This document shows, piece by piece, positions 1-64,000 of a stretch of DNA of 64,000 bases. The position numbers were made by a program, and so were the translations under genes. The DNA is from Candidatus Rokuibacteriota bacterium (GTDB taxonomy: Bacteria > Methylomirabilota > Methylomirabilia > Rokubacteriales > CSP1-6): positions 1 to 64,000 of the forward strand of contig QHSU01000067.1 in the NCBI GenBank assembly GCA_003220535.1. The letters run 5' to 3'. How positions within the stretch are numbered: position 1 is the first letter of the stretch; the number at the start of each line of letters is the position of its first letter. Below the pieces are notes generated by a model. The model searched no databases. It saw only the letters and a list, made by a program, of their open reading frames with translations, and was not told the DNA's origin.

Positions 1-312
1 AACGACACCCTCACGGTGTTCGACCTCGACGCGCGTCAGGCGATCGCCCACCTGCCGATGGCCAAAGGCGCGGACGTCGTGATGTTCGATCCAGGGCTCG
101 GCCGAATCTATGGGGCGTGCTCGAGTGGTGCAATCTCCGTATTTCAGATGGACGATCCGGCCCATTTCCGAAAGCTGCAGGACTTCCCGGTGGAGCCGAA
201 GATTCACAGCCTCGCGGTCGACCCGCGGACCCACCGCCTGTACGCACCGGCGGAACAAGACAAGGGCCGGCCCGCATCGAAGATGTTTGTCTTCGAGGCC
301 GTGACCAATTAG
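1..312 (+). CDS. YncE-like beta-propeller protein, C-terminal part (gene starts before the window)
   Basis: This is the last 103 codons of an open frame that enters from the left edge, so the true start is not visible. It carries repeat blades of the YVTN/YncE type, with the pattern 'GRIYGACSSGAISVFQ' and 'HSLAVDPRTHRLYAP' (residue-rich loops followed by a short beta strand, and 'D.RT.RLY' ends). Such propellers are usually exported and bind a partner or small molecule; no enzyme activity can be inferred. It ends in TAG directly at the beginning of the next reading frame, so the two are probably co-transcribed. A second complete YncE-like gene lies about 840 bp further on, on the other strand. 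Confidence 0.7.
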   Translation, partial: NDTLTVFDLDARQAIAHLPMAKGADVVMFDPGLGRIYGACSSGAISVFQMDDPAHFRKLQDFPVEPKIHSLAVDPRTHRLYAPAEQDKGRPASKMFVFEAVTN

Positions 313-1039
313 GATTCTCCCCCCGCTGCTCGCAGTTCTGCTCATCCCGACATCAGCGCTGGCATACCGCCCGTTCGTCTCCACCGACGCGGCCGTCGCC
401 GATCCGAGCGAAGTCGAGATCGAGCTCGGCTATTTCAACCTTGAGCGGACGCGCCGGGAAAACACGATCGCCACGCCGAGCATGGTGCTCAACTACGGCT
501 TTGCGAAGAACTGGGAGGCGGTCGGAGAGTTTCGCATCGAGGCCAGCCCTGAGCTCGAGATCACCGACCCGGGACTGTTCTTGAAGGCGGTACTGAAGGA
601 AGGGATGCTCCAAGAAAAAGAAGGCGTGAGCTTTGCGATTGAAGCCGGGCTGCTACTGCCGTCGACTCTTCCTCACGAGCATGGCGTCGGAGTCCAGGCG
701 ATCGGTATCGTCAGCGGACAGGTCGCGCCCGTCACGGTGCATGTGAATGGTGGCGGCGGCCTCGATCGAGACGACCGACACGCCTTTGCGATCTGGGGTG
801 TCATCGGCGAGCTGCCGGTGCATCCGAGGCTCCGGCTAGTCGCTGAGGTTAACGGCGAGAGTACGCAGGGCCAGCGGCCGAACAACTCAGCACTCCTCGG
901 CGTCACCTGGCACCCGACGTCGAAGAACGTGTTTCTCGACGCTGGGGTCCGGCGCGGCATCAGTCGGGCTGCGCCGGACTGGCAGTTCACGATCGGTCTG
1001 ACGTTCGGCTTCTCCCTTCCGACGTCGTCGCGGCAGTAG
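308..1039 (+). CDS. Exported outer-membrane-type protein (MetA/transporter-like beta-barrel)
   Basis: The open frame begins with a typical signal peptide (RILPPLLAVLLIPTSALA, then YRPF) encoded from about position 311. The only in-frame ATG is at 482, which would remove the signal and the first strands. Between the in-frame stop at 302-304 and 482 there is no ATG, GTG or TTG, so I place the start at ATT 308; ATT 314 and CTG 326 are alternatives, and an upstream frameshift is also possible. The mature part has alternating beta-strand patterns and glycine/aromatic pairs like PF13557-type outer membrane proteins (phenol meta-pathway family), ending in 'QFTIGLTFGFSL', a plausible barrel-terminal strand. 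It overlaps the end of the upstream propeller gene. Substrate unknown. Confidence 0.6.
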   Translation: MRILPPLLAVLLIPTSALAYRPFVSTDAAVADPSEVEIELGYFNLERTRRENTIATPSMVLNYGFAKNWEAVGEFRIEASPELEITDPGLFLKAVLKEGMLQEKEGVSFAIEAGLLLPSTLPHEHGVGVQAIGIVSGQVAPVTVHVNGGGGLDRDDRHAFAIWGVIGELPVHPRLRLVAEVNGESTQGQRPNNSALLGVTWHPTSKNVFLDAGVRRGISRAAPDWQFTIGLTFGFSLPTSSRQ

Positions 1040-1151
1040 CCAAACAATGGGATCGCTACGGCGATGAGTACAGGAACGCCAATCGACGACTGTCAATAGT
1101 TTAGCGGTCGACCGCAGTGGATTCTCAACCGCTCGAGGCATCGACGGTAGT

Positions 1152-2081
1152 CTAGCCTGGCTGGTCCCGGTACACCGCCGCACGATGTGTGTCCGGCAGG
1201 AAGGCGTACACGGTGTTGCGGACGGAGTCGAAGCCGATGGTGTGCGCGCCGCGTTCCGTCGGGACGCTTTCAAGACGGCGCATCGTCCGGGTATCGAAGA
1301 CCTCGATGACTCCGGGATCACCGATCGCGATATAGAGATGCCGGAGCGCGGCGTTGAGGAAGATGACGTCCGGCACGCCACTGATCGCATGCTCACTCCG
1401 AACCTCTCCGGACCGCGCATCGACCACGAGCAGAACCTTCCCGTCGCAAGCGCAGAACAGACGGCGCGTCGTCGGATCCAGCTCGAGTCCATGGGGGCCC
1501 ACCGCTGGCATCGGAAACGCGTCAGCGAGCCGCGTAGGGTCGGCGCTGTCGACGACAACGATCTGCGGCGGATCCGCGACGTTCACGTAGAACCGTCCGC
1601 TCTCAGCGTCGACGACGGTCCACCGCGTCCGGCCCGGAACGGGAATGTTGGCTATGACCGCCCGGCTACTGACGTCCACCAGCGAGACAGTGAAAGACCC
1701 TCGACGCGATGGATCGCCGACGTTCGCCGCGAGCAGCAGTCGATGATCCGTGGCGTAGGCGAGACCGTTTGGCCCGACGCCGACCTTCACCCTGGCCACC
1801 GCCTCGTCCCGGGCGGGTGAGAAGATCCCCACGGTGTTCTCCCCGCGATTGGAGGTGAACACCAGATCGTGCGTCTCGGAGACCAGCGCTCCGGCGACTC
1901 GCGACAGGTTCGGGATGGAGCGGAGGTAGGTGTCGGTCGCGCAGTCGATCACGTCAACCATGTCGTTCGCGGTGTGGGCCACATAGAGCAGCCCCCTCCC
2001 GCCATGGACGGCCGCGTGGTCGAACCCACCCGGCGTCCCGTGCGGGGGAAGGTCAACGTAGCCGACGTGTTCCAGCGCCAT
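1152..2081 (-). CDS. YncE family beta-propeller protein
   Basis: A 309-residue protein made almost entirely of about seven propeller blades with repeated 'TNRGENTVGIFSPA', 'GVGPNGLAYATD', 'VDAESGRFYVNVAD' and 'GPHGLELDPTTRRLFCA' type units, the YVTN repeat signature. No signal peptide is visible from the ATG at 2081, so it is predicted cytoplasmic or has a mis-set start. It is the last gene of a minus-strand run that starts with chrB (5184) and includes a lone ChrB C-terminal domain just upstream (gap about 28 bp). The function in that context is unknown; YncE-type proteins elsewhere bind DNA or ligands. Paralogous in type to the truncated protein at the left edge. Confidence 0.8.
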   Translation of the reverse strand: MALEHVGYVDLPPHGTPGGFDHAAVHGGRGLLYVAHTANDMVDVIDCATDTYLRSIPNLSRVAGALVSETHDLVFTSNRGENTVGIFSPARDEAVARVKVGVGPNGLAYATDHRLLLAANVGDPSRRGSFTVSLVDVSSRAVIANIPVPGRTRWTVVDAESGRFYVNVADPPQIVVVDSADPTRLADAFPMPAVGPHGLELDPTTRRLFCACDGKVLLVVDARSGEVRSEHAISGVPDVIFLNAALRHLYIAIGDPGVIEVFDTRTMRRLESVPTERGAHTIGFDSVRNTVYAFLPDTHRAAVYRDQPG

Positions 2082-2109
2082 GCGCTGCTCGTTCGGCCTG
2101 CCGGCGGTC

Positions 2110-2550
2110 CTAGCCGTGTCGAGAGCCGGCGACGTTCGCGCGACAGTAAGCGTACAAGGCGTCGTACGCGGGGAATTGCCGAGTCATGTTGTCGTGGTCG
2201 TCCTTGGCGATGGCCTGGAAGCCGGTGGCCAGCGCGTACAGGCCCGCCGACTCCGGCGTCAGCTGACGCGCGTCGGTGTCCGCTCCGCGCACAATGAGGG
2301 CCAGAGCGCGGAGCGCCGGATCCTCGAGCCTTTGCTTCTCCAGGAACGCATCGAAAGAGCAGCGCTCACCGACGTGTCCGAGCTCCACCCCCGGAACGTC
2401 GTAGGGGATGGCCCCTTCACGCTCGGCAACCGCCATGACCTGGTCTGCGGGCACGAAGAGGAACGTCGGATCCTTGTCGATGAACCGCGCGATCAGCCAC
2501 GGACAGGCGATGCGGTCGACGCGCGCCCTTTCACGGGTCACCCATTTCAT
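2110..2550 (-). CDS. Stand-alone ChrB C-terminal domain protein
   Basis: The 146-residue product matches only the C-terminal half of ChrB, the chromate-resistance regulator family. It shares 'WVTR....VDRIA.PWLI.RF.D.D..F' and 'IP.DV.G...GH.GE.C.F' with the C-terminal half of the full-length ChrB encoded at 4228-5184, and it lacks the N-terminal DNA-binding-like part. I chose ATG 2550 because an AAGGAG sits seven to eight bases upstream. It follows the DUF1259 gene by 15 bp in the same transcript. In other chr clusters single-domain ChrB-C proteins exist beside chrA, so a chromate-linked role is likely. Biochemical activity (sensor or enzyme) is not known from sequence. Confidence 0.82.
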   Translation of the reverse strand: MKWVTRERARVDRIACPWLIARFIDKDPTFLFVPADQVMAVAEREGAIPYDVPGVELGHVGERCSFDAFLEKQRLEDPALRALALIVRGADTDARQLTPESAGLYALATGFQAIAKDDHDNMTRQFPAYDALYAYCRANVAGSRHG

Positions 2551-2565
2551 CAGCAATCTCCTTTC

Positions 2566-3480
2566 CTATTTCGCCTTGACGCTGTTGGTCTGGTCGAGCG
2601 CGGCCTTCAAGCCCTGGGCGAGTTTTGCCGGGTCGTCGTTGGCCCAGAAGTGCATGTAGAAGAGCCGCGGCGTGTCCATGAGCCCGTGGTTATGGAGTGC
2701 GGTCACATCAATACCGTGCTGCCGCAGCGCCTTGGCCACGGCGTTCACTTCCTTGTCGATGAGCACGAAGTCGCCCGTGATCGCCGCTTTGCCATCCGCG
2801 GTCGGCTGGAAGTTCATCACCGTCACCACGCCCATGGCGGGCAACAACGGCTGCCCCATCCCGGTGATCGCTTCCGCGCGGGCGACGGTGACCTGGAAAA
2901 CTCCGCCGCCGATGTCTCTCCCCTGACGGCCGAGCGCCTGCTCGATCTGCTTCGTGTCGAGCGCGGGGCCGCCGGCGGCCGCGGCCGCCGGCGGGCCGCC
3001 CAGGGGCGTCCCGCTGGCGGACAAAGCCTGGCGCAGCGCCTTCGCCATCTGAATCGCGTCGCCATGGCCCTCGTAGTGCATGTACATGACGTGCGGTGAC
3101 ATCTCGTTGAGGTGATTGTGAACGGCGGTGACCTCGAGCCCGCCGCTGAAGAGGCCGGACATCACCGCGGCCACCTCCTGGTCGAGCAAGACAAGGTCGC
3201 CCATCACCATTGCGCGGTCGCCCACCTGCTTGAAGGCCGCGTAGGATCCGAGTGCAAACCCGGCCTTGACCGGAACACCTTTCACGGTGACCGCGAGGTC
3301 GGTCCGCGGCATCCCGACGCGGAAGACGTCGCCGGGCTGTAGCTGGCCCGACTTGCCGAGCGCCTGCTCCACCGCCTTCCAGTCGGGGTCGGCGGCGCGC
3401 GCCCCGCCCGGTGCGACAACGATCACGATGAAACCGAAAAAGGCGATCGCGCACTTCAACGCCCGCGATCTCATGTTCAT
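2566..3480 (-). CDS. Exported protein with two DUF1259 domains
   Basis: A Sec-type signal peptide (about residues 1-29, ending GGARAAD) is followed by two copies of the DUF1259 (LppY/LpqO) domain, about residues 33-160 and 180-300, joined by an Ala/Gly/Pro linker. Both copies keep the conserved histidine cluster: 'VTAVHNHLNE...YMHYEGHGDA' in the first and 'VTALHNHGLM...YMHFWANDDP' in the second, suggesting metal or ligand binding. Its start overlaps the stop of the upstream TAT protein gene (ATGA at 3477-3480), so translation is probably coupled. It lies in the run headed by chrB, hinting at a periplasmic role in metal stress; this is inference. The DUF1259 family has no assigned reaction. 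Confidence 0.8.
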   Translation of the reverse strand: MNMRSRALKCAIAFFGFIVIVVAPGGARAADPDWKAVEQALGKSGQLQPGDVFRVGMPRTDLAVTVKGVPVKAGFALGSYAAFKQVGDRAMVMGDLVLLDQEVAAVMSGLFSGGLEVTAVHNHLNEMSPHVMYMHYEGHGDAIQMAKALRQALSASGTPLGGPPAAAAAGGPALDTKQIEQALGRQGRDIGGGVFQVTVARAEAITGMGQPLLPAMGVVTVMNFQPTADGKAAITGDFVLIDKEVNAVAKALRQHGIDVTALHNHGLMDTPRLFYMHFWANDDPAKLAQGLKAALDQTNSVKAK

Positions 3481-4142
3481 TGGCCGCCCCCTTTCGAGCC
3501 ACGAATGGCGAGGTCGTCGAACGCGGTAACCGAATCGGCTTTGGTCCAGAGCCCGACGCGCCCGGATTTGAACCGGGAGTCGCGATGGTCCAGGTACAGC
3601 TTGCCGTCAAGCCACGCTTGCATGTGGTCGCCCACGGCCACGAGGCGCACGCTGTGCCACTGGCCGAGCGCAGGAGCTTTCACGGTGGCCGTCGCGAGCT
3701 GCCGCCGGCCTCGGTCGTAGGAGTAGAGCCGGAAGTTATCCTCGAGTGCATTCGCGCGGACAACGTAGTACTTACCATCGGTGAACCGGAACACGATGCC
3801 GCCCGATGCGTCCTCCCGGCCAGCGACTGGCTTGAACTTCATCGAGACATCGACGTCGCTGTACGGCCCACCCGGCGCAACGATGACGTTGAACTGGTTC
3901 TTCGTCGCCCGCTGTACCAGCACTTTCTTGCCGCTGGGCGCACCCGCCATCTCCTCCACGGCCCATTGACCGTCGACCGTCGTCCAGCTCTCGATCCCCT
4001 GGGTCTCGAAGGCGAACTTTTCTTCCGGAACGTTATCAGCCACCTTGATCTCCGTCACGCCCGCGAGGGCGGGCTGGCCACGCGTCACGCCAAACGTGCC
4101 GAGCGCTGCCAGCGCCCCCCTGAGCAGGCCACGTCGTGACAT
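3477..4142 (-). CDS. TAT-exported concanavalin-like (DUF1080-type) protein
   Basis: The 221-residue product begins with a twin-arginine signal (MSRRGLLRGALAALGTFG). The mature part resembles the jelly-roll domain of DUF1080/3-keto-disaccharide-hydrolase-like proteins: 'GGIVFRFTDGKYYVVRANALE', 'WHSVRLVAVGDHMQAWLDGK', then 'GRVGLWTKADSVTAFDDLAIRG' at the end. I chose ATG 4142 because GGAGAG lies seven bases upstream and the twin Arg then falls at residues 3-4; an in-frame GTG/ATG as far as 4196 would add 18 residues with no family support. It is followed by the DUF1259 gene with a 4-bp overlap. Substrate unknown; it may bind a carbohydrate or envelope polymer. Its link to chromate resistance is only by position. 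Confidence 0.72.
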   Translation of the reverse strand: MSRRGLLRGALAALGTFGVTRGQPALAGVTEIKVADNVPEEKFAFETQGIESWTTVDGQWAVEEMAGAPSGKKVLVQRATKNQFNVIVAPGGPYSDVDVSMKFKPVAGREDASGGIVFRFTDGKYYVVRANALEDNFRLYSYDRGRRQLATATVKAPALGQWHSVRLVAVGDHMQAWLDGKLYLDHRDSRFKSGRVGLWTKADSVTAFDDLAIRGSKGGGQ

Positions 4143-4227
4143 CGTCAGACTCTCCGTCCCTGCCTCCCACATCCGGCTCCTCGGAGCGGCTTTCACCCCG
4201 TGCCTTCACTGGCGTGGCGAAAGCGGC

Positions 4228-5184
4228 CTACGTCTTCTTCTGCTTCAAGACCGAGTGGAGACCGTCGAAGATGGCCATGCCGCGCTCGAGAAGCTCTTGA
4301 TCGTCCAGGGTGGCCTCGGCGAGCGCACGGATGGCCAGATCCACGCCCGTCGACTCGTTTCGGCTGAACTTGCCGTCATGCAGGTCCGCCTCGTGGACGA
4401 TCTCCGCGATGACCTTTACCCGCCGGTCCTTGAGCCCGAAGCGCTTGACCAGCGTCTCGAACGTGCAGTCCTCCCCGTGATGCCCGAAATCTGCGCCGAG
4501 CACGTCGAAGGGGATGCCCTTTCGGGCGGCATCGGCCGCGTCGGCGAAGGTGAACTTCGCGTCTGGATCGCAGAAGCGCTTGATGAGCCAGGCCGACGCG
4601 ATGCGGTCGATGTGCGGCCGGGGCCGCGTCACCCAGGTGCTGCCCCGCGCGGGCAGCGACGTGCGATGGCGTCCGCCGATCGCGCGCGGTCGCGTCTCCG
4701 CGGCCCGCAAGCGCTTGGCCGTCGTCTCCCAGAGTGCGCGGGCGCGCTGGCCCGTCGGTGCTTCGAGGTAATCGATGGACTGTATCCGGTCCAATTCGCG
4801 CTTGAGCCCATCGAGCCTGGCGCGGAGCGCCGCGACCGAGCCGCGGTGGTTCGTCCGGTAGCGATCGATCTGCGCGAGGATCTCACGGCAGCCCTGCACC
4901 ACCGCCTGGTATTCCGCGCTTCGGACTTTGTGGAACAGTGCCGCGATCTCCTCGTCCGTCATCGTCTCGACGCGATCGACCCGGAGCAGCGTCGCCTCGC
5001 CGCGAAACGATTGGATCTCCTGGACGAGCCACTGGAACAGCTCCGTCGTCTCCGGAGTCTCCGGCAGGATCCAGCCGGCGCCCCGCAACCGGACAGCGCC
5101 CATGCGCTGAAGCTTCCGCCAGACTCCGACGCGGTGCCGGGTCGGCTTGGGTGGCAAGGTCGTGAATAGCGTCAACCAGCGCAT
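4228..5184 (-). CDS. chrB: Chromate resistance regulator ChrB, full length
   Basis: The 318-residue protein has the ChrB architecture: an N-terminal segment beginning MRWLTLFTTLPPKPTRHRV, with 'RVGVWRKLQRMGAVRLRGAGWILPETPETTELFQWL' (winged-helix-like regulator part), and a C-terminal domain 'WVTRPRPHIDRIASAWLIKRF...GADFGHHGEDCTFETLVKRF'. In characterised systems ChrB is a chromate-responsive regulator of chrA. It is transcribed divergently from two chrA genes; the gap carries a perfect inverted repeat, the likely operator. I chose ATG 5184, not the longer frame from 5220, because family members start at the MxWL motif. With that start the minus-strand -10 (5193-5198) leaves almost no leader. 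It heads the minus-strand run down to 1152. Confidence 0.88.
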   Translation of the reverse strand: MRWLTLFTTLPPKPTRHRVGVWRKLQRMGAVRLRGAGWILPETPETTELFQWLVQEIQSFRGEATLLRVDRVETMTDEEIAALFHKVRSAEYQAVVQGCREILAQIDRYRTNHRGSVAALRARLDGLKRELDRIQSIDYLEAPTGQRARALWETTAKRLRAAETRPRAIGGRHRTSLPARGSTWVTRPRPHIDRIASAWLIKRFCDPDAKFTFADAADAARKGIPFDVLGADFGHHGEDCTFETLVKRFGLKDRRVKVIAEIVHEADLHDGKFSRNESTGVDLAIRALAEATLDDQELLERGMAIFDGLHSVLKQKKT

Positions 5185-5194
5185 CGGTTTCACA

Positions 5195-5230
5195 GTAACG
5201 CTTGCTACATTATCAGTCAAGCGTTACACT
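5195..5230. promoter_or_regulatory. chrB/chrA divergent promoter with perfect palindromic operator
   Basis: GTAACGCTTG (5195-5204) and CAAGCGTTAC (5218-5227) form a perfect 10-bp inverted repeat separated by 13 bp. On the plus strand TTGCTA (5202-5207) and TACACT (5225-5230), 17 bp apart, resemble -35/-10 boxes for chrA. On the minus strand TTGACT and TACTGT, also 17 bp apart, resemble boxes for chrB, the latter at 5193-5198. The palindrome therefore overlaps both core promoters, as expected for an autoregulating ChrB repressor. The repeat is directly visible; the promoter and binding roles are inferred. Confidence 0.7.
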
Positions 5231-5252
5231 CCCCGGCTGGGAGGATCCGGCG

Positions 5253-6443
5253 ATGGAACCGGAAAAGACGAACCACCGCGTGCCGATCCGTGATCTCGTC
5301 CGTTACTACCTGCGGCTCGGCCTCCTCGGTTTCGGCGGTCCCGTCGCTCTCGTGGGTCAGATGGAGCGCGAGATGGTCGGCGGTAAGGGCTGGGTGACGA
5401 AGGAAGAAATGCGTGAGGGCATCGCGGTCTGCCAGTCGCTCCCGGGCCCGCTCGCCATCCAGGTCGGCATCTGGCTCTCCTACCTCCGCGGCGGCTTCTG
5501 GGGCGCGTGGGCGGGCGGCTGGGCGTTCATTCTCCCGAACTTCATCATCGTGGCTGCGCTGGGCGCCCTCTACGTCCACTTCGGCGGCCTGCCGTGGGTC
5601 ACCGCGATCTTCTACGGCGTGAGCCCCGCCGTCATCGCGCTGATCCTGCATTCATGCTACCGCTTGACCAAGCTCGGCATGGACGACTGGCTCCAGTGGG
5701 CGCTCGCCGCCGTCGCGTTCGCCGTCACGCTCGCTGTTCGGGCCGAGGTGGCGTGGATCTTCCTCGCTTCCGGAGCCGTCGGGATCCTGTACTACGGCTC
5801 ATTGTTCCGCGCGCGGGCGTCTGCTTCCACGACGTCCTCGCTGCTGTTGGGCCTCCCGCTCTTGGCCGGAGGCGGCGGAGACGTCCCCCTGGGCGCGATG
5901 CTGGGCAAGCTCTTCACCTTCTTCCTGAAGGCCGGCTCACTCACCTTCGGGAGCGGGCTCGTGATCGTCCCCTTCCTCGAGAAGGGCCTGGTTCAGCAGA
6001 CGGGGTGGCTGAACGAGCGCGAGTTTCTCGTCGCCGTCGCCATGGGGATGATGAGCCCCGGGCCGGTCGTCATTACGGCCACCTTCGTGGGATACCTGGT
6101 GGCCGGGTTCTGGGGCGCCCTGGTCGCGACGATCGGCATCTTCCTCCCATCCTTTCTGCTGGTCCTCATCGTCGCGCCGGTGCTCGTGCGCTACCGCACG
6201 AACCTCAACGTGCAAGGCTTCATCAAGGGCGCGTACGGGGCAGCGATCGGGACGATCCTCGGCGCCTGTGTCTTGCTGGGCCGCATCGCCGTCGGCGATT
6301 GGCTCACGGCGCTCGTCACCCTCGTGAGCCTCGTCGTGCTGTTCCGCTGGAAGGTCAGCAATCCCCTGCTCATCGCCGCCGCGGCCGCGATCGGGCTGAT
6401 CGCGTTCCCGCTGCTCCAACCGACGTGGGTCTTCGTGAAATAG
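5253..6443 (+). CDS. chrA: Chromate transporter ChrA (copy 1, two-domain)
   Basis: A 396-residue membrane protein of the CHR superfamily, long-chain form with two homologous halves. The first half shows 'LGLLGFGGPVALVGQMEREMV', 'CQSLPGPLAIQVGIWL'; the second 'LKAGSLTFGSGLVIVPFLEKGLV', 'MMSPGPVVITATFVGYLVAGFWGA'. The paired (F/T)GGP-like and SPGP/LPGP motifs are the family hallmarks and about ten hydrophobic helices are present. It is predicted to export chromate across the inner membrane. ATG 5253 is preceded by GGGAGG at eight bases; the frame open from 5202 would include the operator. The second chrA starts 9 bp after its stop, so they are one transcript. Confidence 0.93.
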   Translation: MEPEKTNHRVPIRDLVRYYLRLGLLGFGGPVALVGQMEREMVGGKGWVTKEEMREGIAVCQSLPGPLAIQVGIWLSYLRGGFWGAWAGGWAFILPNFIIVAALGALYVHFGGLPWVTAIFYGVSPAVIALILHSCYRLTKLGMDDWLQWALAAVAFAVTLAVRAEVAWIFLASGAVGILYYGSLFRARASASTTSSLLLGLPLLAGGGGDVPLGAMLGKLFTFFLKAGSLTFGSGLVIVPFLEKGLVQQTGWLNEREFLVAVAMGMMSPGPVVITATFVGYLVAGFWGALVATIGIFLPSFLLVLIVAPVLVRYRTNLNVQGFIKGAYGAAIGTILGACVLLGRIAVGDWLTALVTLVSLVVLFRWKVSNPLLIAAAAAIGLIAFPLLQPTWVFVK

Positions 6444-6452
6444 GAGCCCGAC

Positions 6453-7679
6453 ATGAATGGTCGTAAGCTCGTCGAGAACTGGAAGGACGTCGCGGCTCAG
6501 TTCCTCAAGATCGGCGCCACGGCCTACGGTGGCCCCGCCATCATGGGCATCATGCAGGCCGAGCTCCAGGAGAAACGCCAGTGGGTCTCCAAAGATCGAT
6601 TCGTCGAGGGGCTCTCGCTCGTCAACATGCTGCCCGGCGCGACCGCGGCGCAGCTCAGCATCTTCCTGGGTTACGCGCGCGGCGGATGGTGGGGCGGGCT
6701 GCTCGGTGGGCTGTGCTTCGTGTTGCCGGGGTTCTTCGTCTTGCTGGCGTTGACGATGGGCTACGCCGCGATGGGCGTCTCGCCCGTTCTGCGCGGCGCG
6801 CTCTACGGGCTGGGTCCGGTGGTCATGGGCATTTATCTCGTCGCCGTCTATCGTCTGGGCAAAGCGGCCATGAGCGCCCGCTCTCAAGTCTTGATCGCCA
6901 CCGCCGCCGCGGTGGCCGCTCTCACCAGCCCCCTCGGCGTGGCCGGGATCCTGCTTCTCGCGGGCGGTGTCGGGCTCTGGCTCTTTCACTCGAGGAAGCT
7001 CGGCGTGACGGTCCTCGTGTCGCTCGCGGCGAGTCTGTCCGTCGTGCACATCGTCGCGCGATCGGCATCCGTTCCCGGCGTGGTTGTGGCTCCCGGAGAC
7101 CCGCCCGCAGCGAGCCTCTTGCAAGTCGGCGCGTTCCTCCTCAAAGTGGGAGCGCTGACGTTCGGCGGCGGCCTTACGATGATCGCGTTCATGCAAGAGC
7201 AAGTGGTGGGCCAGTTCCACTGGCTCACGCCTCAAGAGTTCATCGACGGGCTGGCCCTCGGCCAGTTCACGCCGGGACCGATCCTGATGGTCGCGGCGTA
7301 CGTGGGATACAAGGTCGCGGGGGTCGCCGGGGCCGTGGTCGGTGGCGCGGCCGCCTTCCTGCCGTCGTTCGTCATGATGCTGGTGATTCTTCCGGCGCTC
7401 GATCGAGTCAGGAAGCTGGTGTGGACGAGAGCGGCGCTGAGGGGTATCGCGCCGGCCGTGATCGGGGTGCTCGCCGTCTCGCTCGTGCGGCTGGCGCCCT
7501 ACGCCCTGCCCGACCTCTTTGCCATCGCCACGCTGGTGGCGACGGTGGTCATCCTGATGGTCTGGCGGGGGGCGACGCTGAAAATCATGCTTCTGGGGGC
7601 CGTCCTCGGGATCACGCGGAGCCGGCTCTTCTCGCTTCCAGGGGCGAAGGCAGTGCTATCCACCGTCACGCGCGCGTGA
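6453..7679 (+). CDS. chrA: Chromate transporter ChrA (copy 2, two-domain)
   Basis: A second 408-residue, two-half CHR family transporter. Motifs are 'KIGATAYGGPAIMGIMQAEL', 'NMLPGATAAQLSIFLGYARGGWWG' in the N-terminal half and 'LKVGALTFGGGLTMIAFMQEQVV', 'FTPGPILMVAAYVGYKVAGVAGA' in the C-terminal half. It is a clearly diverged paralogue of copy 1, not a recent duplicate. It sits 9 bp downstream of copy 1 and 17 bp upstream of the LMW phosphatase-like gene, in the divergently regulated plus-strand operon. Two complete two-domain ChrA proteins side by side are less usual than one long or two short (single-domain) ones, and may assemble together or have different affinities (inference). Confidence 0.92.
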   Translation: MNGRKLVENWKDVAAQFLKIGATAYGGPAIMGIMQAELQEKRQWVSKDRFVEGLSLVNMLPGATAAQLSIFLGYARGGWWGGLLGGLCFVLPGFFVLLALTMGYAAMGVSPVLRGALYGLGPVVMGIYLVAVYRLGKAAMSARSQVLIATAAAVAALTSPLGVAGILLLAGGVGLWLFHSRKLGVTVLVSLAASLSVVHIVARSASVPGVVVAPGDPPAASLLQVGAFLLKVGALTFGGGLTMIAFMQEQVVGQFHWLTPQEFIDGLALGQFTPGPILMVAAYVGYKVAGVAGAVVGGAAAFLPSFVMMLVILPALDRVRKLVWTRAALRGIAPAVIGVLAVSLVRLAPYALPDLFAIATLVATVVILMVWRGATLKIMLLGAVLGITRSRLFSLPGAKAVLSTVTRA

Positions 7680-7696
7680 ACGGTGCGGAGGAGACC

Positions 7697-8107
7697 ATGG
7701 TCACCCAGCAAGGGAAAGTCCTTTTCGTCTGTTTGCATGGCTCGGCCAAGAGCCTCATCGCCGCCGAGTACTTCAATCGCCTCGCGGCCGCGCGCGGCCT
7801 CGCCGCGAGGGCGACGTCCGCTGGGACCGAGCCCGATGACGAGATCCCGCCGCGTGTCGCCCAGGGACTGCGGGCGGACGGCATCGACGTCGAGGGTCGC
7901 CGACCACGACGCCCCACGCCGGCCGACGTCGAGGGCGCGGCGGCCGTCGTGACCTTCGCCTGCGACCTCGGCGAGCTGGCGTCGCGCGCGCCACGAATCG
8001 AGCGCTGGGACGACGTGCCGGCGGTCAGTGAGGACTTCAAGCGTGCCCGTGACGTCATCGTCGCGCGCGTCACCCGGCTCCTCGAGGACCCGACGCTCGG
8101 AACATGA
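7697..8107 (+). CDS. Low-molecular-weight phosphatase / ArsC-like protein with Lys in the P-loop
   Basis: The 136-residue product has the fold signature of LMW protein tyrosine phosphatases and thioredoxin-type arsenate reductases: 'VLFVCLHGSAKSLIAAEYFNRLA' at the N-terminus and 'FACDLGELA...RWDDVPAVSEDF' near the C-terminus. The classical C-x5-R loop reads C-L-H-G-S-A-K, so the catalytic Arg is Lys; I recall a known sub-branch with CxHGSAKS, so this is probably not a decay mutation. ATG 7697 follows GGAGGAGACC and the gene is the third in the chrA operon (17 bp gap). It might handle oxyanions or phosphoprotein signals; the reaction is not established. Confidence 0.75.
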   Translation: MVTQQGKVLFVCLHGSAKSLIAAEYFNRLAAARGLAARATSAGTEPDDEIPPRVAQGLRADGIDVEGRRPRRPTPADVEGAAAVVTFACDLGELASRAPRIERWDDVPAVSEDFKRARDVIVARVTRLLEDPTLGT

Positions 8108-8137
8108 CGAATCCGTGTTGGTGACATAGACCGCCGC

Positions 8138-10000
8138 ATGTTCGGCTTTCTCTGGGAGATGCGGCCGTACTTCCGCCAGGTCGCGGGCCAGCTCGCGCTG
8201 GGATCCGTGGCCGGCATCGTCATGAATACCGCCGTCGTCCTGCCGGCGATCCTCCTCGGCCGCGCCATCGACCGAGCGTTCTCCTGGGAGCGGGGCGACG
8301 CCACGGCCGCCGATGTCGGCTGGGCCGCGCTGGCCTTCGTGGGCGGCACGTTGCTGACCGAGGTGCCGCGCATCGCGAAGCGCTGGTGGCTCATGACCGC
8401 CAACGCACGGATCCGCGCGAACGTGCGAGCCGACGCGTTCCGCGGGGTCCTGGCGTGGCCGATGGCGGACGTGCAACGGACGCCGCTGGGCGACCTGATG
8501 GCCCGTATCATCGGCGACGTCGAAGTGCTCGGCGTGGGCGTCCGCGAGTTCACCATCGAGATCTGGGACACCGTGCTCTTCTCCCTTTCCTTCATCGTGG
8601 CGATGCTCGCCTTCGATCCGAGCCTCACGCTTCTGGCGCTGCTCCCGGCGCCGCTGGCCATGGTCCTCGCGCACGCCACGGGCCGCTGGGTCGCTCGGCG
8701 AACCACCAGGGCGCGTGAGGCGAGCGCCGAGCTCACCTCGGCGATCCAGGAGCATCTCACGGGTATCAGGGTGCTGCGCCTCTTCGGTCGGGCCAGTGCG
8801 TCGGTCGAGCGGATCGCCGGGCTGTCGGACCGGTTCGCAGCAAGAAACTTGAGCCTCGCCCGCCTCAAAGGAGGCTTGCAGCCGATCTACACGACCTTGA
8901 TGATCGCGGGCGTCGTCGTGATCGTCTGGAAGGGCAGCGAGCGCGTCGTCGCCGGCGTGATGACCGTCGGCGTCTTCGTCGCGTACCTCGAGCTGTTTCT
9001 TCGCTTTGTGAACCGCGGCCATCGCATCCCCCAGCTCGTGAACTCGGTGCAGAGCGGTGCGGCCGCGTATGCCCGTCTGCGACCGCTGCTCGCGCCGGCT
9101 CTCGGGGTGTCGGGCGAGCCTCGCGTCGCTTCCTTCCGAGCCGGGCACATCGCCGGGATCGCCCGGACCGCGGTCAGGCCCACGGCCAGGACGGGAGGCC
9201 CCGTCGCTGTCTCGCTACGCGGCCTGACCTTCCGGTACCCGGGCGCCGAGGGTCCAGCGCTGCGGGGGCTGAACCTCGACATCCCAGCCGGGTCTCTGGT
9301 CGGCGTCACCGGGCCCGTCGGCTCCGGCAAGAGTGCGCTGGCGCGGGCGATCCTGGGGATCCATCCAGTCCAGTCAGGAACGGTGCTCATCGATGGCCGT
9401 CCCCTCTCGAAGCTCACACCAGAGGAACGGCGAGGGCTCATCGGATACCTGCCGCAGGACGCGCTCCTGTTCTCCGGCTCGCTGCGGGAAAACCTCACGC
9501 TGGACCGAGGCGGCGGGCCGCACGACGACCCACTGCTGCTGGAAGCCGTGCGGCTCGCGACGCTGGAGGAAGATATACTCGGGTTTCCGCGCGGGCTCGA
9601 CACGGAGATTGGCGAGCTTGGCGTGCGCATCTCGGGTGGCCAGCGCCAGCGAGTCGGCCTGGCGCGCGCGATCGCCGCCGCCGCGCCGGGCTTGCCGGGG
9701 CTCCTGGTCCTGGATGATCCCTTCTCGGCCGTCGATGTCACGACGGAAGCCCGCATCGTCGTGTCGCTGAAGCGGGCGTTCGGCGCGGGCGCGCCGCCCC
9801 GGGACCGCGTCACCACTATCGTGTGCTCGCACCGCCTGGCGGCGTTTCCGCATGCCGACCTGGTCGTGGTGCTGCAAAACGGCAGGATCGAGGCATTGGG
9901 CACCCACGTCGAGCTCGTGGCCGCATCCGGCCTGTACGCGCGCATCTTCCAGGCCCAGCTCAATGCCGAGGTGGTGTCCGCAGATGGGGCGCGTCGATGA
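8138..10000 (+). CDS. ABC exporter half-transporter, degenerate-site subunit
   Basis: A 620-residue protein with an N-terminal six-helix exporter domain (about residues 1-330) and a nucleotide-binding domain. Walker A is GPVGSGKS, the signature is ISGGQRQR, Walker B reads LLVLDDPFSAVD, and the switch His is in CSHRLAAF. The residue after the Walker B Asp is Asp, not the catalytic Glu, as in the degenerate subunit of heterodimeric exporters. The next gene overlaps by ATGA and supplies the partner. It starts 30 bp after the phosphatase-like gene, so it may belong to the same transcript, though no ribosome-binding site is evident. Substrate unknown (multidrug/lipid-type family). Confidence 0.88.
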   Translation: MFGFLWEMRPYFRQVAGQLALGSVAGIVMNTAVVLPAILLGRAIDRAFSWERGDATAADVGWAALAFVGGTLLTEVPRIAKRWWLMTANARIRANVRADAFRGVLAWPMADVQRTPLGDLMARIIGDVEVLGVGVREFTIEIWDTVLFSLSFIVAMLAFDPSLTLLALLPAPLAMVLAHATGRWVARRTTRAREASAELTSAIQEHLTGIRVLRLFGRASASVERIAGLSDRFAARNLSLARLKGGLQPIYTTLMIAGVVVIVWKGSERVVAGVMTVGVFVAYLELFLRFVNRGHRIPQLVNSVQSGAAAYARLRPLLAPALGVSGEPRVASFRAGHIAGIARTAVRPTARTGGPVAVSLRGLTFRYPGAEGPALRGLNLDIPAGSLVGVTGPVGSGKSALARAILGIHPVQSGTVLIDGRPLSKLTPEERRGLIGYLPQDALLFSGSLRENLTLDRGGGPHDDPLLLEAVRLATLEEDILGFPRGLDTEIGELGVRISGGQRQRVGLARAIAAAAPGLPGLLVLDDPFSAVDVTTEARIVVSLKRAFGAGAPPRDRVTTIVCSHRLAAFPHADLVVVLQNGRIEALGTHVELVAASGLYARIFQAQLNAEVVSADGARR

Positions 10001-11808
10001 GTGGATTCGCCCTCACTCGTGATGAGGGTGCCGGCGACGCGCGCTCGCTCGCCGGAAACCTGGCGAGCCTGCTGCAGCCCTGGCGGGTCAGAGCGACGGC
10101 CGTCGTGCTGTTCGTGCTCGCCGCCGCGTCCTTCGAGCTCGCGCCCCCGTTCATCATTCGGACGATCGTCGACGACCATCTGATCGTTGGTCGATCGGCT
10201 GGCCTGCTGCTGCTCGCGGTCCTCTACCTCGGCGCCAGCGCGTCCGTCCAGGCGATGACGTTCCTCTACAGCTACCTCGCCGCGACGATCGCTCAGGGCG
10301 TGCTCAGCAGTCTACGCGTCCGCCTCTTCGCGCATATCCAGCGGCTCCCCATCAGCCACATCGACCGAACGCCGGTGGGCGACGTCATCAGTCGCTGCAC
10401 GTCGGACGTCGAGGCTCTGGACACCGTGTTCTCGTCGGGCGTCGCCATCCTGGTGGCCAACCTCGTGCGACTGCTGACCCTCACGGTCGGAATGGTCATC
10501 CTGAGTCCACCCCTCACCCTCGTGGCCGCTCTGGTCGCGCCGCCGTTGGTGGTCACGCTTCGCTTCCTGCAGGTGCGTGTCCGCCAGTCCGAACGTGCGA
10601 CTCGCGTCGCGATCGGGGCGCTCACGGCTCGGCTCCAGGAGAATCTGAGGGGCATCGAGGTCATCCGCGCGTTCGGGCGGGAGAGCGAAGCGGTCGGAGG
10701 ATTCCGGCAGGTGCTCAGCGCTGCGCTGACGGCTTCGAACCGCGCGACGCGCTACTCCGCCCTGTACACGCCTGCGACCGCCATCCTGTCAGCGCTGGCG
10801 GTCGCCTCTCTACTCTGGGCCGGGACGCGACAGACGTTCGACGCCTTTGGCATCTCACTCGGCACTCTGGCGGCGTTCCTGATTCTCCTTCAACGGGTCT
10901 TCCAGCCGATCACGGCTCTGGGCGAAGAGTGGCAGACGGTCCAAGGGGCCATGGCGGGCGCCGAGCGCATCTTCGCGACCTTGGCCCTGGCCCCCGGGGA
11001 CCCAGGGTCGATCACGATGCACCCGGGGAACCGCAGTGAAGGGCCGCCGATTCACCTCCGCGACGTCGTCTTCGGATACGCTGAAGGCCAGCCGGTGCTG
11101 CATCGCACCACGCTCGTGGTCAACGCGAGCGAACACGTGGCGTTGGTTGGGCGTACCGGCGCCGGGAAGACCAGCGCCCTCCAGCTCTTGGCGGGGTTCT
11201 ACGCTCCGTGGGCCGGCACGGTGCGTGTCGCCGGTCGCGATCCGGCTTTGCTGGAAGAATCGGAACGCAGAAAGCTCCTGGGCGTGGTGCCTCAGGTGGT
11301 GCAGCTATTCTCGGAGACGGTCTTCGACAACCTCACTCTCGGGGATGCGTCCGTGCCCGAGGCGGCCGTGTTCGAAGCCGCCAGGATTGCCGGCGCCGAC
11401 GCGTTCGTTCGAGCGCTCCCGATGGGTTATCAGACGCTGCTCAGCAGCAGTAGCGGCGGCCGGGGAACGCAGCTATCCGCCGGTCAGCAGCAGCTGCTCG
11501 CCCTGGCCCGGGCGCTCGTGCACAAACCAGCGGTTCTGCTCCTGGACGAGGCGACCGCCGCGATCGACGGTGTCAGCGACGCGGCATTTCGCGCGGCGCT
11601 GCGACAGTGGGTCTTGCCTGCAGGATGCGCCGTTCTGACAGTCGCGCACCGGCTATCGACCGCCATTGAAGCCGACAGAGTTGTCGTCCTCGAAAAGGGC
11701 TATATCGTGGAAGAAGGCACTCCCAGCGAGCTCGCCGGCCGCGCCGGGCGCTTTGCGGCCCTCCTCGAGCTGGAGGCCGCCGGCTGGGATTGGCGATCGG
11801 GTCCCTGA
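9997..11808 (+). CDS. ABC exporter half-transporter, catalytic-site subunit
   Basis: A 603-residue TMD-NBD half-transporter, start ATG 9997 overlapping the stop of the partner gene. The NBD (about 350-590) has Walker A GRTGAGKT, Walker B VLLLDEATAAID with the catalytic Glu, the switch His in VAHRLSTA, but a deviating signature LSAGQQQ instead of LSGGQ. Combined with the neighbour, one ATP site would pair canonical Walker motifs with a canonical signature while the other would pair Asp-for-Glu with the altered signature: the classic asymmetric heterodimer. Its frame is open upstream to 9823 but those residues are a shadow of the first gene. Confidence 0.88.
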   Translation: MSGFALTRDEGAGDARSLAGNLASLLQPWRVRATAVVLFVLAAASFELAPPFIIRTIVDDHLIVGRSAGLLLLAVLYLGASASVQAMTFLYSYLAATIAQGVLSSLRVRLFAHIQRLPISHIDRTPVGDVISRCTSDVEALDTVFSSGVAILVANLVRLLTLTVGMVILSPPLTLVAALVAPPLVVTLRFLQVRVRQSERATRVAIGALTARLQENLRGIEVIRAFGRESEAVGGFRQVLSAALTASNRATRYSALYTPATAILSALAVASLLWAGTRQTFDAFGISLGTLAAFLILLQRVFQPITALGEEWQTVQGAMAGAERIFATLALAPGDPGSITMHPGNRSEGPPIHLRDVVFGYAEGQPVLHRTTLVVNASEHVALVGRTGAGKTSALQLLAGFYAPWAGTVRVAGRDPALLEESERRKLLGVVPQVVQLFSETVFDNLTLGDASVPEAAVFEAARIAGADAFVRALPMGYQTLLSSSSGGRGTQLSAGQQQLLALARALVHKPAVLLLDEATAAIDGVSDAAFRAALRQWVLPAGCAVLTVAHRLSTAIEADRVVVLEKGYIVEEGTPSELAGRAGRFAALLELEAAGWDWRSGP

Positions 11809-11883
11809 GCCTGAGGCTTTCCCTGGCCCCGGACGAGACGATCAGCTCTCGGCTGACCGTGTCGTTCGTGTTTGCGCGTCACT

Positions 11884-13110
11884 TCACTTCGAGATTGTGA
11901 CCAGCGTCACGGCATTGACCAGGCTATTGGCGAGCACGAAGTTACCGTCCCGCGTGACCGAAGTGTTACGCACGATGTTCCCACCACCCGGGATCGTCCA
12001 ACTCTGAAACCTTTCGGTCTTGGGATCGAAGCGCACGACCGTATTCGGGGTCGTCCCAGACTCGCTGTACCAGATGATGTCGTTGATCGCCGAGATGCCG
12101 TAGGGCTCGGATTTCGCTCCGCTCGGAGACGACCACTCGGTCACCTTGCCGGTTGCGGGATCGAGCCGACCCAGATAACCGCGCGAGAAGTCGCTGTACC
12201 AGACGATATCGTCGCTGGTGATCGCGATGCGCCGCGGGCGGGAAGCCGAATCCGGCAATGGGTACTCGCGAATTTCCAGGGTCTTCGGATCGACGCTCCC
12301 CACTTTGTTGGCGCCGAACGCAACGTAAAACACTGTGCCCTTCGAATTCACCGCCATGCCATAGGGGCGCGACTTCGGTGTGGGCGGCGTGAGCAGCTTG
12401 ATCTCACCCGTTTTCGGGTCGAGCCGGCCCACCCGGTTGGCATTCTGAGCCGTGAACCACAGGATCCCGCTCTGATCGAAGATCAGCGTGTGCGGATCCT
12501 TTACGTCTGGGTCCGGCATCTTGTACTCCGTGACCGCACCGGTTTTCGGGTCGAGCTTGCCGATCAACGCGCCGGCGTTTCCCGTGTACCAGATGTTGCC
12601 GTTCTTGTCCTCATCCAGACCGTGCGGTCCGGAGTGAGGCGTCTTGAGAGGATATTCCTTGAAACGGCCGGTCTTCGGGTCGAGCCGACCAAGCGCATTG
12701 GTCATCTGGCCCGTATACCAGAGCGATCCGTCCGCCGTCGCCAGCGGATCGTGCGGCCGCGACCCGGGTGTGGGCACTGACCACTCCTTGATCGAGACCT
12801 TGGCGGGCCCAGGGATCACGACGCCGGCGGGCTTGGTCTTTTCTGGGAAGTTCTTGATCAAATACTCCGTGACCGTGGCGACCTGATCCGGCGGCACGCT
12901 CACTCCGTGGTTGGCCATCATCCGCATGACGGTGCGCCAGCCCTCGGCGGTGTATCCGCCGCCCAGCCGAGCGTGAAATGGATGGCAGCTATTGCAGCTG
13001 GCCGCGACCACCTCTTTGCCCTTTCCTTCGGGTAGCTCCTGGCTCCAGGCGGGAAGGGCCGCCCACACTAACGCGGCGACGGCCCAGGACAGCAGTGATG
13101 TCTTCGACAT
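11884..13110 (-). CDS. Secreted cytochrome c / virginiamycin-B-lyase-like propeller fusion
   Basis: After a signal peptide (MSKTSLLSWAVAALVWAALPAWSQ) comes a small heme domain with CNSCH (CxxCH) near residue 36 and a later Met-rich 'VMRMMANHGVSVPP' segment. A seven-bladed propeller follows, with repeated 'GRLDPKTG' and 'LWYT/ILWFT' units typical of the Vgb/SMP-30-like streptogramin lyase family. ATG 13110 is preceded by GGAGG five bases upstream; the frame extends to 13161 without support. A periplasmic redox or lyase role is possible. The cytochrome part makes a dehydrogenase-like electron donor/acceptor more likely than antibiotic lysis (inference). It is convergent with the ABC exporter pair, and the 75-bp gap between them shows no clear terminator. 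Confidence 0.8.
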   Translation of the reverse strand: MSKTSLLSWAVAALVWAALPAWSQELPEGKGKEVVAASCNSCHPFHARLGGGYTAEGWRTVMRMMANHGVSVPPDQVATVTEYLIKNFPEKTKPAGVVIPGPAKVSIKEWSVPTPGSRPHDPLATADGSLWYTGQMTNALGRLDPKTGRFKEYPLKTPHSGPHGLDEDKNGNIWYTGNAGALIGKLDPKTGAVTEYKMPDPDVKDPHTLIFDQSGILWFTAQNANRVGRLDPKTGEIKLLTPPTPKSRPYGMAVNSKGTVFYVAFGANKVGSVDPKTLEIREYPLPDSASRPRRIAITSDDIVWYSDFSRGYLGRLDPATGKVTEWSSPSGAKSEPYGISAINDIIWYSESGTTPNTVVRFDPKTERFQSWTIPGGGNIVRNTSVTRDGNFVLANSLVNAVTLVTISK

Positions 13111-13358
13111 AGGTCCTCCGTCAAGAAAGGACTCGGCCCACCGTCGTGAAGGCAGCTTCATGGTCGGCCTCTCGAGCCGAGTCGCTTGGGGTCGAACATG
13201 GTTCGTGGCCGCCTCCGTTGGGATGGTGCGGGGTCAGAGTCACGGAGGGATTCTAGCGATGGGACTACCCGAGCGCAAATATCGGCTCATTTGCCCATCG
13301 CCAGGTCCCGCCTGACGCGCGATAATGCCCGACATTCGAACCACACCGGGAGGGCTGC

Positions 13359-14411
13359 ATGGCCAAGAAGATCCTGTTCGTCGGCGCCGGAGCCATCGGA
13401 AGCTACATTGGGGCCTTTCTCTCGCGCGCGGGTCACGACGTGACGCTGGTCGATCCCTGGGCGGAGCAAGTCGAGGCCATCCGCAAGAAGGGCATCTCGG
13501 TCACGGGGCCGCACGACCCGTTCGAGGCGCGACCCGCCGCGGTGCACCTCAACGAGGCGCAGCGCTTGCCGCGCGACTTCGATCTCGCGTTCGTCGCCAT
13601 GAAGGTCTACGACACCGCCTGGGCGGCTCAGGTGGCGCTCCGCCATCTGAAGCCCGAGGGCTTCATCGTCGCGTCAGAGAATTGCTGGCCCGACCCGATC
13701 GTCGCGTCCGTGGCGGGCGCCTCGCGCTCGCTGGGACTGGTCATGTCGAAGATCGGCGTGGCGCTCTGGAAGCCCGGCCAGGTGGAGCGCGGCGCGGAAA
13801 AGGGCCAGGGCACCGGTCACGACGTCTTCCGCGTGGGCGAGCACGACGGGCGGGTCACCGCGCGCGCCACCGAGGTGGCGGAGATGCTCAAGGTGATCGA
13901 CGGATCGCAGGTGACGGAGAACCTCTGGGGCGAGCGGTGGGCGAAGCTCTGCGCCAACGCCATGGGCAATCCCGTGCAGGCGATGTCCGGGCTCGGCTCG
14001 TTCGAGATCGCCTCGAGCGAGGTCGGCCGCGCGATCACCATCCATCTCGCGGCGGAGTCCGCGCGGGTCGGCCTCGCCCTCGGCTACCGTGTGCCCAAGT
14101 TCAACAGCACCACCGCCGAGCAGTGGGCGGCCGCCGACCGGCGAGACGTCTACGAGTCCCTGGACCGGATGCTCACGCCGACCACGGCGAGCGGGCGCAA
14201 CTGGCGCTCCTCGATGGGGCAAGACGTGACCAAGGGCCGACCGACCGAGATCGACTACATGAACGGCCACGTGGTGGCGCAGGGTCGCCAGCAAAGCGTG
14301 CCCACGCCCGTCTCGGCGGCGACCGTCGACGCCGTCCGCGAAATCGACGCCGGCACGCGGAAGCCCGAGGCCCAGAACATCGAGAGGGTCTTGCGACGCG
14401 CCGGTGTTTAG
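13359..14411 (+). CDS. Ketopantoate reductase (ApbA/PanE) family oxidoreductase
   Basis: A 350-residue protein starting MAKKILFVGAGAIGSYIGAFL, with the GxGxxG dinucleotide-binding loop at residues 9-14. It is followed by 'DFDLAFVAMKVYDTAWAAQ', the conserved Lys of 'VxxKxxD' type and, in the C-terminal helical domain, 'NLWGERWAKLCANAMGNPVQAMSG' (Lys-x4-Asn) and 'PTEIDYMNGHVV' (E-x2-Y-x-N-G), hallmarks of PanE-like 2-dehydropantoate 2-reductases. NADPH-dependent reduction of a 2-oxo acid is expected. The absence of pantothenate genes nearby, and the many such paralogues in catabolic genomes, leave the actual substrate open. GGGAGG lies seven bases before the ATG. Confidence 0.85.
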   Translation: MAKKILFVGAGAIGSYIGAFLSRAGHDVTLVDPWAEQVEAIRKKGISVTGPHDPFEARPAAVHLNEAQRLPRDFDLAFVAMKVYDTAWAAQVALRHLKPEGFIVASENCWPDPIVASVAGASRSLGLVMSKIGVALWKPGQVERGAEKGQGTGHDVFRVGEHDGRVTARATEVAEMLKVIDGSQVTENLWGERWAKLCANAMGNPVQAMSGLGSFEIASSEVGRAITIHLAAESARVGLALGYRVPKFNSTTAEQWAAADRRDVYESLDRMLTPTTASGRNWRSSMGQDVTKGRPTEIDYMNGHVVAQGRQQSVPTPVSAATVDAVREIDAGTRKPEAQNIERVLRRAGV

Positions 14412-14415
14412 CGCG

Positions 14416-15984
14416 ATGCGTCGGCTTTCACCGGCAAAGAGAGGAATGGCCCGACCGCTCGCCGCCGTGCTGCTGCTCTCGATCTGCGCGCTCGTGGGAG
14501 CCGTCACGACCGCGGATGCGGCCGGGCCCGATGGCCAGGTGACGTGGGCGTTCCACGTCACGCTGGCGCCGCGCTGGCTCGACCCGGGCGAGACGGAGTC
14601 GGCCATCACGCCGTTCAAGATCCTCTACGCGGTCCACGACGCCCTGGTGAAGCCGATGCCCGCCGGCCTGAACACGCCGAGCCTGGCGGAGTCGTGGTCG
14701 ATCTCGCCCGACGGCGCCACCTACGAGTTCGTGCTGCGCCAGAACGCCAGGTTCCACACCGGAGATCCCGTCACCGCCGACGACGTGAAGTTCTCGTTCG
14801 AGCGTTACCGCGGCGGAGCGGCGAAGCTCCTCAAGGACAAGGTCAGGGAGGTGCAGGTCGTCGACGCGCGGAGGGTCAGGTTCGTGCTCAAGGAGCCCTG
14901 GCCCGACTTCATGACGTTCTACGGGACGACCGCGACCGGCGCCGGCTGGATCGTGCCGAAGAAGTACATCGAGAAGGTCGGCGACGAAGGCTTCAAGAAG
15001 CTTCCGATCGGCGCCGGTCCCTACAAGTTCGTCAGCTCCACCCCGGGCGTCGAGATCGTGCTGGAGGCCTTCGAGGGGTACTGGCGGAAGGCGCCGAGCG
15101 TCAAGCGCCTCGTCTTCAAGAGCGTCCCGGACGAGACGACACGGGCGGCCGGGCTCAAGCGCGGCGAGTTCGACGTCGTGTACTTCCTCACCGGTCCCGT
15201 GGCCGAGGACGTCCGGCGCACACAAGGGCTCAAGCTCACGGCCGTGCGGAGCAACGCCGTCTTCTTCCTCGACTTCACCGAGCAATGGGACCCGAAGTCG
15301 CCGTGGCGCGACCGGCGCGTCCGGCTCGCCGCGAGCCTCGCCCTCGATCGCAAGACGATCAACGAAGCCGAGCAGCTCGGCTTCGCCGGCATCACCGGGA
15401 ACATCGTCCCGCGACACATGGAGTTCGCACTGGCCATCGACCCGCACCCCTACGACCCCAAGCGGGCCAAGCAGCTCCTGCTCGATGCGGGCTACCCGAA
15501 CGGCTTCGACGGCGGCGATCTCACACCCAACCCGCCCTACTTCTCGATGGCCGAGGCGGTCTCCAACTACCTCGGCGCCATCGGGATCCGGACGCGAGTC
15601 AGGACGATGGAGCGAGCCGCCTTCCTCTCGACCTGGGGGGAAAAGAAGCTTCGCGGGATCGTGATGGGCGTCCAGGGGGCGGGCGGCAACGCGGCCACGC
15701 GGATCGAGGGGCTCGCGACGCGAGACGGCCGGTACGCCTACGGCGTGCTTCCAGAGGTCGAAGACCTCTTCCAGCGCCAGGCGCGAGAGGTCGACCGGAA
15801 GAAGCGCGAGGAGATGCTGCACCAGATCCAGCGCATCCTCCACGATCGCGTGATCTTTGCGCCGATCTGGGAGAATGGCTTCATTCGAGGCGTGGGACCG
15901 AGGGTGGAGGAAGCGGCCCTGACCCTGATCCCCGCCCATCCGTACTCGGCGCCGTACGAAGACGTCCGGCTCAAGTCGCGATGA
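14416..15984 (+). CDS. ABC transporter substrate-binding protein, family 5 (peptide type)
   Basis: A 522-residue SBP_bac_5 protein with a signal peptide (…RPLAAVLLLSICALVGAVTTADA) and the usual family landmarks: 'LAESWSISPDGATYEFVLRQNARFHTGDPVTADDVKFSFERY' and 'DRRVRLAASLALDRKTINEAEQLG'. It delivers peptides, opines or similar compounds to a Dpp/Opp importer in the periplasm. No permease or ATPase genes follow; an amidohydrolase starts 33 bp downstream. Starts GTG 14404, ATG 14416 and ATG 14446 are all possible. I prefer 14416 because it gives a positively charged n-region, though AGAGAGGA lies before 14446. Confidence 0.88.
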   Translation: MRRLSPAKRGMARPLAAVLLLSICALVGAVTTADAAGPDGQVTWAFHVTLAPRWLDPGETESAITPFKILYAVHDALVKPMPAGLNTPSLAESWSISPDGATYEFVLRQNARFHTGDPVTADDVKFSFERYRGGAAKLLKDKVREVQVVDARRVRFVLKEPWPDFMTFYGTTATGAGWIVPKKYIEKVGDEGFKKLPIGAGPYKFVSSTPGVEIVLEAFEGYWRKAPSVKRLVFKSVPDETTRAAGLKRGEFDVVYFLTGPVAEDVRRTQGLKLTAVRSNAVFFLDFTEQWDPKSPWRDRRVRLAASLALDRKTINEAEQLGFAGITGNIVPRHMEFALAIDPHPYDPKRAKQLLLDAGYPNGFDGGDLTPNPPYFSMAEAVSNYLGAIGIRTRVRTMERAAFLSTWGEKKLRGIVMGVQGAGGNAATRIEGLATRDGRYAYGVLPEVEDLFQRQAREVDRKKREEMLHQIQRILHDRVIFAPIWENGFIRGVGPRVEEAALTLIPAHPYSAPYEDVRLKSR

Positions 15985-16017
15985 CTTCGACTATCAAGTC
16001 GTAGAGGAGACAGGCCC

Positions 16018-17157
16018 ATGCGCTATACGCGAATTTCTGCCGACTGCCACATCGACCTGCCCTGGATCCCGCCCGACCTCTTCACGGCGAACGCCTCGGC
16101 GGAGATGAAGGAGCGCATGCCGTACGTCACCGACGGGCCGGATGGCCCGTACTGGACCTGCAAGAACGGCACGTCGTTCGGACTCATGAACGGCGTCGGC
16201 CCGGCGGGGCAGAAGTTCGTCCCGGGCTCGCACTACCGCGTGGACGTCATGGCCTCGACCGGGCTCTACGAGGACGGCAAAAAGGGCATCCGCCGGCCGA
16301 CCGATCCGACGCTGCGGGTGAAGGACATGGACCGGGACGGCGTCCAGGCCGAGGTGATCTACGGCATCCTCGGCGCCGCCACGCGCCTCAACGACCCGGC
16401 CGCCGCCAACGAGATGTTCCAGATCTACAACGACTGGCTGAAGGACTTCTGCAGCCACTATCCGGATCGGTATATCGGCCTGGCGTGTCTGCCGTACGGC
16501 GACATCGACGCCGCCGTGAAGGAGATCTATCGCGTGGCCAAGCTCGGGCTCCGCGGGATGGAGCTGTCCTGCTCGTGGGACATGGAGCCCATGTGGCATC
16601 CCGTGTGGGAACCCTTGTGGAAGGCGGTCAACGACGTGAGCCTGCCGTTGCACTTCCACACGTTCCCCGCCCTGCCGCCCGGCAAGCTCGACATGCAAAA
16701 GGGCCTCACGCGCCGCAGGGCGTTCTTCACCGTGGTGTCCGGCTTCCAGATGAACCTCGTCAACATCCTGGCCGCCGTCATCGGCGCCGCCGTGCTCGAG
16801 CGGTATCCCAACGTCCGCATCTCGTTCGGCGAGAGCGGGATCGGCTGGATCCCCTACGCCCTCGACCGGATGGACTTCGAGTGGGAGGACCGCTTCCGCG
16901 ATCTCGGCCTCACGATGAAGCCGAGCGACTACTGGCGCCGCCAGTGCAAGGGCACGTTCCAGTTCGATCGCATCGGCACCAAGCTGATCGAGGACATGGG
17001 CGTCGAGACGCTCATGTGGAGCTCCGACTACCCACACGGCGACGGCGTGTGGCCCGAGTCGTCGAAGTACATCGACGAGCAGTTCGACCACCTGCCGGCC
17101 GACGTCACGCACAAGATCACGTGCGAGAACGCGGGCAAGTTCTACGGGCTGCTGTAG
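16018..17157 (+). CDS. Amidohydrolase family 2 (COG2159) metal-dependent hydrolase/decarboxylase
   Basis: A 379-residue TIM-barrel protein beginning MRYTRISADCHIDLPW. 'DCHID' supplies the first metal ligands (HxH-type variant), 'SLPLHFHTFP' a central His, 'RISFGESGIGWIPYALDRMD' the beta-7 strand and 'LMWSSDYPHGDGVWP' the terminal Asp, all typical of the amidohydrolase_2 branch, which includes ACMSD-type decarboxylases and other C-C hydrolases. GGAG lies upstream of the ATG at 16018. It is flanked by a peptide-type binding protein (33 bp) and a ModA-like protein (11 bp), so the three are probably one transcript that imports and cleaves an organic compound (inference). Confidence 0.85.
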   Translation: MRYTRISADCHIDLPWIPPDLFTANASAEMKERMPYVTDGPDGPYWTCKNGTSFGLMNGVGPAGQKFVPGSHYRVDVMASTGLYEDGKKGIRRPTDPTLRVKDMDRDGVQAEVIYGILGAATRLNDPAAANEMFQIYNDWLKDFCSHYPDRYIGLACLPYGDIDAAVKEIYRVAKLGLRGMELSCSWDMEPMWHPVWEPLWKAVNDVSLPLHFHTFPALPPGKLDMQKGLTRRRAFFTVVSGFQMNLVNILAAVIGAAVLERYPNVRISFGESGIGWIPYALDRMDFEWEDRFRDLGLTMKPSDYWRRQCKGTFQFDRIGTKLIEDMGVETLMWSSDYPHGDGVWPESSKYIDEQFDHLPADVTHKITCENAGKFYGLL

Positions 17158-17167
17158 GGCCCGGCTG

Positions 17168-17953
17168 ATGGATCGGGCGACGAGGCCGGGCGCCGGCTGG
17201 CTCTGGGCGCTCGTGCTGGTGGCGGCCATGTGGACGGGCGCGGCGCCCGCCGAGGCGGCCGAGATCAAAGTGCTGAGCGCGGGCGCGGTGCGCTCGATCA
17301 TCACCGAGCTCGCCGAGGCGTTCCAGAAGGAGACCGGGCATACGGTCACGCTGAGCTTCGCGACGGTCGGCGTCAACCGCCAGAAGCTCACGGCCGGCGA
17401 GCCGGCGGATGTCGTCATCATGACCGACGTGGCCATCGACGAGGTCTCGAAACAGGGCGCCGTCGTCGAGGGCACACGAACCGACATCGCGCGTACCGGC
17501 ATGGGCGTGGCCGTGCGCGAGGGTGCCCCGAAGCCCGACATCCGCAGCCCGGAGGCCCTCAAACAGACGCTGCTGTCGGCGAAGTCGCTCGTCTACGTCG
17601 ATCCGGCCCAGGGAGGCACCAGCGGCATCCACTTCGCCGGCGTGCTGCAGCGGCTGGGGATCGCCGACGCGATGAAGTCGAAGACCACGCTGGTGCCCGG
17701 TGGCTACCCGGCCGAGCTCGTCGCCAAGGGCGAGGTGGAGCTCGTCGCCCACCAGATCAGCGAGATCCTTCCAGTCAAGGGGGTAACCCTCGTCGGCCCA
17801 CTCCCGAAAGAGCTGCAGAAGGTCACGGTGTACTCGGCCGGGCTCGTGACCAGGGCGACGGCGCCGGACGCCGGGCGCGCGTTCATCGCCTTTGTGGCGC
17901 GCCCTTCCTTCAAGGCGAAGTTCGCCGCGGCGGGCCTGGACTACCGGGAGTGA
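17168..17953 (+). CDS. ModA-like periplasmic substrate-binding protein
   Basis: The 261-residue protein has a signal peptide (to about residue 33, 'APAEAAE') and a mature type II periplasmic-binding fold: 'IKVLSAGAVRSIITELAEAFQKETGH', 'GEPADVVIMTDVAIDEVSKQG', 'DPAQGGTSGIHFAGVLQRLGI'. This pattern is close to molybdate-binding ModA and the SBP_bac_11 family. No ModB/ModC genes are adjacent. Many orphan ModA-like proteins do not bind molybdate, so an organic ligand is equally possible. It follows the amidohydrolase by 11 bp and ends the plus-strand run; a 188-bp regulatory gap follows. Confidence 0.82.
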   Translation: MDRATRPGAGWLWALVLVAAMWTGAAPAEAAEIKVLSAGAVRSIITELAEAFQKETGHTVTLSFATVGVNRQKLTAGEPADVVIMTDVAIDEVSKQGAVVEGTRTDIARTGMGVAVREGAPKPDIRSPEALKQTLLSAKSLVYVDPAQGGTSGIHFAGVLQRLGIADAMKSKTTLVPGGYPAELVAKGEVELVAHQISEILPVKGVTLVGPLPKELQKVTVYSAGLVTRATAPDAGRAFIAFVARPSFKAKFAAAGLDYRE

Positions 17954-18039
17954 GGCGCACGCCCGTCGCCAGGTGTCGGAAACCTTTCCATGATACAGGC
18001 CTGATGGTTTGGGACTCCCCAAAAAACAATAACTTACGG

Positions 18040-18058
18040 GCTGGTACAGGACATGCTG
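18040..18058 (+). promoter_or_regulatory. Candidate sigma-54 (-24/-12) promoter of the PEP-CTERM gene
   Basis: The sequence CTGGTACAGGACATGCT at 18041-18057 has GG (18043-18044) and GC (18055-18056) separated by exactly ten bases, as in the TGGCACG-N4-TTGC consensus, with three differences. It sits 85 bp before the GTG start and downstream of an A-rich stretch (18021-18034). PEP-CTERM genes are often under RpoN/PrsR control in other bacteria, which supports the reading. Not tested. Confidence 0.5.
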
Positions 18059-18070
18059 TCATCTACCTGG

Positions 18071-18100
18071 AGCGTCGGCTTGACTAGCGTCGGCTTGACT
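18071..18100. repeat. Perfect 15-bp tandem duplication in the PEP-CTERM leader
   Basis: AGCGTCGGCTTGACT occurs twice back to back (18071-18085 and 18086-18100), just downstream of the sigma-54-like promoter and 42 bp before the start codon. It is either a slippage duplication in the 5' leader or a doubled binding site. Confidence 0.8.
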
Positions 18101-18141
18101 GGGGAACGTTACACCTGGAAGGACCGTAAAGGAGCCATAGC

Positions 18142-18918
18142 GTGATGCTAAGAGTTGCCGCTCTTCTCGCGAGCCTTCTCTTCTGTGCGTCGTCGGGGGC
18201 CCAGGCCGGAACCATCCTCGTCTCGGGCGACGTCAATATCGGCAACGGGATCGACGGTAGCTTCGGAGTGCCCATTGGCAACAACGGTGTGTTCTTCAGA
18301 AATGTCCTGGGCGCCGGGACCAGCGTGCTGTTCCAGACCGGATTCTCCGATGGCTCTGCGGGTTTGGCCTACACATCGATCGCCTCGCTGTACTCGGGCC
18401 TGCCGGGCGTGACTGAGACGACGATCACGACCGCGCCCACCGCGGCTCAACTGACCGGAGTCAGCCTCTTCCTGAGCGCCTTGCCCTTGACCCCGTACTC
18501 GGCCGCCAACCTGAGCGTGCTGGCGTCGTATCTGGCGAGCGGCGGGACGGTGTTCTTTCTCGGCGACAACAACAGCGTGGCGGACCTCATAACCGCGGAC
18601 AACAACATCAATGCCGCCCTGGGGGCGCTCGGCAGCAGCGTGTCACTCGCGCTGAATAACCTCGACGTAGGCTTCCAGACCGCGGTTGGCGGACAGATCC
18701 TGGCCAACGCCCTCACGGTTGGTGTCAACAGCTTCGTCTACTCGGCGGTTTCGGGCGTGGCGGGTGGCACTGCGCTGTTCAACACGCTCGAGGGCACGCC
18801 ATTTGTCGCCGTGACGACGACCCAGACGGCGTCGGTTCCCGAGTCCGGCTCTTTCGCGTTCATCGTCGCTGGGCTGCTCGGCTTGGGGTTCGCGCATCGG
18901 CGGAGGGGGCGTCGCTAG
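18142..18918 (+). CDS. PEP-CTERM sorting-signal protein (secreted)
   Basis: A 258-residue exported protein with a signal peptide (to about residue 22) and a C-terminal tripartite sorting tail: VPESGS, a hydrophobic helix (FAFIVAGLLGLGFA) and a basic end (HRRRGRR). This is the exosortase-recognised PEP-CTERM architecture, with Ser-Gly after the Pro-Glu instead of the usual PEP. The middle is low in charge and rich in Gly, Ala, Ser, Thr, Asn and Leu. The region 'LASYLASGGTVFFLGDNNSVAD' resembles extracellular matrix or exopolysaccharide-associated members with a Rossmann-like strand. No exosortase gene lies in the window. Start GTG 18142 is seven bases after GGAG; ATG 18145 is an alternative. 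Confidence 0.8.
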   Translation: MMLRVAALLASLLFCASSGAQAGTILVSGDVNIGNGIDGSFGVPIGNNGVFFRNVLGAGTSVLFQTGFSDGSAGLAYTSIASLYSGLPGVTETTITTAPTAAQLTGVSLFLSALPLTPYSAANLSVLASYLASGGTVFFLGDNNSVADLITADNNINAALGALGSSVSLALNNLDVGFQTAVGGQILANALTVGVNSFVYSAVSGVAGGTALFNTLEGTPFVAVTTTQTASVPESGSFAFIVAGLLGLGFAHRRRGRR

Positions 18919-18968
18919 CCGACGCGGAAGCTGCCCTACCGTCGGAAAAGTTGACAGGTTCTTCCACC

Positions 18969-19003
18969 CCGGTGCCGGCCTCGACATGGCCGGCGCCGGG
19001 GTC
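18969..19003. terminator. 14-bp GC hairpin between convergent genes
   Basis: CCCCGGTGCCGGCC (18969-18982) pairs with GGCCGGCGCCGGGG (18990-19003) across a 7-base loop, perfect except for one G-T wobble. It lies 51 bp after the PEP-CTERM stop and 64 bp past the end of the converging permease gene, so it can serve both strands. No T-tract follows, so it may be a Rho-assisted or 3'-protecting hairpin. Confidence 0.65.
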
Positions 19004-19066
19004 CTGACATCCTGATCCCGCCGCAGTACCAATCAGCTCGACACGGTGTGGCTGGCCGAAGAGCGG

Positions 19067-19894
19067 TCAGCGGCGGGCGGCGCCCTGCTGCGGGTCGAGC
19101 CAGTCGCGCAGGCCGTCGGCCAGCATGTTGAAGCCGAGCACGGCGGTCAGGATGGCGAGGCCCGGGAAGACGACGACCCAGGGCGCCTGCAGCATGAAGC
19201 CGCGCCCGTCGGAGAGCATGAGCCCCAGCGACGGGGTCGGCGGCCGGACGCCCACGCCGAGGAAGGACAGCGCCGCCTCGACCAGGATGGCGATCGCCAT
19301 GAGCACCGATGCCTGGACGAGAAGCGGCGTCACGCAGTTCGGCACGATGTGACGGAGCACCAGGCGCGGCGCCGTCGCCCCCACTGCGCGCGCGCCTTCG
19401 ACGTACACTTCGGCCTTGGTCGCGAGCACGGCCGCCCGGACGACGCGGGCCACGATCGGCACGTACACGATGCCGAGCGCCAGCGACACGAGCAGGACGC
19501 CCGTGCCGAACACGCTAGTGAGGGCGATGGCCAGCAGGATCGCCGGGAAGGCCATCAGGATGTCGAGTGGCCGCATGATCAGCTGGTCGACCACGCCTTC
19601 GGCGTAGCCGGCGAAGAGCCCCAGCGGCAGCCCCGCCAGCACCGCCATCACGACCGACGCCAGCGCGACGCCGAGCGAGACCCGGTAGCCGTGGATCACG
19701 CGGCTCAGCACGCTGCGACCGAGATCGTCCATGCCGAAGGGCTCGACGGCGGTCGGCGCTCGCAATGCCAGGGCGCTCGCGATCGCCGTCGGGCTGCCCG
19801 GCAGCACGAGCGGTGCCGCGAGAGCGAGCAGGGCGAGCATCACGACGATGGCGAACCCGGTCACCGCCACCGGCGACGTCCCGCGCAGCCTCAT
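19067..19894 (-). CDS. Dpp/Opp-type ABC permease, DppC-like
   Basis: A 275-residue inner-membrane permease. It begins MRLRGTSPVAVTGFAIVVML with a first helix, then 'FGMDDLGRSVLSRVIHGYRVSL', the DppC-type 'GxDxxGRDxxSRxxxGxRxSL' motif. The EAA loop is 'YVEGARAVGATAPRLVLRHIVPN', followed by the end 'LNMLADGLRDWLDPQQ'-like sequence. ATG 19894 overlaps the stop of the DppB-like gene (ATGA). The frame remains open to 21409, but those residues are out-of-frame shadow. It is the last gene of a four-gene operon (hydrolase, binding protein, DppB, DppC) that lacks the two ATPases. Confidence 0.9.
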   Translation of the reverse strand: MRLRGTSPVAVTGFAIVVMLALLALAAPLVLPGSPTAIASALALRAPTAVEPFGMDDLGRSVLSRVIHGYRVSLGVALASVVMAVLAGLPLGLFAGYAEGVVDQLIMRPLDILMAFPAILLAIALTSVFGTGVLLVSLALGIVYVPIVARVVRAAVLATKAEVYVEGARAVGATAPRLVLRHIVPNCVTPLLVQASVLMAIAILVEAALSFLGVGVRPPTPSLGLMLSDGRGFMLQAPWVVVFPGLAILTAVLGFNMLADGLRDWLDPQQGAARR

Positions 19895-20841
19895 CGCCGC
19901 CGGAGCCGCGGGTCGATGAGGCCGTAGAGCACGTCGGTCAGGAGATTCACGACCATGAACATCGCCCCGACGACCAGGAGCCCGCTCTGCACCACCGGGT
20001 AGTTCCGCTCCAGCACCGCGTCGAGCGTCATCCGCCCGAGTCCCGGCAGCGTGAAGATCGTCTCGACGACGATCGCGCCGCCGAGCATGTAGCCGACCTG
20101 GAGGCCGATCACCGTGACGATCGGGATGGCGGCGTTGGGCAGCACGTGCCGGACGAGGATGGCGCGCTCGCCCAGTCCCTTGGCGCGCGCGAACTGCACG
20201 AACGGGCGGTGCACGACATCCAGCACCGCGGCGCGGGTGAGCCGTCCCAGCGCCGCCGCGCGGCTCGCTGCCAGCGTAAGCGTGGGGAGCGCCAGGTGCC
20301 GGAAGTTTTCGAGCGGGTCCTCGGCGAAGGCCACGAAGCCGCTCGAGGGCAGCACGCCGGCCGCCAGGGACAGCAAGAGGATCAGCATGATGCCGAGCCA
20401 GAAGTCCGGGATCGAGATGCCGACGAGTCCGACCGCCAGTGACGCGCGGTCGGCCGGGCCCCCTCGCCTGGCACCGGCCAGGAGCCCGAGCGGAACGCCG
20501 ATCAGCGCCGCGGCCAGCGCGGCGAGCGCGGTCAGCTCGAGCGTGACCGGGAGGCGATCGACGATCATCCGGCCGATCGGCTCGTTCTGGCGAAAGTCGA
20601 TGCCGAAGTCGCCGTGCAGGACCCCGCCCAGCCAGCGCACGTACTGCTGCGGGAGGGGCTCGTCGAGATGGAAGCTCTCGCGCATCGCGTGGATGCTCTC
20701 GGGTGTGGCCTTGTAGCCGAGCACCACGACGGCGGGATCGCCGGGGATCACGCGCATGAGACCGAAGACGAGCACGCTCATGCCGAGCAGCAGCGGCGCC
20801 GCCAGCGAGAGCCGCCGGACCACGTAGGTCAGCGACGACAT
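19891..20841 (-). CDS. Dpp/Opp-type ABC permease, DppB-like
   Basis: A 316-residue permease starting MSSLTYVVRRLSLAAPLLLGMSVLVFGLMRVIPGDPAVVVLG, the typical DppB N-terminus. 'DEPLPQQYVRWLGGVLHGDFGIDFRQNEPI' follows and the EAA loop is 'FVQFARAKGLGERAILVRHVLPNAAIP'. The C-terminus 'ERNYPVVQSGLLVVGAMFMVVNLLTDVLYGLIDPRLR' is also diagnostic. Six membrane spans are expected. It starts 9 bp after the binding-protein gene and overlaps the DppC gene by four bases. Confidence 0.92.
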   Translation of the reverse strand: MSSLTYVVRRLSLAAPLLLGMSVLVFGLMRVIPGDPAVVVLGYKATPESIHAMRESFHLDEPLPQQYVRWLGGVLHGDFGIDFRQNEPIGRMIVDRLPVTLELTALAALAAALIGVPLGLLAGARRGGPADRASLAVGLVGISIPDFWLGIMLILLLSLAAGVLPSSGFVAFAEDPLENFRHLALPTLTLAASRAAALGRLTRAAVLDVVHRPFVQFARAKGLGERAILVRHVLPNAAIPIVTVIGLQVGYMLGGAIVVETIFTLPGLGRMTLDAVLERNYPVVQSGLLVVGAMFMVVNLLTDVLYGLIDPRLRRR

Positions 20842-20850
20842 CGAGGGCGA

Positions 20851-22440
20851 TCAGGCCATCCAGACGTCCTCGAACCGGAGCTCCAGTGAAGCCAGCGGAA
20901 CGACGCCGTTCACGTTGGGCTTCGTCCAGTATCGCTGGATCTCGTTGCTGAAGACGATGAGCGAGCCTTCCTCCTGGAACCAGCGAACGAGCTCCGGATA
21001 CATCCTCTTGCGGGCGGCCGCGCTCGCGGTGGAGCGGAAGGCGTCGAGCCGCCGGTCGGCCTCTTCCGACTTGAAGCCGGTGAAATTCCACGCCGAGGTG
21101 GAGTGCTGGAGCGGGTTGTAGAACATGTCCGGGTCGACGGTGACGCTCCACCACGCTCCGGCGATCTCGAACTTCTTGCCCACGAGCGCCTCGAAGTACT
21201 GTCCGGACTCGAGCGGCTGGACTTCGAGCGTGATGCCGATCCTCTTGAGCTGCTCGCGCAGGATCTCGCCGGTCTTGACCAGCACCGGCACCTGCGACTT
21301 CACGAGGTAGGTCAGGGTCAGGCCGCCGGCGGCGCCGGCGTCGGCCATGAGCTGCCTGGCGCGCGCGATGTCGGGGCCGCCCTTCTGCGCGTTCACGCCG
21401 GTCGACCACGGGCTCGGCTCGGGCGTGGGCTCGGCCGTGACGACGTGGCTACCGAAGTAGACGAGCTTCACGATCTCCGCGCGGTCCAGCGCCCACCCGA
21501 TCGCCTGTCGTAGACGCTTATCGTTGAGCGGCGGCTTGCTCGCGTTGAGCATGAAGAAAAACGGAAAGTAGGGCCGTCCGGGCGAGGCCTTGATGTCGCG
21601 GGCCCGTTCCAGCTCCGGGATGCGCTGGGGCGGGACCGTCTGGATCCAGTTGAACCGACCCGTCTGCAGCCCGGTGAGCCGCACGGTGTCGTCGGCGGGC
21701 GCATAGAAGATGATGCGGTCCAGGTACGGACGGCCCGGGCGATGGTACTTTTCCCAGCGCTCGAGCGTGATGTGATCGTCCTTGACCCATTCGACGAAGC
21801 GGTAGGGCCCGGTGCCGATCGGAAAGAGCTTGGGGTCCTTTTCCTTCAGCGCCTTCTCGTTGACGATCTCGGTGGCCTGGGCGAGAAGGGCCAGGAGCGG
21901 TCCGCAGGGCCGGCTCAGATGGAAGCGCGCCTGATACTGACCGACCGCCTCCACGCCCTCGATCGGCGCGAAGAAGATGCGCATCGGCAACTTGTTCTTC
22001 GGATCGAGGATGCGGGCGAAGGTGAACGCGACGTCGTTCGCCGTGAACGGCTCGCCGTTGTGGAACACGGCGTTGTCGACCAGGTCGAAGAGCCAGGTCT
22101 TGTCGTTCTCCTGCTTCCAGGACTTCGCGAGCCCGGGGATGAACTGGCCGCTCTCGTCCACGTAGACCAGCTTGTTGTAGACGTTCTGGTAGACCTGCAG
22201 CGAGGAGTAGAGCTGGGCGTAGCCCGGGTCCATGTTCACCGGCTTGTCGACGGTGGCGACACGGAGCGTGCCGCCGCGCTTTCCCTGCCCCTGGGCGGCC
22301 GCCGCGCGGATCCCCGGAGCCCCGACGAGCGCGTCGATGTGGCCCCCGATGTCGAGCTGGGCCCCCACGCCCACCCCCGCGCCCACCGCGAATCCACCAG
22401 CCCGGTGGAGCCATTGACGCCTCGTGATCGCCTCGCTCAT
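20851..22440 (-). CDS. ABC transporter substrate-binding protein, family 5, TAT-exported
   Basis: A 529-residue SBP_bac_5 protein. The N-terminus MSEAITRRQWLHRAGGFAVGAG is a twin-arginine signal. The mature part contains 'LRVATVDKPVNMDPGYAQLYSSLQVYQNVYNKLV', 'FLVDN'-like 'DLVDNAVFHNGEPFTANDVAFTFARI' and 'NDKRLRQAIGWALDRAEIVKLVYFG', matching dipeptide/oligopeptide-type receptors. ATG 22440 overlaps the stop of the upstream amidohydrolase gene (ATGA), tying receptor and enzyme together translationally. Ligand unknown; the neighbouring enzyme suggests an amide- or lactam-containing compound (inference). Confidence 0.92.
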   Translation of the reverse strand: MSEAITRRQWLHRAGGFAVGAGVGVGAQLDIGGHIDALVGAPGIRAAAAQGQGKRGGTLRVATVDKPVNMDPGYAQLYSSLQVYQNVYNKLVYVDESGQFIPGLAKSWKQENDKTWLFDLVDNAVFHNGEPFTANDVAFTFARILDPKNKLPMRIFFAPIEGVEAVGQYQARFHLSRPCGPLLALLAQATEIVNEKALKEKDPKLFPIGTGPYRFVEWVKDDHITLERWEKYHRPGRPYLDRIIFYAPADDTVRLTGLQTGRFNWIQTVPPQRIPELERARDIKASPGRPYFPFFFMLNASKPPLNDKRLRQAIGWALDRAEIVKLVYFGSHVVTAEPTPEPSPWSTGVNAQKGGPDIARARQLMADAGAAGGLTLTYLVKSQVPVLVKTGEILREQLKRIGITLEVQPLESGQYFEALVGKKFEIAGAWWSVTVDPDMFYNPLQHSTSAWNFTGFKSEEADRRLDAFRSTASAAARKRMYPELVRWFQEEGSLIVFSNEIQRYWTKPNVNGVVPLASLELRFEDVWMA

Positions 22441-23630
22441 CGCCCGTTCCTCCCGAAGGCTCCCTCGTAGGGCACTCCATCCTTCACGACAAGACTCACG
22501 CGCCGCAGCGCCGCGATGTCCTTGAGCGGATCGCCGTCGATCGCGATCAAGTCGGCGCGCTTGCCGGGCGCGATCGTCCCGACCTGGTCGTCGATGCGGC
22601 ACGCCTCGGCTCCCCAGCGGGTGCCGGCCAGCAGCGCGTCGCGCGGCGGCACGCCGAAGCGGACGAGCGTCTCGAGCTCGATCGGCATCAGGCCGTGCAT
22701 GCTGTCGGTCCCGCACGCGAAGCGAATGCCCGAGGCGAGGTGCCGAGGAAAGCTCTCGGCCACCACCCGACGGGCCCAGCGCACCTTGTCCATGATCGCC
22801 GGGCGCTGCCCGTCGCCCTGCTCGATGCCGGTCGGATGCATGAAGATCGAGAACGTGCAGATGAGCCACACGCGGCGCTCGATCATCAGCGCGATGTCCT
22901 CGGCGCTGGCCAGCAAGCCGTGCTCGATGGTGCCCACGCCCGCCTCGACCGCGAGCCGCAGACCCGCCCCGCCGTGGGCGTGAGCGGCCGCATAGGTGCC
23001 GGCCCGTTCCGCCTCTTCCACGGCGGCGCGGATCTCGTCCCGCGTGTACGCGCTCGACGTGGACATGGCACCTGGCGAGCTGACGCCGCCCGTGACGAAG
23101 ATCTTCACGTGGTTGGCGCCGCGCCGGAGGTTCTCGCGCGCGCCGCGGCGCACTTCGTCGACGCCGTCGTAGCTCGCCAGCGCGCGACCGTGGCCGTTGT
23201 CGGCGGCGAGGCCCCGGCCGGCCACCAGCAGGCGCGGGCCGACGATGACACCCGCCTCGATGGCGTCGCGGACGTCGACGTCGAGAAAGTGCTCCTCGCC
23301 CATGATCCGCATCGTCGTCGTCCCGGCGGCGAGATCCGCTCGCAGGTTGACGGTCGCGGCGAGCGCCTGGGGCACGGGCCCGCGGCAGAGCTGGCCGATC
23401 TGGTCGCCGAGGGCGGGCACGATCGAGGCGTGGCTGTGGCAGTCCACGAGCCCGGGCATCACGAAGCGATTCGCGAGATCGAGCGCTGCGGCGCCTGGCG
23501 GAACCGCCGCGTGGGCGGCCGGCCCGACGGCCGCGATACGGCCGTTGTCGACGACGACCAGTGCGTCCCGGATCGGTGCCGAGCCGGTGCCGTCGAACAG
23601 CGTGCCGCAGCGGATCGCACGAATGCTCAC
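22437..23630 (-). CDS. Amidohydrolase (imidazolonepropionase/prolidase-like, COG1228)
   Basis: A 397-residue metal-dependent hydrolase with the typical N-terminal beta-sandwich ('IRAIRCGTLFDGTGSAPIRDALVVVDNGRIAAVG'), the first metal motif 'PGLVDCHSHASI' (H-x-H) and 'HVKIFVTGGVSS' (Lys). Then come 'YAAAHAHGGAGLRLAVEAGVGTIEHGLL' (two His), 'RFACGTDSMHG' (Asp) and the C-terminal 'GTIAPGKRADLIAIDGDPLKDIAAL'. Start GTG 23630. It heads the operon with the TAT binding protein and two permeases, and all junctions overlap or nearly touch. It probably cleaves the imported compound in the cytoplasm. Confidence 0.88.
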   Translation of the reverse strand: MSIRAIRCGTLFDGTGSAPIRDALVVVDNGRIAAVGPAAHAAVPPGAAALDLANRFVMPGLVDCHSHASIVPALGDQIGQLCRGPVPQALAATVNLRADLAAGTTTMRIMGEEHFLDVDVRDAIEAGVIVGPRLLVAGRGLAADNGHGRALASYDGVDEVRRGARENLRRGANHVKIFVTGGVSSPGAMSTSSAYTRDEIRAAVEEAERAGTYAAAHAHGGAGLRLAVEAGVGTIEHGLLASAEDIALMIERRVWLICTFSIFMHPTGIEQGDGQRPAIMDKVRWARRVVAESFPRHLASGIRFACGTDSMHGLMPIELETLVRFGVPPRDALLAGTRWGAEACRIDDQVGTIAPGKRADLIAIDGDPLKDIAALRRVSLVVKDGVPYEGAFGRNGR

Positions 23631-23814
23631 GATCCGCGCACCCGGTCTGGCCCGTGCCGCGTCATCGGTCTTCGCCGCCTCCGGGCCACGAGTATACGCG
23701 GACTACACGAGCGGGGTGGAGCGCTCCCCACGAGTGCGACGGATTTCGCGTGGGAGCGAACGCCGTGGCATGCGGCCCAGATGGCCTGGCCTCGGCCCGA
23801 GACGGAGCCCTCGC

Positions 23815-23920
23815 CGAGCTCGGCGTAGCTGATCGAGCCCGCCGCACGGCGTTGGCGGCCTCTTTCAGATAGGCGAGACGCAAGAGGCTCCCGACGACGT
23901 CGCTGCCGTACGCGGGTGAT
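23815..23920 (-). pseudogene. Decayed fragment of a MetE/cobalamin-independent methionine synthase-like protein
   Basis: On the minus strand a short frame reads YGSDVVGSLLRLAYLKEAAN, the N-terminal motif of UROD/MetE-like methionine-synthase-family proteins ('VGSLLRP.YL.EA'). A few codons later the expected continuation 'GSISYAEL' is found in another frame, implying a frameshift, after which homology ends. No start or usable downstream frame exists. It occupies the 295-bp gap between the amidohydrolase and the beta-lactamase-fold gene, which otherwise shows nothing. Confidence 0.5.
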
Positions 23921-23925
23921 CTGCG

Positions 23926-25182
23926 TCAGCGGCCGAGCTCGCGGACGACCGCCCGCCAGAGGGCGCCCGTCTCCACGACACCCGGATCGACCGGCAGCTT
24001 GCGCACGGCGGTGTGCACCATGACCAGCCGACTGTCCGGATCGACGTAGATCGCCTGGCCGCGCACCCCGAGGAACGCGAACATCCGGCGCTCGTCGGGA
24101 AAGATCCAGGTCTGATAGCCGTACCCGAAGAACGGCGTTGCGGTGCGCGGCCGAAGGTGCGGCTGGTCGGCGCGCACCCGCGTGGCATCCTGGATCCAGG
24201 CGGCCGGGATGATCTGGCGGCCGCGCCAGTTGCCATCGTGGGCGAGCAGCAGGGCGAGGCGCGCATAGTCGCGAAGGACCGCGTTGAGGCAGCAATACGT
24301 CGCCTCCTGACCCGCGCGATCGACCAGCCAGGTGGCGTCGGCCTCGGCCCCGATCGGAACCCAGATCTTTTCCCGCAGATAGTCGGCCACCGGTCGTCCA
24401 ACCGCGCTGGTGAGGACGAGGCCGAGCACCTGGGTCTCGACGGAGGCATACGAAAACCGGGTGCCGCTCGGCGCGACCCGCTCGTTGAACGGTGTCACCG
24501 CACCGACGCCGCCCGAGCCGCGCTGCATGAACGTGTCAGCGACGAGTCGCGAGACGTCGTCCCCCGCCCGGTACTCCTCCACGAAGCGCACGCCCGAGGA
24601 CATCTGCAGCAAGTGACGCAGCGAGGTGCGCCCGTACTCGGTCCCGGCGAGGGACGGCACATACGTGGCGGCGGGATCGTCGACCGAGCGAATGCGACCT
24701 TCCGCGATTGCGATGCCGACGAGCATCGACGTCACCGTCTTGGCCATCGACCACGACGTGAAGCGGTTCGTGTCGTTCCGGGCGTACTGATAACGCTCGA
24801 CGAAGATCGTGTCGTCGCGGGCGACGAGAAGTCCCGTGGTGGGATTGCTCGCGAGATACTGGTCCAGGGTCAGGGTCCGCCCCTGGTACTCGTAGCGGAG
24901 CGAAAGCTCCGAGCCGGCGCGCTCGAGCCGCGACGTCGTAGTGGCTCGACGGATCGGCCGGCTCTGGAAGATCTCGTCGAGATGACTGTGGGAGCCGACC
25001 AGGAACGGGATGCGAAAGAAGCTCGTGCGGTCGCCGATCGGATAGCCGCGGCTCGCACCATACGCCTCCGCGTCCGGGCCGTCCTGGCCGAAGTGGGGCG
25101 CGGAGGCTGGCCGCCCCCACAACGCGCACCCGGCGAGCGCAGCAGCGAGCGCGACGGCGGCAACGCGATGGGCCGTCGTCAC
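23926..25182 (-). CDS. Beta-lactamase-fold serine hydrolase, lipoprotein
   Basis: A 418-residue protein of the class C beta-lactamase / penicillin-binding-protein-like family. The signal peptide ends in a lipobox (LAGC), so it is anchored to a membrane. The catalytic Ser-x-x-Lys is SMAK in 'FTSWSMAKTVTSMLVG', the Tyr motif is YAS in 'RFSYASVETQVLG', and the third box is around 'FFGYGYQTW...FLGVRGQAIYVDP' (G-x-x-G type). Two adjacent Cys (YCCLN) follow. GTG 25182 overlaps the stop of the GspA/B gene (GTGA). An esterase, transpeptidase-like or autolysin-regulating role is possible. The coupling to a secretion ATPase hints at cell-wall work during secreton assembly (inference). Confidence 0.82.
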   Translation of the reverse strand: MTTAHRVAAVALAAALAGCALWGRPASAPHFGQDGPDAEAYGASRGYPIGDRTSFFRIPFLVGSHSHLDEIFQSRPIRRATTTSRLERAGSELSLRYEYQGRTLTLDQYLASNPTTGLLVARDDTIFVERYQYARNDTNRFTSWSMAKTVTSMLVGIAIAEGRIRSVDDPAATYVPSLAGTEYGRTSLRHLLQMSSGVRFVEEYRAGDDVSRLVADTFMQRGSGGVGAVTPFNERVAPSGTRFSYASVETQVLGLVLTSAVGRPVADYLREKIWVPIGAEADATWLVDRAGQEATYCCLNAVLRDYARLALLLAHDGNWRGRQIIPAAWIQDATRVRADQPHLRPRTATPFFGYGYQTWIFPDERRMFAFLGVRGQAIYVDPDSRLVMVHTAVRKLPVDPGVVETGALWRAVVRELGR

Positions 25183-26732
25183 CGCGTTTCGGCCTGGACC
25201 CGGATCCGGTGGCCCTCGTGGAGCAGCACGATGCCGTTCTCGAAAATCTGCTCGACCACGGCGCCGTTGTCGAGTGCCTGGCCCTCGAAATACCTGCGGC
25301 CGCTGAGGTACACCATCCGCTCCTTCGGGTCGGCCGCCCAGACCAGCAAGTCGATCTTGAATGGGGACTCTCCCTCGTCGGGCTGGGTTGGCGGAGCCGG
25401 CGCCGCCGACACCTCGGGGGATGGCGCCTGGTGCCGGTGACGCTGCGGCGAGGGTTGCGCGGGCAACGGCTCCGGCGCGTTGGCCAGCGCCGGGGTTGTG
25501 GGTCGCGGCTGGGCCGGCGGTGCAGCGCGGGCGCGTGCCGGCGGAGCGACCGCCGGCGGCGTGCCGCCTTCCCCAGAGCGCGCCCGGCCGGCGAGCTCGG
25601 CGGGGTTCGTCTCTGACGGCCGGGTCTCCGCGGCGGACGCCGGCCCCACGGGCGCCGGCGCAGCCGGCGCGGCCGTCACCGTCGGCGCCTCCGTCTTCTC
25701 GACCGCGGCAGGTCGAGGCCCGACGATCGCCAGACCCCACGGACGGGTAACGACGAAGGCCGCGCCGATCACGATTCCGAGGGCATTGATGACGAGCGCG
25801 ACGCTCACGAGCCATGGCCAGAGCGGCCGCCGGGTTGGCGCCACCGGCGGCGCGGGCACCTGCGCGACCGTCGCCTCCTCGGCTTGCCGGACCTCCTCGG
25901 CGTGGCCGCGAGCCTGGAAGCCGGACACTGCGAGCGCCTCGCGCGCCGCCGCGTGCACCGTCGGCTGATCCACCGTTGCCCGCCGCTGGGTGTGCGCGCC
26001 GCGCAGGGCGCGATCGCAGATGACATTGATGAGTCGTGGCACCCCACCCGAGAGGCGATGGACGTCACGGAGCGCGTCGATCTCGAAGATGTCCCGTACG
26101 GCGCCGGCCAGCCCCAGCCGGTGGCGCACGTAGGCGTACGTCTCGGCCTCTTCGAGGGGCAGCAGATGGTAGCCCGACGAGATGGGCTCTGGCAGCTGAT
26201 GCAGCTCCGTGCGGCCGAGCACCTCGATCAGCTCCGGCTGTCCGATCAGGATGACTTGCAGGAGGTTCTGCCCGTCGGCTTCGAGCTTCGTGAGGAGGCG
26301 AACCTGCTCGAACGCGCCGACGCCCAGGTTCTGGGCTTCGTCGACGATCACGACCGTCCGTCGCCCGCCGCCGTGGGTGACCAGCAGATGACGGTAGAGG
26401 GCTTCGACCAGCTTCGTCCAGCTGGACTCTTGGCCCTCGTGTTTCACGCCGAGCTCGTCGCAGACAGCAGCGAGGAGCTCCTCCGGCGTGAGCACAGGAT
26501 TGAGGATCAAGGCCACGTCGACGCCTGGCGAGAGCCGATTGAGGAGCAGGCGACACACCGTCGTCTTGCCGTTGCCGGCCTCGCCGGTGAGATGCACGAA
26601 CCCACCCGGCGCCTGAACGCCGCCGAGCAGGTGCGCGATCGCCTTCTCGTGGCGGGTGCCCAGGTAAACAAAGCGGGCGTCGGGCGTGTTCGAGAACGGC
26701 CGTTCGCGGAGACCGAAGTGCGCGAGGTACAT
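25179..26732 (-). CDS. GspA-GspB fusion: AAA ATPase with C-terminal type II secretion GspB domain
   Basis: A 517-residue protein. Residues 1-270 are an ExeA/GspA-type AAA ATPase: 'FGLRERPFSNTPDARF', Walker A GEAGNGKT, Walker B VVIVDEAQNL, 'GGVPRLINVICDRAL' (sensor 2). A single membrane helix (about 305-330, LWPWLVSVALVINALGIVIG) follows, then a long Pro/Ala-rich periplasmic linker and a C-terminal domain 'MVYLSGRRYFEGQALDNGAVVEQIFENGIVLLHEGHRIRV' that matches GspB. GspA/B complexes help place the secretin in peptidoglycan. ATG 26732 follows GAGGG; GTG 26735 is an alternative. It is second in a three-gene operon with a pseudokinase and a beta-lactamase-fold lipoprotein. Confidence 0.88.
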   Translation of the reverse strand: MYLAHFGLRERPFSNTPDARFVYLGTRHEKAIAHLLGGVQAPGGFVHLTGEAGNGKTTVCRLLLNRLSPGVDVALILNPVLTPEELLAAVCDELGVKHEGQESSWTKLVEALYRHLLVTHGGGRRTVVIVDEAQNLGVGAFEQVRLLTKLEADGQNLLQVILIGQPELIEVLGRTELHQLPEPISSGYHLLPLEEAETYAYVRHRLGLAGAVRDIFEIDALRDVHRLSGGVPRLINVICDRALRGAHTQRRATVDQPTVHAAAREALAVSGFQARGHAEEVRQAEEATVAQVPAPPVAPTRRPLWPWLVSVALVINALGIVIGAAFVVTRPWGLAIVGPRPAAVEKTEAPTVTAAPAAPAPVGPASAAETRPSETNPAELAGRARSGEGGTPPAVAPPARARAAPPAQPRPTTPALANAPEPLPAQPSPQRHRHQAPSPEVSAAPAPPTQPDEGESPFKIDLLVWAADPKERMVYLSGRRYFEGQALDNGAVVEQIFENGIVLLHEGHRIRVQAETR

Positions 26733-26741
26733 CACGAGCCC

Positions 26742-27725
26742 TCAGGGACTGAGCAACGAGTGGCTCCAGGCGATGACGGACCGGACGTCCGTCGCCGTGC
26801 CCGCGACGACGGATTTGGTCAGGTTGCGAAGAGTCTCGAGGCACTGCTCCATCCCGTTCTGTCGATCCTCGGGCCGCGGTTCGATGGCTCGCATCACGAA
26901 CTGCTCGAGCGCGGCCGGAATCTCCGGGCGCATCCTCCTCAGAGGCGCTGGTGCAGCCCGGAGATCGCCGGCCTCCTCGGCCCCCTGCCTGGCAGCGGTA
27001 GAGGGCGCGGAGCCGGTCAGCATCGCGTACAGCACCGCCCCGAGCGTGTAGATGTCGGCCCGATCGGCAACATTGTCACCCTTGAGCTGCTCCGGAGCGG
27101 TGTATTCCGGCGCAATGAGCCCGGCCTGCGCGACGCCCGAGGCCGTTTCCCGAAAGCGGGCGACCCCGAAGCCCGTCAGCTTGATCCGATGGTCAGGCCC
27201 CACAATCATGATGTCGTGTGGCTTTAGATTGCGGTGGGTGACTCCCGCCTTGAAGGCGGCCGCCAGGCTGTTCGCGATCTGGCTCGCCAGGCGCAGCGCG
27301 GGACCCAGCTCGAGGACGCCCTCGAGTCGGAGCAGCTCGGCCAGGCTCTCGCCCTCGAGACACTCCATCACGATGAACACCCGGCCCTCGTCGGTCCGGT
27401 CGACCTCGTAGACGCGGACGATGCTGGAAGGGTTGCTGGCCGTCGCGAAGCGGGCGTCCCACCAGCACTGCTTCACGAGCTCCGCGTCCCAGTGGAGCTC
27501 TTTGAGGAGAAACTTGACGGCGACGTTGTTGCCGGTGGCGAGCTCCTCGGCCAGGTACACCGGGCCGAGGGACCCACCGCCGAGCTTCCGGACCACCCGA
27601 TACCGTTTCGAGATCGTCTGTCCGACGAGCGGATCCGCGTTGAGGTCGTCTAGAGTGGTTCCGTCCACTTGGCAGACCGCGGCACGGTGGTCATAGATCC
27701 GGCAGCAATCGGGACAACGCTTCAT
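26742..27725 (-). CDS. Predicted serine/threonine pseudokinase with N-terminal Cys knuckle
   Basis: A 327-residue protein. The first 20 residues hold three cysteines and a His (CPDCCRIYDHRAAVCQVDG), a zinc-ribbon-like head seen in some bacterial kinases. The kinase domain (about 40-300) keeps the Gly loop (GGGSLG), the VAIK Lys (VAVKFLL), APE (YTAPEQ) and the F-helix Asp (ADIYTLG). However, HRD is HRN, the Mg-binding Asn is Asp (KPHDI) and DFG is GFG, so all three catalytic/metal positions are lost and no phosphotransfer is expected. No membrane helix. It leads the operon and probably acts as a regulator or scaffold of the GspA/B protein (inference). Confidence 0.85.
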   Translation of the reverse strand: MKRCPDCCRIYDHRAAVCQVDGTTLDDLNADPLVGQTISKRYRVVRKLGGGSLGPVYLAEELATGNNVAVKFLLKELHWDAELVKQCWWDARFATASNPSSIVRVYEVDRTDEGRVFIVMECLEGESLAELLRLEGVLELGPALRLASQIANSLAAAFKAGVTHRNLKPHDIMIVGPDHRIKLTGFGVARFRETASGVAQAGLIAPEYTAPEQLKGDNVADRADIYTLGAVLYAMLTGSAPSTAARQGAEEAGDLRAAPAPLRRMRPEIPAALEQFVMRAIEPRPEDRQNGMEQCLETLRNLTKSVVAGTATDVRSVIAWSHSLLSP

Positions 27726-27854
27726 CGTGTCTACTCCACCCGCCCTTTCCGTCCTGCGGAACTAACCAGCCCGGGCTGGAGGCACACGAGTATAGCGGAG
27801 GCGTCATCGGGAACCGGGGCTTCTTCGAGCCCGTCGATGCCAACGTCCGAGCGA

Positions 27855-29477
27855 TTACTCCGGTGCCGGCAGCTCCACTCCGTAGTCCCGGCGGGCCGCT
27901 TCCGGCGAGATATATCCGTCACGGATGTCGCGGTGCAAGGCCTCGCGATCGCGTTCCGACGGCGAACCGTAGCCACCACCCCCGCCGGTCATGATGCGGA
28001 CGACCTCCCCGGCCGCGATGGCGTGCTGGGTGGCTTTGCGCACGTGTCGCACGGTGCCGTCGGGCGAGGTGATCTCCACGCTGTTGACGGCACCGTCCTT
28101 CCCGCCCCAGAGCCCCCAGGGCGGCGTCGCCTTGCGCTCGAGGCTGAAGGTGATGAAGGCCGGCAACAGGAAGTGGTAGTCGCGCTCGATGCCGAGGCCC
28201 CCGCGGTAGCATCCGGCGCCACCCGAGTCCTGGCGCAGCCCGTAGCGGGTGATGCGAATCAAAGGAAGGCGCGACTCCACGACCTCGACCGGGTTATTGC
28301 GCGCGGTGGAGCCCGCGAAGATGATCATGGCCGACTCGCCGTCGAAGGTCGGTCGCGCTCCGGTGCCGCCCGCGTTGAGGTCGCCCTGGATGAACAGCTT
28401 GCCCGTCTCCGGGTGAGTCCCGAACGCGATGGTCGGCATCTGGTCGCCGTAGGAGCCGGCGGGAACACCATCGGGCATCGCCGGCGCGAGCGCCCGCAGC
28501 CCCAGGTCGAGCAGGAGATTCACCGGGACGTAGTACCGCGCGGTCGGCGCCGGCTCCTGAGCCGCCAGCACCGAGCGCGGCGGGATCAGGACCGTGAGCG
28601 GGCGGAAGCAGCCTTCGTCCACCGGGTCGAGTGGCGTCGTCAGGCACTTGATGAGCATCCGGCAGGCGCTGATGGTGATGGCGTCGCCGCAGTTGAACGG
28701 TCCCTTCACCTGGTGATCGGAGCCGGCGAAATCAACACGCATCGCGCCGTCGCCGACCGTGATCGCCATCTCCACGCGCACGGGCCGGTCCAGGGTGATG
28801 CCGTCGTTGTCGAAGTGGCCGACCGCCCGATATACGCCGGCCGGAATCTTCGCCAGGGCTGCACGCGTGCGGCGCTCGGACTGCTCCATGTACACGCCAG
28901 TGGCCTCGAGCACCGTGGCGCGCCCGTACTTGGCGAGGACTTCACGGAAGTACGCGTCGCCGGCCCGGCACACCGCGAGCATGGCCTGGATGTCCTTGAG
29001 CGTGCCGCTCTCGATGCGGATGTTGCCCCCGATGATGCGCATCACTTCTTCGCTCAGCTCGCCGCGGCTCACGAGGCGGACCGAGCGGAACCGGAGGCCC
29101 TCCTGCCGAAAGTCGGTGGACCCGACTTGCATCGAGCTCGGCACGGGGCCGCCGACGTCGGTCCAGTGGGCCTTGACCGACACGAAGCCCGTGAGCTGTC
29201 CTTCCCAGAAGACCGGAGTCGTCATGGCGACGTCGTTCAGGTGGTTGCCGTTGCCCGTGTAGGGATCGTTGTGGATGAAGACATCGCCCTCGCGAAAAGC
29301 CTCGAGCCCCCGGTCGGCGATGGTCGCCTGAATGGGGAACCCGAGGTGACCCTGGAAGACCGGCAGCCCGACGCCCTGCGCGATCATCTGCACGTCGGGG
29401 TCGAAGATCGCACAGCCGAAGTCGAGGCTCTCGCTGATGATGTGGTTGTACGCGGTCTTGATCATCGTGATCCGCAT
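27855..29477 (-). CDS. hyuB: Hydantoinase B / oxoprolinase-type subunit (HyuB)
   Basis: The 540-residue product matches hydantoinase B: 'RITMIKTAYNHIISESLDFGCAIFDPDVQMIAQG', 'FIHNDPYTGNGNHLNDV', 'GGAGCYRGGLGIERDYHFLLP' and the C-terminal 'GGGGGYGSPSERD'. With HyuA it forms an ATP-dependent hydantoinase or acetone-carboxylase-like enzyme. ATG 29477 is the only canonical start, but the family N-terminus (INHITVQVIRAALNAAAER) is encoded upstream in the same frame to about 29552 (possible CTG 29552). Alternatively it reads from GTG 29595 in another frame if one base was lost or gained in the AAAA run at 29553-29556 (shown as TTTT on the plus strand). The upstream part overlaps the end of hyuA. 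Confidence 0.88.
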   Translation of the reverse strand: MRITMIKTAYNHIISESLDFGCAIFDPDVQMIAQGVGLPVFQGHLGFPIQATIADRGLEAFREGDVFIHNDPYTGNGNHLNDVAMTTPVFWEGQLTGFVSVKAHWTDVGGPVPSSMQVGSTDFRQEGLRFRSVRLVSRGELSEEVMRIIGGNIRIESGTLKDIQAMLAVCRAGDAYFREVLAKYGRATVLEATGVYMEQSERRTRAALAKIPAGVYRAVGHFDNDGITLDRPVRVEMAITVGDGAMRVDFAGSDHQVKGPFNCGDAITISACRMLIKCLTTPLDPVDEGCFRPLTVLIPPRSVLAAQEPAPTARYYVPVNLLLDLGLRALAPAMPDGVPAGSYGDQMPTIAFGTHPETGKLFIQGDLNAGGTGARPTFDGESAMIIFAGSTARNNPVEVVESRLPLIRITRYGLRQDSGGAGCYRGGLGIERDYHFLLPAFITFSLERKATPPWGLWGGKDGAVNSVEITSPDGTVRHVRKATQHAIAAGEVVRIMTGGGGGYGSPSERDREALHRDIRDGYISPEAARRDYGVELPAPE

Positions 29478-29521
29478 GCGCTCGGCGGCGGCATTGAGCG
29501 CAGCGCGGATAACCTGGACCG

Positions 29522-31624
29522 TTATGTGGTTGATCGGGGTCGTGGGCTGCAGTTTTGGTCAACGTCGGGGGAGCGATGCTCGCTCCGCCCGACACCCCCC
29601 ATCGCCTCGACGGCGTTCAGATGAATCATCAGGCAGCCGTGGTCCTCGATCGAAAGTGTGTCGGCGGCGTCGATGATCGTGGTGGTTCCGGATTCTTCGA
29701 TGGCGGCCGGCCCCTGGAGCTGATCGCCCGGAAGCAGGCTTTCGCGTTGGAATACGCGGTATTCGATGGCATCGCCTGCGAGAGTGGAGTAGATTTTGCA
29801 AGTTGCGAATGGGGGGGTGCCGGTCGTGCGGCGCGCGAGGGTGGGGAGACGAGGATGGTCGAGGGGGAAGACGACGGAGAGCCGGAGGTTCAAGAGCTGG
29901 ACCTCGATGTCCGGCGCCGCGTAGCCGTATGCGCGCTGGTGAGCGGCGTCGAACTGCGTGCGAAGCGCCGGCCAGTCAGCGAGGCCTGCCAGCGCGATCG
30001 TCACCGTGTGCTCTTGCCCGAGATAGCGAAGATCCGCGGCCCGGTGCACGACGGGGGCACCGGCTCCCGGCAGGATCGATTCGATCTCTCGCTGCATCTC
30101 TCCGTACCGCGCCTCCGCCCAGACGGCGTCGGTCCCCTCGAGCGGCTCGAGAACCGTCCGGACGAGGTCGTGTCGGAGGTCCGTCGCCAGCATTCCCCAG
30201 GCGGAGAACGTCGATGGCGACGGCGGAACCACCACACGAGGGATCCCGAGCTCCCGCGCGATGGCGACGGCGTGGAGTGGCCCCCCGCCTCCATAGGCCA
30301 GCAACGCGTAGTCGCGCGGATCGAGGCCCCGCTCGGTCGTGATGCTCCGCACGGCGAGCGCCATCTTCACGTCCGCCAGCCTGACGACTCCCGCCGCCGC
30401 GTCGGCGCGGGTGAGCCCGAGCGGCACCCCGACCTTCTCGTCGATCGCTCCCGCGGCCCCGGCGAGATCGAGCGGCATCGTGCCCCCGAGGAAGCGACCG
30501 GCGTCGATCCGGCCGAGCACGAGGTTGGCATCGGTGACAGTGGGCTCGTCACCACCCCGCGCGTAGCACACCGGCCCGGGATCCGCGCCGGCGCTGTGCG
30601 GGCCGAGCGCCAGGGCGCCGCCGGCGTCGATCCAGGCGATCGTCCCACCGCCGGCGCTCACTTCTTTGATGTCGATCACGGGGATCCGCACGGGGTGACC
30701 GTCGACGTGGTATTCGTCGGTGGTCTGGAGGAGACCGTGCTCGACGATGGCGCACTTGGCGGTCGTCCCTCCCATGTCGAACGAGATCAATCGATCAGCC
30801 CCGAGGGCGCGCGCGAGGCTCGTACAGCCCGTGACACCCGCCGCGGGTCCGGACTCCATCGTGTGCACGGGCTTCGACCGCGCGGCGGCGAGCGAGAACG
30901 CGCCGCCGTTGGACTCGGTCACCAGGAGCTGGCCCCGGAAGCCACGACCGGCGAGCCCCTGCCCGAAGGCGCCGAGGTAGCGGTCCATGATCGGCTGGAT
31001 GTACGCGTTCACGACCGTCGTGCTCGTCCGCTCGTACTCGCGCCACTCCTGGCTGATCCGGTGCGAGGGCGAAACACTCGCACCCGGAAGCTCGGCCGTG
31101 ACGATCTCGGCCGCGCGCTGCTCGTGGGCCGGGTCTCGGTAGGAGAACAGAAAGACGATCGCCACCGACTCGACGCCGTCGGCGAGCAGGTGCTGGGCCG
31201 CCGTCCGGACGGCGGCCTCGTCGAGGGGCACCAGGACATCGCCGGTCGCGGTCAGCCGCTCGGGCACCTCGCGACAACGACCGCGCGGCACGAGCGGCGT
31301 GGGGCGCCGGTAGAGCACGTCGTACATCTTCAGGAAGTTGCCGCGGCCGATCTCGAGCACGTCTCGGAATCCCTGCGTGGTGATGAGGCCCGTGCGTGCC
31401 CCCTTCCGCTCGAGGAGCGCGTTGATCCCGATCGTGGTCCCGTGGATGACGAAAGGGCAGTCGGCCAGGTGTACCCCGGCCTGGTCCACGCAGCGCAGGA
31501 CACCCTCGAGTAGCTCGCGAGGGGTGCTGAGCGCCTTGGCGGTGACCACGGTCCCCGTCGCCTCGTTCAGCGCGACGAGGTCCGTGAACGTGCCACCGAT
31601 GTCGACGCCGATTCTCACAGCCAC
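29522..31624 (-). CDS. hyuA: Hydantoinase A / N-methylhydantoinase-type ATPase subunit (HyuA)
   Basis: A 700-residue protein with an N-terminal actin-like ATPase/hydantoinase fold: MAVRIGVDIGGTFTDLVAL, 'HGTTIGINALLERKGARTGLITT', 'ISFDMGGTTAKCAIVEHG', 'LLAYGGGGPLHAVAIARELGI' and a C-terminal 'GPAAIEESGTTTIIDAADTLSIEDHGCLMI', all diagnostic of HyuA. It couples ATP to opening of cyclic amides or to carboxylation, depending on the branch. Start GTG 31624 has AAGGAG seven bases upstream. The last roughly 30 residues (SEHRSPDVDQNC...) are not conserved and overlap the hyuB N-terminal region. The gene lies downstream of a 20-bp hairpin that separates it from the NIPSNAP gene. Confidence 0.9.
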   Translation of the reverse strand: MAVRIGVDIGGTFTDLVALNEATGTVVTAKALSTPRELLEGVLRCVDQAGVHLADCPFVIHGTTIGINALLERKGARTGLITTQGFRDVLEIGRGNFLKMYDVLYRRPTPLVPRGRCREVPERLTATGDVLVPLDEAAVRTAAQHLLADGVESVAIVFLFSYRDPAHEQRAAEIVTAELPGASVSPSHRISQEWREYERTSTTVVNAYIQPIMDRYLGAFGQGLAGRGFRGQLLVTESNGGAFSLAAARSKPVHTMESGPAAGVTGCTSLARALGADRLISFDMGGTTAKCAIVEHGLLQTTDEYHVDGHPVRIPVIDIKEVSAGGGTIAWIDAGGALALGPHSAGADPGPVCYARGGDEPTVTDANLVLGRIDAGRFLGGTMPLDLAGAAGAIDEKVGVPLGLTRADAAAGVVRLADVKMALAVRSITTERGLDPRDYALLAYGGGGPLHAVAIARELGIPRVVVPPSPSTFSAWGMLATDLRHDLVRTVLEPLEGTDAVWAEARYGEMQREIESILPGAGAPVVHRAADLRYLGQEHTVTIALAGLADWPALRTQFDAAHQRAYGYAAPDIEVQLLNLRLSVVFPLDHPRLPTLARRTTGTPPFATCKIYSTLAGDAIEYRVFQRESLLPGDQLQGPAAIEESGTTTIIDAADTLSIEDHGCLMIHLNAVEAMGGVGRSEHRSPDVDQNCSPRPRSTT

Positions 31625-31660
31625 GTCAGTGCTCCTTACGGATGAGCGGACGATGGAACG

Positions 31661-31708
31661 GGGGCTTGCGCCGCGAGGGCCGGACGGCGCCCTCGCGGCG
31701 CAAGCCCC
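31661..31708. terminator. 20-bp perfect inverted repeat between NIPSNAP gene and hyuA
   Basis: The 20-base arm at 31661-31680 and its exact reverse complement at 31689-31708 are separated by an 8-base loop. It is the longest perfect hairpin I found in the window. It lies 13 bp beyond the NIPSNAP stop and 37 bp upstream of the hyuA GTG on the same strand. There is no T-run, so it may act as a Rho-linked terminator, an mRNA stabiliser or an attenuator of hyuAB. Confidence 0.75.
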
Positions 31709-31721
31709 GCGTGGACTCTCT

Positions 31722-32336
31722 CTACTGCAGCGGCGAGAAGGCGGCGGGTAGGAGGATCTTGTTTTCCTGCGTGATCAGCCGGTCGCCGCCGCCCGGCGGC
31801 GGCCACACACCCTTCTTCCTCGCCTCTTCACGCACTTGCATGCGCTGGTCCATGCTCGGGTAGCCCCAGATGTGGACGAACCCGTTGGCCTTGCCGAACT
31901 CGACGCCACCGGCCAGCACGACGGGCGAGAGCTTCGAGCGCTCGCCGATCTTCGACTCCCAGCCCTTCGCGGTGTCGGGCAGCATACCGGGCTTCAGCGT
32001 GTAGTAGCGCAGCTCGAAGATCGGCCCCATCTTCCCGTGCGGCTCGGGAATGAACGAGAACGGCACGACGACTTCCGAGCGCATCGCGCGGATGAACTCC
32101 TGGATCTTCGGGGGCCAGTTCGTCTCTTTCGACGCTTCGCCCCGGACACGCGCACGATCTGCGAGGTCCTTGTACCCCCAGATGTGAACGATCTCGTTGA
32201 GCGGTCCGATCTCCGTGTGCAAGAAGGCCGTCAGCTCAGAGTACTTCTTGCGGTACTGGTAGGCGTCGCCGAAGCGCTTTTCGACTTCGGCCAGGCTGCT
32301 GGGAGCGATCTGGTAGGTGCGGATCTCGTAAATCAC
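31722..32336 (-). CDS. NIPSNAP family protein, two domains
   Basis: A 204-residue protein with two ferredoxin-like NIPSNAP repeats: MIYEIRTYQIAPSSLAEVEKRF with 'NEIVHIWGYKDLADR' (residues 1-100), and 'FELRYYTLKPGMLPDTAKGWESK' with 'FVHIWGYPSMDQRMQVREEA' (107-204). The 'VHIWGY.....R...R' signature repeats exactly. Cytoplasmic, function unknown; often found next to hydantoinases or carbon-nitrogen catabolism genes in soil bacteria, as here. A GGAG precedes the ATG at about seven bases. A strong hairpin follows the stop. Confidence 0.88.
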   Translation of the reverse strand: MIYEIRTYQIAPSSLAEVEKRFGDAYQYRKKYSELTAFLHTEIGPLNEIVHIWGYKDLADRARVRGEASKETNWPPKIQEFIRAMRSEVVVPFSFIPEPHGKMGPIFELRYYTLKPGMLPDTAKGWESKIGERSKLSPVVLAGGVEFGKANGFVHIWGYPSMDQRMQVREEARKKGVWPPPGGGDRLITQENKILLPAAFSPLQ

Positions 32337-32505
32337 GTGCGACTCCTTTCAGCGGTGAGGGTTCGCGGCCCCGCACAGAGCGGGTAGGGCCTTCATTAAG
32401 CCCGGAAAGCCGGCCCCGTCAACTGCTTTCGTAGGGCGCTTCTGTCGAATCCTCGCGAGCCCTGCACCATGGGGCGCGCGAGTGGTAGAGTCTTGGCCAC
32501 GAAGG

Positions 32506-32566
32506 GCAGTGCGAGCCGCAGCGCGTCGTGGGGCTGGGGCCCCGCCGTGCGAGGCGAGCCTATGAA
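32506..32566 (+). repeat. Leader repeat family, copy A (32 kb pair)
   Basis: This GC-rich unit is the first of two tandem copies in the 294-bp gap between the NIPSNAP and Asp-box genes. Its core can form a hairpin: GTGGGGC (32528-32534) with GCCCCGC (32539-32545) around TGGG, using one G-T wobble. The same unit occurs as a tandem pair at 47458-47580 in the opposite genomic orientation but the same orientation relative to the downstream gene. Confidence 0.75.
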
Positions 32567-32569
32567 TCA

Positions 32570-32618
32570 GCAGTGCCTCGTGGGCTGGGGCCCCGCCGTG
32601 CCAGGCGAGCTTACAAAT
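32570..32618 (+). repeat. Leader repeat family, copy B (32 kb pair)
   Basis: The second tandem copy is shorter than copy A by loss of about 15 bases after GCAGTGC. It shares the TGGGGCCCCGCCGTG core and GGCGAGC tail with copy A. Its end abuts the AGGAGG ribosome-binding site at 32619-32624 of the Asp-box gene (ATG 32631), so the pair lies within the presumed 5' leader. Confidence 0.72.
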
Positions 32619-32630
32619 AGGAGGTCGGCC

Positions 32631-33692
32631 ATGGTGAACCCGTCAGGACTCACGCACGTTTACGTCGGCGCGGCGGCGCGGATTCCCGGCGCGCTCGGGG
32701 GGATTTTCCGGCAAACCGTGGGCAGCGACCACTGGGAGTTGCTCGGCAAGGGGTTGCCCGAGCGAGCGGACGTCCAGGCGATCATCATTCACCCGACCGA
32801 TCCCAACGTGATCTTCGCGGGGTCTCAGGACGGCCCGTACCGGAGCCGCGATCGCGGGGCGAGCTGGGAGAAGCTCCCCTTCCCGGACTCGGGGCTGGAA
32901 GTCTGGTCGATCCTCATTCATCCACGTGATCCCCAGACCATGTACCTCGGGACCTCTCCGGTGGCTGTTTACCGCAGCGACAACGGTGGGGATTCCTGGC
33001 GAAAGCTTCCGGGCGTGAACTCGCCGGGGCGGGTCAAGATGGGCTTCCCGTGCCGTGTCACCCGGCTCGCGATCGACCCGACGTATCCCGACGAGATCTA
33101 CGCAGGACTCGAGGTCGACGGGGTTCTGAGAAGCCGCGACCGAGGGGAGACCTGGGAGGATGTCGGCCACGACCTCGTCAAGCTCGCCGAGCGTCCGCAC
33201 CTCAAGAGCCGGATCGCGAGCGACACCGAGAACGAGGGCATGCTCGACTCGCACGCGCTGACCGTGTCGAGCGCACAGCCGGGCACCGTCTTCCTCGCCG
33301 TGCGCATGGGCCTCTTCCGGAGCGCCGACCGTGGCAAGACTTGGGAAGACATGGAGATCGGACGCTTCTCGCCGCTGACGTACGCGCGTGACGTGCAGGT
33401 CTCGCCCCACGATTCCAGAACGCTGGTCGCCGCTCTGAGCCCCGCCGCGCGAAGCAAGGACGGCTCGCTCTATCGCAGCGACGACCTCGGGCAGACTTGG
33501 CGGCGCATCGACCACGGCATCAAGGCGGAAAGCACGATGATGGCGGTGTCGCTGCACCCACGAGATCCCGATCAGGTCTACAGCGTCGCGCGACAGGGGC
33601 AGGTCTTCGGCACCCGGGACGGCGGCCGGAGCTGGAAAGAGTGGCGGCTACCGGAGAAGGTTCAGGACATCTACGCCGTCGCCTGCGGCTGA
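32631..33692 (+). CDS. Asp-box (BNR/YCF48-like) repeat propeller protein
   Basis: A 353-residue protein built from six Asp-box units of the S/T-x-D-x-G-x-S/T-W type: YRSRDRGASWEKL, YRSDNGGDSWRKL, LRSRDRGETWEDV, FRSADRGKTWEDM, YRSDDLGQTWRRI and FGTRDGGRSWKEW. These mark sialidase-fold or YCF48-like propellers. No signal peptide is visible. ATG 32631 is chosen because a perfect AGGAGG sits six bases before it; the frame open from 32469 would translate the repeat pair. Function unknown; members are used as exported or cytoplasmic binding propellers. It is the only plus-strand gene in its surroundings and its leader carries the tandem repeat. Confidence 0.82.
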   Translation: MVNPSGLTHVYVGAAARIPGALGGIFRQTVGSDHWELLGKGLPERADVQAIIIHPTDPNVIFAGSQDGPYRSRDRGASWEKLPFPDSGLEVWSILIHPRDPQTMYLGTSPVAVYRSDNGGDSWRKLPGVNSPGRVKMGFPCRVTRLAIDPTYPDEIYAGLEVDGVLRSRDRGETWEDVGHDLVKLAERPHLKSRIASDTENEGMLDSHALTVSSAQPGTVFLAVRMGLFRSADRGKTWEDMEIGRFSPLTYARDVQVSPHDSRTLVAALSPAARSKDGSLYRSDDLGQTWRRIDHGIKAESTMMAVSLHPRDPDQVYSVARQGQVFGTRDGGRSWKEWRLPEKVQDIYAVACG

Positions 33693-33711
33693 GCGGCTCG
33701 GGGGACAGCGC

Positions 33712-34452
33712 TCAGGGTTTCGCGGCGATCACGATCCGGTAGCCGAGGTCCATCTCCGACCGGTCGAGGAGGTCTCCGTGGCGGCGCACCCACGTGCCGT
33801 CCGCCAGATCGCGGCGGAGCCGGTCCAGGCCGGGCTCGAGGTCGCGAAGTTTCGCGAAGGTCGAGATCGCGCCGCGGACTCCCACATCCAGGTAGGCGTG
33901 CGGCCGCCGCCAGTAGGCGCCGAGGAACCCGTCGACGCAGTCGTGGGGAATCGGCAGCGGGTGCACCTCGACACGCCCGAACGCGCGCTTGAAGGCCTCG
34001 ATCGAGGGAAAGATCGGACGATCGAGCTCCACGATCTCGGGGAAGTAATCGTCCACCAGCCAGAAGCCCGACGTCGACGGGTCCCAGGTCACGACGACGA
34101 TGCGGCGCCGGGCAACGCGCGCCAGCTCGTCGAGTCCGCGCGCCTGATCGGGCCAATGATGCACGGTGAGGATCGCCAGCGCCGCGGCGAATCCGTCGTC
34201 GCGGAACGGTAGCTCGGTCGCGGAGGCCTGCACGACGGGCGCGCTCCCGGGGCGCCGCTGGTGAATCATCGTCATCGCCGGCTCCACCGCGACGACGGAG
34301 CGGTCCGCGGGCTCGTAGGAGCCGGCGCCGGCGCCCACGTTCACGACGGTCTCCGCCCGGCTCAAGGCGCGCGTGATCGCGAGGTCGAGTCGCGGGTCGG
34401 GGCGCCGAAAGTCCCGGTAGCCGACACCGATCCGGTCGTACAGCGCCGTCAT
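33712..34452 (-). CDS. Class I SAM-dependent methyltransferase
   Basis: A 246-residue protein with the class I fold: motif I VVNVGAGAGSYEP (G-x-G-x-G), motif II VAVEPAMTMI, motif III-like 'LPFRDDGFAAALAILTVHHWP' and 'ARRRIVVVTWDPS' as motif IV. The N-terminus MTALYDRIGVGYRDFRRPDP is that of UbiE/methyltransferase_11-like proteins. Substrate unknown. It follows the DUF35 gene by 19 bp, so it probably ends the thiolase-like/DUF35 operon. Confidence 0.85.
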   Translation of the reverse strand: MTALYDRIGVGYRDFRRPDPRLDLAITRALSRAETVVNVGAGAGSYEPADRSVVAVEPAMTMIHQRRPGSAPVVQASATELPFRDDGFAAALAILTVHHWPDQARGLDELARVARRRIVVVTWDPSTSGFWLVDDYFPEIVELDRPIFPSIEAFKRAFGRVEVHPLPIPHDCVDGFLGAYWRRPHAYLDVGVRGAISTFAKLRDLEPGLDRLRRDLADGTWVRRHGDLLDRSEMDLGYRIVIAAKP

Positions 34453-34471
34453 CGCCGGGCACGGTGCTCGA

Positions 34472-34864
34472 TCAGGCGGGCGCGAACATCGGGACCGGCG
34501 GCCCGCCGTCGGTCGGCTTGAAGACCACCTTCACCCGCTGACCGATCCGGATGGCGTCGAGGTCGCAGTCGACGATGTTGGTCATCATCGTGACGCCTTC
34601 CTCCAGCGTCACGTACGCGATCGCGTACGGCACCGGCACCCGCCGCATGACGCTGTAGGAATAGATCGTGCCGCGGCCCGATGCGGTGATCCATTCCGTT
34701 CGGTCGCTCGCGCAAAAGGGGCAGATCGCCCGCGGATAGTGATGGGCCTGGCCGCACGCCGCACATTTCTTGAGCATCAGCGTGCCCTGAGCGGCCGCAT
34801 CGAAGAACGGCTTGATCTCCGGATTCACCATGGGCGCCGGATACTTCCGCTCCGTCGTACTCAT
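34472..34864 (-). CDS. DUF35 Zn-ribbon/OB-fold protein, partner of thiolase-like enzyme
   Basis: A 130-residue protein with a zinc ribbon (CAACGQAHHYPRAICPFC, two Cys pairs) and an OB-fold ('GTIYSYSVMRRVPVPYAIAYVTLEEGVTMMTNIVDCDLDAIRIGQRVKVVF'). DUF35 proteins bind acyl-CoA and pair with thiolase-superfamily proteins; in steroid side-chain degradation they form aldolase complexes (ChsH2-DUF35 with Ltp2). The thiolase-like gene ends 4 bp upstream, supporting a complex. Confidence 0.88.
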   Translation of the reverse strand: MSTTERKYPAPMVNPEIKPFFDAAAQGTLMLKKCAACGQAHHYPRAICPFCASDRTEWITASGRGTIYSYSVMRRVPVPYAIAYVTLEEGVTMMTNIVDCDLDAIRIGQRVKVVFKPTDGGPPVPMFAPA

Positions 34865-34868
34865 CGCT

Positions 34869-36038
34869 CTACTCCCGGCCCATGATCAGCGTGGCGCTGC
34901 CGTGGCGCGTGCCGAGCGAGCCGCCGGTCCCGTGCGCCAGCGCCACGTCGCAGCTCTTCACCTGGACCTTCGGGTGGGCCTCGCCGCGGAGCTGGCGCAC
35001 CGCCTCGACCACCTTCGTCAGTCCGCCGCGGTTGGCCGGATGGTTGTTACAGAGCCCGCCCCCGTCGGTGTTGAAGGGCAGCCGGCCGACGCCCGAGATC
35101 AAGTTGCCGTCGGCGACCAGCTTGCCGCCCTGGCCCTTCGCGCAAAAGCCGAGGTCCTCGAGGGTGATGAGCACGGTGATCGTGAAGCTGTCGTAGATCG
35201 ACACGTACTTGATGTCGGCGTGCGTCACTCCGGCCTCGGCGAACGCCGCGGGCCCCGACCAGACCGCGCCGGAGTAGGTCAGGTCGATCTTGCCGCCCAT
35301 CTGGTGCTTCGGCGCCTCGCCGGCTCCGAGCACCTTCACCAGCGGACGCTTCAGGCCCCTGGCGATCTCGGGCTTCACGACCACGATCGCGCCGCCGCCG
35401 TCCGTGATGACGCAGCAGTCGAGCCGGTGCAGCGGATCGGCGATCATCGGCGAGTTGATGACTTCCTCGACCGTGACCACTTCGCGCAAGAGCGCGTGCG
35501 GATTGTGCTGGGCGTGCTGCGAGGCCGCGACCTTGATCCAGGCGAGCTGCGCGCTGGTGGTGCCGTACTGGTGCATGTGGCGCATCGCGGCCATCCCGTA
35601 CTGATTCGCCACGGTGGGACCGAACGGGTATTCGAACGGCGCGTCGGGCGAGGCGGCGACCGGGGCGCGGGGCACGGTGCCGGTGGCCATGCCCTCGGCG
35701 CGGGGCCGGCCGGCGAGCGTGATCAGCGCGACGTCGCACTTGCCCAGGGCGATCGCCTCGGCGGCGTGCGCGACGTGGATGACGTAGGACGACCCGCCCG
35801 TCTCCGTCGTGTCCATGTGCCGGAGCTTGAGCCCCATGTAGTCCGCCATGGAGAGCGGGCCCAGGCCGGGCGCGTCGCCGGCGCAGAAGTAGCCGTCCAC
35901 GTCGTCCTTGGTCAGGCCCGCGTCCGCCAGGGCGCCTTTCGCGACCTCGGCGTGGAGCTGGGCCAATGACTTGTCGTCAGCCTTGCGCGTGGGATGCTCG
36001 TAGATGCCCGCGATGCACGCCTTGCCTTTGATCGTCAT
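34869..36038 (-). CDS. Thiolase-superfamily (SCP-x/Ltp2-like) protein lacking the nucleophilic Cys
   Basis: A 389-residue thiolase-like protein: 'KACIAGIYEHPTRKADDKSL', 'DDVDGYFCAGDAPG', 'VSIYDSFTITVLITLEDLGFC', 'GGGLCNNHPANRGGLTKVVEAVRQLRG' and the end 'HGTGGSLGTRHGSATLIMGRE'. At the position of the catalytic Cys (usually CASG) it has GGSS, as in lipid-transfer-protein-type thiolase homologues that act as acyl-CoA retro-aldolases. With the adjacent DUF35 protein an aldolase complex is plausible. ATG 36038 has GAGGAGGG about ten bases upstream; the frame is open to 36074. Confidence 0.85.
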   Translation of the reverse strand: MTIKGKACIAGIYEHPTRKADDKSLAQLHAEVAKGALADAGLTKDDVDGYFCAGDAPGLGPLSMADYMGLKLRHMDTTETGGSSYVIHVAHAAEAIALGKCDVALITLAGRPRAEGMATGTVPRAPVAASPDAPFEYPFGPTVANQYGMAAMRHMHQYGTTSAQLAWIKVAASQHAQHNPHALLREVVTVEEVINSPMIADPLHRLDCCVITDGGGAIVVVKPEIARGLKRPLVKVLGAGEAPKHQMGGKIDLTYSGAVWSGPAAFAEAGVTHADIKYVSIYDSFTITVLITLEDLGFCAKGQGGKLVADGNLISGVGRLPFNTDGGGLCNNHPANRGGLTKVVEAVRQLRGEAHPKVQVKSCDVALAHGTGGSLGTRHGSATLIMGRE

Positions 36039-36101
36039 CTGCGCCTCGCCCTCCTCATCATTCGTGGCCCGCATTCTACTCTACCCACGGCGAGCCGCGC
36101 G

Positions 36102-36350
36102 TCATGGTCTGGCTCCCTCACGGGACTCCCGCACACACTGCAATGTGCGCAGGTCCTGCTCGACGAACCTGACCTTCATCGGCCCTTGTGGCGTCTCGAT
36201 GATCCAATGCGTGTTCGACTTTCTGACGGACTTGCAGAACCCCGTCGCCCACTTCGGAAGATTCTCGGAATTCGAGACGAACCGATACACGTCGCTCGCC
36301 GGACGATTGACCGATACACTCAACGTTCGAGACGCAATCGTCATCGCCAT
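36102..36350 (-). pseudogene. C-terminally truncated SRPBCC (polyketide-cyclase-like) protein
   Basis: The 82-codon frame matches only the N-terminal half of SRPBCC/START-like proteins: 'SRTLSVSVNRPASDVYRFVSNSENLPKWATGFCKSVRKS' and 'IIETPQGPMKVRFVEQ'. Homology then stops and the last 20 residues are unrelated, whereas complete members have about 140-150 residues. No continuation is found downstream in any frame. The start is well supported (AGGAGA before ATG 36350). It is probably a deleted gene, or less likely a small functional domain. It diverges from the DUF2214 gene across only 26 bp. Confidence 0.65.
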
Positions 36351-36376
36351 CGAAGCTCTCCTGAGGAGGCGCGCGC

Positions 36377-36823
36377 ATGCTGGAACCGTTGGTCGCTTAT
36401 CTCCACTATCTCAGCATCATACTCACCGGCGGGTTCCTCGTCGGCGAGCTCGTCGTATGCCGACCCGGATTGACCTCGGAGCAGGCGCGCCGGCTGCCAG
36501 TCATCGACATCGTCTTCTTCGTCTCCGCGCTCGCCGCGCTCGCGACCGGCCTGCTCCGCCTGTTCTTCTACGCCAAGGGCGTCGAGTTCTACGTCGGCAA
36601 CCCATTTTTCTGGGCGAAGATGGCCCTCTACGTGATCATCGCGACGCTCTCGATCAAGCCGACGCGCACCTTCATTCGCTGGAAGCGCACGCTCGCGGGG
36701 AGCGGTGCCGCTCCTTCGGGCGACGAGATCGCCGGCGTGCGACGCTTCATCCACATCGAGCTCGGACTGCTGGTGCTCCTGCCGCTGATGGCGGTGCTCA
36801 TGGCACGCGGCATCGGACGCTGA
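36377..36823 (+). CDS. DUF2214 family inner-membrane protein
   Basis: A 148-residue protein with four hydrophobic helices (MLEPLVAYLHYLSIILTGGFLVGEL; IVFFVSALAALATGLLRLFFY; FWAKMALYVIIATLSI; ELGLLVLLPLMAVLMARG) and the 'YLHYLSI' and 'GNPFFWAKM' motifs of DUF2214. Function unknown. The ribosome-binding site (GAGGAGG) lies six to eight bases before ATG 36377 and shares the palindromic TCCTGAGGA with that of the divergent SRPBCC remnant. The SDR gene starts 62 bp downstream. Confidence 0.82.
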   Translation: MLEPLVAYLHYLSIILTGGFLVGELVVCRPGLTSEQARRLPVIDIVFFVSALAALATGLLRLFFYAKGVEFYVGNPFFWAKMALYVIIATLSIKPTRTFIRWKRTLAGSGAAPSGDEIAGVRRFIHIELGLLVLLPLMAVLMARGIGR

Positions 36824-36885
36824 GCGTCCGTCGAGCGCACGAACGTGGCACGATCGCGCTACACTGCCGGACGCGGGAGGTTTCT

Positions 36886-37626
36886 ATGCGTGTCCTCGTG
36901 ACGGGGGCGCAGGGTCGAAAGGCGCAGATCGCGGCGGTCGACGTCGAGCCTTCCCCCAGCCTCGACGGCCTGGTCGAGGAACTGCGCAAGCACGAGGCCG
37001 AGCCGCTGGCGCTCTACGACGACATGGGCAGCGCAGACGCCCCCGGGCGGGTCGTTGGTGACGCCATCGGTCGATTCGGCGGCTTGGATGGCCTCGTGAG
37101 CAACGCCGGCATCAACCGGCCCGGACCGCTCGTGGACTACTCCGTCGAGGACTGGGACCGCATGTTCGCCGTGAACACGCGCGCGACATGGCTTTTGGCG
37201 AAGGCGGCTCACCCGGCGCTGAAGACCTCGCGGGGGGCGATCGTCGCCGTGGGATCGATGTCCGGCACGAATGCGCACGCGAACCTGGGTCCGTATGGGC
37301 CCACCAAGGCGGCGGTCATCATGCTGGCGCGGGTGCTCGCGCAGGAGTTCGGGCGAGACGGCATCCGCGTCAACACCGTCTCGCCCGGCATGGTGCGCAC
37401 GGGGATGACGGCGCGAGTGTACGCGGACCAGAGCGTCGCCGCCGAGCGCGACGCCCTCGTGCCCCTCGGGCGGGTCGCGACGCCGGAGGACATCGCCGAC
37501 GTCATCGCGTTCTTGCTGGGTCCCGACGCGCGCTACGTCAACGGCCACGACCTCGTCGTCGACGGCGGCGTCAGCGGAAACTTCCTCGGACGCCTGCCGG
37601 GGACCTCACAGATCACGCGCAGCTGA
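36886..37626 (+). CDS. Short-chain dehydrogenase (SDR) lacking the TGxxxGIG loop
   Basis: A 246-residue SDR-family protein. 'LDGLVSNAGINRP' (NAG), 'GAIVAVGSMSG' (catalytic Ser), 'YGPTKAAV' (Tyr-x3-Lys), 'GIRVNTVSPGMVRTGM' and 'YVNGHDLVVDGGVSGN' are all intact. But the N-terminus reads MRVLVTGAQGRKAQIAAVDVE: the Gly-rich NAD(P) loop and first helix are shortened by about a dozen residues compared with the family, with the frame preserved. The cofactor site is probably destroyed, so this may be inactive or an assembly artefact. ATG 36886 follows GGGAGG at five bases. Confidence 0.78.
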   Translation: MRVLVTGAQGRKAQIAAVDVEPSPSLDGLVEELRKHEAEPLALYDDMGSADAPGRVVGDAIGRFGGLDGLVSNAGINRPGPLVDYSVEDWDRMFAVNTRATWLLAKAAHPALKTSRGAIVAVGSMSGTNAHANLGPYGPTKAAVIMLARVLAQEFGRDGIRVNTVSPGMVRTGMTARVYADQSVAAERDALVPLGRVATPEDIADVIAFLLGPDARYVNGHDLVVDGGVSGNFLGRLPGTSQITRS

Positions 37627-37634
37627 GCGGCTTC

Positions 37635-39224
37635 TCACGGATCCGCGCACACGAAGTTGACGGCGTCGTCGATGCTGCCGGAGCCGACGTGGCGCGCGAC
37701 GCGCGGATACGGGCAGAGGGGCCGCGTGCGCGTGACCTGGTCCCCCTCGACGCGCGCCGCCGGGATGGTCTCCGGCGCCACACCCCCCTCGACCCAGTTG
37801 ATCAGGCTGGTCATCGCATCGAAGCGGTCGGTGCCGACGCCGCCCCGACAGTGGAACATTCCCGGCACCAGGAACAGGCGGAAAAAGTCCCGGGTGTCGG
37901 GCCCGTTCGTCGCGACCGCCTTCTCGTAGTAGTCGATCGCCATGAACGGGGTCAGGGCCGTGTCGGCCCAGCCGAAATACATCAGGAGCTTGCCACCCCG
38001 GTTGCGGAATGTGGCGAGGTCCGGGTCGGCGGCGTTGAGGAGCCGGCGAATGTCGCCCGTGCGCTCGGGATCCTTGTCGAAGTCGAAGGTCGCCCAGTCG
38101 TAGTTCGGATCCGCCTTCCCGAACGCCATGTACCTCATGAACGATTCGCTGTAGGCGAGCTGCAACGACTTACCGCCGTCGCGTCCGATCAGCCACCGGT
38201 CCCAACCGCTCGAAGGCTGGGCTTCGCCGAACGACGAGGCGCCCGCTTTCTCGGCGCCGATCGGCTGGCCGGGAAAGTAGGCCTTGCCGTCCTTGACCAC
38301 CCCGCCGTAGATCTTCTTCAGGGCTCCGGCTTGCGCCGCGGTGACGCAGTTCGCCGCCGGACTGCCGGGGCATTTGGGCAAGTCGCGCGCGGGGTCGAAG
38401 GGGCAGCGCCGCGGGTCGTCGATGACGCCGTCGACTCCGCCGCACTTGGCGTAGACGACGTCCGCGACGAGCTTCAGCGTGTCCAGGGTCAGCGGCCCCT
38501 GGCGCAGCGCCCGGGCGTTCCAGAGGCCGGCGATCGTGGTATCGACGAAGTTCAGCACCGGCGCGCCGGCGACGATCCCGTCGAAATCGCCCGGGAATCG
38601 CTGCGCCGAGATCAGCGCCTGCCGGCCCCCGGTCGAGCAGCCGTCCCAGTACGAATAGGCGACCGGGCGATCGTAGTACCGCGTCGCGATGCCCTTCGCC
38701 GTCATCGCCGTCAGGTGCACCGCGCGGAACGCATAGTCGGTCACCTTCTGCGGGTTGAGGGCGAAGCTCGCCAGCGGCTCCTGCGTCGCGTCGTGGCCGG
38801 AATTGGTGGTGGCGGTGGCGAAGCCGTGGCGTAGCGCCGTCGCGCGGATCGCGGCTCGCGGCGGGCTGTCCGGAGACTCGCCGGCGAAGCCGCCGTTGCC
38901 GTTCATGTAGAAGCGGCGGTTCCATGCGGCGGGCATGTTCACCTCGAAGCGGATCTCCGACGCGATCGTGCCGGCCACGCGACAATGCTCCGGCACGCCG
39001 TCAGCCGCCGCGACGACCTCGGCGGACTGGATCGACACGCTGCCGGCCGTCAGACCGCGCATGTCGCGGCAGGCGATCTGCGGTTTCACGGTCGCCCTGG
39101 AGAAGTTCAGCGGCGATTTCGCCGCGTCCACGAAGCTCGAGCGGTTCTGGGCCGCCGCCGGCGTGGCCAGCGCGAGCGCGGTGAGCGCCGCGGCGATGAC
39201 CGATGCGGACCTCCGACGTGGCAT
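37635..39224 (-). CDS. Tannase/feruloyl esterase family hydrolase, secreted
   Basis: A 529-residue exported protein (signal peptide RRRSASVIAAALTALALATPAAAQ). The alpha/beta-hydrolase nucleophile motif is 'YWDGCSTGGRQALI' (G-C-S-T-G-G, with the Cys of the family's CS disulphide). Further family marks are 'LAYSESFMRYMAFG', 'GGKLLMYFGWADTALTP' (Asp) and 'FFRLFLVPGMFHCRGG' (His, Cys), as in PF07519 tannases/feruloyl esterases. It is expected to cleave aryl esters of plant polyphenols outside the cytoplasm. Convergent with the SDR gene, 8 bp apart. Confidence 0.88.
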   Translation of the reverse strand: MPRRRSASVIAAALTALALATPAAAQNRSSFVDAAKSPLNFSRATVKPQIACRDMRGLTAGSVSIQSAEVVAAADGVPEHCRVAGTIASEIRFEVNMPAAWNRRFYMNGNGGFAGESPDSPPRAAIRATALRHGFATATTNSGHDATQEPLASFALNPQKVTDYAFRAVHLTAMTAKGIATRYYDRPVAYSYWDGCSTGGRQALISAQRFPGDFDGIVAGAPVLNFVDTTIAGLWNARALRQGPLTLDTLKLVADVVYAKCGGVDGVIDDPRRCPFDPARDLPKCPGSPAANCVTAAQAGALKKIYGGVVKDGKAYFPGQPIGAEKAGASSFGEAQPSSGWDRWLIGRDGGKSLQLAYSESFMRYMAFGKADPNYDWATFDFDKDPERTGDIRRLLNAADPDLATFRNRGGKLLMYFGWADTALTPFMAIDYYEKAVATNGPDTRDFFRLFLVPGMFHCRGGVGTDRFDAMTSLINWVEGGVAPETIPAARVEGDQVTRTRPLCPYPRVARHVGSGSIDDAVNFVCADP

Positions 39225-39306
39225 TCGAGCGTCCTCCTTCCCCGATTGTCCGTCCGGCGCCGCCGATTCGTCACGCCGCGCCGCAGCCGGTTGACCTTCC
39301 GGCGGC

Positions 39307-40254
39307 TCAGCCGCCGGCTACGCCTTGCGTGTTCACGTAGAGCGCGTAGAGCGACTGGCTCGCCGCCATGAAGAGCCGGTTGCGCTTGACCCCGCCGAAG
39401 CAGAGGTTGGCGCAGCGCTCCGGAAGCAGAATGCGGCCGATGAGCTTGGCGGACGGATTGAAGATCGCCACGCCGTCCAGCCCATCGCCCCCACCCCAGC
39501 CGCACCAGAGGTTGCCGTCCGTGTCGCAGCGCATCCCGTCGGGAACGCCGTCTCCGCAATTCACGAACACGCGGCCGTTGGCGAGCCGCGTCCCGCCGTC
39601 GACGACGTCGAAGATCCGGATCTCGCGCGGCACGGCGCCGCTGACGACGACGTACAGCCTCGACTCGTCGGGCGTGAAGCAGAGACCGTTGGGGCGAGGG
39701 ACGTCGCCCGTCACCACGGTCGGCTGGCCCGTCACGCCATCGACCCGGTAGACGTTCGTCGGCAGCTCGGGGCTCGCGACGTGGCCTTCGTAGTTCCCGA
39801 GGATGCCGAACGGCGGATCGCTGAACCAGACCGAGCCGTCCGACTTGCAGACGACGTCGTTGGGCGAGTTGAGGGGCTTGCCCTGGTAGCGGTCGGCCAG
39901 GACGGTGATGGTGCCGTCGTGCTCGGTGCGCGTCACGCGCCGCGCGTCGTGCTCGCAGGACACCAGGCGGCCCTGGCGATCGCGCGTGTTGCCATTGGTG
40001 TTGTTCGAGGGCTTGCGGAAGATGCTGACCACACCCGTCTCCTCCTCCCACTTCATGATCCGGTTGTTCGGGATGTCGCTCCAGAGGAGGAAGCGTCCAT
40101 CACCGAACCAGACCGGGCCTTCCGACCATCGAAAGCCCGTGGCGAGGCGCTCGACGGCCGCGAGGTTGAGCCGGTACTGTGCGAAGCTCGGATCGAGCAC
40201 CTGGACCGCCGGGTCCGGATACCTCACGGGGCTGCCGTGCCAGCGGTCCTCCAT
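39307..40254 (-). CDS. SMP-30/gluconolactonase family protein
   Basis: A 315-residue six-bladed propeller: 'TGFRWSEGPVWFGDGRFLLWSDIPNNRIMKW' (Glu ligand), 'HDARRVTRTEHDGTITVLADRYQGKPLNSPNDVV' (Asn-Asp), 'RPNGLCFTPDESRLYVV' (Asn), 'GVPDGMRCDTDGNLWCGWGGG' (Asp), matching the divalent-metal site of SMP-30 lactonases. No signal peptide. It hydrolyses a sugar-type lactone in the family; the substrate here is unknown. Confidence 0.88.
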   Translation of the reverse strand: MEDRWHGSPVRYPDPAVQVLDPSFAQYRLNLAAVERLATGFRWSEGPVWFGDGRFLLWSDIPNNRIMKWEEETGVVSIFRKPSNNTNGNTRDRQGRLVSCEHDARRVTRTEHDGTITVLADRYQGKPLNSPNDVVCKSDGSVWFSDPPFGILGNYEGHVASPELPTNVYRVDGVTGQPTVVTGDVPRPNGLCFTPDESRLYVVVSGAVPREIRIFDVVDGGTRLANGRVFVNCGDGVPDGMRCDTDGNLWCGWGGGDGLDGVAIFNPSAKLIGRILLPERCANLCFGGVKRNRLFMAASQSLYALYVNTQGVAGG

Positions 40255-40327
40255 AGCGCTCCTCTCGACAAGCGGGTGTAGGATTTTCGAACGCTCGGAG
40301 TCTAACAGGAGACGCCACGAGACCTAC

Positions 40328-40399
40328 GTGAAGAACCTCGTCCCGCACGACACCCTCTACAACCACGGACGGATGCAGGAGGTGTGGCTGGACAAGTAG
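40328..40399 (+). other. Possible tail fragment of a lost gene (ends MQEVWLDK)
   Basis: In the 193-bp gap before the crotonase gene, a short plus-strand frame reads NLVPHDTLYNHGRMQEVWLDK and stops at 40397-40399. It has the look of a protein C-terminus but no upstream part survives. A near-identical 15-base word encoding QEVWL recurs at 57432-57446. I do not recognise the family. Confidence 0.25.
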
Positions 40400-40447
40400 G
40401 CGGGCCCCACGGTAGGTTGGACGACATCACGTGACGAGGAGAGCGCC

Positions 40448-41242
40448 ATGAGCGAGACGCCGAAGCTCCTGCTGCAAAAGGACGGGCCGATCGGCTGGAT
40501 CATCTTCAACCAGCCCGAGAAGCGCAACGCCGTGAGCCTGGAGATGTGGCAGCGCATGCCCGAGTACGTGCGCGACCTGGCCACCGACGACACCATCCGC
40601 GTCGTCGTCCTGCGCGGCGCCGGCGACCAGGCGTTCGTGGCCGGCGCCGACATCTCGCAGTTCAAGGAGCGACGGCGCAACATGGCCGACCAGGAGGAGT
40701 ACAGCCGGATCTCGGCGACCGGCCAAGACGCGCTCGGCACCCTGACGAAGCCGCTGCTCGCGATGATCCACGGCTTCTGTATCGGCGGCGGCGTCGGTAT
40801 CGCCATCGGCTGCGACATGCGCATCGCCTCCGACGACGCCCGCTTCGGCATCCCCGCGGCGCGGCTGGGCCTAGGCTATCACTATCGCGGTATGGAAAAG
40901 CTGATGAAGCTCGTCGGGCCCGCGTACACGAAAGAGATCTTCTTCACCGCCCGGACCGACTTCAGCGCCCAGGACGCGCTCCGCATGGGGCTAGTGAATC
41001 AGGTCGTGCCGAAGGCCGAGCTGGAGAGCTTCACGCGCAACTACGCGCTGACGATGGCGAAGAACGCCCCGCTCACGCTGCGCTCGGCCAAGGCGACCGT
41101 GGAGCAACTCGTGCGCCCCGAAGCGGAACGCGACCTGGCGATGCTGGAAAAGCTGATCGCCGACTGCTTCAACAGCCAGGACTACCAGGAAGGCGTGAAA
41201 GCGTTTTCCGAGAAGCGTCGCCCGCAGTTCCAAGGCCGGTAA
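40448..41242 (+). CDS. Crotonase (enoyl-CoA hydratase/isomerase) family protein without catalytic Glu residues
   Basis: A 264-residue crotonase: 'GWIIFNQPEKRNAVSLEMW', oxyanion-hole segment 'AFVAGADISQFKE', 'GFCIGGGVGIAIGCDMRIASDDARFGIPAARLGLGY'. Classical hydratases have Glu in GGGxELA and in the following PE; here these are Gly and Ala (GGGVGIA, IPAARLG). It therefore probably does another crotonase reaction (isomerase, decarboxylase, hydrolase) on a CoA thioester. GAGGAGAG precedes ATG 40448. An amidohydrolase follows 22 bp downstream. Confidence 0.87.
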   Translation: MSETPKLLLQKDGPIGWIIFNQPEKRNAVSLEMWQRMPEYVRDLATDDTIRVVVLRGAGDQAFVAGADISQFKERRRNMADQEEYSRISATGQDALGTLTKPLLAMIHGFCIGGGVGIAIGCDMRIASDDARFGIPAARLGLGYHYRGMEKLMKLVGPAYTKEIFFTARTDFSAQDALRMGLVNQVVPKAELESFTRNYALTMAKNAPLTLRSAKATVEQLVRPEAERDLAMLEKLIADCFNSQDYQEGVKAFSEKRRPQFQGR

Positions 41243-41264
41243 CTGCGGCGCCGGACGGCAGGCC

Positions 41265-42644
41265 ATGACGACGCAAAGCCTCAAGATCGACAACGCCCGT
41301 TTCGTCCTCACTGTCGATCGCGAGCGGCGGATCGTCCAGAACGGCTCGATTCTCATCGAAGACGGGCGCGTGAGCCGCGTGGGCAAGGCGACGACCTTGG
41401 CCGGCGCGCGGGCCGACCGAGTGATCGACGCCCGCCATATGGTGGTCACACCCGGGTTCGTCAACGGTCACATGCACATCAGCTACGCCCACGCGGTGCG
41501 GGGCATCTTCCCCGACAACCTGGGCAGCCCGCTCTCGCACGTGTTCAAGCTCCAGATGGCCATGACCGAGGAAGAGGAGTACCACACCACGCTGCTCGGC
41601 CTCGTGGAGCTCCTGAAGAACGGCACAGTCTGCTTCGTGGATCCGGGCAGCACCAAGTTCCCCGACGCGTGCCTGCAGGCGTACGAGGACGCCGGCATCC
41701 GCGTGATTCTCGGCGACTGCGTGACCGACCGCGAGGCGCCCTTTCCCTTGCCCCGCTTCGCGACCGATGAGGCGGTCAAGCGCACGGCGGCGTTCCTCGA
41801 CAAGTGGCACGGACGTCTCAATGGGCGACTGCGGGCGTGGGCCATGCCGTTCTCGCCGGAGACGTGCACGGCCGACCTGCTGCGCGCGCTGAAGCGGCTC
41901 GCCGACGAGCGCCAGACCGGCCTGACCTTGCACCACGGCAGCGGACCCCAGGCCCGCAAAGAATATCAGGCTCGCAACGGCCGGAGCCCAACGGAATACC
42001 TCGAGTCGATCGGCGTGCTCGGACCGAACGTGGTCCTGGCCCATTCGCTCGGCCTGGATGACGCCGAGATCGAGTGCCTGGCGCGGACGGGGACGACCGT
42101 CGCGATGTGTCCGGTCACCGCGGCGAAGGGCGCGCGCGGGGTGGCCGAGCACGGGCGGATGCCCGAGCTCCTCGCGAAAGGCGTGAAGGTCGCGCTCGGC
42201 TGTGACTCTCCCAATAACTCGAATCACCTCGACATCGTGCGCGCGATGAACATGGCGGCGATCCAGTACAAGGACGCCCGCCAGGACATGCGGCTGATCC
42301 CGGCCGAGTCGGCGCTCGAGATGGCGACGCTCGTCGGGGCGCAGGCGCTCGGCGTGGGCGATCAGCTCGGTTCGATCGAACCCGGGAAGAGGGCGGACCT
42401 GGTGCTCTTCGACACGCAGCGACCGGAGTGGCAGGCGCTCTTCAACCCCGTCAACAACCTCGTCTACAACGCCGACGGCCGCAGCGTGCACACGGTCATC
42501 GTCGACGGCCGGGTGGTGGTCGACGCCTATCGCCAGTCGTTCGTGGACGAGCCGCGGCTCTTCGCCAAGGTGCAGGAGATCGGCGAGAAGCTCCAGGCCC
42601 GGACGGGCACGTCCTTTCCGCGCTCCCGCTGGCAGATTATTTGA
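41265..42644 (+). CDS. Chlorohydrolase/deaminase-type amidohydrolase (AtzA/TrzN/SsnA-like)
   Basis: A 459-residue metal-dependent hydrolase. The N-terminal sandwich 'IVQNGSILIEDGRVSRVGKA' is followed by 'VVTPGFVNGHMHISYAHAVRG' (H-x-H), 'TGLTLHHGSG' (His), 'VVLAHSLGLDDAEIECL' (His) and 'KVALGCDSPNNSNH' (Asp). The C-terminus 'QLGSIEPGKRADLVLFD' is the usual one. This branch includes triazine chlorohydrolases, guanine/cytosine deaminases and SsnA. The substrate cannot be read from sequence. Plus-strand, probably co-transcribed with the crotonase. Confidence 0.88.
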   Translation: MTTQSLKIDNARFVLTVDRERRIVQNGSILIEDGRVSRVGKATTLAGARADRVIDARHMVVTPGFVNGHMHISYAHAVRGIFPDNLGSPLSHVFKLQMAMTEEEEYHTTLLGLVELLKNGTVCFVDPGSTKFPDACLQAYEDAGIRVILGDCVTDREAPFPLPRFATDEAVKRTAAFLDKWHGRLNGRLRAWAMPFSPETCTADLLRALKRLADERQTGLTLHHGSGPQARKEYQARNGRSPTEYLESIGVLGPNVVLAHSLGLDDAEIECLARTGTTVAMCPVTAAKGARGVAEHGRMPELLAKGVKVALGCDSPNNSNHLDIVRAMNMAAIQYKDARQDMRLIPAESALEMATLVGAQALGVGDQLGSIEPGKRADLVLFDTQRPEWQALFNPVNNLVYNADGRSVHTVIVDGRVVVDAYRQSFVDEPRLFAKVQEIGEKLQARTGTSFPRSRWQII

Positions 42645-42736
42645 GATGGGGGGCCTCAAAAGGCGGCTCTCACCCGAGAGTGTACGGATGACCGTCCCGT
42701 TTGAGGGGCGGGTAGACCCCCGCTAGGTCCGTCCTG

Positions 42737-42763
42737 ACGCCCCGGTGCTTTCGGCCGGGGCGT
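42737..42763. terminator. 9-bp GC hairpin (copy 1 of a repeated hairpin)
   Basis: ACGCCCCGG (42737-42745) pairs with CCGGGGCGT (42755-42763) around TGCTTTCGG. It follows the amidohydrolase by about 90 bp and lies immediately before a truncated ABC binding-protein frame. A sister hairpin with the same stem core and nearly the same loop (GCCCCGGTGC...TCGGCCGGGGC) lies at 43596-43620, after that frame. Terminator function is plausible; there is only a weak T-rich tail. Confidence 0.6.
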
Positions 42764-42767
42764 TCGT

Positions 42768-43570
42768 ATGTCCGTGCGTCTGGAATATCGAGCTGCCGAG
42801 GGGAAGCTCGAGCGCCCCGCTCTTGCGGCCGAACTGCTTGCGCTCAAGGTTAGAGTCATCGTGGCCCCAATCACACCCGCCGCTCTGGCCGCCAAGCAAA
42901 CGACCAAGACTATCCCCATTGTCTTCGCTTTTGCTGGCGATCCGGTTGGGAGCGGGCTCGTCACCAGCTTTGCGCGGCCGGGCGGCAATGTCACGGGGTT
43001 GGCTAGCCTCTCCCGGAGCTAGTCGGCAAGCGTCTGGAACTGCTCACACAGGCCGTTCCGAAGCTCAGTCGGGTTGCTGTCCTCTGGCAGCCTGGTGGCC
43101 TCGGCGAACGCACGGAAAAGGACATGCTGAAGGAAGCAGAGGTCGCTGCGCGGGCGCTGGGGGTGCAGCTTCAATTCGTTGAGGCGCGGGGTCCCGCGGA
43201 TCTCGACAGGGCCTTCTCGGACATGACCAGGGCGCGCGCAGGCGCTCTGACTGTGTTGTCGAGCGCCATGTTCTTCAATGAGCGCAGACGCCTCGTGGAC
43301 CTCGCGGCCAAGAACCGGCTGCCGGCAGTGTACGCATTAAGGGAGTACGTCGATGTCACCGGCCTGATGTCCTACGGACCGGACTTTGCTCATTTGCATC
43401 GGCGCGCCGCTACCTACGTGGACAAGATTCTCAAGGGCGCGAAGCCCGCTGATCTCTCCGTGGAGCAGCTCACTAAGTTCGAGCTGGTGATCAACCTGAG
43501 GACGGCGAAGGCGCTCGGCCTGACGATCCCGCCGTCGGTGTTCGGGCGGGCGGACCAAGTAATCGAGTAG
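42768..43570 (+). pseudogene. ABC_sub_bind (PF04392/TrpX-like) binding protein, truncated and frameshifted
   Basis: The first frame (42768-43022) reads 'RLEYRAAEGKLERPALAAELLALKVRVIVAP.TPAALAAK', 'IPIVFAFAGDPVGSGLVTSFARPGGNVTG', which begins in the middle of the family. The usual signal peptide and first roughly 80 residues are missing. At 43011-43014 a base appears lost in a C-run; after it the protein continues in another frame (PELVGKRLELLTQAVPKLSRVAVLW ... 'AKALGLTIPPSVFGRADQVIE', stop 43568-43570). So the gene has both a 5' truncation and a -1 frameshift. It is framed by two matching hairpins. Confidence 0.85.
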
Positions 43571-43595
43571 CGCGTGCTGGCCCGCGCGAGCTCGT

Positions 43596-43620
43596 GCCCC
43601 GGTGCAGTCTCGGCCGGGGC
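43596..43620. terminator. 7-bp GC hairpin (copy 2), between convergent genes
   Basis: GCCCCGG (43596-43602) pairs with CCGGGGC (43614-43620), loop TGCAGTCTCGG, followed by GCTTCT. It lies 25 bp after the pseudogene stop and 9 bp beyond the end of the converging 1200-residue ABC gene. Stem core and loop ends match the hairpin at 42737-42763. Confidence 0.6.
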
Positions 43621-43629
43621 GCTTCTGAG

Positions 43630-46600
43630 TCAATCGGCGGCGGTGGGGATACCGCCGGCGAGCTGGCGAGCGACGAGGTGGGCGTAGAGGTCGCCCCGGG
43701 TGATGAGCTCCGCGTGGCGACCGACCTCCACCACCCGGCCGTGGTCGAGCACGACGATCGCGTCCGCGTCGCGCACCGTGGAGAGGCGGTGGGCGATGAC
43801 GAGCGTGGTCCGGTCGCGCGCCAGCCGCTCGAGCGCCGCGCGTACGGCGGCCTCGCTTACCGCATCGAGGTGCGACGTCGCCTCGTCCAGGATCAGCACG
43901 GGCGCGTCCTTGAGAAAAGCGCGGGCGATCGCCACGCGCTGACGCTGGCCGCCCGAGAGTTGTGCGCCGCGCTCGCCCACGACCGTGTCGAGCCCGTCCG
44001 GCAAGCCCTCGACCAGCTCACCCAGCGCCGCGCGCCCGATGGCGAGGCCGAGCGACGCCTCGTCCGCGTCGGGGCGGGCGAGCAGGACGTTGGCGCGGAG
44101 CGTGTCGTTGAACAGATAGGTGTCCTGCGCGACCAGCGCGATCCGGCGGCGTAGCTCGTCCAGCCCATACTGGCGCAGGTCGTGTCCGAACAGACGGATC
44201 ACGCCCGACTGCGGATCCCAGAAGCGCAGCAGGAGACTGGCGACCGTCGTCTTTCCGGCGCCCGACGGCCCGACCAGCGCAACGGTGCTGCCGTCGGGGA
44301 TCCGGAGCGAGACTCCGTCCACGGCTGCGCGCGGCCGGCCCGGATACGCGAACCGAACGTCCGCCAGCTCGATCGCGATGGCGCCCCGAACCGCTATGCT
44401 CGGCACGCCCGGGCCGTCGGTCACCGGCACCGGCTCGGCCTCGACCGCGCCGAGGCGGCGGGCGGCGCCCAGCGTGTCGGCGAGCTGCCGACCCACCTGG
44501 GCTACCTCCCACAGCGGCACGAACGCAGAGAGCGCCAGCAGCGTCAACAACGGCAGCGTCCCCGCGTCGAGCCGTCCCTGGTGGGCGAGCCACGCGCCGA
44601 TCGCGATCACCGCGAGGCCGCCGAGCCCCGTCGCCGTCTCCTGGAGCGCGGTCTGGCGGGCGAGGTCGCGAAGGAACGGCAGGCGCAGCTCGTAGAAGCG
44701 GCTCGCCTTGGCGGCGAGCGCCTCGCCCCAGGTGGTCACGCGTCGGTAGGCGACGATCTCGGCGAGGCCCTGCACCGTGTCGACCACGTGAGCGTTCAGA
44801 TCGCCGGAGGCTTCGCGCGCACGCGAGCCCAGGTGGTCGATGCGGGCGCGGCCGAGCACGGGCACGAGCGCCGTATACAAGAGGAAGGGCACGAGCACGA
44901 GGACCAGGGCGGCGCCGAACGCGCCGAGGGCCACCAGGACGGCCGCCGGCACGAGCACGGCGACGAACGCCGGCGTGATCGTGTGGGCGAAGAAGTACTC
45001 GATCAGCTCGACGTCGTGGGTGGCGGCACCCACGAGATCGCCCGACCGCCGTCGCGTCAGGTACGCGGGCGCGAGCGCGTCGAGCTTCTTGAACACGCCC
45101 AGCCGCATGTCGGTGAGCAGCCGGTACGCGACGTCGTGGGCCAGCCACGACTCGACCCAGTGGAGGGCGCCGGCGAGCGGAGCCACCACGAGCAGGCTCG
45201 CGATCAGGGCACCGGCGGGCTCGCCGCGCTTGACGGCGCGGACCGCCAGCGCGCTGAGGACGCCGACGCCGATCAGTGCCGTCACGCGCGCCACGCCCAG
45301 CGCGAACGTCAGCGTGAGCTGGCCCCGGTAGCCGCGCGTCTTGTCGATGAGTGTGCGCAGGACGGCGCCCCAGCCGACGGCCTCGGCGCCGACGATCGCG
45401 TGCGCGTCGTCCGACGCCTCGACGCCGGCATCAGCGTTGGTGCCGTCCCCGTCGGCCGCGAGCGCAGTCGGGCGGGCGCCGACGGCGACGGCTCCCGCGC
45501 CATCCCGCGCCTGCCCGGCCATCAGACGGGCGTAGACGCCGCCCCGGCCGAGCAGCTCGCCGTGCGTGCCCTGCTCGACCAGCCGTCCCTGGTCGAGCAC
45601 GAGGATGCGGTCGGCGCCCACGACACTCGAGAGACGGTGGGCGAAGACGAGGGTGGTGCGGCCTCGCATGAGACGATCGAGCGCCGCCTGGATCAGCGCC
45701 TCGCTCTCCGCGTCGACCGACGAGAGCGCCTCGTCGAGCACGAGGATCGGCGCGTCGCGCAGGAGCGCGCGCGCGATGGCGATCCGTTGGCGCTGGCCGC
45801 CCGAGAGCCGCACACCGCGCTCGCCCACGACGGTGTCGTAGCTCTGGGGGAGCCGGAGGATGAACTCTTCCGCGTTCGCGGCGCGGGCCGCCGCGCGCAG
45901 CTCGTCGGCGCTCGCGTCCGGCTTGCCCATCCGGATATTGTCCTCGACCGTGCCGTGGAAGAGCCACGTCTCCTGGCTCACGAGGGCGACCCGGGCGCGC
46001 ACCTGCTCGAGGCTCAGCTCACGCAGGTCGCGCCCTCCCATGTCGACTCGCCCGCGGTCCGGATCGTGGAAGCGGAGCAGAAGCCGGGCGATCGTGGATT
46101 TCCCGGACCCGCTCGGTCCGACGATCGCCACGCGCTCGCCCGGCCGGACGCGAAAGCTCAGGTCGACGTGCGTGGGGCGCCGGGCGCCCGGGTAGGAGAA
46201 CGTCACGGCTTCGAAGGCCACGCCGGCGTCGGTCGGATCGGGGCCGGGCGGCCGGTCGTGGACCAGGGGCGTTGCGTCAAGAATCGCGAAGATCCCGCGG
46301 GCCGCGGACAGCCCGAGCATCCCCTGATGGAGGAGGATGCGAAGCTCGCGCAGCGGCCGGAAGACTTCGACCCCGAGCATCAGGATAACCAGCAGCGCCG
46401 GCAGCGACATCGCGCCCGCGCTGACGCGCCAGGCTCCGAGGGCGAGGGCGACCGCGGCGCCCACCGCGATGCCGGCGTCGGTGATGCCGCGCGCCAGTGT
46501 ATTGCTCCCGAGAACCCACATCGTGCTCTTGAACAGCGTGTGGGCGCGCTCCTCGAGCTGACGCGCGCGCGCGGCGCTCTGGCCGAAGGCCTTCAGGGTC

Positions 46601-47268
46601 GCCAGCCCCTGCACCGCATCGAGGAAGTCGGCGCCGAAGGCCCCGTAGGCGCGATTGCGCGCGAGGCTCGCCTGGCGGTCGCGACCGTGCCAGAGGGCGG
46701 GCGCCAGCAGCACGCCGAACGCCGCCACCAGCAGCACGAGCGCCACGGGCAGGTCCACGAAGGCGACGAACGCGAAGATCAGCAGCGGAGTGAGAGCGGC
46801 CACGAAAAGCTGGGGGAGATACTGACCGAAGTACACCTCGAGCTGCTGCACGCCCTCCACGAGGGCGAGCATCACGTCACCGGTGCGGGCGCGCGCGAAA
46901 TGGGCGGGACCGAGCGCCGCCACCTGCGCGTAGAGCGTCTGCCGCAACCGCTCTTGCACCCGGGCCGCGGTGTGATGCGAGACCATGGTGCGGACATAGT
47001 CGAGCGCGCTGCGGCAGGCGAGCGCCACCGCGGTGAGCGCGATGGCGGGGGTGAGCGACGCGAGCGACTCGCCGGCCAGCACGCGGCCCAGGAGCCAGCC
47101 GAGAAGTGCCAAGCGCAAGATTCCGGCGGCAACGGCGGCGAGGCTGACGAGGACGGTCGCGGCGATCCGACCGCGGACACCCGACGTGAGCGCCCAGAGC
47201 CTCGGGTCCAGGTACACGCGGGCTAGCCTAGAGCCTATTCCAGATCTTGGGAAGAGTGAGATGAGCAA
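43630..47268 (-). CDS. Fused full-length ABC exporter (TMD-NBD-TMD-NBD), CydDC-like
   Basis: A 1212-residue single-chain exporter. Residues about 20-320 form the first TMD (with CydD-like 'FGQYLPQLFVAALTPLLIFAFVAFVDLPVALVLL'). The first NBD has GPSGSGKST, LSGGQRQRIAIARALL, VLDEALSSVD and FAHRLSS. A charged linker leads to a second TMD (about 650-940) and a second NBD with GPSGAGKTT, LSGGQRQRVAIARAFL, LILDEATSHLD and IAHRLST. Both ATP sites look competent. The two halves correspond to the separate CydD and CydC-type genes of other bacteria, here in one frame. The start is unsure: TTG 47268 overlaps the upstream small gene by 41 bp, while GTG 47217 lies just after it. Confidence 0.88.
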   Translation of the reverse strand: MLISLFPRSGIGSRLARVYLDPRLWALTSGVRGRIAATVLVSLAAVAAGILRLALLGWLLGRVLAGESLASLTPAIALTAVALACRSALDYVRTMVSHHTAARVQERLRQTLYAQVAALGPAHFARARTGDVMLALVEGVQQLEVYFGQYLPQLFVAALTPLLIFAFVAFVDLPVALVLLVAAFGVLLAPALWHGRDRQASLARNRAYGAFGADFLDAVQGLATLKAFGQSAARARQLEERAHTLFKSTMWVLGSNTLARGITDAGIAVGAAVALALGAWRVSAGAMSLPALLVILMLGVEVFRPLRELRILLHQGMLGLSAARGIFAILDATPLVHDRPPGPDPTDAGVAFEAVTFSYPGARRPTHVDLSFRVRPGERVAIVGPSGSGKSTIARLLLRFHDPDRGRVDMGGRDLRELSLEQVRARVALVSQETWLFHGTVEDNIRMGKPDASADELRAAARAANAEEFILRLPQSYDTVVGERGVRLSGGQRQRIAIARALLRDAPILVLDEALSSVDAESEALIQAALDRLMRGRTTLVFAHRLSSVVGADRILVLDQGRLVEQGTHGELLGRGGVYARLMAGQARDGAGAVAVGARPTALAADGDGTNADAGVEASDDAHAIVGAEAVGWGAVLRTLIDKTRGYRGQLTLTFALGVARVTALIGVGVLSALAVRAVKRGEPAGALIASLLVVAPLAGALHWVESWLAHDVAYRLLTDMRLGVFKKLDALAPAYLTRRRSGDLVGAATHDVELIEYFFAHTITPAFVAVLVPAAVLVALGAFGAALVLVLVPFLLYTALVPVLGRARIDHLGSRAREASGDLNAHVVDTVQGLAEIVAYRRVTTWGEALAAKASRFYELRLPFLRDLARQTALQETATGLGGLAVIAIGAWLAHQGRLDAGTLPLLTLLALSAFVPLWEVAQVGRQLADTLGAARRLGAVEAEPVPVTDGPGVPSIAVRGAIAIELADVRFAYPGRPRAAVDGVSLRIPDGSTVALVGPSGAGKTTVASLLLRFWDPQSGVIRLFGHDLRQYGLDELRRRIALVAQDTYLFNDTLRANVLLARPDADEASLGLAIGRAALGELVEGLPDGLDTVVGERGAQLSGGQRQRVAIARAFLKDAPVLILDEATSHLDAVSEAAVRAALERLARDRTTLVIAHRLSTVRDADAIVVLDHGRVVEVGRHAELITRGDLYAHLVARQLAGGIPTAAD

Positions 47269-47440
47269 CCCAGGCGACCGTCGCTTGCCACCAGAGCCCG
47301 GACCAGGTCGGCCGGGCGCTGTCGCGACTCACCTCTCCCCGGAGCGATTGCCGAAGCATCGAATGGAACGCGCCGCGCGCCTCGGCCTCCCGGAGACGCT
47401 CCCTGATCAGGTAATGCGCCAGATATTCATTCTCGTGCAT
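47228..47440 (-). CDS. Small hypothetical protein, 70 residues
   Basis: The product starts MHENEYLAHYLIRERLREAEARG, a charged amphipathic helix, followed by Ser/Arg-rich residues and a Trp-rich end (TWSGLWWQATVAWVAHLTLPKIWNRL) that could touch the membrane. I recognise no family. ATG 47440 is strongly supported by a perfect AGGAGG seven bases upstream; the frame open to 47659 would translate the repeat pair and is rejected. It precedes, and may be translationally coupled to, the fused ABC exporter. Its leader carries the tandem repeat 47458-47580. Confidence 0.7.
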   Translation of the reverse strand: MHENEYLAHYLIRERLREAEARGAFHSMLRQSLRGEVSRDSARPTWSGLWWQATVAWVAHLTLPKIWNRL

Positions 47441-47457
47441 CGCGTGTCCTCCTGAGG

Positions 47458-47518
47458 TTAGAGTCGCGCCTCGGCCGGTGGCGCCCCAGCCCGCGACGGC
47501 CTGCGGCGCGCACCACCA
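47458..47518 (-). repeat. Leader repeat family, copy nearest the gene (47 kb pair)
   Basis: A 61-bp unit directly adjoining the next copy. Relative to the small gene at 47440 it ends four bases before the AGGAGG. The core hairpin is disturbed here (GGCGCC in place of GGGGCC and one G lost). Confidence 0.8.
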
Positions 47519-47580
47519 TTTAGAGTCGCGCCTCGGCCGGCGGGGCCCCAGCCCCGCGACGGCCTGCGGCGCGCACCACC
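47519..47580 (-). repeat. Leader repeat family, distal copy (47 kb pair)
   Basis: A 62-bp unit nearly identical to the adjacent one (about four differences). On the plus strand GCGGGGC (47540-47546) pairs perfectly with GCCCCGC (47551-47557) around CCCA; on the gene strand the loop is TGGG, as in the 32-kb copy. The pairing is kept there through a G-T wobble. Confidence 0.8.
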
Positions 47581-47690
47581 TTGCAGCGCCAGTGCACCAC
47601 CACCGGGTCGGCGGCGGAAGCCGCCAAGTGTGGATCGCCCCGCTCCGGATTCGAAGCACGTCCCACCCGCCGAGTTGCTAAGCTGGCGCG

Positions 47691-48599
47691 GTGCAGTGGG
47701 ACGACCTGCGCGTCTTTCTCGCCGTGGCCCAGGCCGGCAGCCTGCGGCGGGCTGCGCGTGTGCTCGGCTTCGGTCAGCCGACCGTCATTCGACGCCTGCG
47801 TCAGCTCGAGCAGAGCCTGGGCACGCGCCTGTTCGAGCGCACGCCAGATGGTCATCGCTTGACAAAGTGGGGCCAGCACTTGCTGCCGATGGCTCAGGGC
47901 ATGGCCGACGCCGCGACCGCCATCGATCGTCGTCGGATGGCCTTCGGGGATGACGCCGGGGGCGTCGTGCGCGTGTCCGCTGGAGAGTGGACGGCGCGCT
48001 TCCTCGCACCGCACCTGGCAAGCTTGAGCGGCAGGCATCGTGACCTCACAGTCGAGCTGGTGGAGAGTCACGTCGAGCCCGATCTCGATCGGCGGGAGGC
48101 GGACCTGCTCATTCGGCACGGGCTGCCGGCTCGCGGACACCTCGTGCGAGTCGGTCTCGGGACGATCGGGGCGGCGATCTACGGCGCGACGAGCCTCGTC
48201 GAGACGCAGCCGGCGGCGCGCTCCGACGCCCGATGGCGCTCGTGCCCGTGGGTGGCCTACGATGCGCCGCACGAGTATTTCCGTTCGATGGCCTTCTTGA
48301 TGGGGCATCTCGGAGACCAGCGGCCACGGGTGCGCGCCTCGCGATTCTCGCTGCAGCTCGAGGCGATCCGGGCGGGAGCCGGTCTCGGAATCCTGCCTTG
48401 CTTCGTCGGTGACGCGGACCCGGCGCTCGTGCGGCTCACGGCGCCCATCACCGAGCTCAGCGCCGACTACTGGCTGCTCGTCCATCCCGACCTCAAGACC
48501 GTCCCGCGCGTGCGCCTCCTGAGCGACTGGATTCGCGCGGCCTTCAAAGAAAGCCGGCCCGCACTCCAGGGACTGGGCCACGCGCGCCGCTCGTCATGA
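47691..48599 (+). CDS. LysR family transcriptional regulator
   Basis: A 302-residue LTTR. The N-terminal winged helix 'DDLRVFLAVAQAGSLRRAARVLGFGQPTVIRRLRQLEQSLGTRLFERTPDGHRLT' is unmistakable. The effector domain follows ('VRVSAGEWTARFLAPHLASLSGRHRDLTVELV', 'LIRHGLPARGHLVRVGLGTIGAAIYG', 'GAGLGILPCFVGDADPALVRL'). Start GTG 47691. It diverges from the small gene/fused ABC exporter across 250 bp that includes the repeat pair, and is followed by a binding-protein gene 57 bp downstream; either could be its target (inference). Confidence 0.9.
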   Translation: MQWDDLRVFLAVAQAGSLRRAARVLGFGQPTVIRRLRQLEQSLGTRLFERTPDGHRLTKWGQHLLPMAQGMADAATAIDRRRMAFGDDAGGVVRVSAGEWTARFLAPHLASLSGRHRDLTVELVESHVEPDLDRREADLLIRHGLPARGHLVRVGLGTIGAAIYGATSLVETQPAARSDARWRSCPWVAYDAPHEYFRSMAFLMGHLGDQRPRVRASRFSLQLEAIRAGAGLGILPCFVGDADPALVRLTAPITELSADYWLLVHPDLKTVPRVRLLSDWIRAAFKESRPALQGLGHARRSS

Positions 48600-48656
48600 C
48601 GGTCTCGACGGCGCTCGCGGGTCGCGGATAATGGGCCTCTCGGAAGGAGGCGACCG

Positions 48657-50282
48657 GTGACGAGACGACGGCTCTTCCTCGTGGTGGCCGTGGCGTCTCT
48701 TACGGCCCTGACGTCGCCGGCGGGCGCGCCGGCGCAGCCGCCGCAGCGCGGCGGCGTCTTTCGCATCGGCGCGCCAGATGCGCCCGGCCTGGACCCGCAC
48801 CAGATCGACAACTTTCTGTCGCAGACCTACGTCAGCCTTGCCTACAGCCATCTCGTGCGGTTCCCCGCGGGCCCCGAGCAGACCAGCTCGACCGACTTCC
48901 GGATCCTTCCCGATCTCGCCGAGAAGTGGGACGCGTCGAAGGACGGCACCCTCTATACCTTTCACCTTCGAAGGGGCGTGCGGTTTCACAAGAAGCCGCC
49001 GGTGAATGGCCGCGAGGTGACCGCGGACGACGTCAAGTACTCGCTCGAGCGCTTCAGGGAGAAGTCACCCCGCCGGGCGCGCTTCGATCCCGTGCAGTCG
49101 ATCGACGCGGTGGATCGTTACACGGTGCGGATCGTCTTGAAGGAGCCCTTCGCGCCGTTCCTGAACCACCTGGCCAACGCCTCTCACACGGCCATCGTTC
49201 CACGCGAGGCCGAGGAGAAGTTCAGGGACTTCAACCACCCGGACGCGGTGATCGGAACCGGGCCTTTCGTGCTCAAGACGTATGACCGCGGAGTCAGGCT
49301 CGTCTTCGACCGCAATGCCGACTACTTCATCGCGGGGCTCCCCTATCTCGACGGCGTCACCGTCGAGATCGTTCCCGATCAAGCGGCGCGCCTGGCGTTA
49401 CTTCGGACGGGCAAGGTCGAGCTCGCGCACTGGTGGGGATGGCTCAGTCCGGAAGACGGCAGAGCCCTGAAGCGCACGAACCCCGAGATGGTGGTCACGA
49501 CGATCATGATCGCCGACCTCGCCCAGATCTACCTGCGGACGGATCAACCGCCCTTCAACGACGTCCGCGTCCGCCGGGCGGTGTCGCTGGCGATCGACCG
49601 CAAAGCCTGGAACGAGGCCTTGCTCTTCGGCGAGGGCTGCATCGACTCCGGGCCGGTCCCGTGCGCGATGACGGAATGGAAGCTCGACGCCTCGAAACTC
49701 GACGACCCTCAACGGAAGTATCTGCTTGGCTACGACACTACTGAGGCCAAGCGACTTCTGGCCGAAGCCGGTTTCCCCAAAGGCTTCGCCACGCCCGTGT
49801 TCCACTGGCCGGGCTTCGCGCCGCCGTGGCGCAGCTACTACGATCTCGCGGCCGATCAGCTCAGCCGAGTCGGGATCACCGCAGAGCTCCGGCCGGAGGA
49901 GCTCGGCAAGTACTCCACCACCACATCCCTCGGCAAGTTCGAAAAGATGGCGATGGGCCCCTATGGCGCCAGTGTGACCGAGGTCGACGACTTCCTTTAC
50001 GCGCTCTTCTTCTCGCGGTCGCCGTGGAACCGCAGCCGCGTGAACGAGGCCGACCTGGACCGGCTCCTCCTCGCCCAGCGCCGAGAGCTTGATCCGAAGA
50101 AGCGCCGCGAGATCGTCCACGAGATCCAGCGCTATCTCGCCGACAAGGCCTACTACGTTCACCTGCCCATGTACCCGCGGTACATCTCGCACCCGCCGTA
50201 CGTGAAGGGATTCAAGCCTCACGACGGCTTTGATCTGGGCCGCCGCCTCATGTACACGTGGATCGAGCGCTCGTCCAGATGA
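48657..50282 (+). CDS. ABC transporter substrate-binding protein, family 5 (peptide type)
   Basis: A 541-residue SBP_bac_5 protein with signal peptide (RRRLFLVVAVASLTALTSPAGAPAQ). Landmarks are 'GGVFRIGAPDAPGLDPHQIDNF', 'LAEKWDASKDGTLYTFHLRRGVRFHKKPPVNGREVTADDVKYSLERF', 'PPFNDVRVRRAVSLAIDRKAWNEALLFGEG' and the end 'GFKPHDGFDLGRRLMYTWIERS'. Start GTG 48657 has GGAGG six bases upstream. Permease and ATPase genes are absent. Its stop overlaps the ATG of a degenerate second copy (ATGA at 50279-50282), so a duplication made a tandem pair. Confidence 0.92.
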   Translation: MTRRRLFLVVAVASLTALTSPAGAPAQPPQRGGVFRIGAPDAPGLDPHQIDNFLSQTYVSLAYSHLVRFPAGPEQTSSTDFRILPDLAEKWDASKDGTLYTFHLRRGVRFHKKPPVNGREVTADDVKYSLERFREKSPRRARFDPVQSIDAVDRYTVRIVLKEPFAPFLNHLANASHTAIVPREAEEKFRDFNHPDAVIGTGPFVLKTYDRGVRLVFDRNADYFIAGLPYLDGVTVEIVPDQAARLALLRTGKVELAHWWGWLSPEDGRALKRTNPEMVVTTIMIADLAQIYLRTDQPPFNDVRVRRAVSLAIDRKAWNEALLFGEGCIDSGPVPCAMTEWKLDASKLDDPQRKYLLGYDTTEAKRLLAEAGFPKGFATPVFHWPGFAPPWRSYYDLAADQLSRVGITAELRPEELGKYSTTTSLGKFEKMAMGPYGASVTEVDDFLYALFFSRSPWNRSRVNEADLDRLLLAQRRELDPKKRREIVHEIQRYLADKAYYVHLPMYPRYISHPPYVKGFKPHDGFDLGRRLMYTWIERSSR

Positions 50283-50951
50283 ACCGGCGGCCCGCTGACT
50301 CGAAGAGGGGACGGTCTTGCCTGGTCGCGGGCATGGTGTGTCTGGGCTCCTGGCGTCGGCGGCGGCCGCGCCGGCGCAGCAGCCCCAGCGCGGAGGCGTC
50401 TTCCGCATCGGCGTGCCCGATCCCCCGGCGCTCGATCCGCACCTGGTCGTCAACTTTCTCCCGCAAACCGTTGCCAGCCTCGCCTACAGTCATTTGCTGC
50501 GCTTTCCGGCCGGCCCCGAGCAGACGAGCTCGACCGATTTTCGGATCTTCCCCGACCTCGCGGAAAAGTGGGAGTACCGGAACCCGACGACCCTGGTGTT
50601 CTCCCTGCGCAAGGGCGTCCGGTTCCACAAGAAGCCGCCGGTGAACGGCCGGGAGGTCACGGCCGACGACGTCAAGTACTCGCTCGAGCGCTTCTGGACG
50701 AAATCGCCCATACGGGCGCGCTCCGACCCCTTGCAGTCCATCGACGTCGTCGACCGCTACGCCGTGCGTATCGTCCTCAAGGAGCCCTTCGCGCCGTTCC
50801 TGAACCATCTCGCGAGCGCCGCCCACACGGCCATCCTTCCGCGCGAGGCCGAAGAGCGATTCACCCGCCGTACGTGAAGGGGTTCAAGCACCACGACGGG
50901 TACGATCTCGGCCGCCGCCTGACGTATACGTGGATCCAGCGCTCCCCGTGA
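50279..50951 (+). pseudogene. Degenerate tandem copy of the family 5 binding protein
   Basis: A diverged second copy of the gene just upstream. The signal peptide starts at ATG 50279 (MNRRPADSKRGRSCLVAGMVCLGS) but the mature part (QQPQRGGVFRIGVPDPPALDPH...) is in a different frame, so one frameshift lies near 50345-50365. After 'ILPREAEERF' (about 50862) the sequence jumps to the last 27 codons of the gene (VKGFKHHDGYDLGRRLTYTW), again out of frame. Compared with the intact copy about 960 bp are missing. A short stop (TGA 50875-50877) follows the junction. Not functional. Confidence 0.85.
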
Positions 50952-50970
50952 CGCGGCGAGCGCGCCGACC

Positions 50971-51390
50971 ATGGACTTCGGACTCTTCTACTACTGTCAG
51001 GGCCGCGGCGTGCCGCATGACCAGGCCTATGCCGAAATGCTGGAGCAGATCGCGCTGGCCGAAGCGCTCGGCTTCGGCGAGTGCTGGTTCGCCGAGCACC
51101 ATTTCGAGCGCCGCGGCGTGCCGACCTACTGCTGCGCCGTGTCGTTCGCGGAGATCTGGGCCGGTGTCCGCCCCGGCGAGGAAGCGGTGACCGAAGCGTT
51201 CTTCCACACGCGGGGCGAGGTCGTGCTCGACGCGGTCGTCGGGCGCCGCGCGGGCGAGTATCTGTCTCGTTATTCACGATCGCACGGGGTGCAGATCGCG
51301 GACGCGCTGGTCGCGGCCGCGGCCAGCACGGCCGGCCTTCGCCTGTGGACGGTCAACCGGCGCCACTATCCGATGACCGACCTCATCTTC
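50971..51390 (+). pseudogene. In-frame chimera: LLM flavin oxidoreductase start joined to VapC PIN-domain tail
   Basis: Codons 1-44 (MDFGLFYYCQGRGVPHDQAY...ECWFAEHHF) match the start of luciferase-like monooxygenases. From about codon 45 to 140 the protein matches the C-terminal three quarters of a VapC-type PIN nuclease: 'PTYCCAVSFAEIWAGVRPGEEAVTEAFF', 'ARRAGEYL'-like 'RRAGEYLSRYSRSHGVQIADALVAAAAS', 'LWTVNRRHYPMTDLIF'. The flavin barrel is missing and the PIN domain lacks its first Asp. There is no stop at the natural VapC end; the frame runs on antisense to the next gene until 52374. Probably a deletion junction between two genes. Confidence 0.75.
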
Positions 51391-51417
51391 CAGAGGGGTG
51401 ACCGAGCGCCTTCGGGA

Positions 51418-52926
51418 TCAGGCCCTGCCGACGTAGCGCGTGATGTGATACGGCATGTGCGCGAGCCCCGGGCAGAATCGGCCAACGACGGCGGCCAACT
51501 GCTCGTAGAGCTCCTTGCCCGGCGCGTTGACGCGGGCCAGACGTTCGCGCGCGGCCTCGGCCTCGCGTGCGAGCGCGGCGACGTCGACCGTCGTCAGCCG
51601 GCGGTCCTGCACGATCATCCGACCGCCGATCATCACGTGGGTCACGGCGCCGCCATCCTCGGTGTGGACGAGCTGATTCGTCGGATCGTTGAGCGGGATC
51701 CAGTTGACGTGGCCGAGGTCGAGAAACACGATGTCGGCCTTGTAGCCGGCTGCCAGCCGACCGATCCGACCCTCGAAACCGAGCGCCCGCGCGCTGCCCT
51801 CCGTCGCCGCGAGCGCGACCTCGTCCGTGGTCACCCAGCGCTCCACGTCCGGGCACTGCGCCTTGGAGACGAACGAAGCGAGACGCATCGCCTCGTACAT
51901 GTTCAGGTTGTCGGAGCAGTTGGCGCCGTCGGTCCCGAGGCCCACGGTCACGCGATGCTCGAGCATCGCCCTCATGTCCGCGAGACCGTTGCCGAGCCGC
52001 ATGTTGCTGCCCGGATTATGGGCGACGGAGGCGCCGTGGGCGCCGAGCCGCTTCATGTCGTCCGCGTCGAGCCACACGCCGTGGGCGACCGTGAAATGCG
52101 GGCCGAGCACGCCGAGGTCGTCGAGGTGCGCGGTGAGTGTCTTGCCGTAGCGCTGGAGCCCGACGATCGCCTGCACCTTGGACTCGGCGACGTGGGTGTG
52201 CATGCCGACGCCGTGCTCTCTGGCGAGGCTCACGCAGGCGCGGATGAACTCGTCCGAGCAGTGGTGCGGGATCGTCGGGGCGACGGCCAGGCGCACCTGG
52301 TCGCGGTCGAGCTTCCACGCGGCGAGCGCCTTGCCCATGTTCTCGATGCTCGTCTTCCACGGCGCCGGCCGTAGCTTCTCGACCTCCTGCTGCATCGCCG
52401 GCGGCAACATCGGCATGAGGCCGGGAATCGCCTCGAAGAACGTGCGGTCGGCGACCATCGGCGCCACGACCGCACGCATCCCCACCGCCGCGTAGGCGCC
52501 GCCGACCGCCTCCAGCCCTTCGAGCGTCGGCGCTGGCCACTCGAACGCGAGGTCGTAGCAGGCCGTGCAGCCCTTCAGCACCATCTCCACCGCGCCGAGC
52601 TTCGCGCTCAGCTGCTTGTCCGCGAGCGCGCGGCCGCCGCTGAGCCACGGTCCGGCGGTCAGCAAGAGCTCGAGGGTCCAGCGGTCGCCCATGCCCTTGG
52701 CGAGGTTGCCGTGGGCGTGCGTGTGGGCGTTGATCAGCCCGGGCTGGAGCAGCTTGCCGCGCGCGTCCACAACGGTCGCATCCGCCGGCGCCGCGAGCCC
52801 GGGCGCGCCGATCTCGGTGATGGTGTCGCCGGCGACCAGGACGTCGGCGGCGTCAGCCCGGTGAGCGCGGGCGTCGAGGACACGGCCCCCACGGATGATC
52901 GTGGCGGCGCTGGAACTGACCGTCAT
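51418..52926 (-). CDS. Chlorohydrolase/deaminase-type amidohydrolase (AtzB/TrzA-like)
   Basis: A 502-residue metal-dependent hydrolase. 'IIRGGRVLDARAHRADAADVLVAGDTITEIG' begins the sandwich, then 'LLQPGLINAHTHAHGNLAKGMGDRW' (H-x-H), 'GVGMHTHVAESKVQAI' (His, Glu), 'FTVAHGVWLDADDMKRL' (His), 'TVGLGTDGANCSDNLN' (Asp). Two such enzymes of this branch occur in the window (also 41265). It releases ammonia, chloride or an amine from a heterocycle or amide; substrate unknown. It begins 12 bp after the end of the upstream molybdopterin hydroxylase gene, so the two are likely co-transcribed. Confidence 0.9.
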   Translation of the reverse strand: MTVSSSAATIIRGGRVLDARAHRADAADVLVAGDTITEIGAPGLAAPADATVVDARGKLLQPGLINAHTHAHGNLAKGMGDRWTLELLLTAGPWLSGGRALADKQLSAKLGAVEMVLKGCTACYDLAFEWPAPTLEGLEAVGGAYAAVGMRAVVAPMVADRTFFEAIPGLMPMLPPAMQQEVEKLRPAPWKTSIENMGKALAAWKLDRDQVRLAVAPTIPHHCSDEFIRACVSLAREHGVGMHTHVAESKVQAIVGLQRYGKTLTAHLDDLGVLGPHFTVAHGVWLDADDMKRLGAHGASVAHNPGSNMRLGNGLADMRAMLEHRVTVGLGTDGANCSDNLNMYEAMRLASFVSKAQCPDVERWVTTDEVALAATEGSARALGFEGRIGRLAAGYKADIVFLDLGHVNWIPLNDPTNQLVHTEDGGAVTHVMIGGRMIVQDRRLTTVDVAALAREAEAARERLARVNAPGKELYEQLAAVVGRFCPGLAHMPYHITRYVGRA

Positions 52927-52938
52927 GCGACGCTCGGC

Positions 52939-55299
52939 TCAGCGCCGAGCTTTCGCGTCCCGGATGGCGCGCCAGACGCGCTCGGCCGTCACCGGCATGT
53001 CGAGGTGTCGCACGCCGAGCGGCGCCAGCGCGTCGTTCACCGCGTTCAGCAGGGCGGGCAACGCGCCCACCGTGCCGGCCTCGCCGACACCCTTGGCGCC
53101 GAGCGGATTCACCTGCGTGGGCACCTCGTGGGAATCGACGTCGAAGGCGGGCACGTCGTCGGCGCGTGGCATCGCGTAGTCCATGAAGGACCCGGCGAGC
53201 AGCTGGCCTGTCGTCGGCTCGTAGGCGAGCTGCTCGAAGAGCCCCTGGCCGAGGCCCTGGACGACGCCGCCGTGGATCTGCCCCTTCACGAGCATGGGGT
53301 TCACCATGCGCCCCACGTCGTCGACGACGCAATGGCGGACGATGCGCACGGCGCCGGTCTCCTCGTCGATCTCGACCTCGCAGATCTGCGATCCGTTGGG
53401 GAACGTGACTGCGGGCGGCGTGAACGTCGCCTCCTCGCTGAAGCCCGGCTCCATCCCTTGGGGAAGCTGGCGCGGCTGGTAGGCGGCGCGCGCGACGTTG
53501 GCGAACGTCACGCCGCGGTCGGTGCCCGTCACCGTGAACTTCCCGTCGCGATGCACCACGTCCTCCGGCGCGGCCTCCAGCAGACGCGCGGCGATCCGGC
53601 GGCCGCGCTCGATCACCTTCTCGGTCGCGCGCGTGACGGCGGAGCCGCCCACGGTGAGGGCGCCCGAACCGCCGTTGCCGCGCCCGGCGCCGAGGGCGTC
53701 GCTGTCGCCCCAGAACACCTGGATGCGCTCGGGCGGCACGCCGAGCCGATCGCTCACGATCTGGGCGAAGGCCGTCTCGTTCCCCTGGCCCATCGACGTC
53801 GAGCCTGCGAACAGGGACACGGAGCCGTCGGGATTGACCCGTAGCTCGGCGGTATCCGGGTTCATGGCCGTGTAGGGCCCGCCGGCGACCTCGATCGGGT
53901 TGGCGATGCCGAGACCGCGCAGCTTGCCGCGCTGGCGCGCCTCGGCACGCCGCTTCTCGAACCCCGCACGGTCCGCGAGGCCGAGCGCCATGTCCATGCC
54001 GAGGCCGAAGTCGCCGCAGTCGTAGGTGAAGACCAGGCCTGTCTTGAATGGCATCGCCGTCGGCGGAATCAGATTGCGGCGGCGCAGCTCGACGGGATCG
54101 ATCTTGAGCTCGAGCGCCGCCACGTCGATGACGCGCTCGATGGCGTACGTCGCCTCCGGGCGGCCGGCGCCACGGTAGGGTCCCGTGGGCGTCGTGTTCG
54201 AGAACACGCCCGTCGTCTGGACGTGGATCGCCGGCGTCGTGTAGACCCCGGCGACGCCACCGACGTTGTTGGTGCCCGGGCCCGCGCTGCGCGGCGTGAG
54301 ATAGGCGCCGACGTTCAGCGTGATGGCCACGCGCAGGGCCAGGAATTTTCCGTTCGCGTCGAGCGCCAGCTCGGCGGTCGAGACGTTGTCGCGACCGTGC
54401 TCGTCGGTGACGAAGCCCTCGCGCCGTTCGGACGTCCACTTGACCGGCCGTCCCAGCCGCTTCGCCGCCCACAGGACCAGGGCGTGCTCGGGATAGACGC
54501 CGCTGCGCATCCCGAAGCTTCCGCCCACTTCCCCAGTGACCACCCGCAGGTGGCTCTGCGGCACCCGGAAGATCTGGTCGGCGAGCAGTGCGCGCAGGCC
54601 GTGCGGCGCCTGGATCCCCGTGTGAAGCGTGTAGCGGCCCGAGCGCCGGTCCCATTCGCCGACCGCGCCGCGCGGCTCGAGCGGCGCCGCGGCCACGCGC
54701 GAGACCACGAAGTCGAGGCGCGTGACGTGGGTAGCGCTCGCGAACGCGCGCGCCACCGTGTCCTTGTTGCCCGCCTCCCAGACGAAGGCCACGTTGTCGG
54801 GCGCCTCGGCCCACACCGCCGGCGCGCCCGGCCGCGCGGCGTCGGGCGTCGCGGCGACGGCCGGCAGGGGATCGTAGTCGACCGTGACCAGCTCCGCCGC
54901 GTCGACCGCCTGATCGGGAGTCGCGGCGACCACGAGCGCCACCGGGTCGCCGACGTGGCGCACGCGGTCGCGGACCAGCGCCGGCCGCGGTGTCGCGAAC
55001 GCCGGCGATCCGTCGCGCCGCTTGCGCGTCTTGTCGGTCGGCAAATCGCCGAGCCCGTCCGCCGCGAGGTCGGCGCCCGTGAGGACGGCGAAGACCCCCG
55101 GCGCTCCGCGGGCGTTCGCGGTATCGAGGGACCGGATCCGCGCGTGGGCATGGGGCGAGCGGACGACGACGGCGTAGGCTTGGTGCGGCAAGCTCACGTC
55201 GTCCGAGTAGCGCCCGAAGCCCTGGATGAGGCGCGGGTCCTCCAGACGACGCACGGACTGTCCGATGGCGAATTTCTCGACGGTCACCAGATTACTCAT
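52939..55299 (-). CDS. Xanthine dehydrogenase/CoxL-family molybdopterin-binding subunit
   Basis: A 786-residue large subunit of the molybdenum hydroxylase family: 'AIGQSVRRLEDPRLIQGFGRYSDDV', 'VVTGEVGGSFGMRSGVYPEHALVLWAAKRLGRPVKWTSERREGF', 'TPTGPYRGAGRPEATYAIE', 'GSGALTVGGSAVTRATEKV' and the catalytic Glu in 'NPLGAKGVGEAGTVGALPALLNAV'. It has no CoxL AYRCSFR-type loop, so it is a form II/aldehyde-oxidase-type enzyme, not CO dehydrogenase. The FAD (CoxM) and 2Fe-2S (CoxS) subunits are not adjacent. Cytoplasmic; hydroxylates an aldehyde or N-heterocycle. The next gene (amidohydrolase) could act on the product. Confidence 0.88.
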   Translation of the reverse strand: MSNLVTVEKFAIGQSVRRLEDPRLIQGFGRYSDDVSLPHQAYAVVVRSPHAHARIRSLDTANARGAPGVFAVLTGADLAADGLGDLPTDKTRKRRDGSPAFATPRPALVRDRVRHVGDPVALVVAATPDQAVDAAELVTVDYDPLPAVAATPDAARPGAPAVWAEAPDNVAFVWEAGNKDTVARAFASATHVTRLDFVVSRVAAAPLEPRGAVGEWDRRSGRYTLHTGIQAPHGLRALLADQIFRVPQSHLRVVTGEVGGSFGMRSGVYPEHALVLWAAKRLGRPVKWTSERREGFVTDEHGRDNVSTAELALDANGKFLALRVAITLNVGAYLTPRSAGPGTNNVGGVAGVYTTPAIHVQTTGVFSNTTPTGPYRGAGRPEATYAIERVIDVAALELKIDPVELRRRNLIPPTAMPFKTGLVFTYDCGDFGLGMDMALGLADRAGFEKRRAEARQRGKLRGLGIANPIEVAGGPYTAMNPDTAELRVNPDGSVSLFAGSTSMGQGNETAFAQIVSDRLGVPPERIQVFWGDSDALGAGRGNGGSGALTVGGSAVTRATEKVIERGRRIAARLLEAAPEDVVHRDGKFTVTGTDRGVTFANVARAAYQPRQLPQGMEPGFSEEATFTPPAVTFPNGSQICEVEIDEETGAVRIVRHCVVDDVGRMVNPMLVKGQIHGGVVQGLGQGLFEQLAYEPTTGQLLAGSFMDYAMPRADDVPAFDVDSHEVPTQVNPLGAKGVGEAGTVGALPALLNAVNDALAPLGVRHLDMPVTAERVWRAIRDAKARR

Positions 55300-55357
55300 G
55301 ATGGTGCGGCAGTATACGCGAGGTCACGAGCCGCGGAAAGAGACGCCGAGGTACGGC

Positions 55358-56347
55358 TCAAGAAGAACTGACGGCGGCGACGATCTCGCTGGCAAACCGT
55401 TCGAGCTGCGTGAGATCGTCGTCGCACGTCGCCAGGACCATGTCCTGAACCCCGGCGGCTTCCAGGTCACGGACACGCTCGATGATCTCCCGCGTCGTGC
55501 CGAGAAAATAGGACTGCTGGAGGTTCTCGAAGGTCCGGTGAGTGCCCATTACCCGCTCGAAGACAGGCCGCTGGAGCCTGAGCGCCTCCTCGCGATCGGT
55601 CGTGTCCACGAGGTGAGCGAAGTTCAGGTGGCCATAGCGTAGCGAATTCGGGTCGCGCCCGCTCTGTTTCAGATAGGCGCGGATCGCCTGAACGTCCTGC
55701 TTGACCATCTGCTGGCTGCCGGCCGCGCGGGCGAGCCACCCATCGGCGCTCGCGATCCGAGCCAGTACCGCCGGGACGATGTAGGGCTTGTCCGGAGAAA
55801 GCCCGGTCTCGATCTTGGAGCCGCCACCGACCCAGAGCTCGGGGAAGCGCGGCAGCGAAGGCTCGATCGACACGTGCTCGAATCGGTAGTAGTGTCCGGC
55901 GAAGCTCACGTCGCGGCGGGTCAGCAGTATGCGCAGGGCCGCGATCATCTCGTCGGTGCGGCGGCCACGCTGGCCGAGCCGCATGGCGAGGGTCTCGAAC
56001 TCGTGCTGGTCCCAGCCGGGCCCTACGCCGAGCACGAAGCGCCCGCCCGAGAGGTGCCAGAGCGTCTGGATCTCACGGGCCAGCGTCACCGGATGGTAAT
56101 AGGGCAAGATCAAGAGCCCGGTGGCCAGGCGGATGCGCGTGGTGACGCTGGCGGCGTGGGCCAGACAGAGGAGAGGCGACATCCACACCGTGCCGTAGAG
56201 ACCGGGCGCCTCGAGAAAGTGCTCGGCCACCCAGAGCGCGTCGAAGCCGAGGGACTCGGCCTTGCGGGCGAACTCCTTGACGCGCGCGGCCTGGTCGAAA
56301 CCGAGATCGCGCCCGGCGAACGTCGGGAGGTAGACGCCGAATCTCAA
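55358..56347 (-). CDS. LLM class flavin-dependent oxidoreductase
   Basis: A 329-residue luciferase-like TIM-barrel protein: 'MRFGVYLPTFAGRDLGFDQAARVKEFARKAESLGFDALWVAEHFLEAPGLYG', 'TRIRLATGLLILPYYHPVTLAREIQTLWHLSGGRFVLGVGPGWDQHEFE', 'FPELWVGGGSKIETGL'. These are typical of FMN- or F420-dependent monooxygenases/reductases. Substrate unknown. Separated from the molybdopterin enzyme by 58 bp on the same strand. Confidence 0.88.
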   Translation of the reverse strand: MRFGVYLPTFAGRDLGFDQAARVKEFARKAESLGFDALWVAEHFLEAPGLYGTVWMSPLLCLAHAASVTTRIRLATGLLILPYYHPVTLAREIQTLWHLSGGRFVLGVGPGWDQHEFETLAMRLGQRGRRTDEMIAALRILLTRRDVSFAGHYYRFEHVSIEPSLPRFPELWVGGGSKIETGLSPDKPYIVPAVLARIASADGWLARAAGSQQMVKQDVQAIRAYLKQSGRDPNSLRYGHLNFAHLVDTTDREEALRLQRPVFERVMGTHRTFENLQQSYFLGTTREIIERVRDLEAAGVQDMVLATCDDDLTQLERFASEIVAAVSSS

Positions 56348-56376
56348 TTGGGCTCCCCTCGTCGGCTGCCGCCACC

Positions 56377-57174
56377 CTAGTCCACGCCGAAGTCGTAGAC
56401 CTGGCTCACGGCGCCACGTCCGTGGGTGATGACGAACGCATACTCCCCGGACGGCAGGGGCTGGCGGGGCGTCAGTCGGTAGAGCCCGCGTGAGTCCCGC
56501 TCCGCGTCAACGTCCACCTGGTCCTCGCTCCGGATCCCGAACGTCTTGGTTCTGCTGAACCGAGTCGACAACCCGCTCGCGATCTCGAGATTCCGGTCAT
56601 TGTGATCGTCGCCAGGCTTGAGCCGCACCAGCGGAGCCTCGTCCGGCGCCCAGGCGCTGAGGAACACCGGTTGACGCTCCGAGGTCCGGTACTGAGCCTT
56701 CTTGCCCTTGAGGACCAGCTCGCTCTTGCTGGAATAGAAGGCGCGGTTGCTCTCCCTGGAGGAGGAGCCGGCCATGAGCTCGACATACCGGTTGCCACTG
56801 ACGTGGAAGATGCTCTTGCGCTCCTGAAGGCCGGCCGCGCCCGGGACCGCCGGGCCCGCCGGGGCCGCCGGGACCGCGCCAGCGCTCCCGGCCGGTCCGG
56901 GGTGGCTGACCATCGCCTCGATGATCGGGTCCGACAGCCCTGCGCTCTTGAGGCCGATCATCGCCTGGGTGCTGACGTCGAACTTCGTTTGACTCGCGCG
57001 GATCTTCGCGATGATTACGGAGTCCGACAGCCCGGCCTTCTTCATGGCGACGACCGTGTCGTTCGTCAGCACCTCCTCCGCTGCGTGGAGCGTCGCGTCG
57101 CGCGTCAGGACGAGCAACGTCACCGACACCGCCACGAGCACGAGCGTGGCACGGAATCTCGTCGCGTCGATCAT
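56377..57174 (-). CDS. Secreted protein with two 'AGLSDxII' repeats, unknown function
   Basis: The 265-residue product has a signal peptide (LVLVAVSVTLLVLTRDATLHAAE) followed by two copies of a short helical repeat: 'LTNDTVVAMKKAGLSDSVIIAKIRAS' and 'VSTQAMIGLKSAGLSDPIIEAMVSH', seen in many uncharacterised exported proteins. After an Ala/Pro/Gly linker comes a C-terminal domain with 'FHVSGNRYVELM', 'SKSELVLKGKKAQYRTSERQP' and 'LPSGEYAFVITHGRGAVSQVYDFGV', beta-rich. ATG 57174 follows GGGGAGGAG; the frame is open to 57408 over a decayed region. I do not know its role. Confidence 0.72.
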   Translation of the reverse strand: MIDATRFRATLVLVAVSVTLLVLTRDATLHAAEEVLTNDTVVAMKKAGLSDSVIIAKIRASQTKFDVSTQAMIGLKSAGLSDPIIEAMVSHPGPAGSAGAVPAAPAGPAVPGAAGLQERKSIFHVSGNRYVELMAGSSSRESNRAFYSSKSELVLKGKKAQYRTSERQPVFLSAWAPDEAPLVRLKPGDDHNDRNLEIASGLSTRFSRTKTFGIRSEDQVDVDAERDSRGLYRLTPRQPLPSGEYAFVITHGRGAVSQVYDFGVD

Positions 57175-57321
57175 CAGGAGCTCCTCCCCGGCCCGCCGGG
57201 AGCCGGACCGATTGCGACTTATAGAGGCCGTCTCGATCGGTGTCAAGAGCGTCGTCGCCGTGATGGGCCCCGAACGTGGCGCACGTTGACAACGTCGCGC
57301 CGTCCTCCTAAGGTCACCTGC

Positions 57322-57447
57322 GTGCCCATCGACAACATTCAGGTGCGTCGGGCCGTCAACCGGGCCATCGATCGTTGGCCGCGCATCCGTAGTCTCGTTC
57401 TCCACCACGCCATCTCAACGACGCACGCTCTCAAGAGGTGTGGCTGA
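57322..57447 (+). pseudogene. Short remnant resembling a family 5 binding protein (AIDR motif)
   Basis: In the 316-bp gap 57175-57490 a plus-strand frame reads PIDNIQVRRAVNRAIDRWPR, like the 'NDVRVRRAVSLAIDR' landmark of SBP_bac_5 proteins, then unrelated residues to a stop at 57445-57447. Within its end lies a QEVWL-encoding word in another frame, also present at 40376-40390. I take it as a tiny leftover. The rest of the gap shows only the leaders of the two diverging genes. Confidence 0.35.
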
Positions 57448-57490
57448 ACCGGGAGGGCGTCGCCGAGCGCGGCGGCCGAGGAGGGGTGAC

Positions 57491-58372
57491 ATGGAAGAGC
57501 GGGTGACGTTCGTTTCCGACGGCTTGAAGCTCACGGGGGTGCTGCACGTGCCCGACCGACGCGGTCCGCGCGAGCGCCGGCCCGCCTTTCTCGTCCTGCA
57601 CGGGTTCGGCAGCAACAAGGACAGCGGCGGCAGCGTGGCGACCGCGAGGATGTTCGTGGATCTCGGCTACGTCGCGCTGCGGTTCGACATGCGCGGCTGC
57701 GGCGAGAGCGAGGGCGTCCGCGGGCGCGTGATCTGCCTCGAGCAGGTCGAGGACACCAGGAGCGCGCTGGGGTTCCTGGCGACCCGGCCCGAGATCGATC
57801 CCGACCGGATCGGGGTGATGGGCGCGAGCTTCGGCGCCGCGGTCGCCGTCTACACCGCGGGCGTGGACCAGCGGATCGCCGCCTGCGTCTCGGCCGGCGG
57901 CTGGGGCGACGGCGAGAAGAAGTTCCGCAAGCAGCACGAATCGCCCGAAGCCTGGAAGCGATTCAGCGCGATGCTCGAGGAGGGCCGCCGGCGCCGTGAC
58001 CGGACGGGCGAGTCGATCAGGGTCCCGCGATTCGACATCGTGCCGATTCCGGCGGCCCTGCGGAGCAACGTGGCGTCGGGCTCGATCATGGAATTCCCGT
58101 TCGAGGTGGTCGAGAGCATGTATGCCTTCCGGGCCAACGACGTGGTCGGCAAGATCTCACCGCGGCCGCTCTTGCTCCTGCACCCCGCGAACGACTCCGT
58201 CACGCCCACCGAGCAGTCGATCGATCTCTTCCGGCACGCGGGCCAGCCCACGGACCTCCACCTGGTCGCGAGTGTCGACCACTTCGTGCTCTCGGAGGGG
58301 AACACGCTGGTCGTCACGCTCGTGCGCAACTGGCTCGACAAGTACTTCCCGATGCCCGCCGGATCGAGATGA
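57491..58372 (+). CDS. Alpha/beta hydrolase (dienelactone-hydrolase/S9-like)
   Basis: A 293-residue hydrolase: 'VTFVSDGLKLTGVLHVPDRR', oxyanion segment 'AFLVLHGFGSNKDSGG', 'ALRFDMRGCGESEGVRG', nucleophile elbow 'IGVMGASFGAAVAVYTAG' (G-x-S-x-G), acid 'LLLLHPANDSVTPTEQS' and His 'VASVDHFVLSEGN'. An esterase or thioesterase/C-C hydrolase of small molecules, cytoplasmic. ATG 57491 follows GAGGGG. Its stop overlaps the start of the Ldh-family gene (ATGA), so both probably work on one pathway. Confidence 0.85.
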   Translation: MEERVTFVSDGLKLTGVLHVPDRRGPRERRPAFLVLHGFGSNKDSGGSVATARMFVDLGYVALRFDMRGCGESEGVRGRVICLEQVEDTRSALGFLATRPEIDPDRIGVMGASFGAAVAVYTAGVDQRIAACVSAGGWGDGEKKFRKQHESPEAWKRFSAMLEEGRRRRDRTGESIRVPRFDIVPIPAALRSNVASGSIMEFPFEVVESMYAFRANDVVGKISPRPLLLLHPANDSVTPTEQSIDLFRHAGQPTDLHLVASVDHFVLSEGNTLVVTLVRNWLDKYFPMPAGSR

Positions 58373-59448
58373 GCGAATCGGCCCGTGCGGCGGCGGGCGC
58401 GTCGGCCGTCACCATCGCGGCCGACGCCCTCACTCGTTTCACGCGCGATGTGTTCGTACGGGCCGGGATGTCCGACGTGGACGCCGCCACCGTGGCCGAC
58501 GTCCTCGTCTGGGCCGATCTGCGCGGCGTGGATTCCCATGGGGTGTCGCGGATTCCGATGTACCTACGGCTCATCGACGACGGCGACCTGAACCTCACGC
58601 CGTCGATCAAGATCCACACCGAGACCGTGGCCGCGGTGCTCCTCGACGCCGACCGTGCCGCCGGCCCCATCGCGATGACCATGGCGATGGGTGCGGCTGT
58701 GCGCAAGGCGGGCGACGCCGGCGTCGGGCTCGCCCTCGTGAAGGCGACCACGCACACGGCGGCGCTCGGCTACTACACGCTGCTGGCGGCGCAGGAAGGC
58801 ATGGCCGCGATCGCGCTGGCCGCGTCGGGGCCCTTCATGGCGTATCACGGCACGCGCGCGGCCGGGGTGTCGACGAACCCGATCTCGATCGCGGTTCCCG
58901 GAGGCGAGCGTGGGCCGGTGGTGCTCGACATGTCGACGGGCGTGGTCGCCCGCGGGAAGCTCGTTCAGGCCAGGAAGATCGGCCAGCCGATTCCGCCGGG
59001 GTGGGCGCTCGATCGGAACGGCAATCCCACGACCGATCCCCAGGAGGCGCTGATCCCGCTGCCGCTGGGTGGCCCCAAGGGATCGGGCCTCTCGTTGATG
59101 ATCGAGCTCATCACGAGCCTCATCGTGTCGAACCCGATCATCGCCGAGGCGCTCGAGGGCTTCGCCGACGGGAGCCGGCATCGGCAGAACGGCCTGGCAC
59201 TCGCCATCAACCTGCGCCGGTTCGGCGATCCGGCGGCGTTCCGAGCCGAGGTCGACCGTCTGATCACGGCGCTGAAGGCGCTGCCCCACGCGGCCGGCGT
59301 CGGCGAGATCTTCATGCCGGGAGAGCGCGGGAGCCGTACCCTCGCCGAGCGTCTCCGAGGCGGCATCCCCCTGCCCCGCGCGATCGTCGAGGAGCTCCGG
59401 GGCGTGGCCAGTCGGTTCGGCGTCACGATGTTTCCGTCAACGCTTTAG
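58369..59448 (+). CDS. Ldh family malate/lactate/ureidoglycolate-type dehydrogenase
   Basis: A 359-residue protein of the LDH2/MDG2 family: '[49 protein letters not shown]', '[37 protein letters not shown]', '[14 protein letters not shown]', '[14 protein letters not shown]', '[18 protein letters not shown]'. These conserved His, Asn and Lys positions are those of NAD(P)-dependent 2-hydroxyacid dehydrogenases unrelated to classical LDH. It overlaps the upstream hydrolase by four bases, and its last 12 bp overlap the end of the converging D-2-hydroxyacid dehydrogenase gene. Confidence 0.9.
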
Positions 59449-60414
59449 CGCGTCCGGGTTCGCGACGTTGATCGGCTTGCCGCTCGCATAGGCGAGGATC
59501 TGGTCGAAGATCCCGGTGAACATGTGCTCGAGCCCGTCGCGCTCGACGTACCCGAGATGGGGCGCGCAGATCACGTTGTCCATCGCGAGCAACGGATGCC
59601 GGCCGCCGAGTAGCGGTTCTTCCTCGTAGACGTCGACGGCGGCCATCCCCGGTCGGCCGGCGCGCAGCGCGGCTTCGAGCACGCCCGGCGCGATCAGTCC
59701 GGCCCGGCTCGTGTTGACGAGGAGCGCTGTCGGCTTCATGCGCGCCAGATCGGCGGCCGTGACGATGCCGCGGGTCGCGTCGATCAGCCGCAGGTGCAGC
59801 GACACAACGTCCGACTCCGCGAACAGGGCGTCCTTGCTCGCCGCGACGGTCACTCCGTCGGCGCGAGCCTGGGTGCTGGAATGCTCGCGGCCCCATGCCA
59901 GCACGCTCATGCCGAAGGCCTTGCCGTAGCCGGCCACGACCGCACCGATCTTGCCGTAGCCGTAGATGCCGAGCGTCTTGCCGCGAAGACCGATCCCGAT
60001 CGGATAGGCCTGCCACTTGCCAGCCTTGAGCGCCGCCATCTCCTGCGGGATCCGCCGAAACGCGGCGATGACGAGCCCCCAGGTCAGCTCGGCGGTCGCA
60101 TACGAGGGCCGGCCGGGACCGGTCTGCGACGACACGACGACGCCACGCCGCGTGCACGCCTCGACATCGACGTGCGGATAGACTCCCGCCTGGCTGATCA
60201 GCTTGAGCTTGTCCAGGCGCTCGAGCAGCGGCGCGCGGATCGGCGTGCGCTCGCGGATCAGCACGAGCGCCTCGGTGTCCTTGAGTCGCCCGGCGAGCGC
60301 GTCGACGTCCTTGGTGTGGTCGTTCCAGATCGTCACCTTGTGGCCGGCGACCTTGGCATAGCACGCCAGCGTTCGAATCGTGTCCTGGTAGTCGTCGAGG
60401 ATCGTGATGTTCAT
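59437..60414 (-). CDS. D-2-hydroxyacid dehydrogenase family protein
   Basis: A 325-residue NAD-dependent dehydrogenase: '[22 protein letters not shown]', Rossmann loop '[22 protein letters not shown]' (G-x-G-x2-G), Arg in '[15 protein letters not shown]', Glu in 'VYEEEPL' and His in '[20 protein letters not shown]', the catalytic triad of SerA/GyaR-like enzymes. ATG 60414 is coupled to the stop of the upstream O-methyltransferase (ATGA). The Ldh-family gene of the opposite strand ends inside its 3' end. Confidence 0.9.
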
Positions 60415-61019
60415 GTCCGGTCGCTCCATCCCTGGTCGGCCTTCACGGCGAGGAACTCACCATTGCCCACGGGTACGAGACTCGTGACGAACGCGGCGTC
60501 GGTAGAGACCAGCGCGACGAACGGCGCCATCTCGGCGGGATGCGAGGTCGCGTTGTCGACGACCAGCAGCCCTCCGGGCCGGAGCACGCGCTTGAGGTCG
60601 GGCCACCATTCCGGATACGCCGAGCGCTCGGAGTCGAGGAAAACGAGATCGAACGCGCCGTCGGCCGAGCGCTGGAGCAGGCGGCCGGCATCGTCCTGAA
60701 CGAGCGTGATGCAGGCGGCGAGGCCCGACCGGGCGAAGGTCGCCTTGGCGAGTCCGATCTTGTAGTCGGACACCTCGACCGTGGTCACCGCCCCGCCGAT
60801 CGCCCGCGCGGCGCTCGCGAGCCAGAGCGTCGAGTAGCCGTTGGACGTGCCGATCTCGAGCACGCGCCGAGCCACCGCGGCCCTGACCAGCACCGCCAGG
60901 AACTCGCCGGTGTCGCGCGTGATGTTGAGCATCCGGTGCGGCCGCCCTGTCGTGGTACCGTCATTGGCCTTTCCGAATTGCTCCAGCTCGGTCAGCAGCT
61001 TGTCCAGCGGATCCGCCAA
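60411..61019 (-). CDS. O-methyltransferase (class I SAM, CCoAOMT-like)
   Basis: A 202-residue methyltransferase: '[23 protein letters not shown]' (motif I), '[25 protein letters not shown]' (motif II), '[40 protein letters not shown]' (metal-binding Asp pattern of the caffeoyl-CoA O-methyltransferase group). I chose TTG 61019, as GGAGG lies five bases upstream and the protein then starts like relatives ([15 protein letters not shown]); the frame extends to 61178 over a decayed region. Overlaps the next gene by four bases. Substrate unknown. Confidence 0.83.
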
Positions 61020-61119
61020 AGAGTCCTCCCGCGCGACGACACGAGAGCGTAACACGGTCGTCGACCCGCGGGAGATTGCCTTCCCGCCTGCCCGCGTGGG
61101 ACAGTAACGAGCCATGAAG

Positions 61120-61213
61120 CTCCGCGCCCTTGTCCTCATGGCCGCCAAGGCGCTCGGGCTGACCATCCCCCCAGACACTCCTGGTGCGGGCGGACGAGGT
61201 CATCCAGTGACTG
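61120..61213 (+). pseudogene. Decayed C-terminus of an ABC_sub_bind (PF04392) protein
   Basis: The plus strand encodes AAKALGLTIPP (61141-61173), then with a shift of frame LLVRADEVIQ and TGA (to 61210). Together they are the invariant C-terminal end of ABC_sub_bind proteins. The intact end of the pseudogene at 42768-43570 (AKALGLTIPPSVFGRADQVIE) shows the same layout. Nothing of the upstream domain remains. It fills the 226-bp gap between the O-methyltransferase and the enolase-superfamily gene. Confidence 0.7.
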
Positions 61214-61245
61214 CCGCGAGCTAGCGGCACCGGGAGCACACCTGC

Positions 61246-62355
61246 ATGCGCATCGACAGCATCGAGGCCATCCCGATCGAGATCCCGCTGAAGAAGAACT
61301 TCGGCGGCAGCACGTACAACGTCCTCACGCGCTGCACCGTCATCACCCGCATGCGCACCGACGGTGGCCTCGTCAGCGAGGTCTACAACGGCGACAACCG
61401 CGAGCATGGCCGGCAGATCGTGCGGCTCATTCGCGAGACGCTCACCCCGCTCGTCCGGGGCATGAGCATCTTCGAGAGCGAGCGCATCTGGGAGGCGATG
61501 TTCGCGCTCAGTCACACGAGCCGCGACCGGAAGGTGCTGCTCGAGGCGATCGCCTGCGTGGACTGCGCGCTCTGGGACCTCGTCGGCAAGGCGCTGGGCA
61601 AGAGCGTGTGCGCCCTGCTCGGCGGCTATCGCCGGAGCCTGCCGATCATCTCCATCGGCGGCTACTACATGGAAGGCAAGACGCTCGCCGACATCGGGCG
61701 CGAGATGGAAACCTACCGCCGGGCCGGTATGGCCGGGTGCAAGTTCAAGGTCGGCGGGCTCGAGCCCGAGGATGACGCCCGGCGCGTCGAGGCGGCGCGC
61801 ACGGCGGCCGGTCCCGATTTCATACTGGCGGTCGACGCCAACCGCGGCTGGTCGGCCGACGACGCCGTGCGATTCGCGCACCTGGTCGAGGCGCTCGACA
61901 TCCGGTGGCTCGAGGAGCCGTGCCACTGGCACGACGATGCGGCGATGATGGCGCGCGTGCGGCAGGCGACGCGCATCCCGATCACCGCCGGCCAGTCGGA
62001 GATCACGAGCCACGGCGTGCGTCGCCTGGTCGACGCGGGTGCCGTCGATCTCGTCAACGTGGACGCCTCGGAGTGCGGCGGCGTCACCGAGTGGCGCCGC
62101 GCCGCCGCCCTGTGCGGCGTGGCGGGTGTGCGGATGGCGCATCACGAGGAGTCACAGATCTCCCAGCAACTGCTTGCCGCGGTCCCGCACGGCACCTACG
62201 CCGAGTGCTTCGCCGACCCCGAGCGTGATCCGGTGTGGCAAACGATGTGGGCGAATCGACCGCCGACCAAAGACGGGATCATGGAGGTCACGCAGGATCC
62301 CGGCTTCGGCTTGATCCTCGACGAGGGCCTGGTCCGCCAGTATCGCGTCGACTAG
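61246..62355 (+). CDS. Mandelate racemase/muconate lactonizing enzyme family protein
   Basis: A 369-residue enolase-superfamily enzyme. 'MRIDSIEAIPIEIPLKKNFGGSTYNV' begins the capping domain. 'GCKFKVGGLEPEDDARRV' gives the Lys-x-Lys acid/base pair, 'FILAVDANRGWSADDAV' the first metal Asp, 'IRWLEEPCHWHDD' the metal Glu, 'PITAGQSEITSHGVR' the third ligand region and 'GVRMAHHEESQISQQLL' the His. A Lys-x-Lys with this His suggests the mandelate-racemase or sugar-acid-dehydratase group rather than muconate cycloisomerase. Substrate unknown. Single gene. Confidence 0.88.
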   Translation: MRIDSIEAIPIEIPLKKNFGGSTYNVLTRCTVITRMRTDGGLVSEVYNGDNREHGRQIVRLIRETLTPLVRGMSIFESERIWEAMFALSHTSRDRKVLLEAIACVDCALWDLVGKALGKSVCALLGGYRRSLPIISIGGYYMEGKTLADIGREMETYRRAGMAGCKFKVGGLEPEDDARRVEAARTAAGPDFILAVDANRGWSADDAVRFAHLVEALDIRWLEEPCHWHDDAAMMARVRQATRIPITAGQSEITSHGVRRLVDAGAVDLVNVDASECGGVTEWRRAAALCGVAGVRMAHHEESQISQQLLAAVPHGTYAECFADPERDPVWQTMWANRPPTKDGIMEVTQDPGFGLILDEGLVRQYRVD

Positions 62356-62383
62356 GTCGACGTGCGGGATCGTGCCCCGAACG

Positions 62384-63160
62384 TTACGCCGGCGCGGCGG
62401 CCCGGACGAGCGCCAGATGATCTTCGACCGTATCCTTCGCGGTGATCGCGCGGATGACGACCTCGTCTACGGCCCCATGCCACTTGCCGAGGCCCTTGCG
62501 GATCGCGTCCCGGCTCTCGGCGGCGATCGCCGTCTCCACCGGCTTCAACCCCATGCGCTCGAAATTGGCCCCGTAGGCCGGGATCGCCGCGTACCTTTTC
62601 GCCTCCTCCTGCAGGCGGTCGCCCGCCGCCGAGCCGAGCGCGACGCGGACGTACGCGAAGAGCTTCGGCGGTTGCCGGCGCGCGGCGGCCGCGCCCTCGC
62701 GCACGCGCTCGGCCGAGAGGCGCGCGTACTCCGGGGTCAGCCAGTTGAAGAGCACGCCGTCGGCGAGCTCGCCGGCGAGGCGGCACATCTGAGGGCCGAG
62801 CGCCGCCACCACGAGCCGCGTCGACAGCTGCCGCCGAAGCTCGGCGATGCCGGCCCGCACGCGCTTGAGCGCCTCCGGGTTCGGGCTGCCGACCCCGAGG
62901 AGCAGGCGATCGAGTGGAAGCGCGTTGGCCTTGACCCCCTGGACGATCTGCTCCGGCGCACGGGTGTGGAGCGGGATGACGCCGATGCCGAGCTCGATGC
63001 GCTGGGTCTCCCGCGCCGCCTGGGCGAGCGCGGCGAGCCCGTCCGTCGAGCCGGGATGATTGACCCAGAAGGAGCTGTAGCCGAGCCGTTCGGCCTCGCG
63101 CGCGGAGGCGCGGATGATCTCGGGCGTGGTGCCGGCGAACACCGCAAAGCCAAGTCCCAT
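62384..63160 (-). CDS. LLM class (F420-type) flavin-dependent oxidoreductase
   Basis: A 258-residue luciferase-like protein, shorter than the one at 55358: 'GLGFAVFAGTTPEIIRASAREAERLGYSSFWVNHPGSTDGLAALAQAARETQRIELGIGVIPLHTR', 'LLLGVGSPNPEALKRVRAGIAELRR', 'TRLVVAALGPQMCRLAGELADGVLFNWLTPEYAR'. This pattern is typical of F420-dependent or TIGR03620-like members. ATG 63160 follows GAGGAG; the frame opens at 63178. Substrate unknown. Diverges from the MoaD/AOR pair. Confidence 0.86.
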   Translation of the reverse strand: MGLGFAVFAGTTPEIIRASAREAERLGYSSFWVNHPGSTDGLAALAQAARETQRIELGIGVIPLHTRAPEQIVQGVKANALPLDRLLLGVGSPNPEALKRVRAGIAELRRQLSTRLVVAALGPQMCRLAGELADGVLFNWLTPEYARLSAERVREGAAAARRQPPKLFAYVRVALGSAAGDRLQEEAKRYAAIPAYGANFERMGLKPVETAIAAESRDAIRKGLGKWHGAVDEVVIRAITAKDTVEDHLALVRAAAPA

Positions 63161-63219
63161 CACGAATCTCCTCTTCAACTTCGGTCGGTGCCAGGCGACG
63201 TCGCGCAGTATACTCCTGC

Positions 63220-63507
63220 GTGATTGTCATGACCGGGCCCAGCGACTCGACGCGGACCGACGCCGGGACCATCACGGTGATGGTCACGTTCTTCGCCGAC
63301 CTGCGGCGCTTCCTGCCACGCGGCGCCGACGGGCCGCAGCGCTACACGGTGCCCGGGGGCGCCACGATCGACGACCTGCTCGCGATGATCGGCATCGCGC
63401 CCGACGCCGAGGTGACCATCGCGGTGGACGGCGAGCAGGTGGCGCGGGAGGCGCCGCTCCACGAGGGCGCCGAGGTCATGCTCTTGAGCCCGATGGAAGG
63501 TGGATAG
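63220..63507 (+). CDS. MoaD/ThiS family sulfur-carrier protein
   Basis: A 95-residue beta-grasp protein ending in Gly-Gly (LLSPMEGG), with 'TVMVTFFADLRRFLP', 'YTVPGGATIDDLLAMIGIAPDAEVTIAVDGEQV' and 'LHEGAEVMLLSPMEGG', as in MoaD/ThiS. It would carry a thiocarboxylate for molybdopterin synthesis. The AOR gene starts 10 bp later; a MoaD-like gene directly before AOR is a common pairing. Start GTG 63220 or ATG 63229. Confidence 0.88.
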   Translation: MIVMTGPSDSTRTDAGTITVMVTFFADLRRFLPRGADGPQRYTVPGGATIDDLLAMIGIAPDAEVTIAVDGEQVAREAPLHEGAEVMLLSPMEGG

Positions 63508-63517
63508 GAGAGACGCC

Positions 63518-64000
63518 ATGGACCGCTACGGCTACTGGAACAAGATCCTGCACGTCGATCTCTCCGCCCGCAGCACCTGGATCGAGGAGCCCGGCGACGC
63601 CTTCTTCCGGCGTTATGCCGGTGGGCGCGGGCTCATCGGCCACTATCTCCTCAAGTACGTGCCCAAAGGGGCCGACCCACTCGGTCCGGAAAACATTCTC
63701 GTCATCGCGCCCGGCGTGCTCACGGGCGCGCCGGTGCCCGGTGCCGGGCGCCACAGCGTCGGCGCCAAGTCACCGCTCACCGGAGGCTTCGGCGAGTCGG
63801 AGTCCGGCGGCTACTGGGGCGCCGAGCTCAAGCGCGCCGGCTGGGATGGGATCGTCTTCCACGGCGTCTCACCCACCCCCGTCTATCTCTGGATCAACGA
63901 CGGCGCCGTCGAGATCCGCGACGCCGCGCATCTCTGGGGCAAGATCACCGGCGAAGTCGAGGACGCGATCCTCGCCGAGCTCGGCGACCCGCGCATCCGC
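63518..64000 (+). CDS. Aldehyde ferredoxin oxidoreductase, N-terminal part (runs off the window)
   Basis: The frame from ATG 63518 (SD AGGAGAG upstream) is open to the window end, 161 codons. It reads MDRYGYWNKILHVDLSARST, 'FFRRYAGGRGLIGHYLLKYVPKGADPLGPENILVIAPGVLTGAPVPGAGRHSVGAKSPLTGGFGESESGGYWGAELKRAGWDGIVFHG', the domain 1 of tungsten/molybdenum AOR enzymes that binds the two pterins. It oxidises aldehydes or reduces acids with ferredoxin (or, in related branches, works in aromatic degradation). Oxygen-sensitive family; one expects ferredoxin partners further right. Confidence 0.9.
   Translation, partial: MDRYGYWNKILHVDLSARSTWIEEPGDAFFRRYAGGRGLIGHYLLKYVPKGADPLGPENILVIAPGVLTGAPVPGAGRHSVGAKSPLTGGFGESESGGYWGAELKRAGWDGIVFHGVSPTPVYLWINDGAVEIRDAAHLWGKITGEVEDAILAELGDPRIR

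Follow-up and report, generated by a model that had tools for sequence, protein, structure and literature searches.

A lineage-specific family of 62-nt, probably mobile hairpins with 3′ ends facing gene starts in Rokubacteria

In stabilizing 5′ leaders of the ompA type, which are conserved leaders of single genes, a hairpin precedes the ribosome-binding site. The repeat unit of Rokubacteria described here also places a hairpin 5′ of the ribosome-binding site, but its units are dispersed and mobile. REP elements of the GTAG and CGTC super-families resemble it as short palindromes that occur in many copies, mainly between genes, and vary between genomes (available text of PMC3733652). REP elements are moved by IS200/RAYT transposases (PF01797); according to the same text, the GTAG types go with RAYTs, and the CGTC type lacks a dedicated transposase, as the Rokubacteria unit appears to. 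There are several differences from REPs: the Rokubacteria unit measures 62 nt rather than 20–40, it precedes gene starts whereas REPs sit mainly downstream of genes (PMC3733652, available text), its close copies are same-direction tandems, its GTAG tag is not conserved and no Y1 transposase was found in the genus. The pneumococcal BOX, RUP and SPRITE repeats are likewise small and folded, and are thought to be mobile and non-autonomous; BOX can encode a start codon, as the tails of the Rokubacteria units sometimes do (available text of PMC3049150). However, these repeats are over-represented between convergent genes, and the ends of BOX and RUP resemble those of resident transposons. The selfish palindromes of Volvox organelles (about 50 nt, with loops of 3–5 nt) are often inserted in one another, a habit that the Rokubacteria units share; they differ in being organellar and, in the mitochondrion, AT-rich, and the available text (PMC2670323) draws no link to ribosome-binding sites. 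No homology is claimed.

The window, a stretch of 64,000 nt from a Candidatus Rokuibacteriota genome, contains two tandem pairs of the unit. These had been reported in a preliminary description, and all four copies were recovered where it placed them. On its own strand, each pair ends a few bases short of an AGGAGG and an ATG. Unit 1 of the 32-kb pair (32505..32566, plus strand; 74.4 bits over covariance-model positions 1–62) is of the GAGC type, and its outer pairs are possibly tandem G-A. Unit 2 (about 32567..32616, plus strand) is 5′-truncated and damaged: the first ~10 positions are absent, the covariance model scores 15.8 bits over 32570–32603, and nhmmer aligns model positions 11–58 at 32570–32616 (E 9.4e-07). 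The Shine–Dalgarno AGGAGG lies directly 3′ of it (32619..32624, plus strand), followed by a gene with BNR/Asp-box repeats (PF15902, PF02012; 32631..33692, plus strand). In the 47-kb pair, on the minus strand, unit 1 (47519..47580; 90.3 bits) is intact and consensus-like, and unit 2 (47457..47517; 71.2 bits) has stem mismatches and one deletion, confirming the damage described for the gene-proximal copy. Directly 3′ of unit 2 lies a second AGGAGG (47448..47453, minus strand), followed by a 70-aa ORF without a Pfam match (47228..47440, minus strand). This ORF separates the 47-kb repeat from a large gene, and by eye several orthologues of the site have similar short ORF starts following. The G-T wobble proposed at 32 kb is present as described; in a correction to that description, the truncated unit 2 does not fold into the family hairpin. 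Three of the four window copies belonged to the covariance model's own training alignment; a 32-base core, in a pattern written from the copies, gave two window matches with at most three mismatches and none in 100 dinucleotide shuffles. A weak model match inside a predicted gene (53501–53579, minus strand; 21.0 bits, E 0.0016) is perhaps a decayed copy or a chance match.

Regarding transcription signals at 32 kb, a possible −10 element, TAGAGT, was read by eye at 32486..32491 on the plus strand, and TANAGT occurs in all seven same-genus orthologues; a consensus promoter scan of the region gave no promoter at this site. A terminator scan of the 32-kb region found none, and a terminator role for the unit was rejected on this result. 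A promoter in the tail of the unit was also dropped, because transcription from it would start within or immediately 3′ of the Shine–Dalgarno sequence.

The unit is a single imperfect palindrome of 62 nt, ordered as a GTNG border, an outer helix, a GCA/GA internal loop, a middle helix, a UC bulge, an inner helix, a UGGG loop and an A/U-richer tail such as CTCTAAA or CTATGAA. At the 5′ border of 80 copies, the first and fourth positions are G (0.94 each), the second is T (0.49) or C (0.33) and the third is G (0.44) or A (0.28). An unpaired GTAG or CGTC end tag is therefore not conserved among these copies, although GTAG occurs at the 5′ border of some. Across 131 aligned copies (128 distinct), 91.6% of the pairing cells are paired. 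The stem covaries, which is support that the preliminary description had asked for: both sides have changed in 11 of the 18 pairs, in 79 cells compared with 15.0 ± 3.3 after shuffling and at most 18 when the alignment is slid. These figures come from a model-fitted alignment, and the shuffles leave relatedness in place. Two neighbouring pairs of the outer helix switch jointly, with G-C/C-G in 74 copies and G-A/A-G in 37; 8 copies carry just one of the two changes, and 12 are of other kinds. The joint switch fits tandem G-A pairs, although it may instead reflect one old subfamily split.

Covariance model R1, trained on 34 copies, gives at least 132 matches at E ≤ 0.01 in the window's own 7.18-Mb genome (150 candidates scored), the weakest having E near 1e-4 to 1e-3 and some being halves of nested units. 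A DNA search of the same genome, in which 40 candidates were scored, yielded 43 matches, and R1 gave 152 matches at E ≤ 0.001 in 94 stretches from genomes, with stretch overlaps counted. In a survey of the phylum with up to 56 candidates scored per genome, the unit was found in 44 of 95 genomes: 43 of 57 in its own family, 1 of 1 in family f2, none of 2 in f3 and f4 and none of 35 in f5–f10. An exact 42-base pattern matched at least 95 stretches in named genomes, and among the matches listed 80 of 80 are Candidatus Rokubacteria/Rokuibacteriota; searches of phages and plasmids gave no match. In Rfam no window match reached the gathering score, other matches lying far below theirs. A literature search covering published open-access papers listed no title or abstract recognizable as a description of this family, and the available text of the RepRanger paper (PMC12306157) does not mention 'roku'. 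Thus, the suggestions of many copies in this genome and its relatives, and of no matching described family within this search scope, both hold. The family is a lineage-specific set of 62-nt, probably mobile hairpins with more than 100 copies in its own genome.

Sites vary between relatives in presence and in the number of tandem units. We made 102 syntenic site comparisons, of which 20 were dropped as same genome and 17 for poor flanks. Among the 65 usable, partly overlapping comparisons, 30 partners are empty (a gap within 45 nt), 30 are filled and 5 are unclear. Counted per site, an empty partner exists for 25 of 50 and a filled partner for 26, where overlapping stretches count some sites twice and the filled count is inflated because partner loci were chosen for carrying a copy. 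The aligned filled and empty pairs include clean empty sites. No target-site duplication of the kind expected of a MITE is consistent across them, and 2–3 bp is possible at single sites. The two window sites were tested against whole genomes. Both 32-kb copies are absent from all seven same-genus orthologues found, conservation being 0/7; G055, the eighth of the other genomes in the genus, contains a distant paralogue only. The 47-kb site has two units in its own genome, one in G051 and none in four other orthologues, conservation being 1/5. One shared site has no unit in our genome (L207), one in L090 and L102 and two in L173, and several other shared sites differ in copy number. With many dispersed copies and variable window sites, the copied or mobile character first proposed is upheld.

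The units also insert into one another. In at least ten own-genome cases, and in L181, a unit replaces the TGGG apical loop of another; these were taken from 34 candidate rows, the remainder of which are tandem arrays or chance. A few further nested cases are visible among the copies. The inner units are of two types, GCAGGGCCGCCC-like and, in L243 and L181, GCAGCACGGCC; therefore, either nesting took place repeatedly or at least two events were followed by movement of intact composites. In several nested composites the tail of the outer unit abuts a Shine–Dalgarno-like sequence. Close copies are same-direction tandems: when copies <70 nt apart are joined into 119 sites, no cluster mixes strands. 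A few opposite-strand neighbours lie at slightly larger distances, for example 83595 and 83727 of C108. Close pairs are mildly commoner than random (12 compared with a mean of 5.8 and a maximum of 15). A three-unit array in L228 (5001–5190; C39:57726–57915) has a unit of subtype GCAGCACGGCCC between two GCAGGACGTCG units.

The 3′ end of the unit faces gene starts. With starts from our own gene caller (1775 genes, 89% coding), the 132 own-genome copies comprise 120 intergenic, 8 intragenic and 4 overlapping ones. The downstream gene is co-directional for 95 of the 120 intergenic copies, and the direction of the upstream gene is unbiased (60 versus 59, one unknown). After excision of the units, 119 sites remain, 24 of them called inside genes, and these were compared with 1000 runs of random placement within the same intervals. 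The 3′ end lies 5–25 nt before a same-strand start at 32 of the 119 sites, compared with 15.5 ± 3.1 (maximum 26), whereas the 5′ end is so placed at a divergent start at 8, compared with 15.5 (maximum 28); the link to Shine–Dalgarno starts in one orientation, noted at first from the window, thus extends to the genome. For the 68 sites in intervals of at least 80 nt, the counts are 20 versus 6.5 (maximum 17) for same-strand starts and 4 versus 6.4 (maximum 15) for divergent starts. In other genomes, where 19 of 75 sites are called inside genes, the same-strand count of 23 compares with 14.2 ± 2.9 and is below the null maximum of 24, and the divergent count of 7 compares with 14.5 (maximum 25). 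Without excision, 51 of the 131 aligned copies are start-adjacent; for 37 of these, the first Shine–Dalgarno-like motif comes 0–4 nt after the unit.

Such a bias could arise by targeting or by selection. Among 22 copies without a nearby start (none from −6 to +30, with offset-2 and in-tail starts excluded), 12 are followed by R-N-G-R at offset 2–5, compared with a background of 0.086. AGGAGG-type sequences match R-N-G-R and are already present in most empty sites at gene starts: a GGAG-type sequence occupies the Shine–Dalgarno place in all seven element-free same-genus orthologues at 32 kb, and AAGGAGG is present in three of the four element-free orthologues at 47 kb (L295–L297, and not L298). 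The start bias is similar at increasing distance from the consensus (14/32, 18/32 and 16/33, near to far). The motif at copies without starts and the flat bias favour targeting. The R-N-G-R preference, derived from 21 flanks, predicts 8.8 start-adjacent copies of 86, compared with 32 of 86 seen, so targeting as modelled, with this weak motif alone, is insufficient for the bias, which also requires stronger targeting or else immediate selection.

We regard the family, with good confidence, as a lineage-specific, non-autonomous mobile hairpin of 62 nt with an insertion preference for R-N-G-R that Shine–Dalgarno sequences satisfy. Machinery other than a Y1 transposase would insert the unit 5′ of a purine-rich R-N-G-R, a pattern that Shine–Dalgarno sequences would supply, and insertions inside genes would be purged; surviving copies would thus become 5′ leaders. 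No mobilizer was found, and this, like the lack of a consistent target-site duplication, counts against the reading. More speculatively, the self-contained hairpin and open tail, once transcribed, might keep the ribosome-binding site accessible, and this accessibility might render the insertion harmless or mildly helpful.

A second explanation, which we consider unlikely, is a functional leader RNA, for example a translation insulator or mRNA stabilizer, that spread by copying to many genes and was retained by selection at each site. The one-sided placement before gene starts and the covarying stem agree with it, as does the predicted accessibility of the start region, which is higher with the unit than with all four replacements. 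With the unit in place, the predicted openness across 45 start-adjacent genes is 0.493; it becomes 0.429 when the unit is excised (lower in 33 of 45 genes), 0.465 when it is shuffled (28 of 45), 0.422 when it is replaced by other intergenic DNA (36 of 45) and 0.433 when it is reverse-complemented (34 of 45). With 60 nt extra upstream the differences keep their sign (0.463 versus 0.403–0.440), and the median for 348 control genes with a Shine–Dalgarno sequence is 0.406. The predicted gain is modest (0.49 versus 0.42–0.47). Against a selected leader, conservation among orthologues is low at the two window sites, and stem pairing is no better at starts (0.889) than elsewhere (0.884). Wobbles are not clearly commoner than A-C mismatches, with 48 GU and 40 AC events without pair 14/129 (p 0.46) and 61 and 41 with it (p 0.06). 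In addition, the start bias does not rise with divergence, and similar intact copies lie inside genes and far from starts. From the turnover, the equal stem integrity and the similar GU and AC counts, no RNA-level selection after insertion is detected. Thus, in the proposal of a mobile or copied regulatory RNA or leader, the mobile or copied part stands, and the regulatory RNA part is not supported by these same three results.

Palindromes are prone to deletion, and the empty sites could mark ancestral leaders that were often lost in this way rather than gained by insertion. Short tail-like remnants precede the Shine–Dalgarno sequence in L279, the 32-kb orthologue in G054, and in L176 near 2806. 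These may be scars of lost units, and such 'empty' sites may then be deletions. As a general account, however, we find loss very improbable, given units nested in units, tandem arrays of differing number, near-identical copies at unrelated genes and the absence of the 32-kb pair in all seven same-genus orthologues.

Membership of the REP elements, with a RAYT (TnpA-REP) transposase as the mobilizer, would explain a short GC-rich palindrome with more than 100 mainly intergenic copies and GTAG at some 5′ borders, but is largely refuted and scarcely credible, because PF01797 (IS200/RAYT transposase) is found in none of the nine genomes of the genus, including our own at 93.8% completeness, and in 6 of 44 element-positive compared with 29 of 51 element-negative genomes, GTAG is unconserved, the unit exceeds 20–40 bp and REPs lie mainly downstream of genes (PMC3733652, available text). 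RAYT/IS200 was accordingly rejected as the mobilizer on its absence from all nine genomes. IS110 (PF02371) shows no link either, the copy-rich genomes G048, G049 and G051 of the genus having no match. Of the 17 proteins whose genes lie between close copies, 7 were Pfam-scanned, and none of these 7 is a transposase.

Returning to the mobile hairpin, a bolder version can be put forward only tentatively. The unit would be a selfish hairpin inserted by machinery with an affinity for translation-initiation sites (Shine–Dalgarno or AUG context) and for the loops of other such units. This machinery would involve no Y1 transposase, and perhaps no transposase yet described, and through it a single mobile element would repeatedly rewrite 5′ leaders, and at times start codons, of unrelated genes throughout a bacterial family. 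REP and pneumococcal repeats lie mainly downstream of genes or in convergent gaps (available text of PMC3733652 and PMC3049150), the opposite of the placement in Rokubacteria. If this placement is targeted, it indicates an undescribed mobilization route. Targeted or not, the family offers many natural pairs of filled and empty leaders for measuring the effect of a hairpin on expression in an uncultured phylum.

Lastly, the tail itself can coincide with a start. Among 97 copies without a following unit, 48 are start-adjacent, and in a further 9 the start codon falls in the tail or within 5 nt of it. Long ORFs start inside the tail in L233, L244 and L206, and at offset +2 (CTATGG) in L235, L254, L267 and L228:18100. 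With start codons in the tail or two bases after it, the unit may therefore provide some of the start signal itself. In L233, the unit's own GAGG lies 7 nt before the ATG in the tail.
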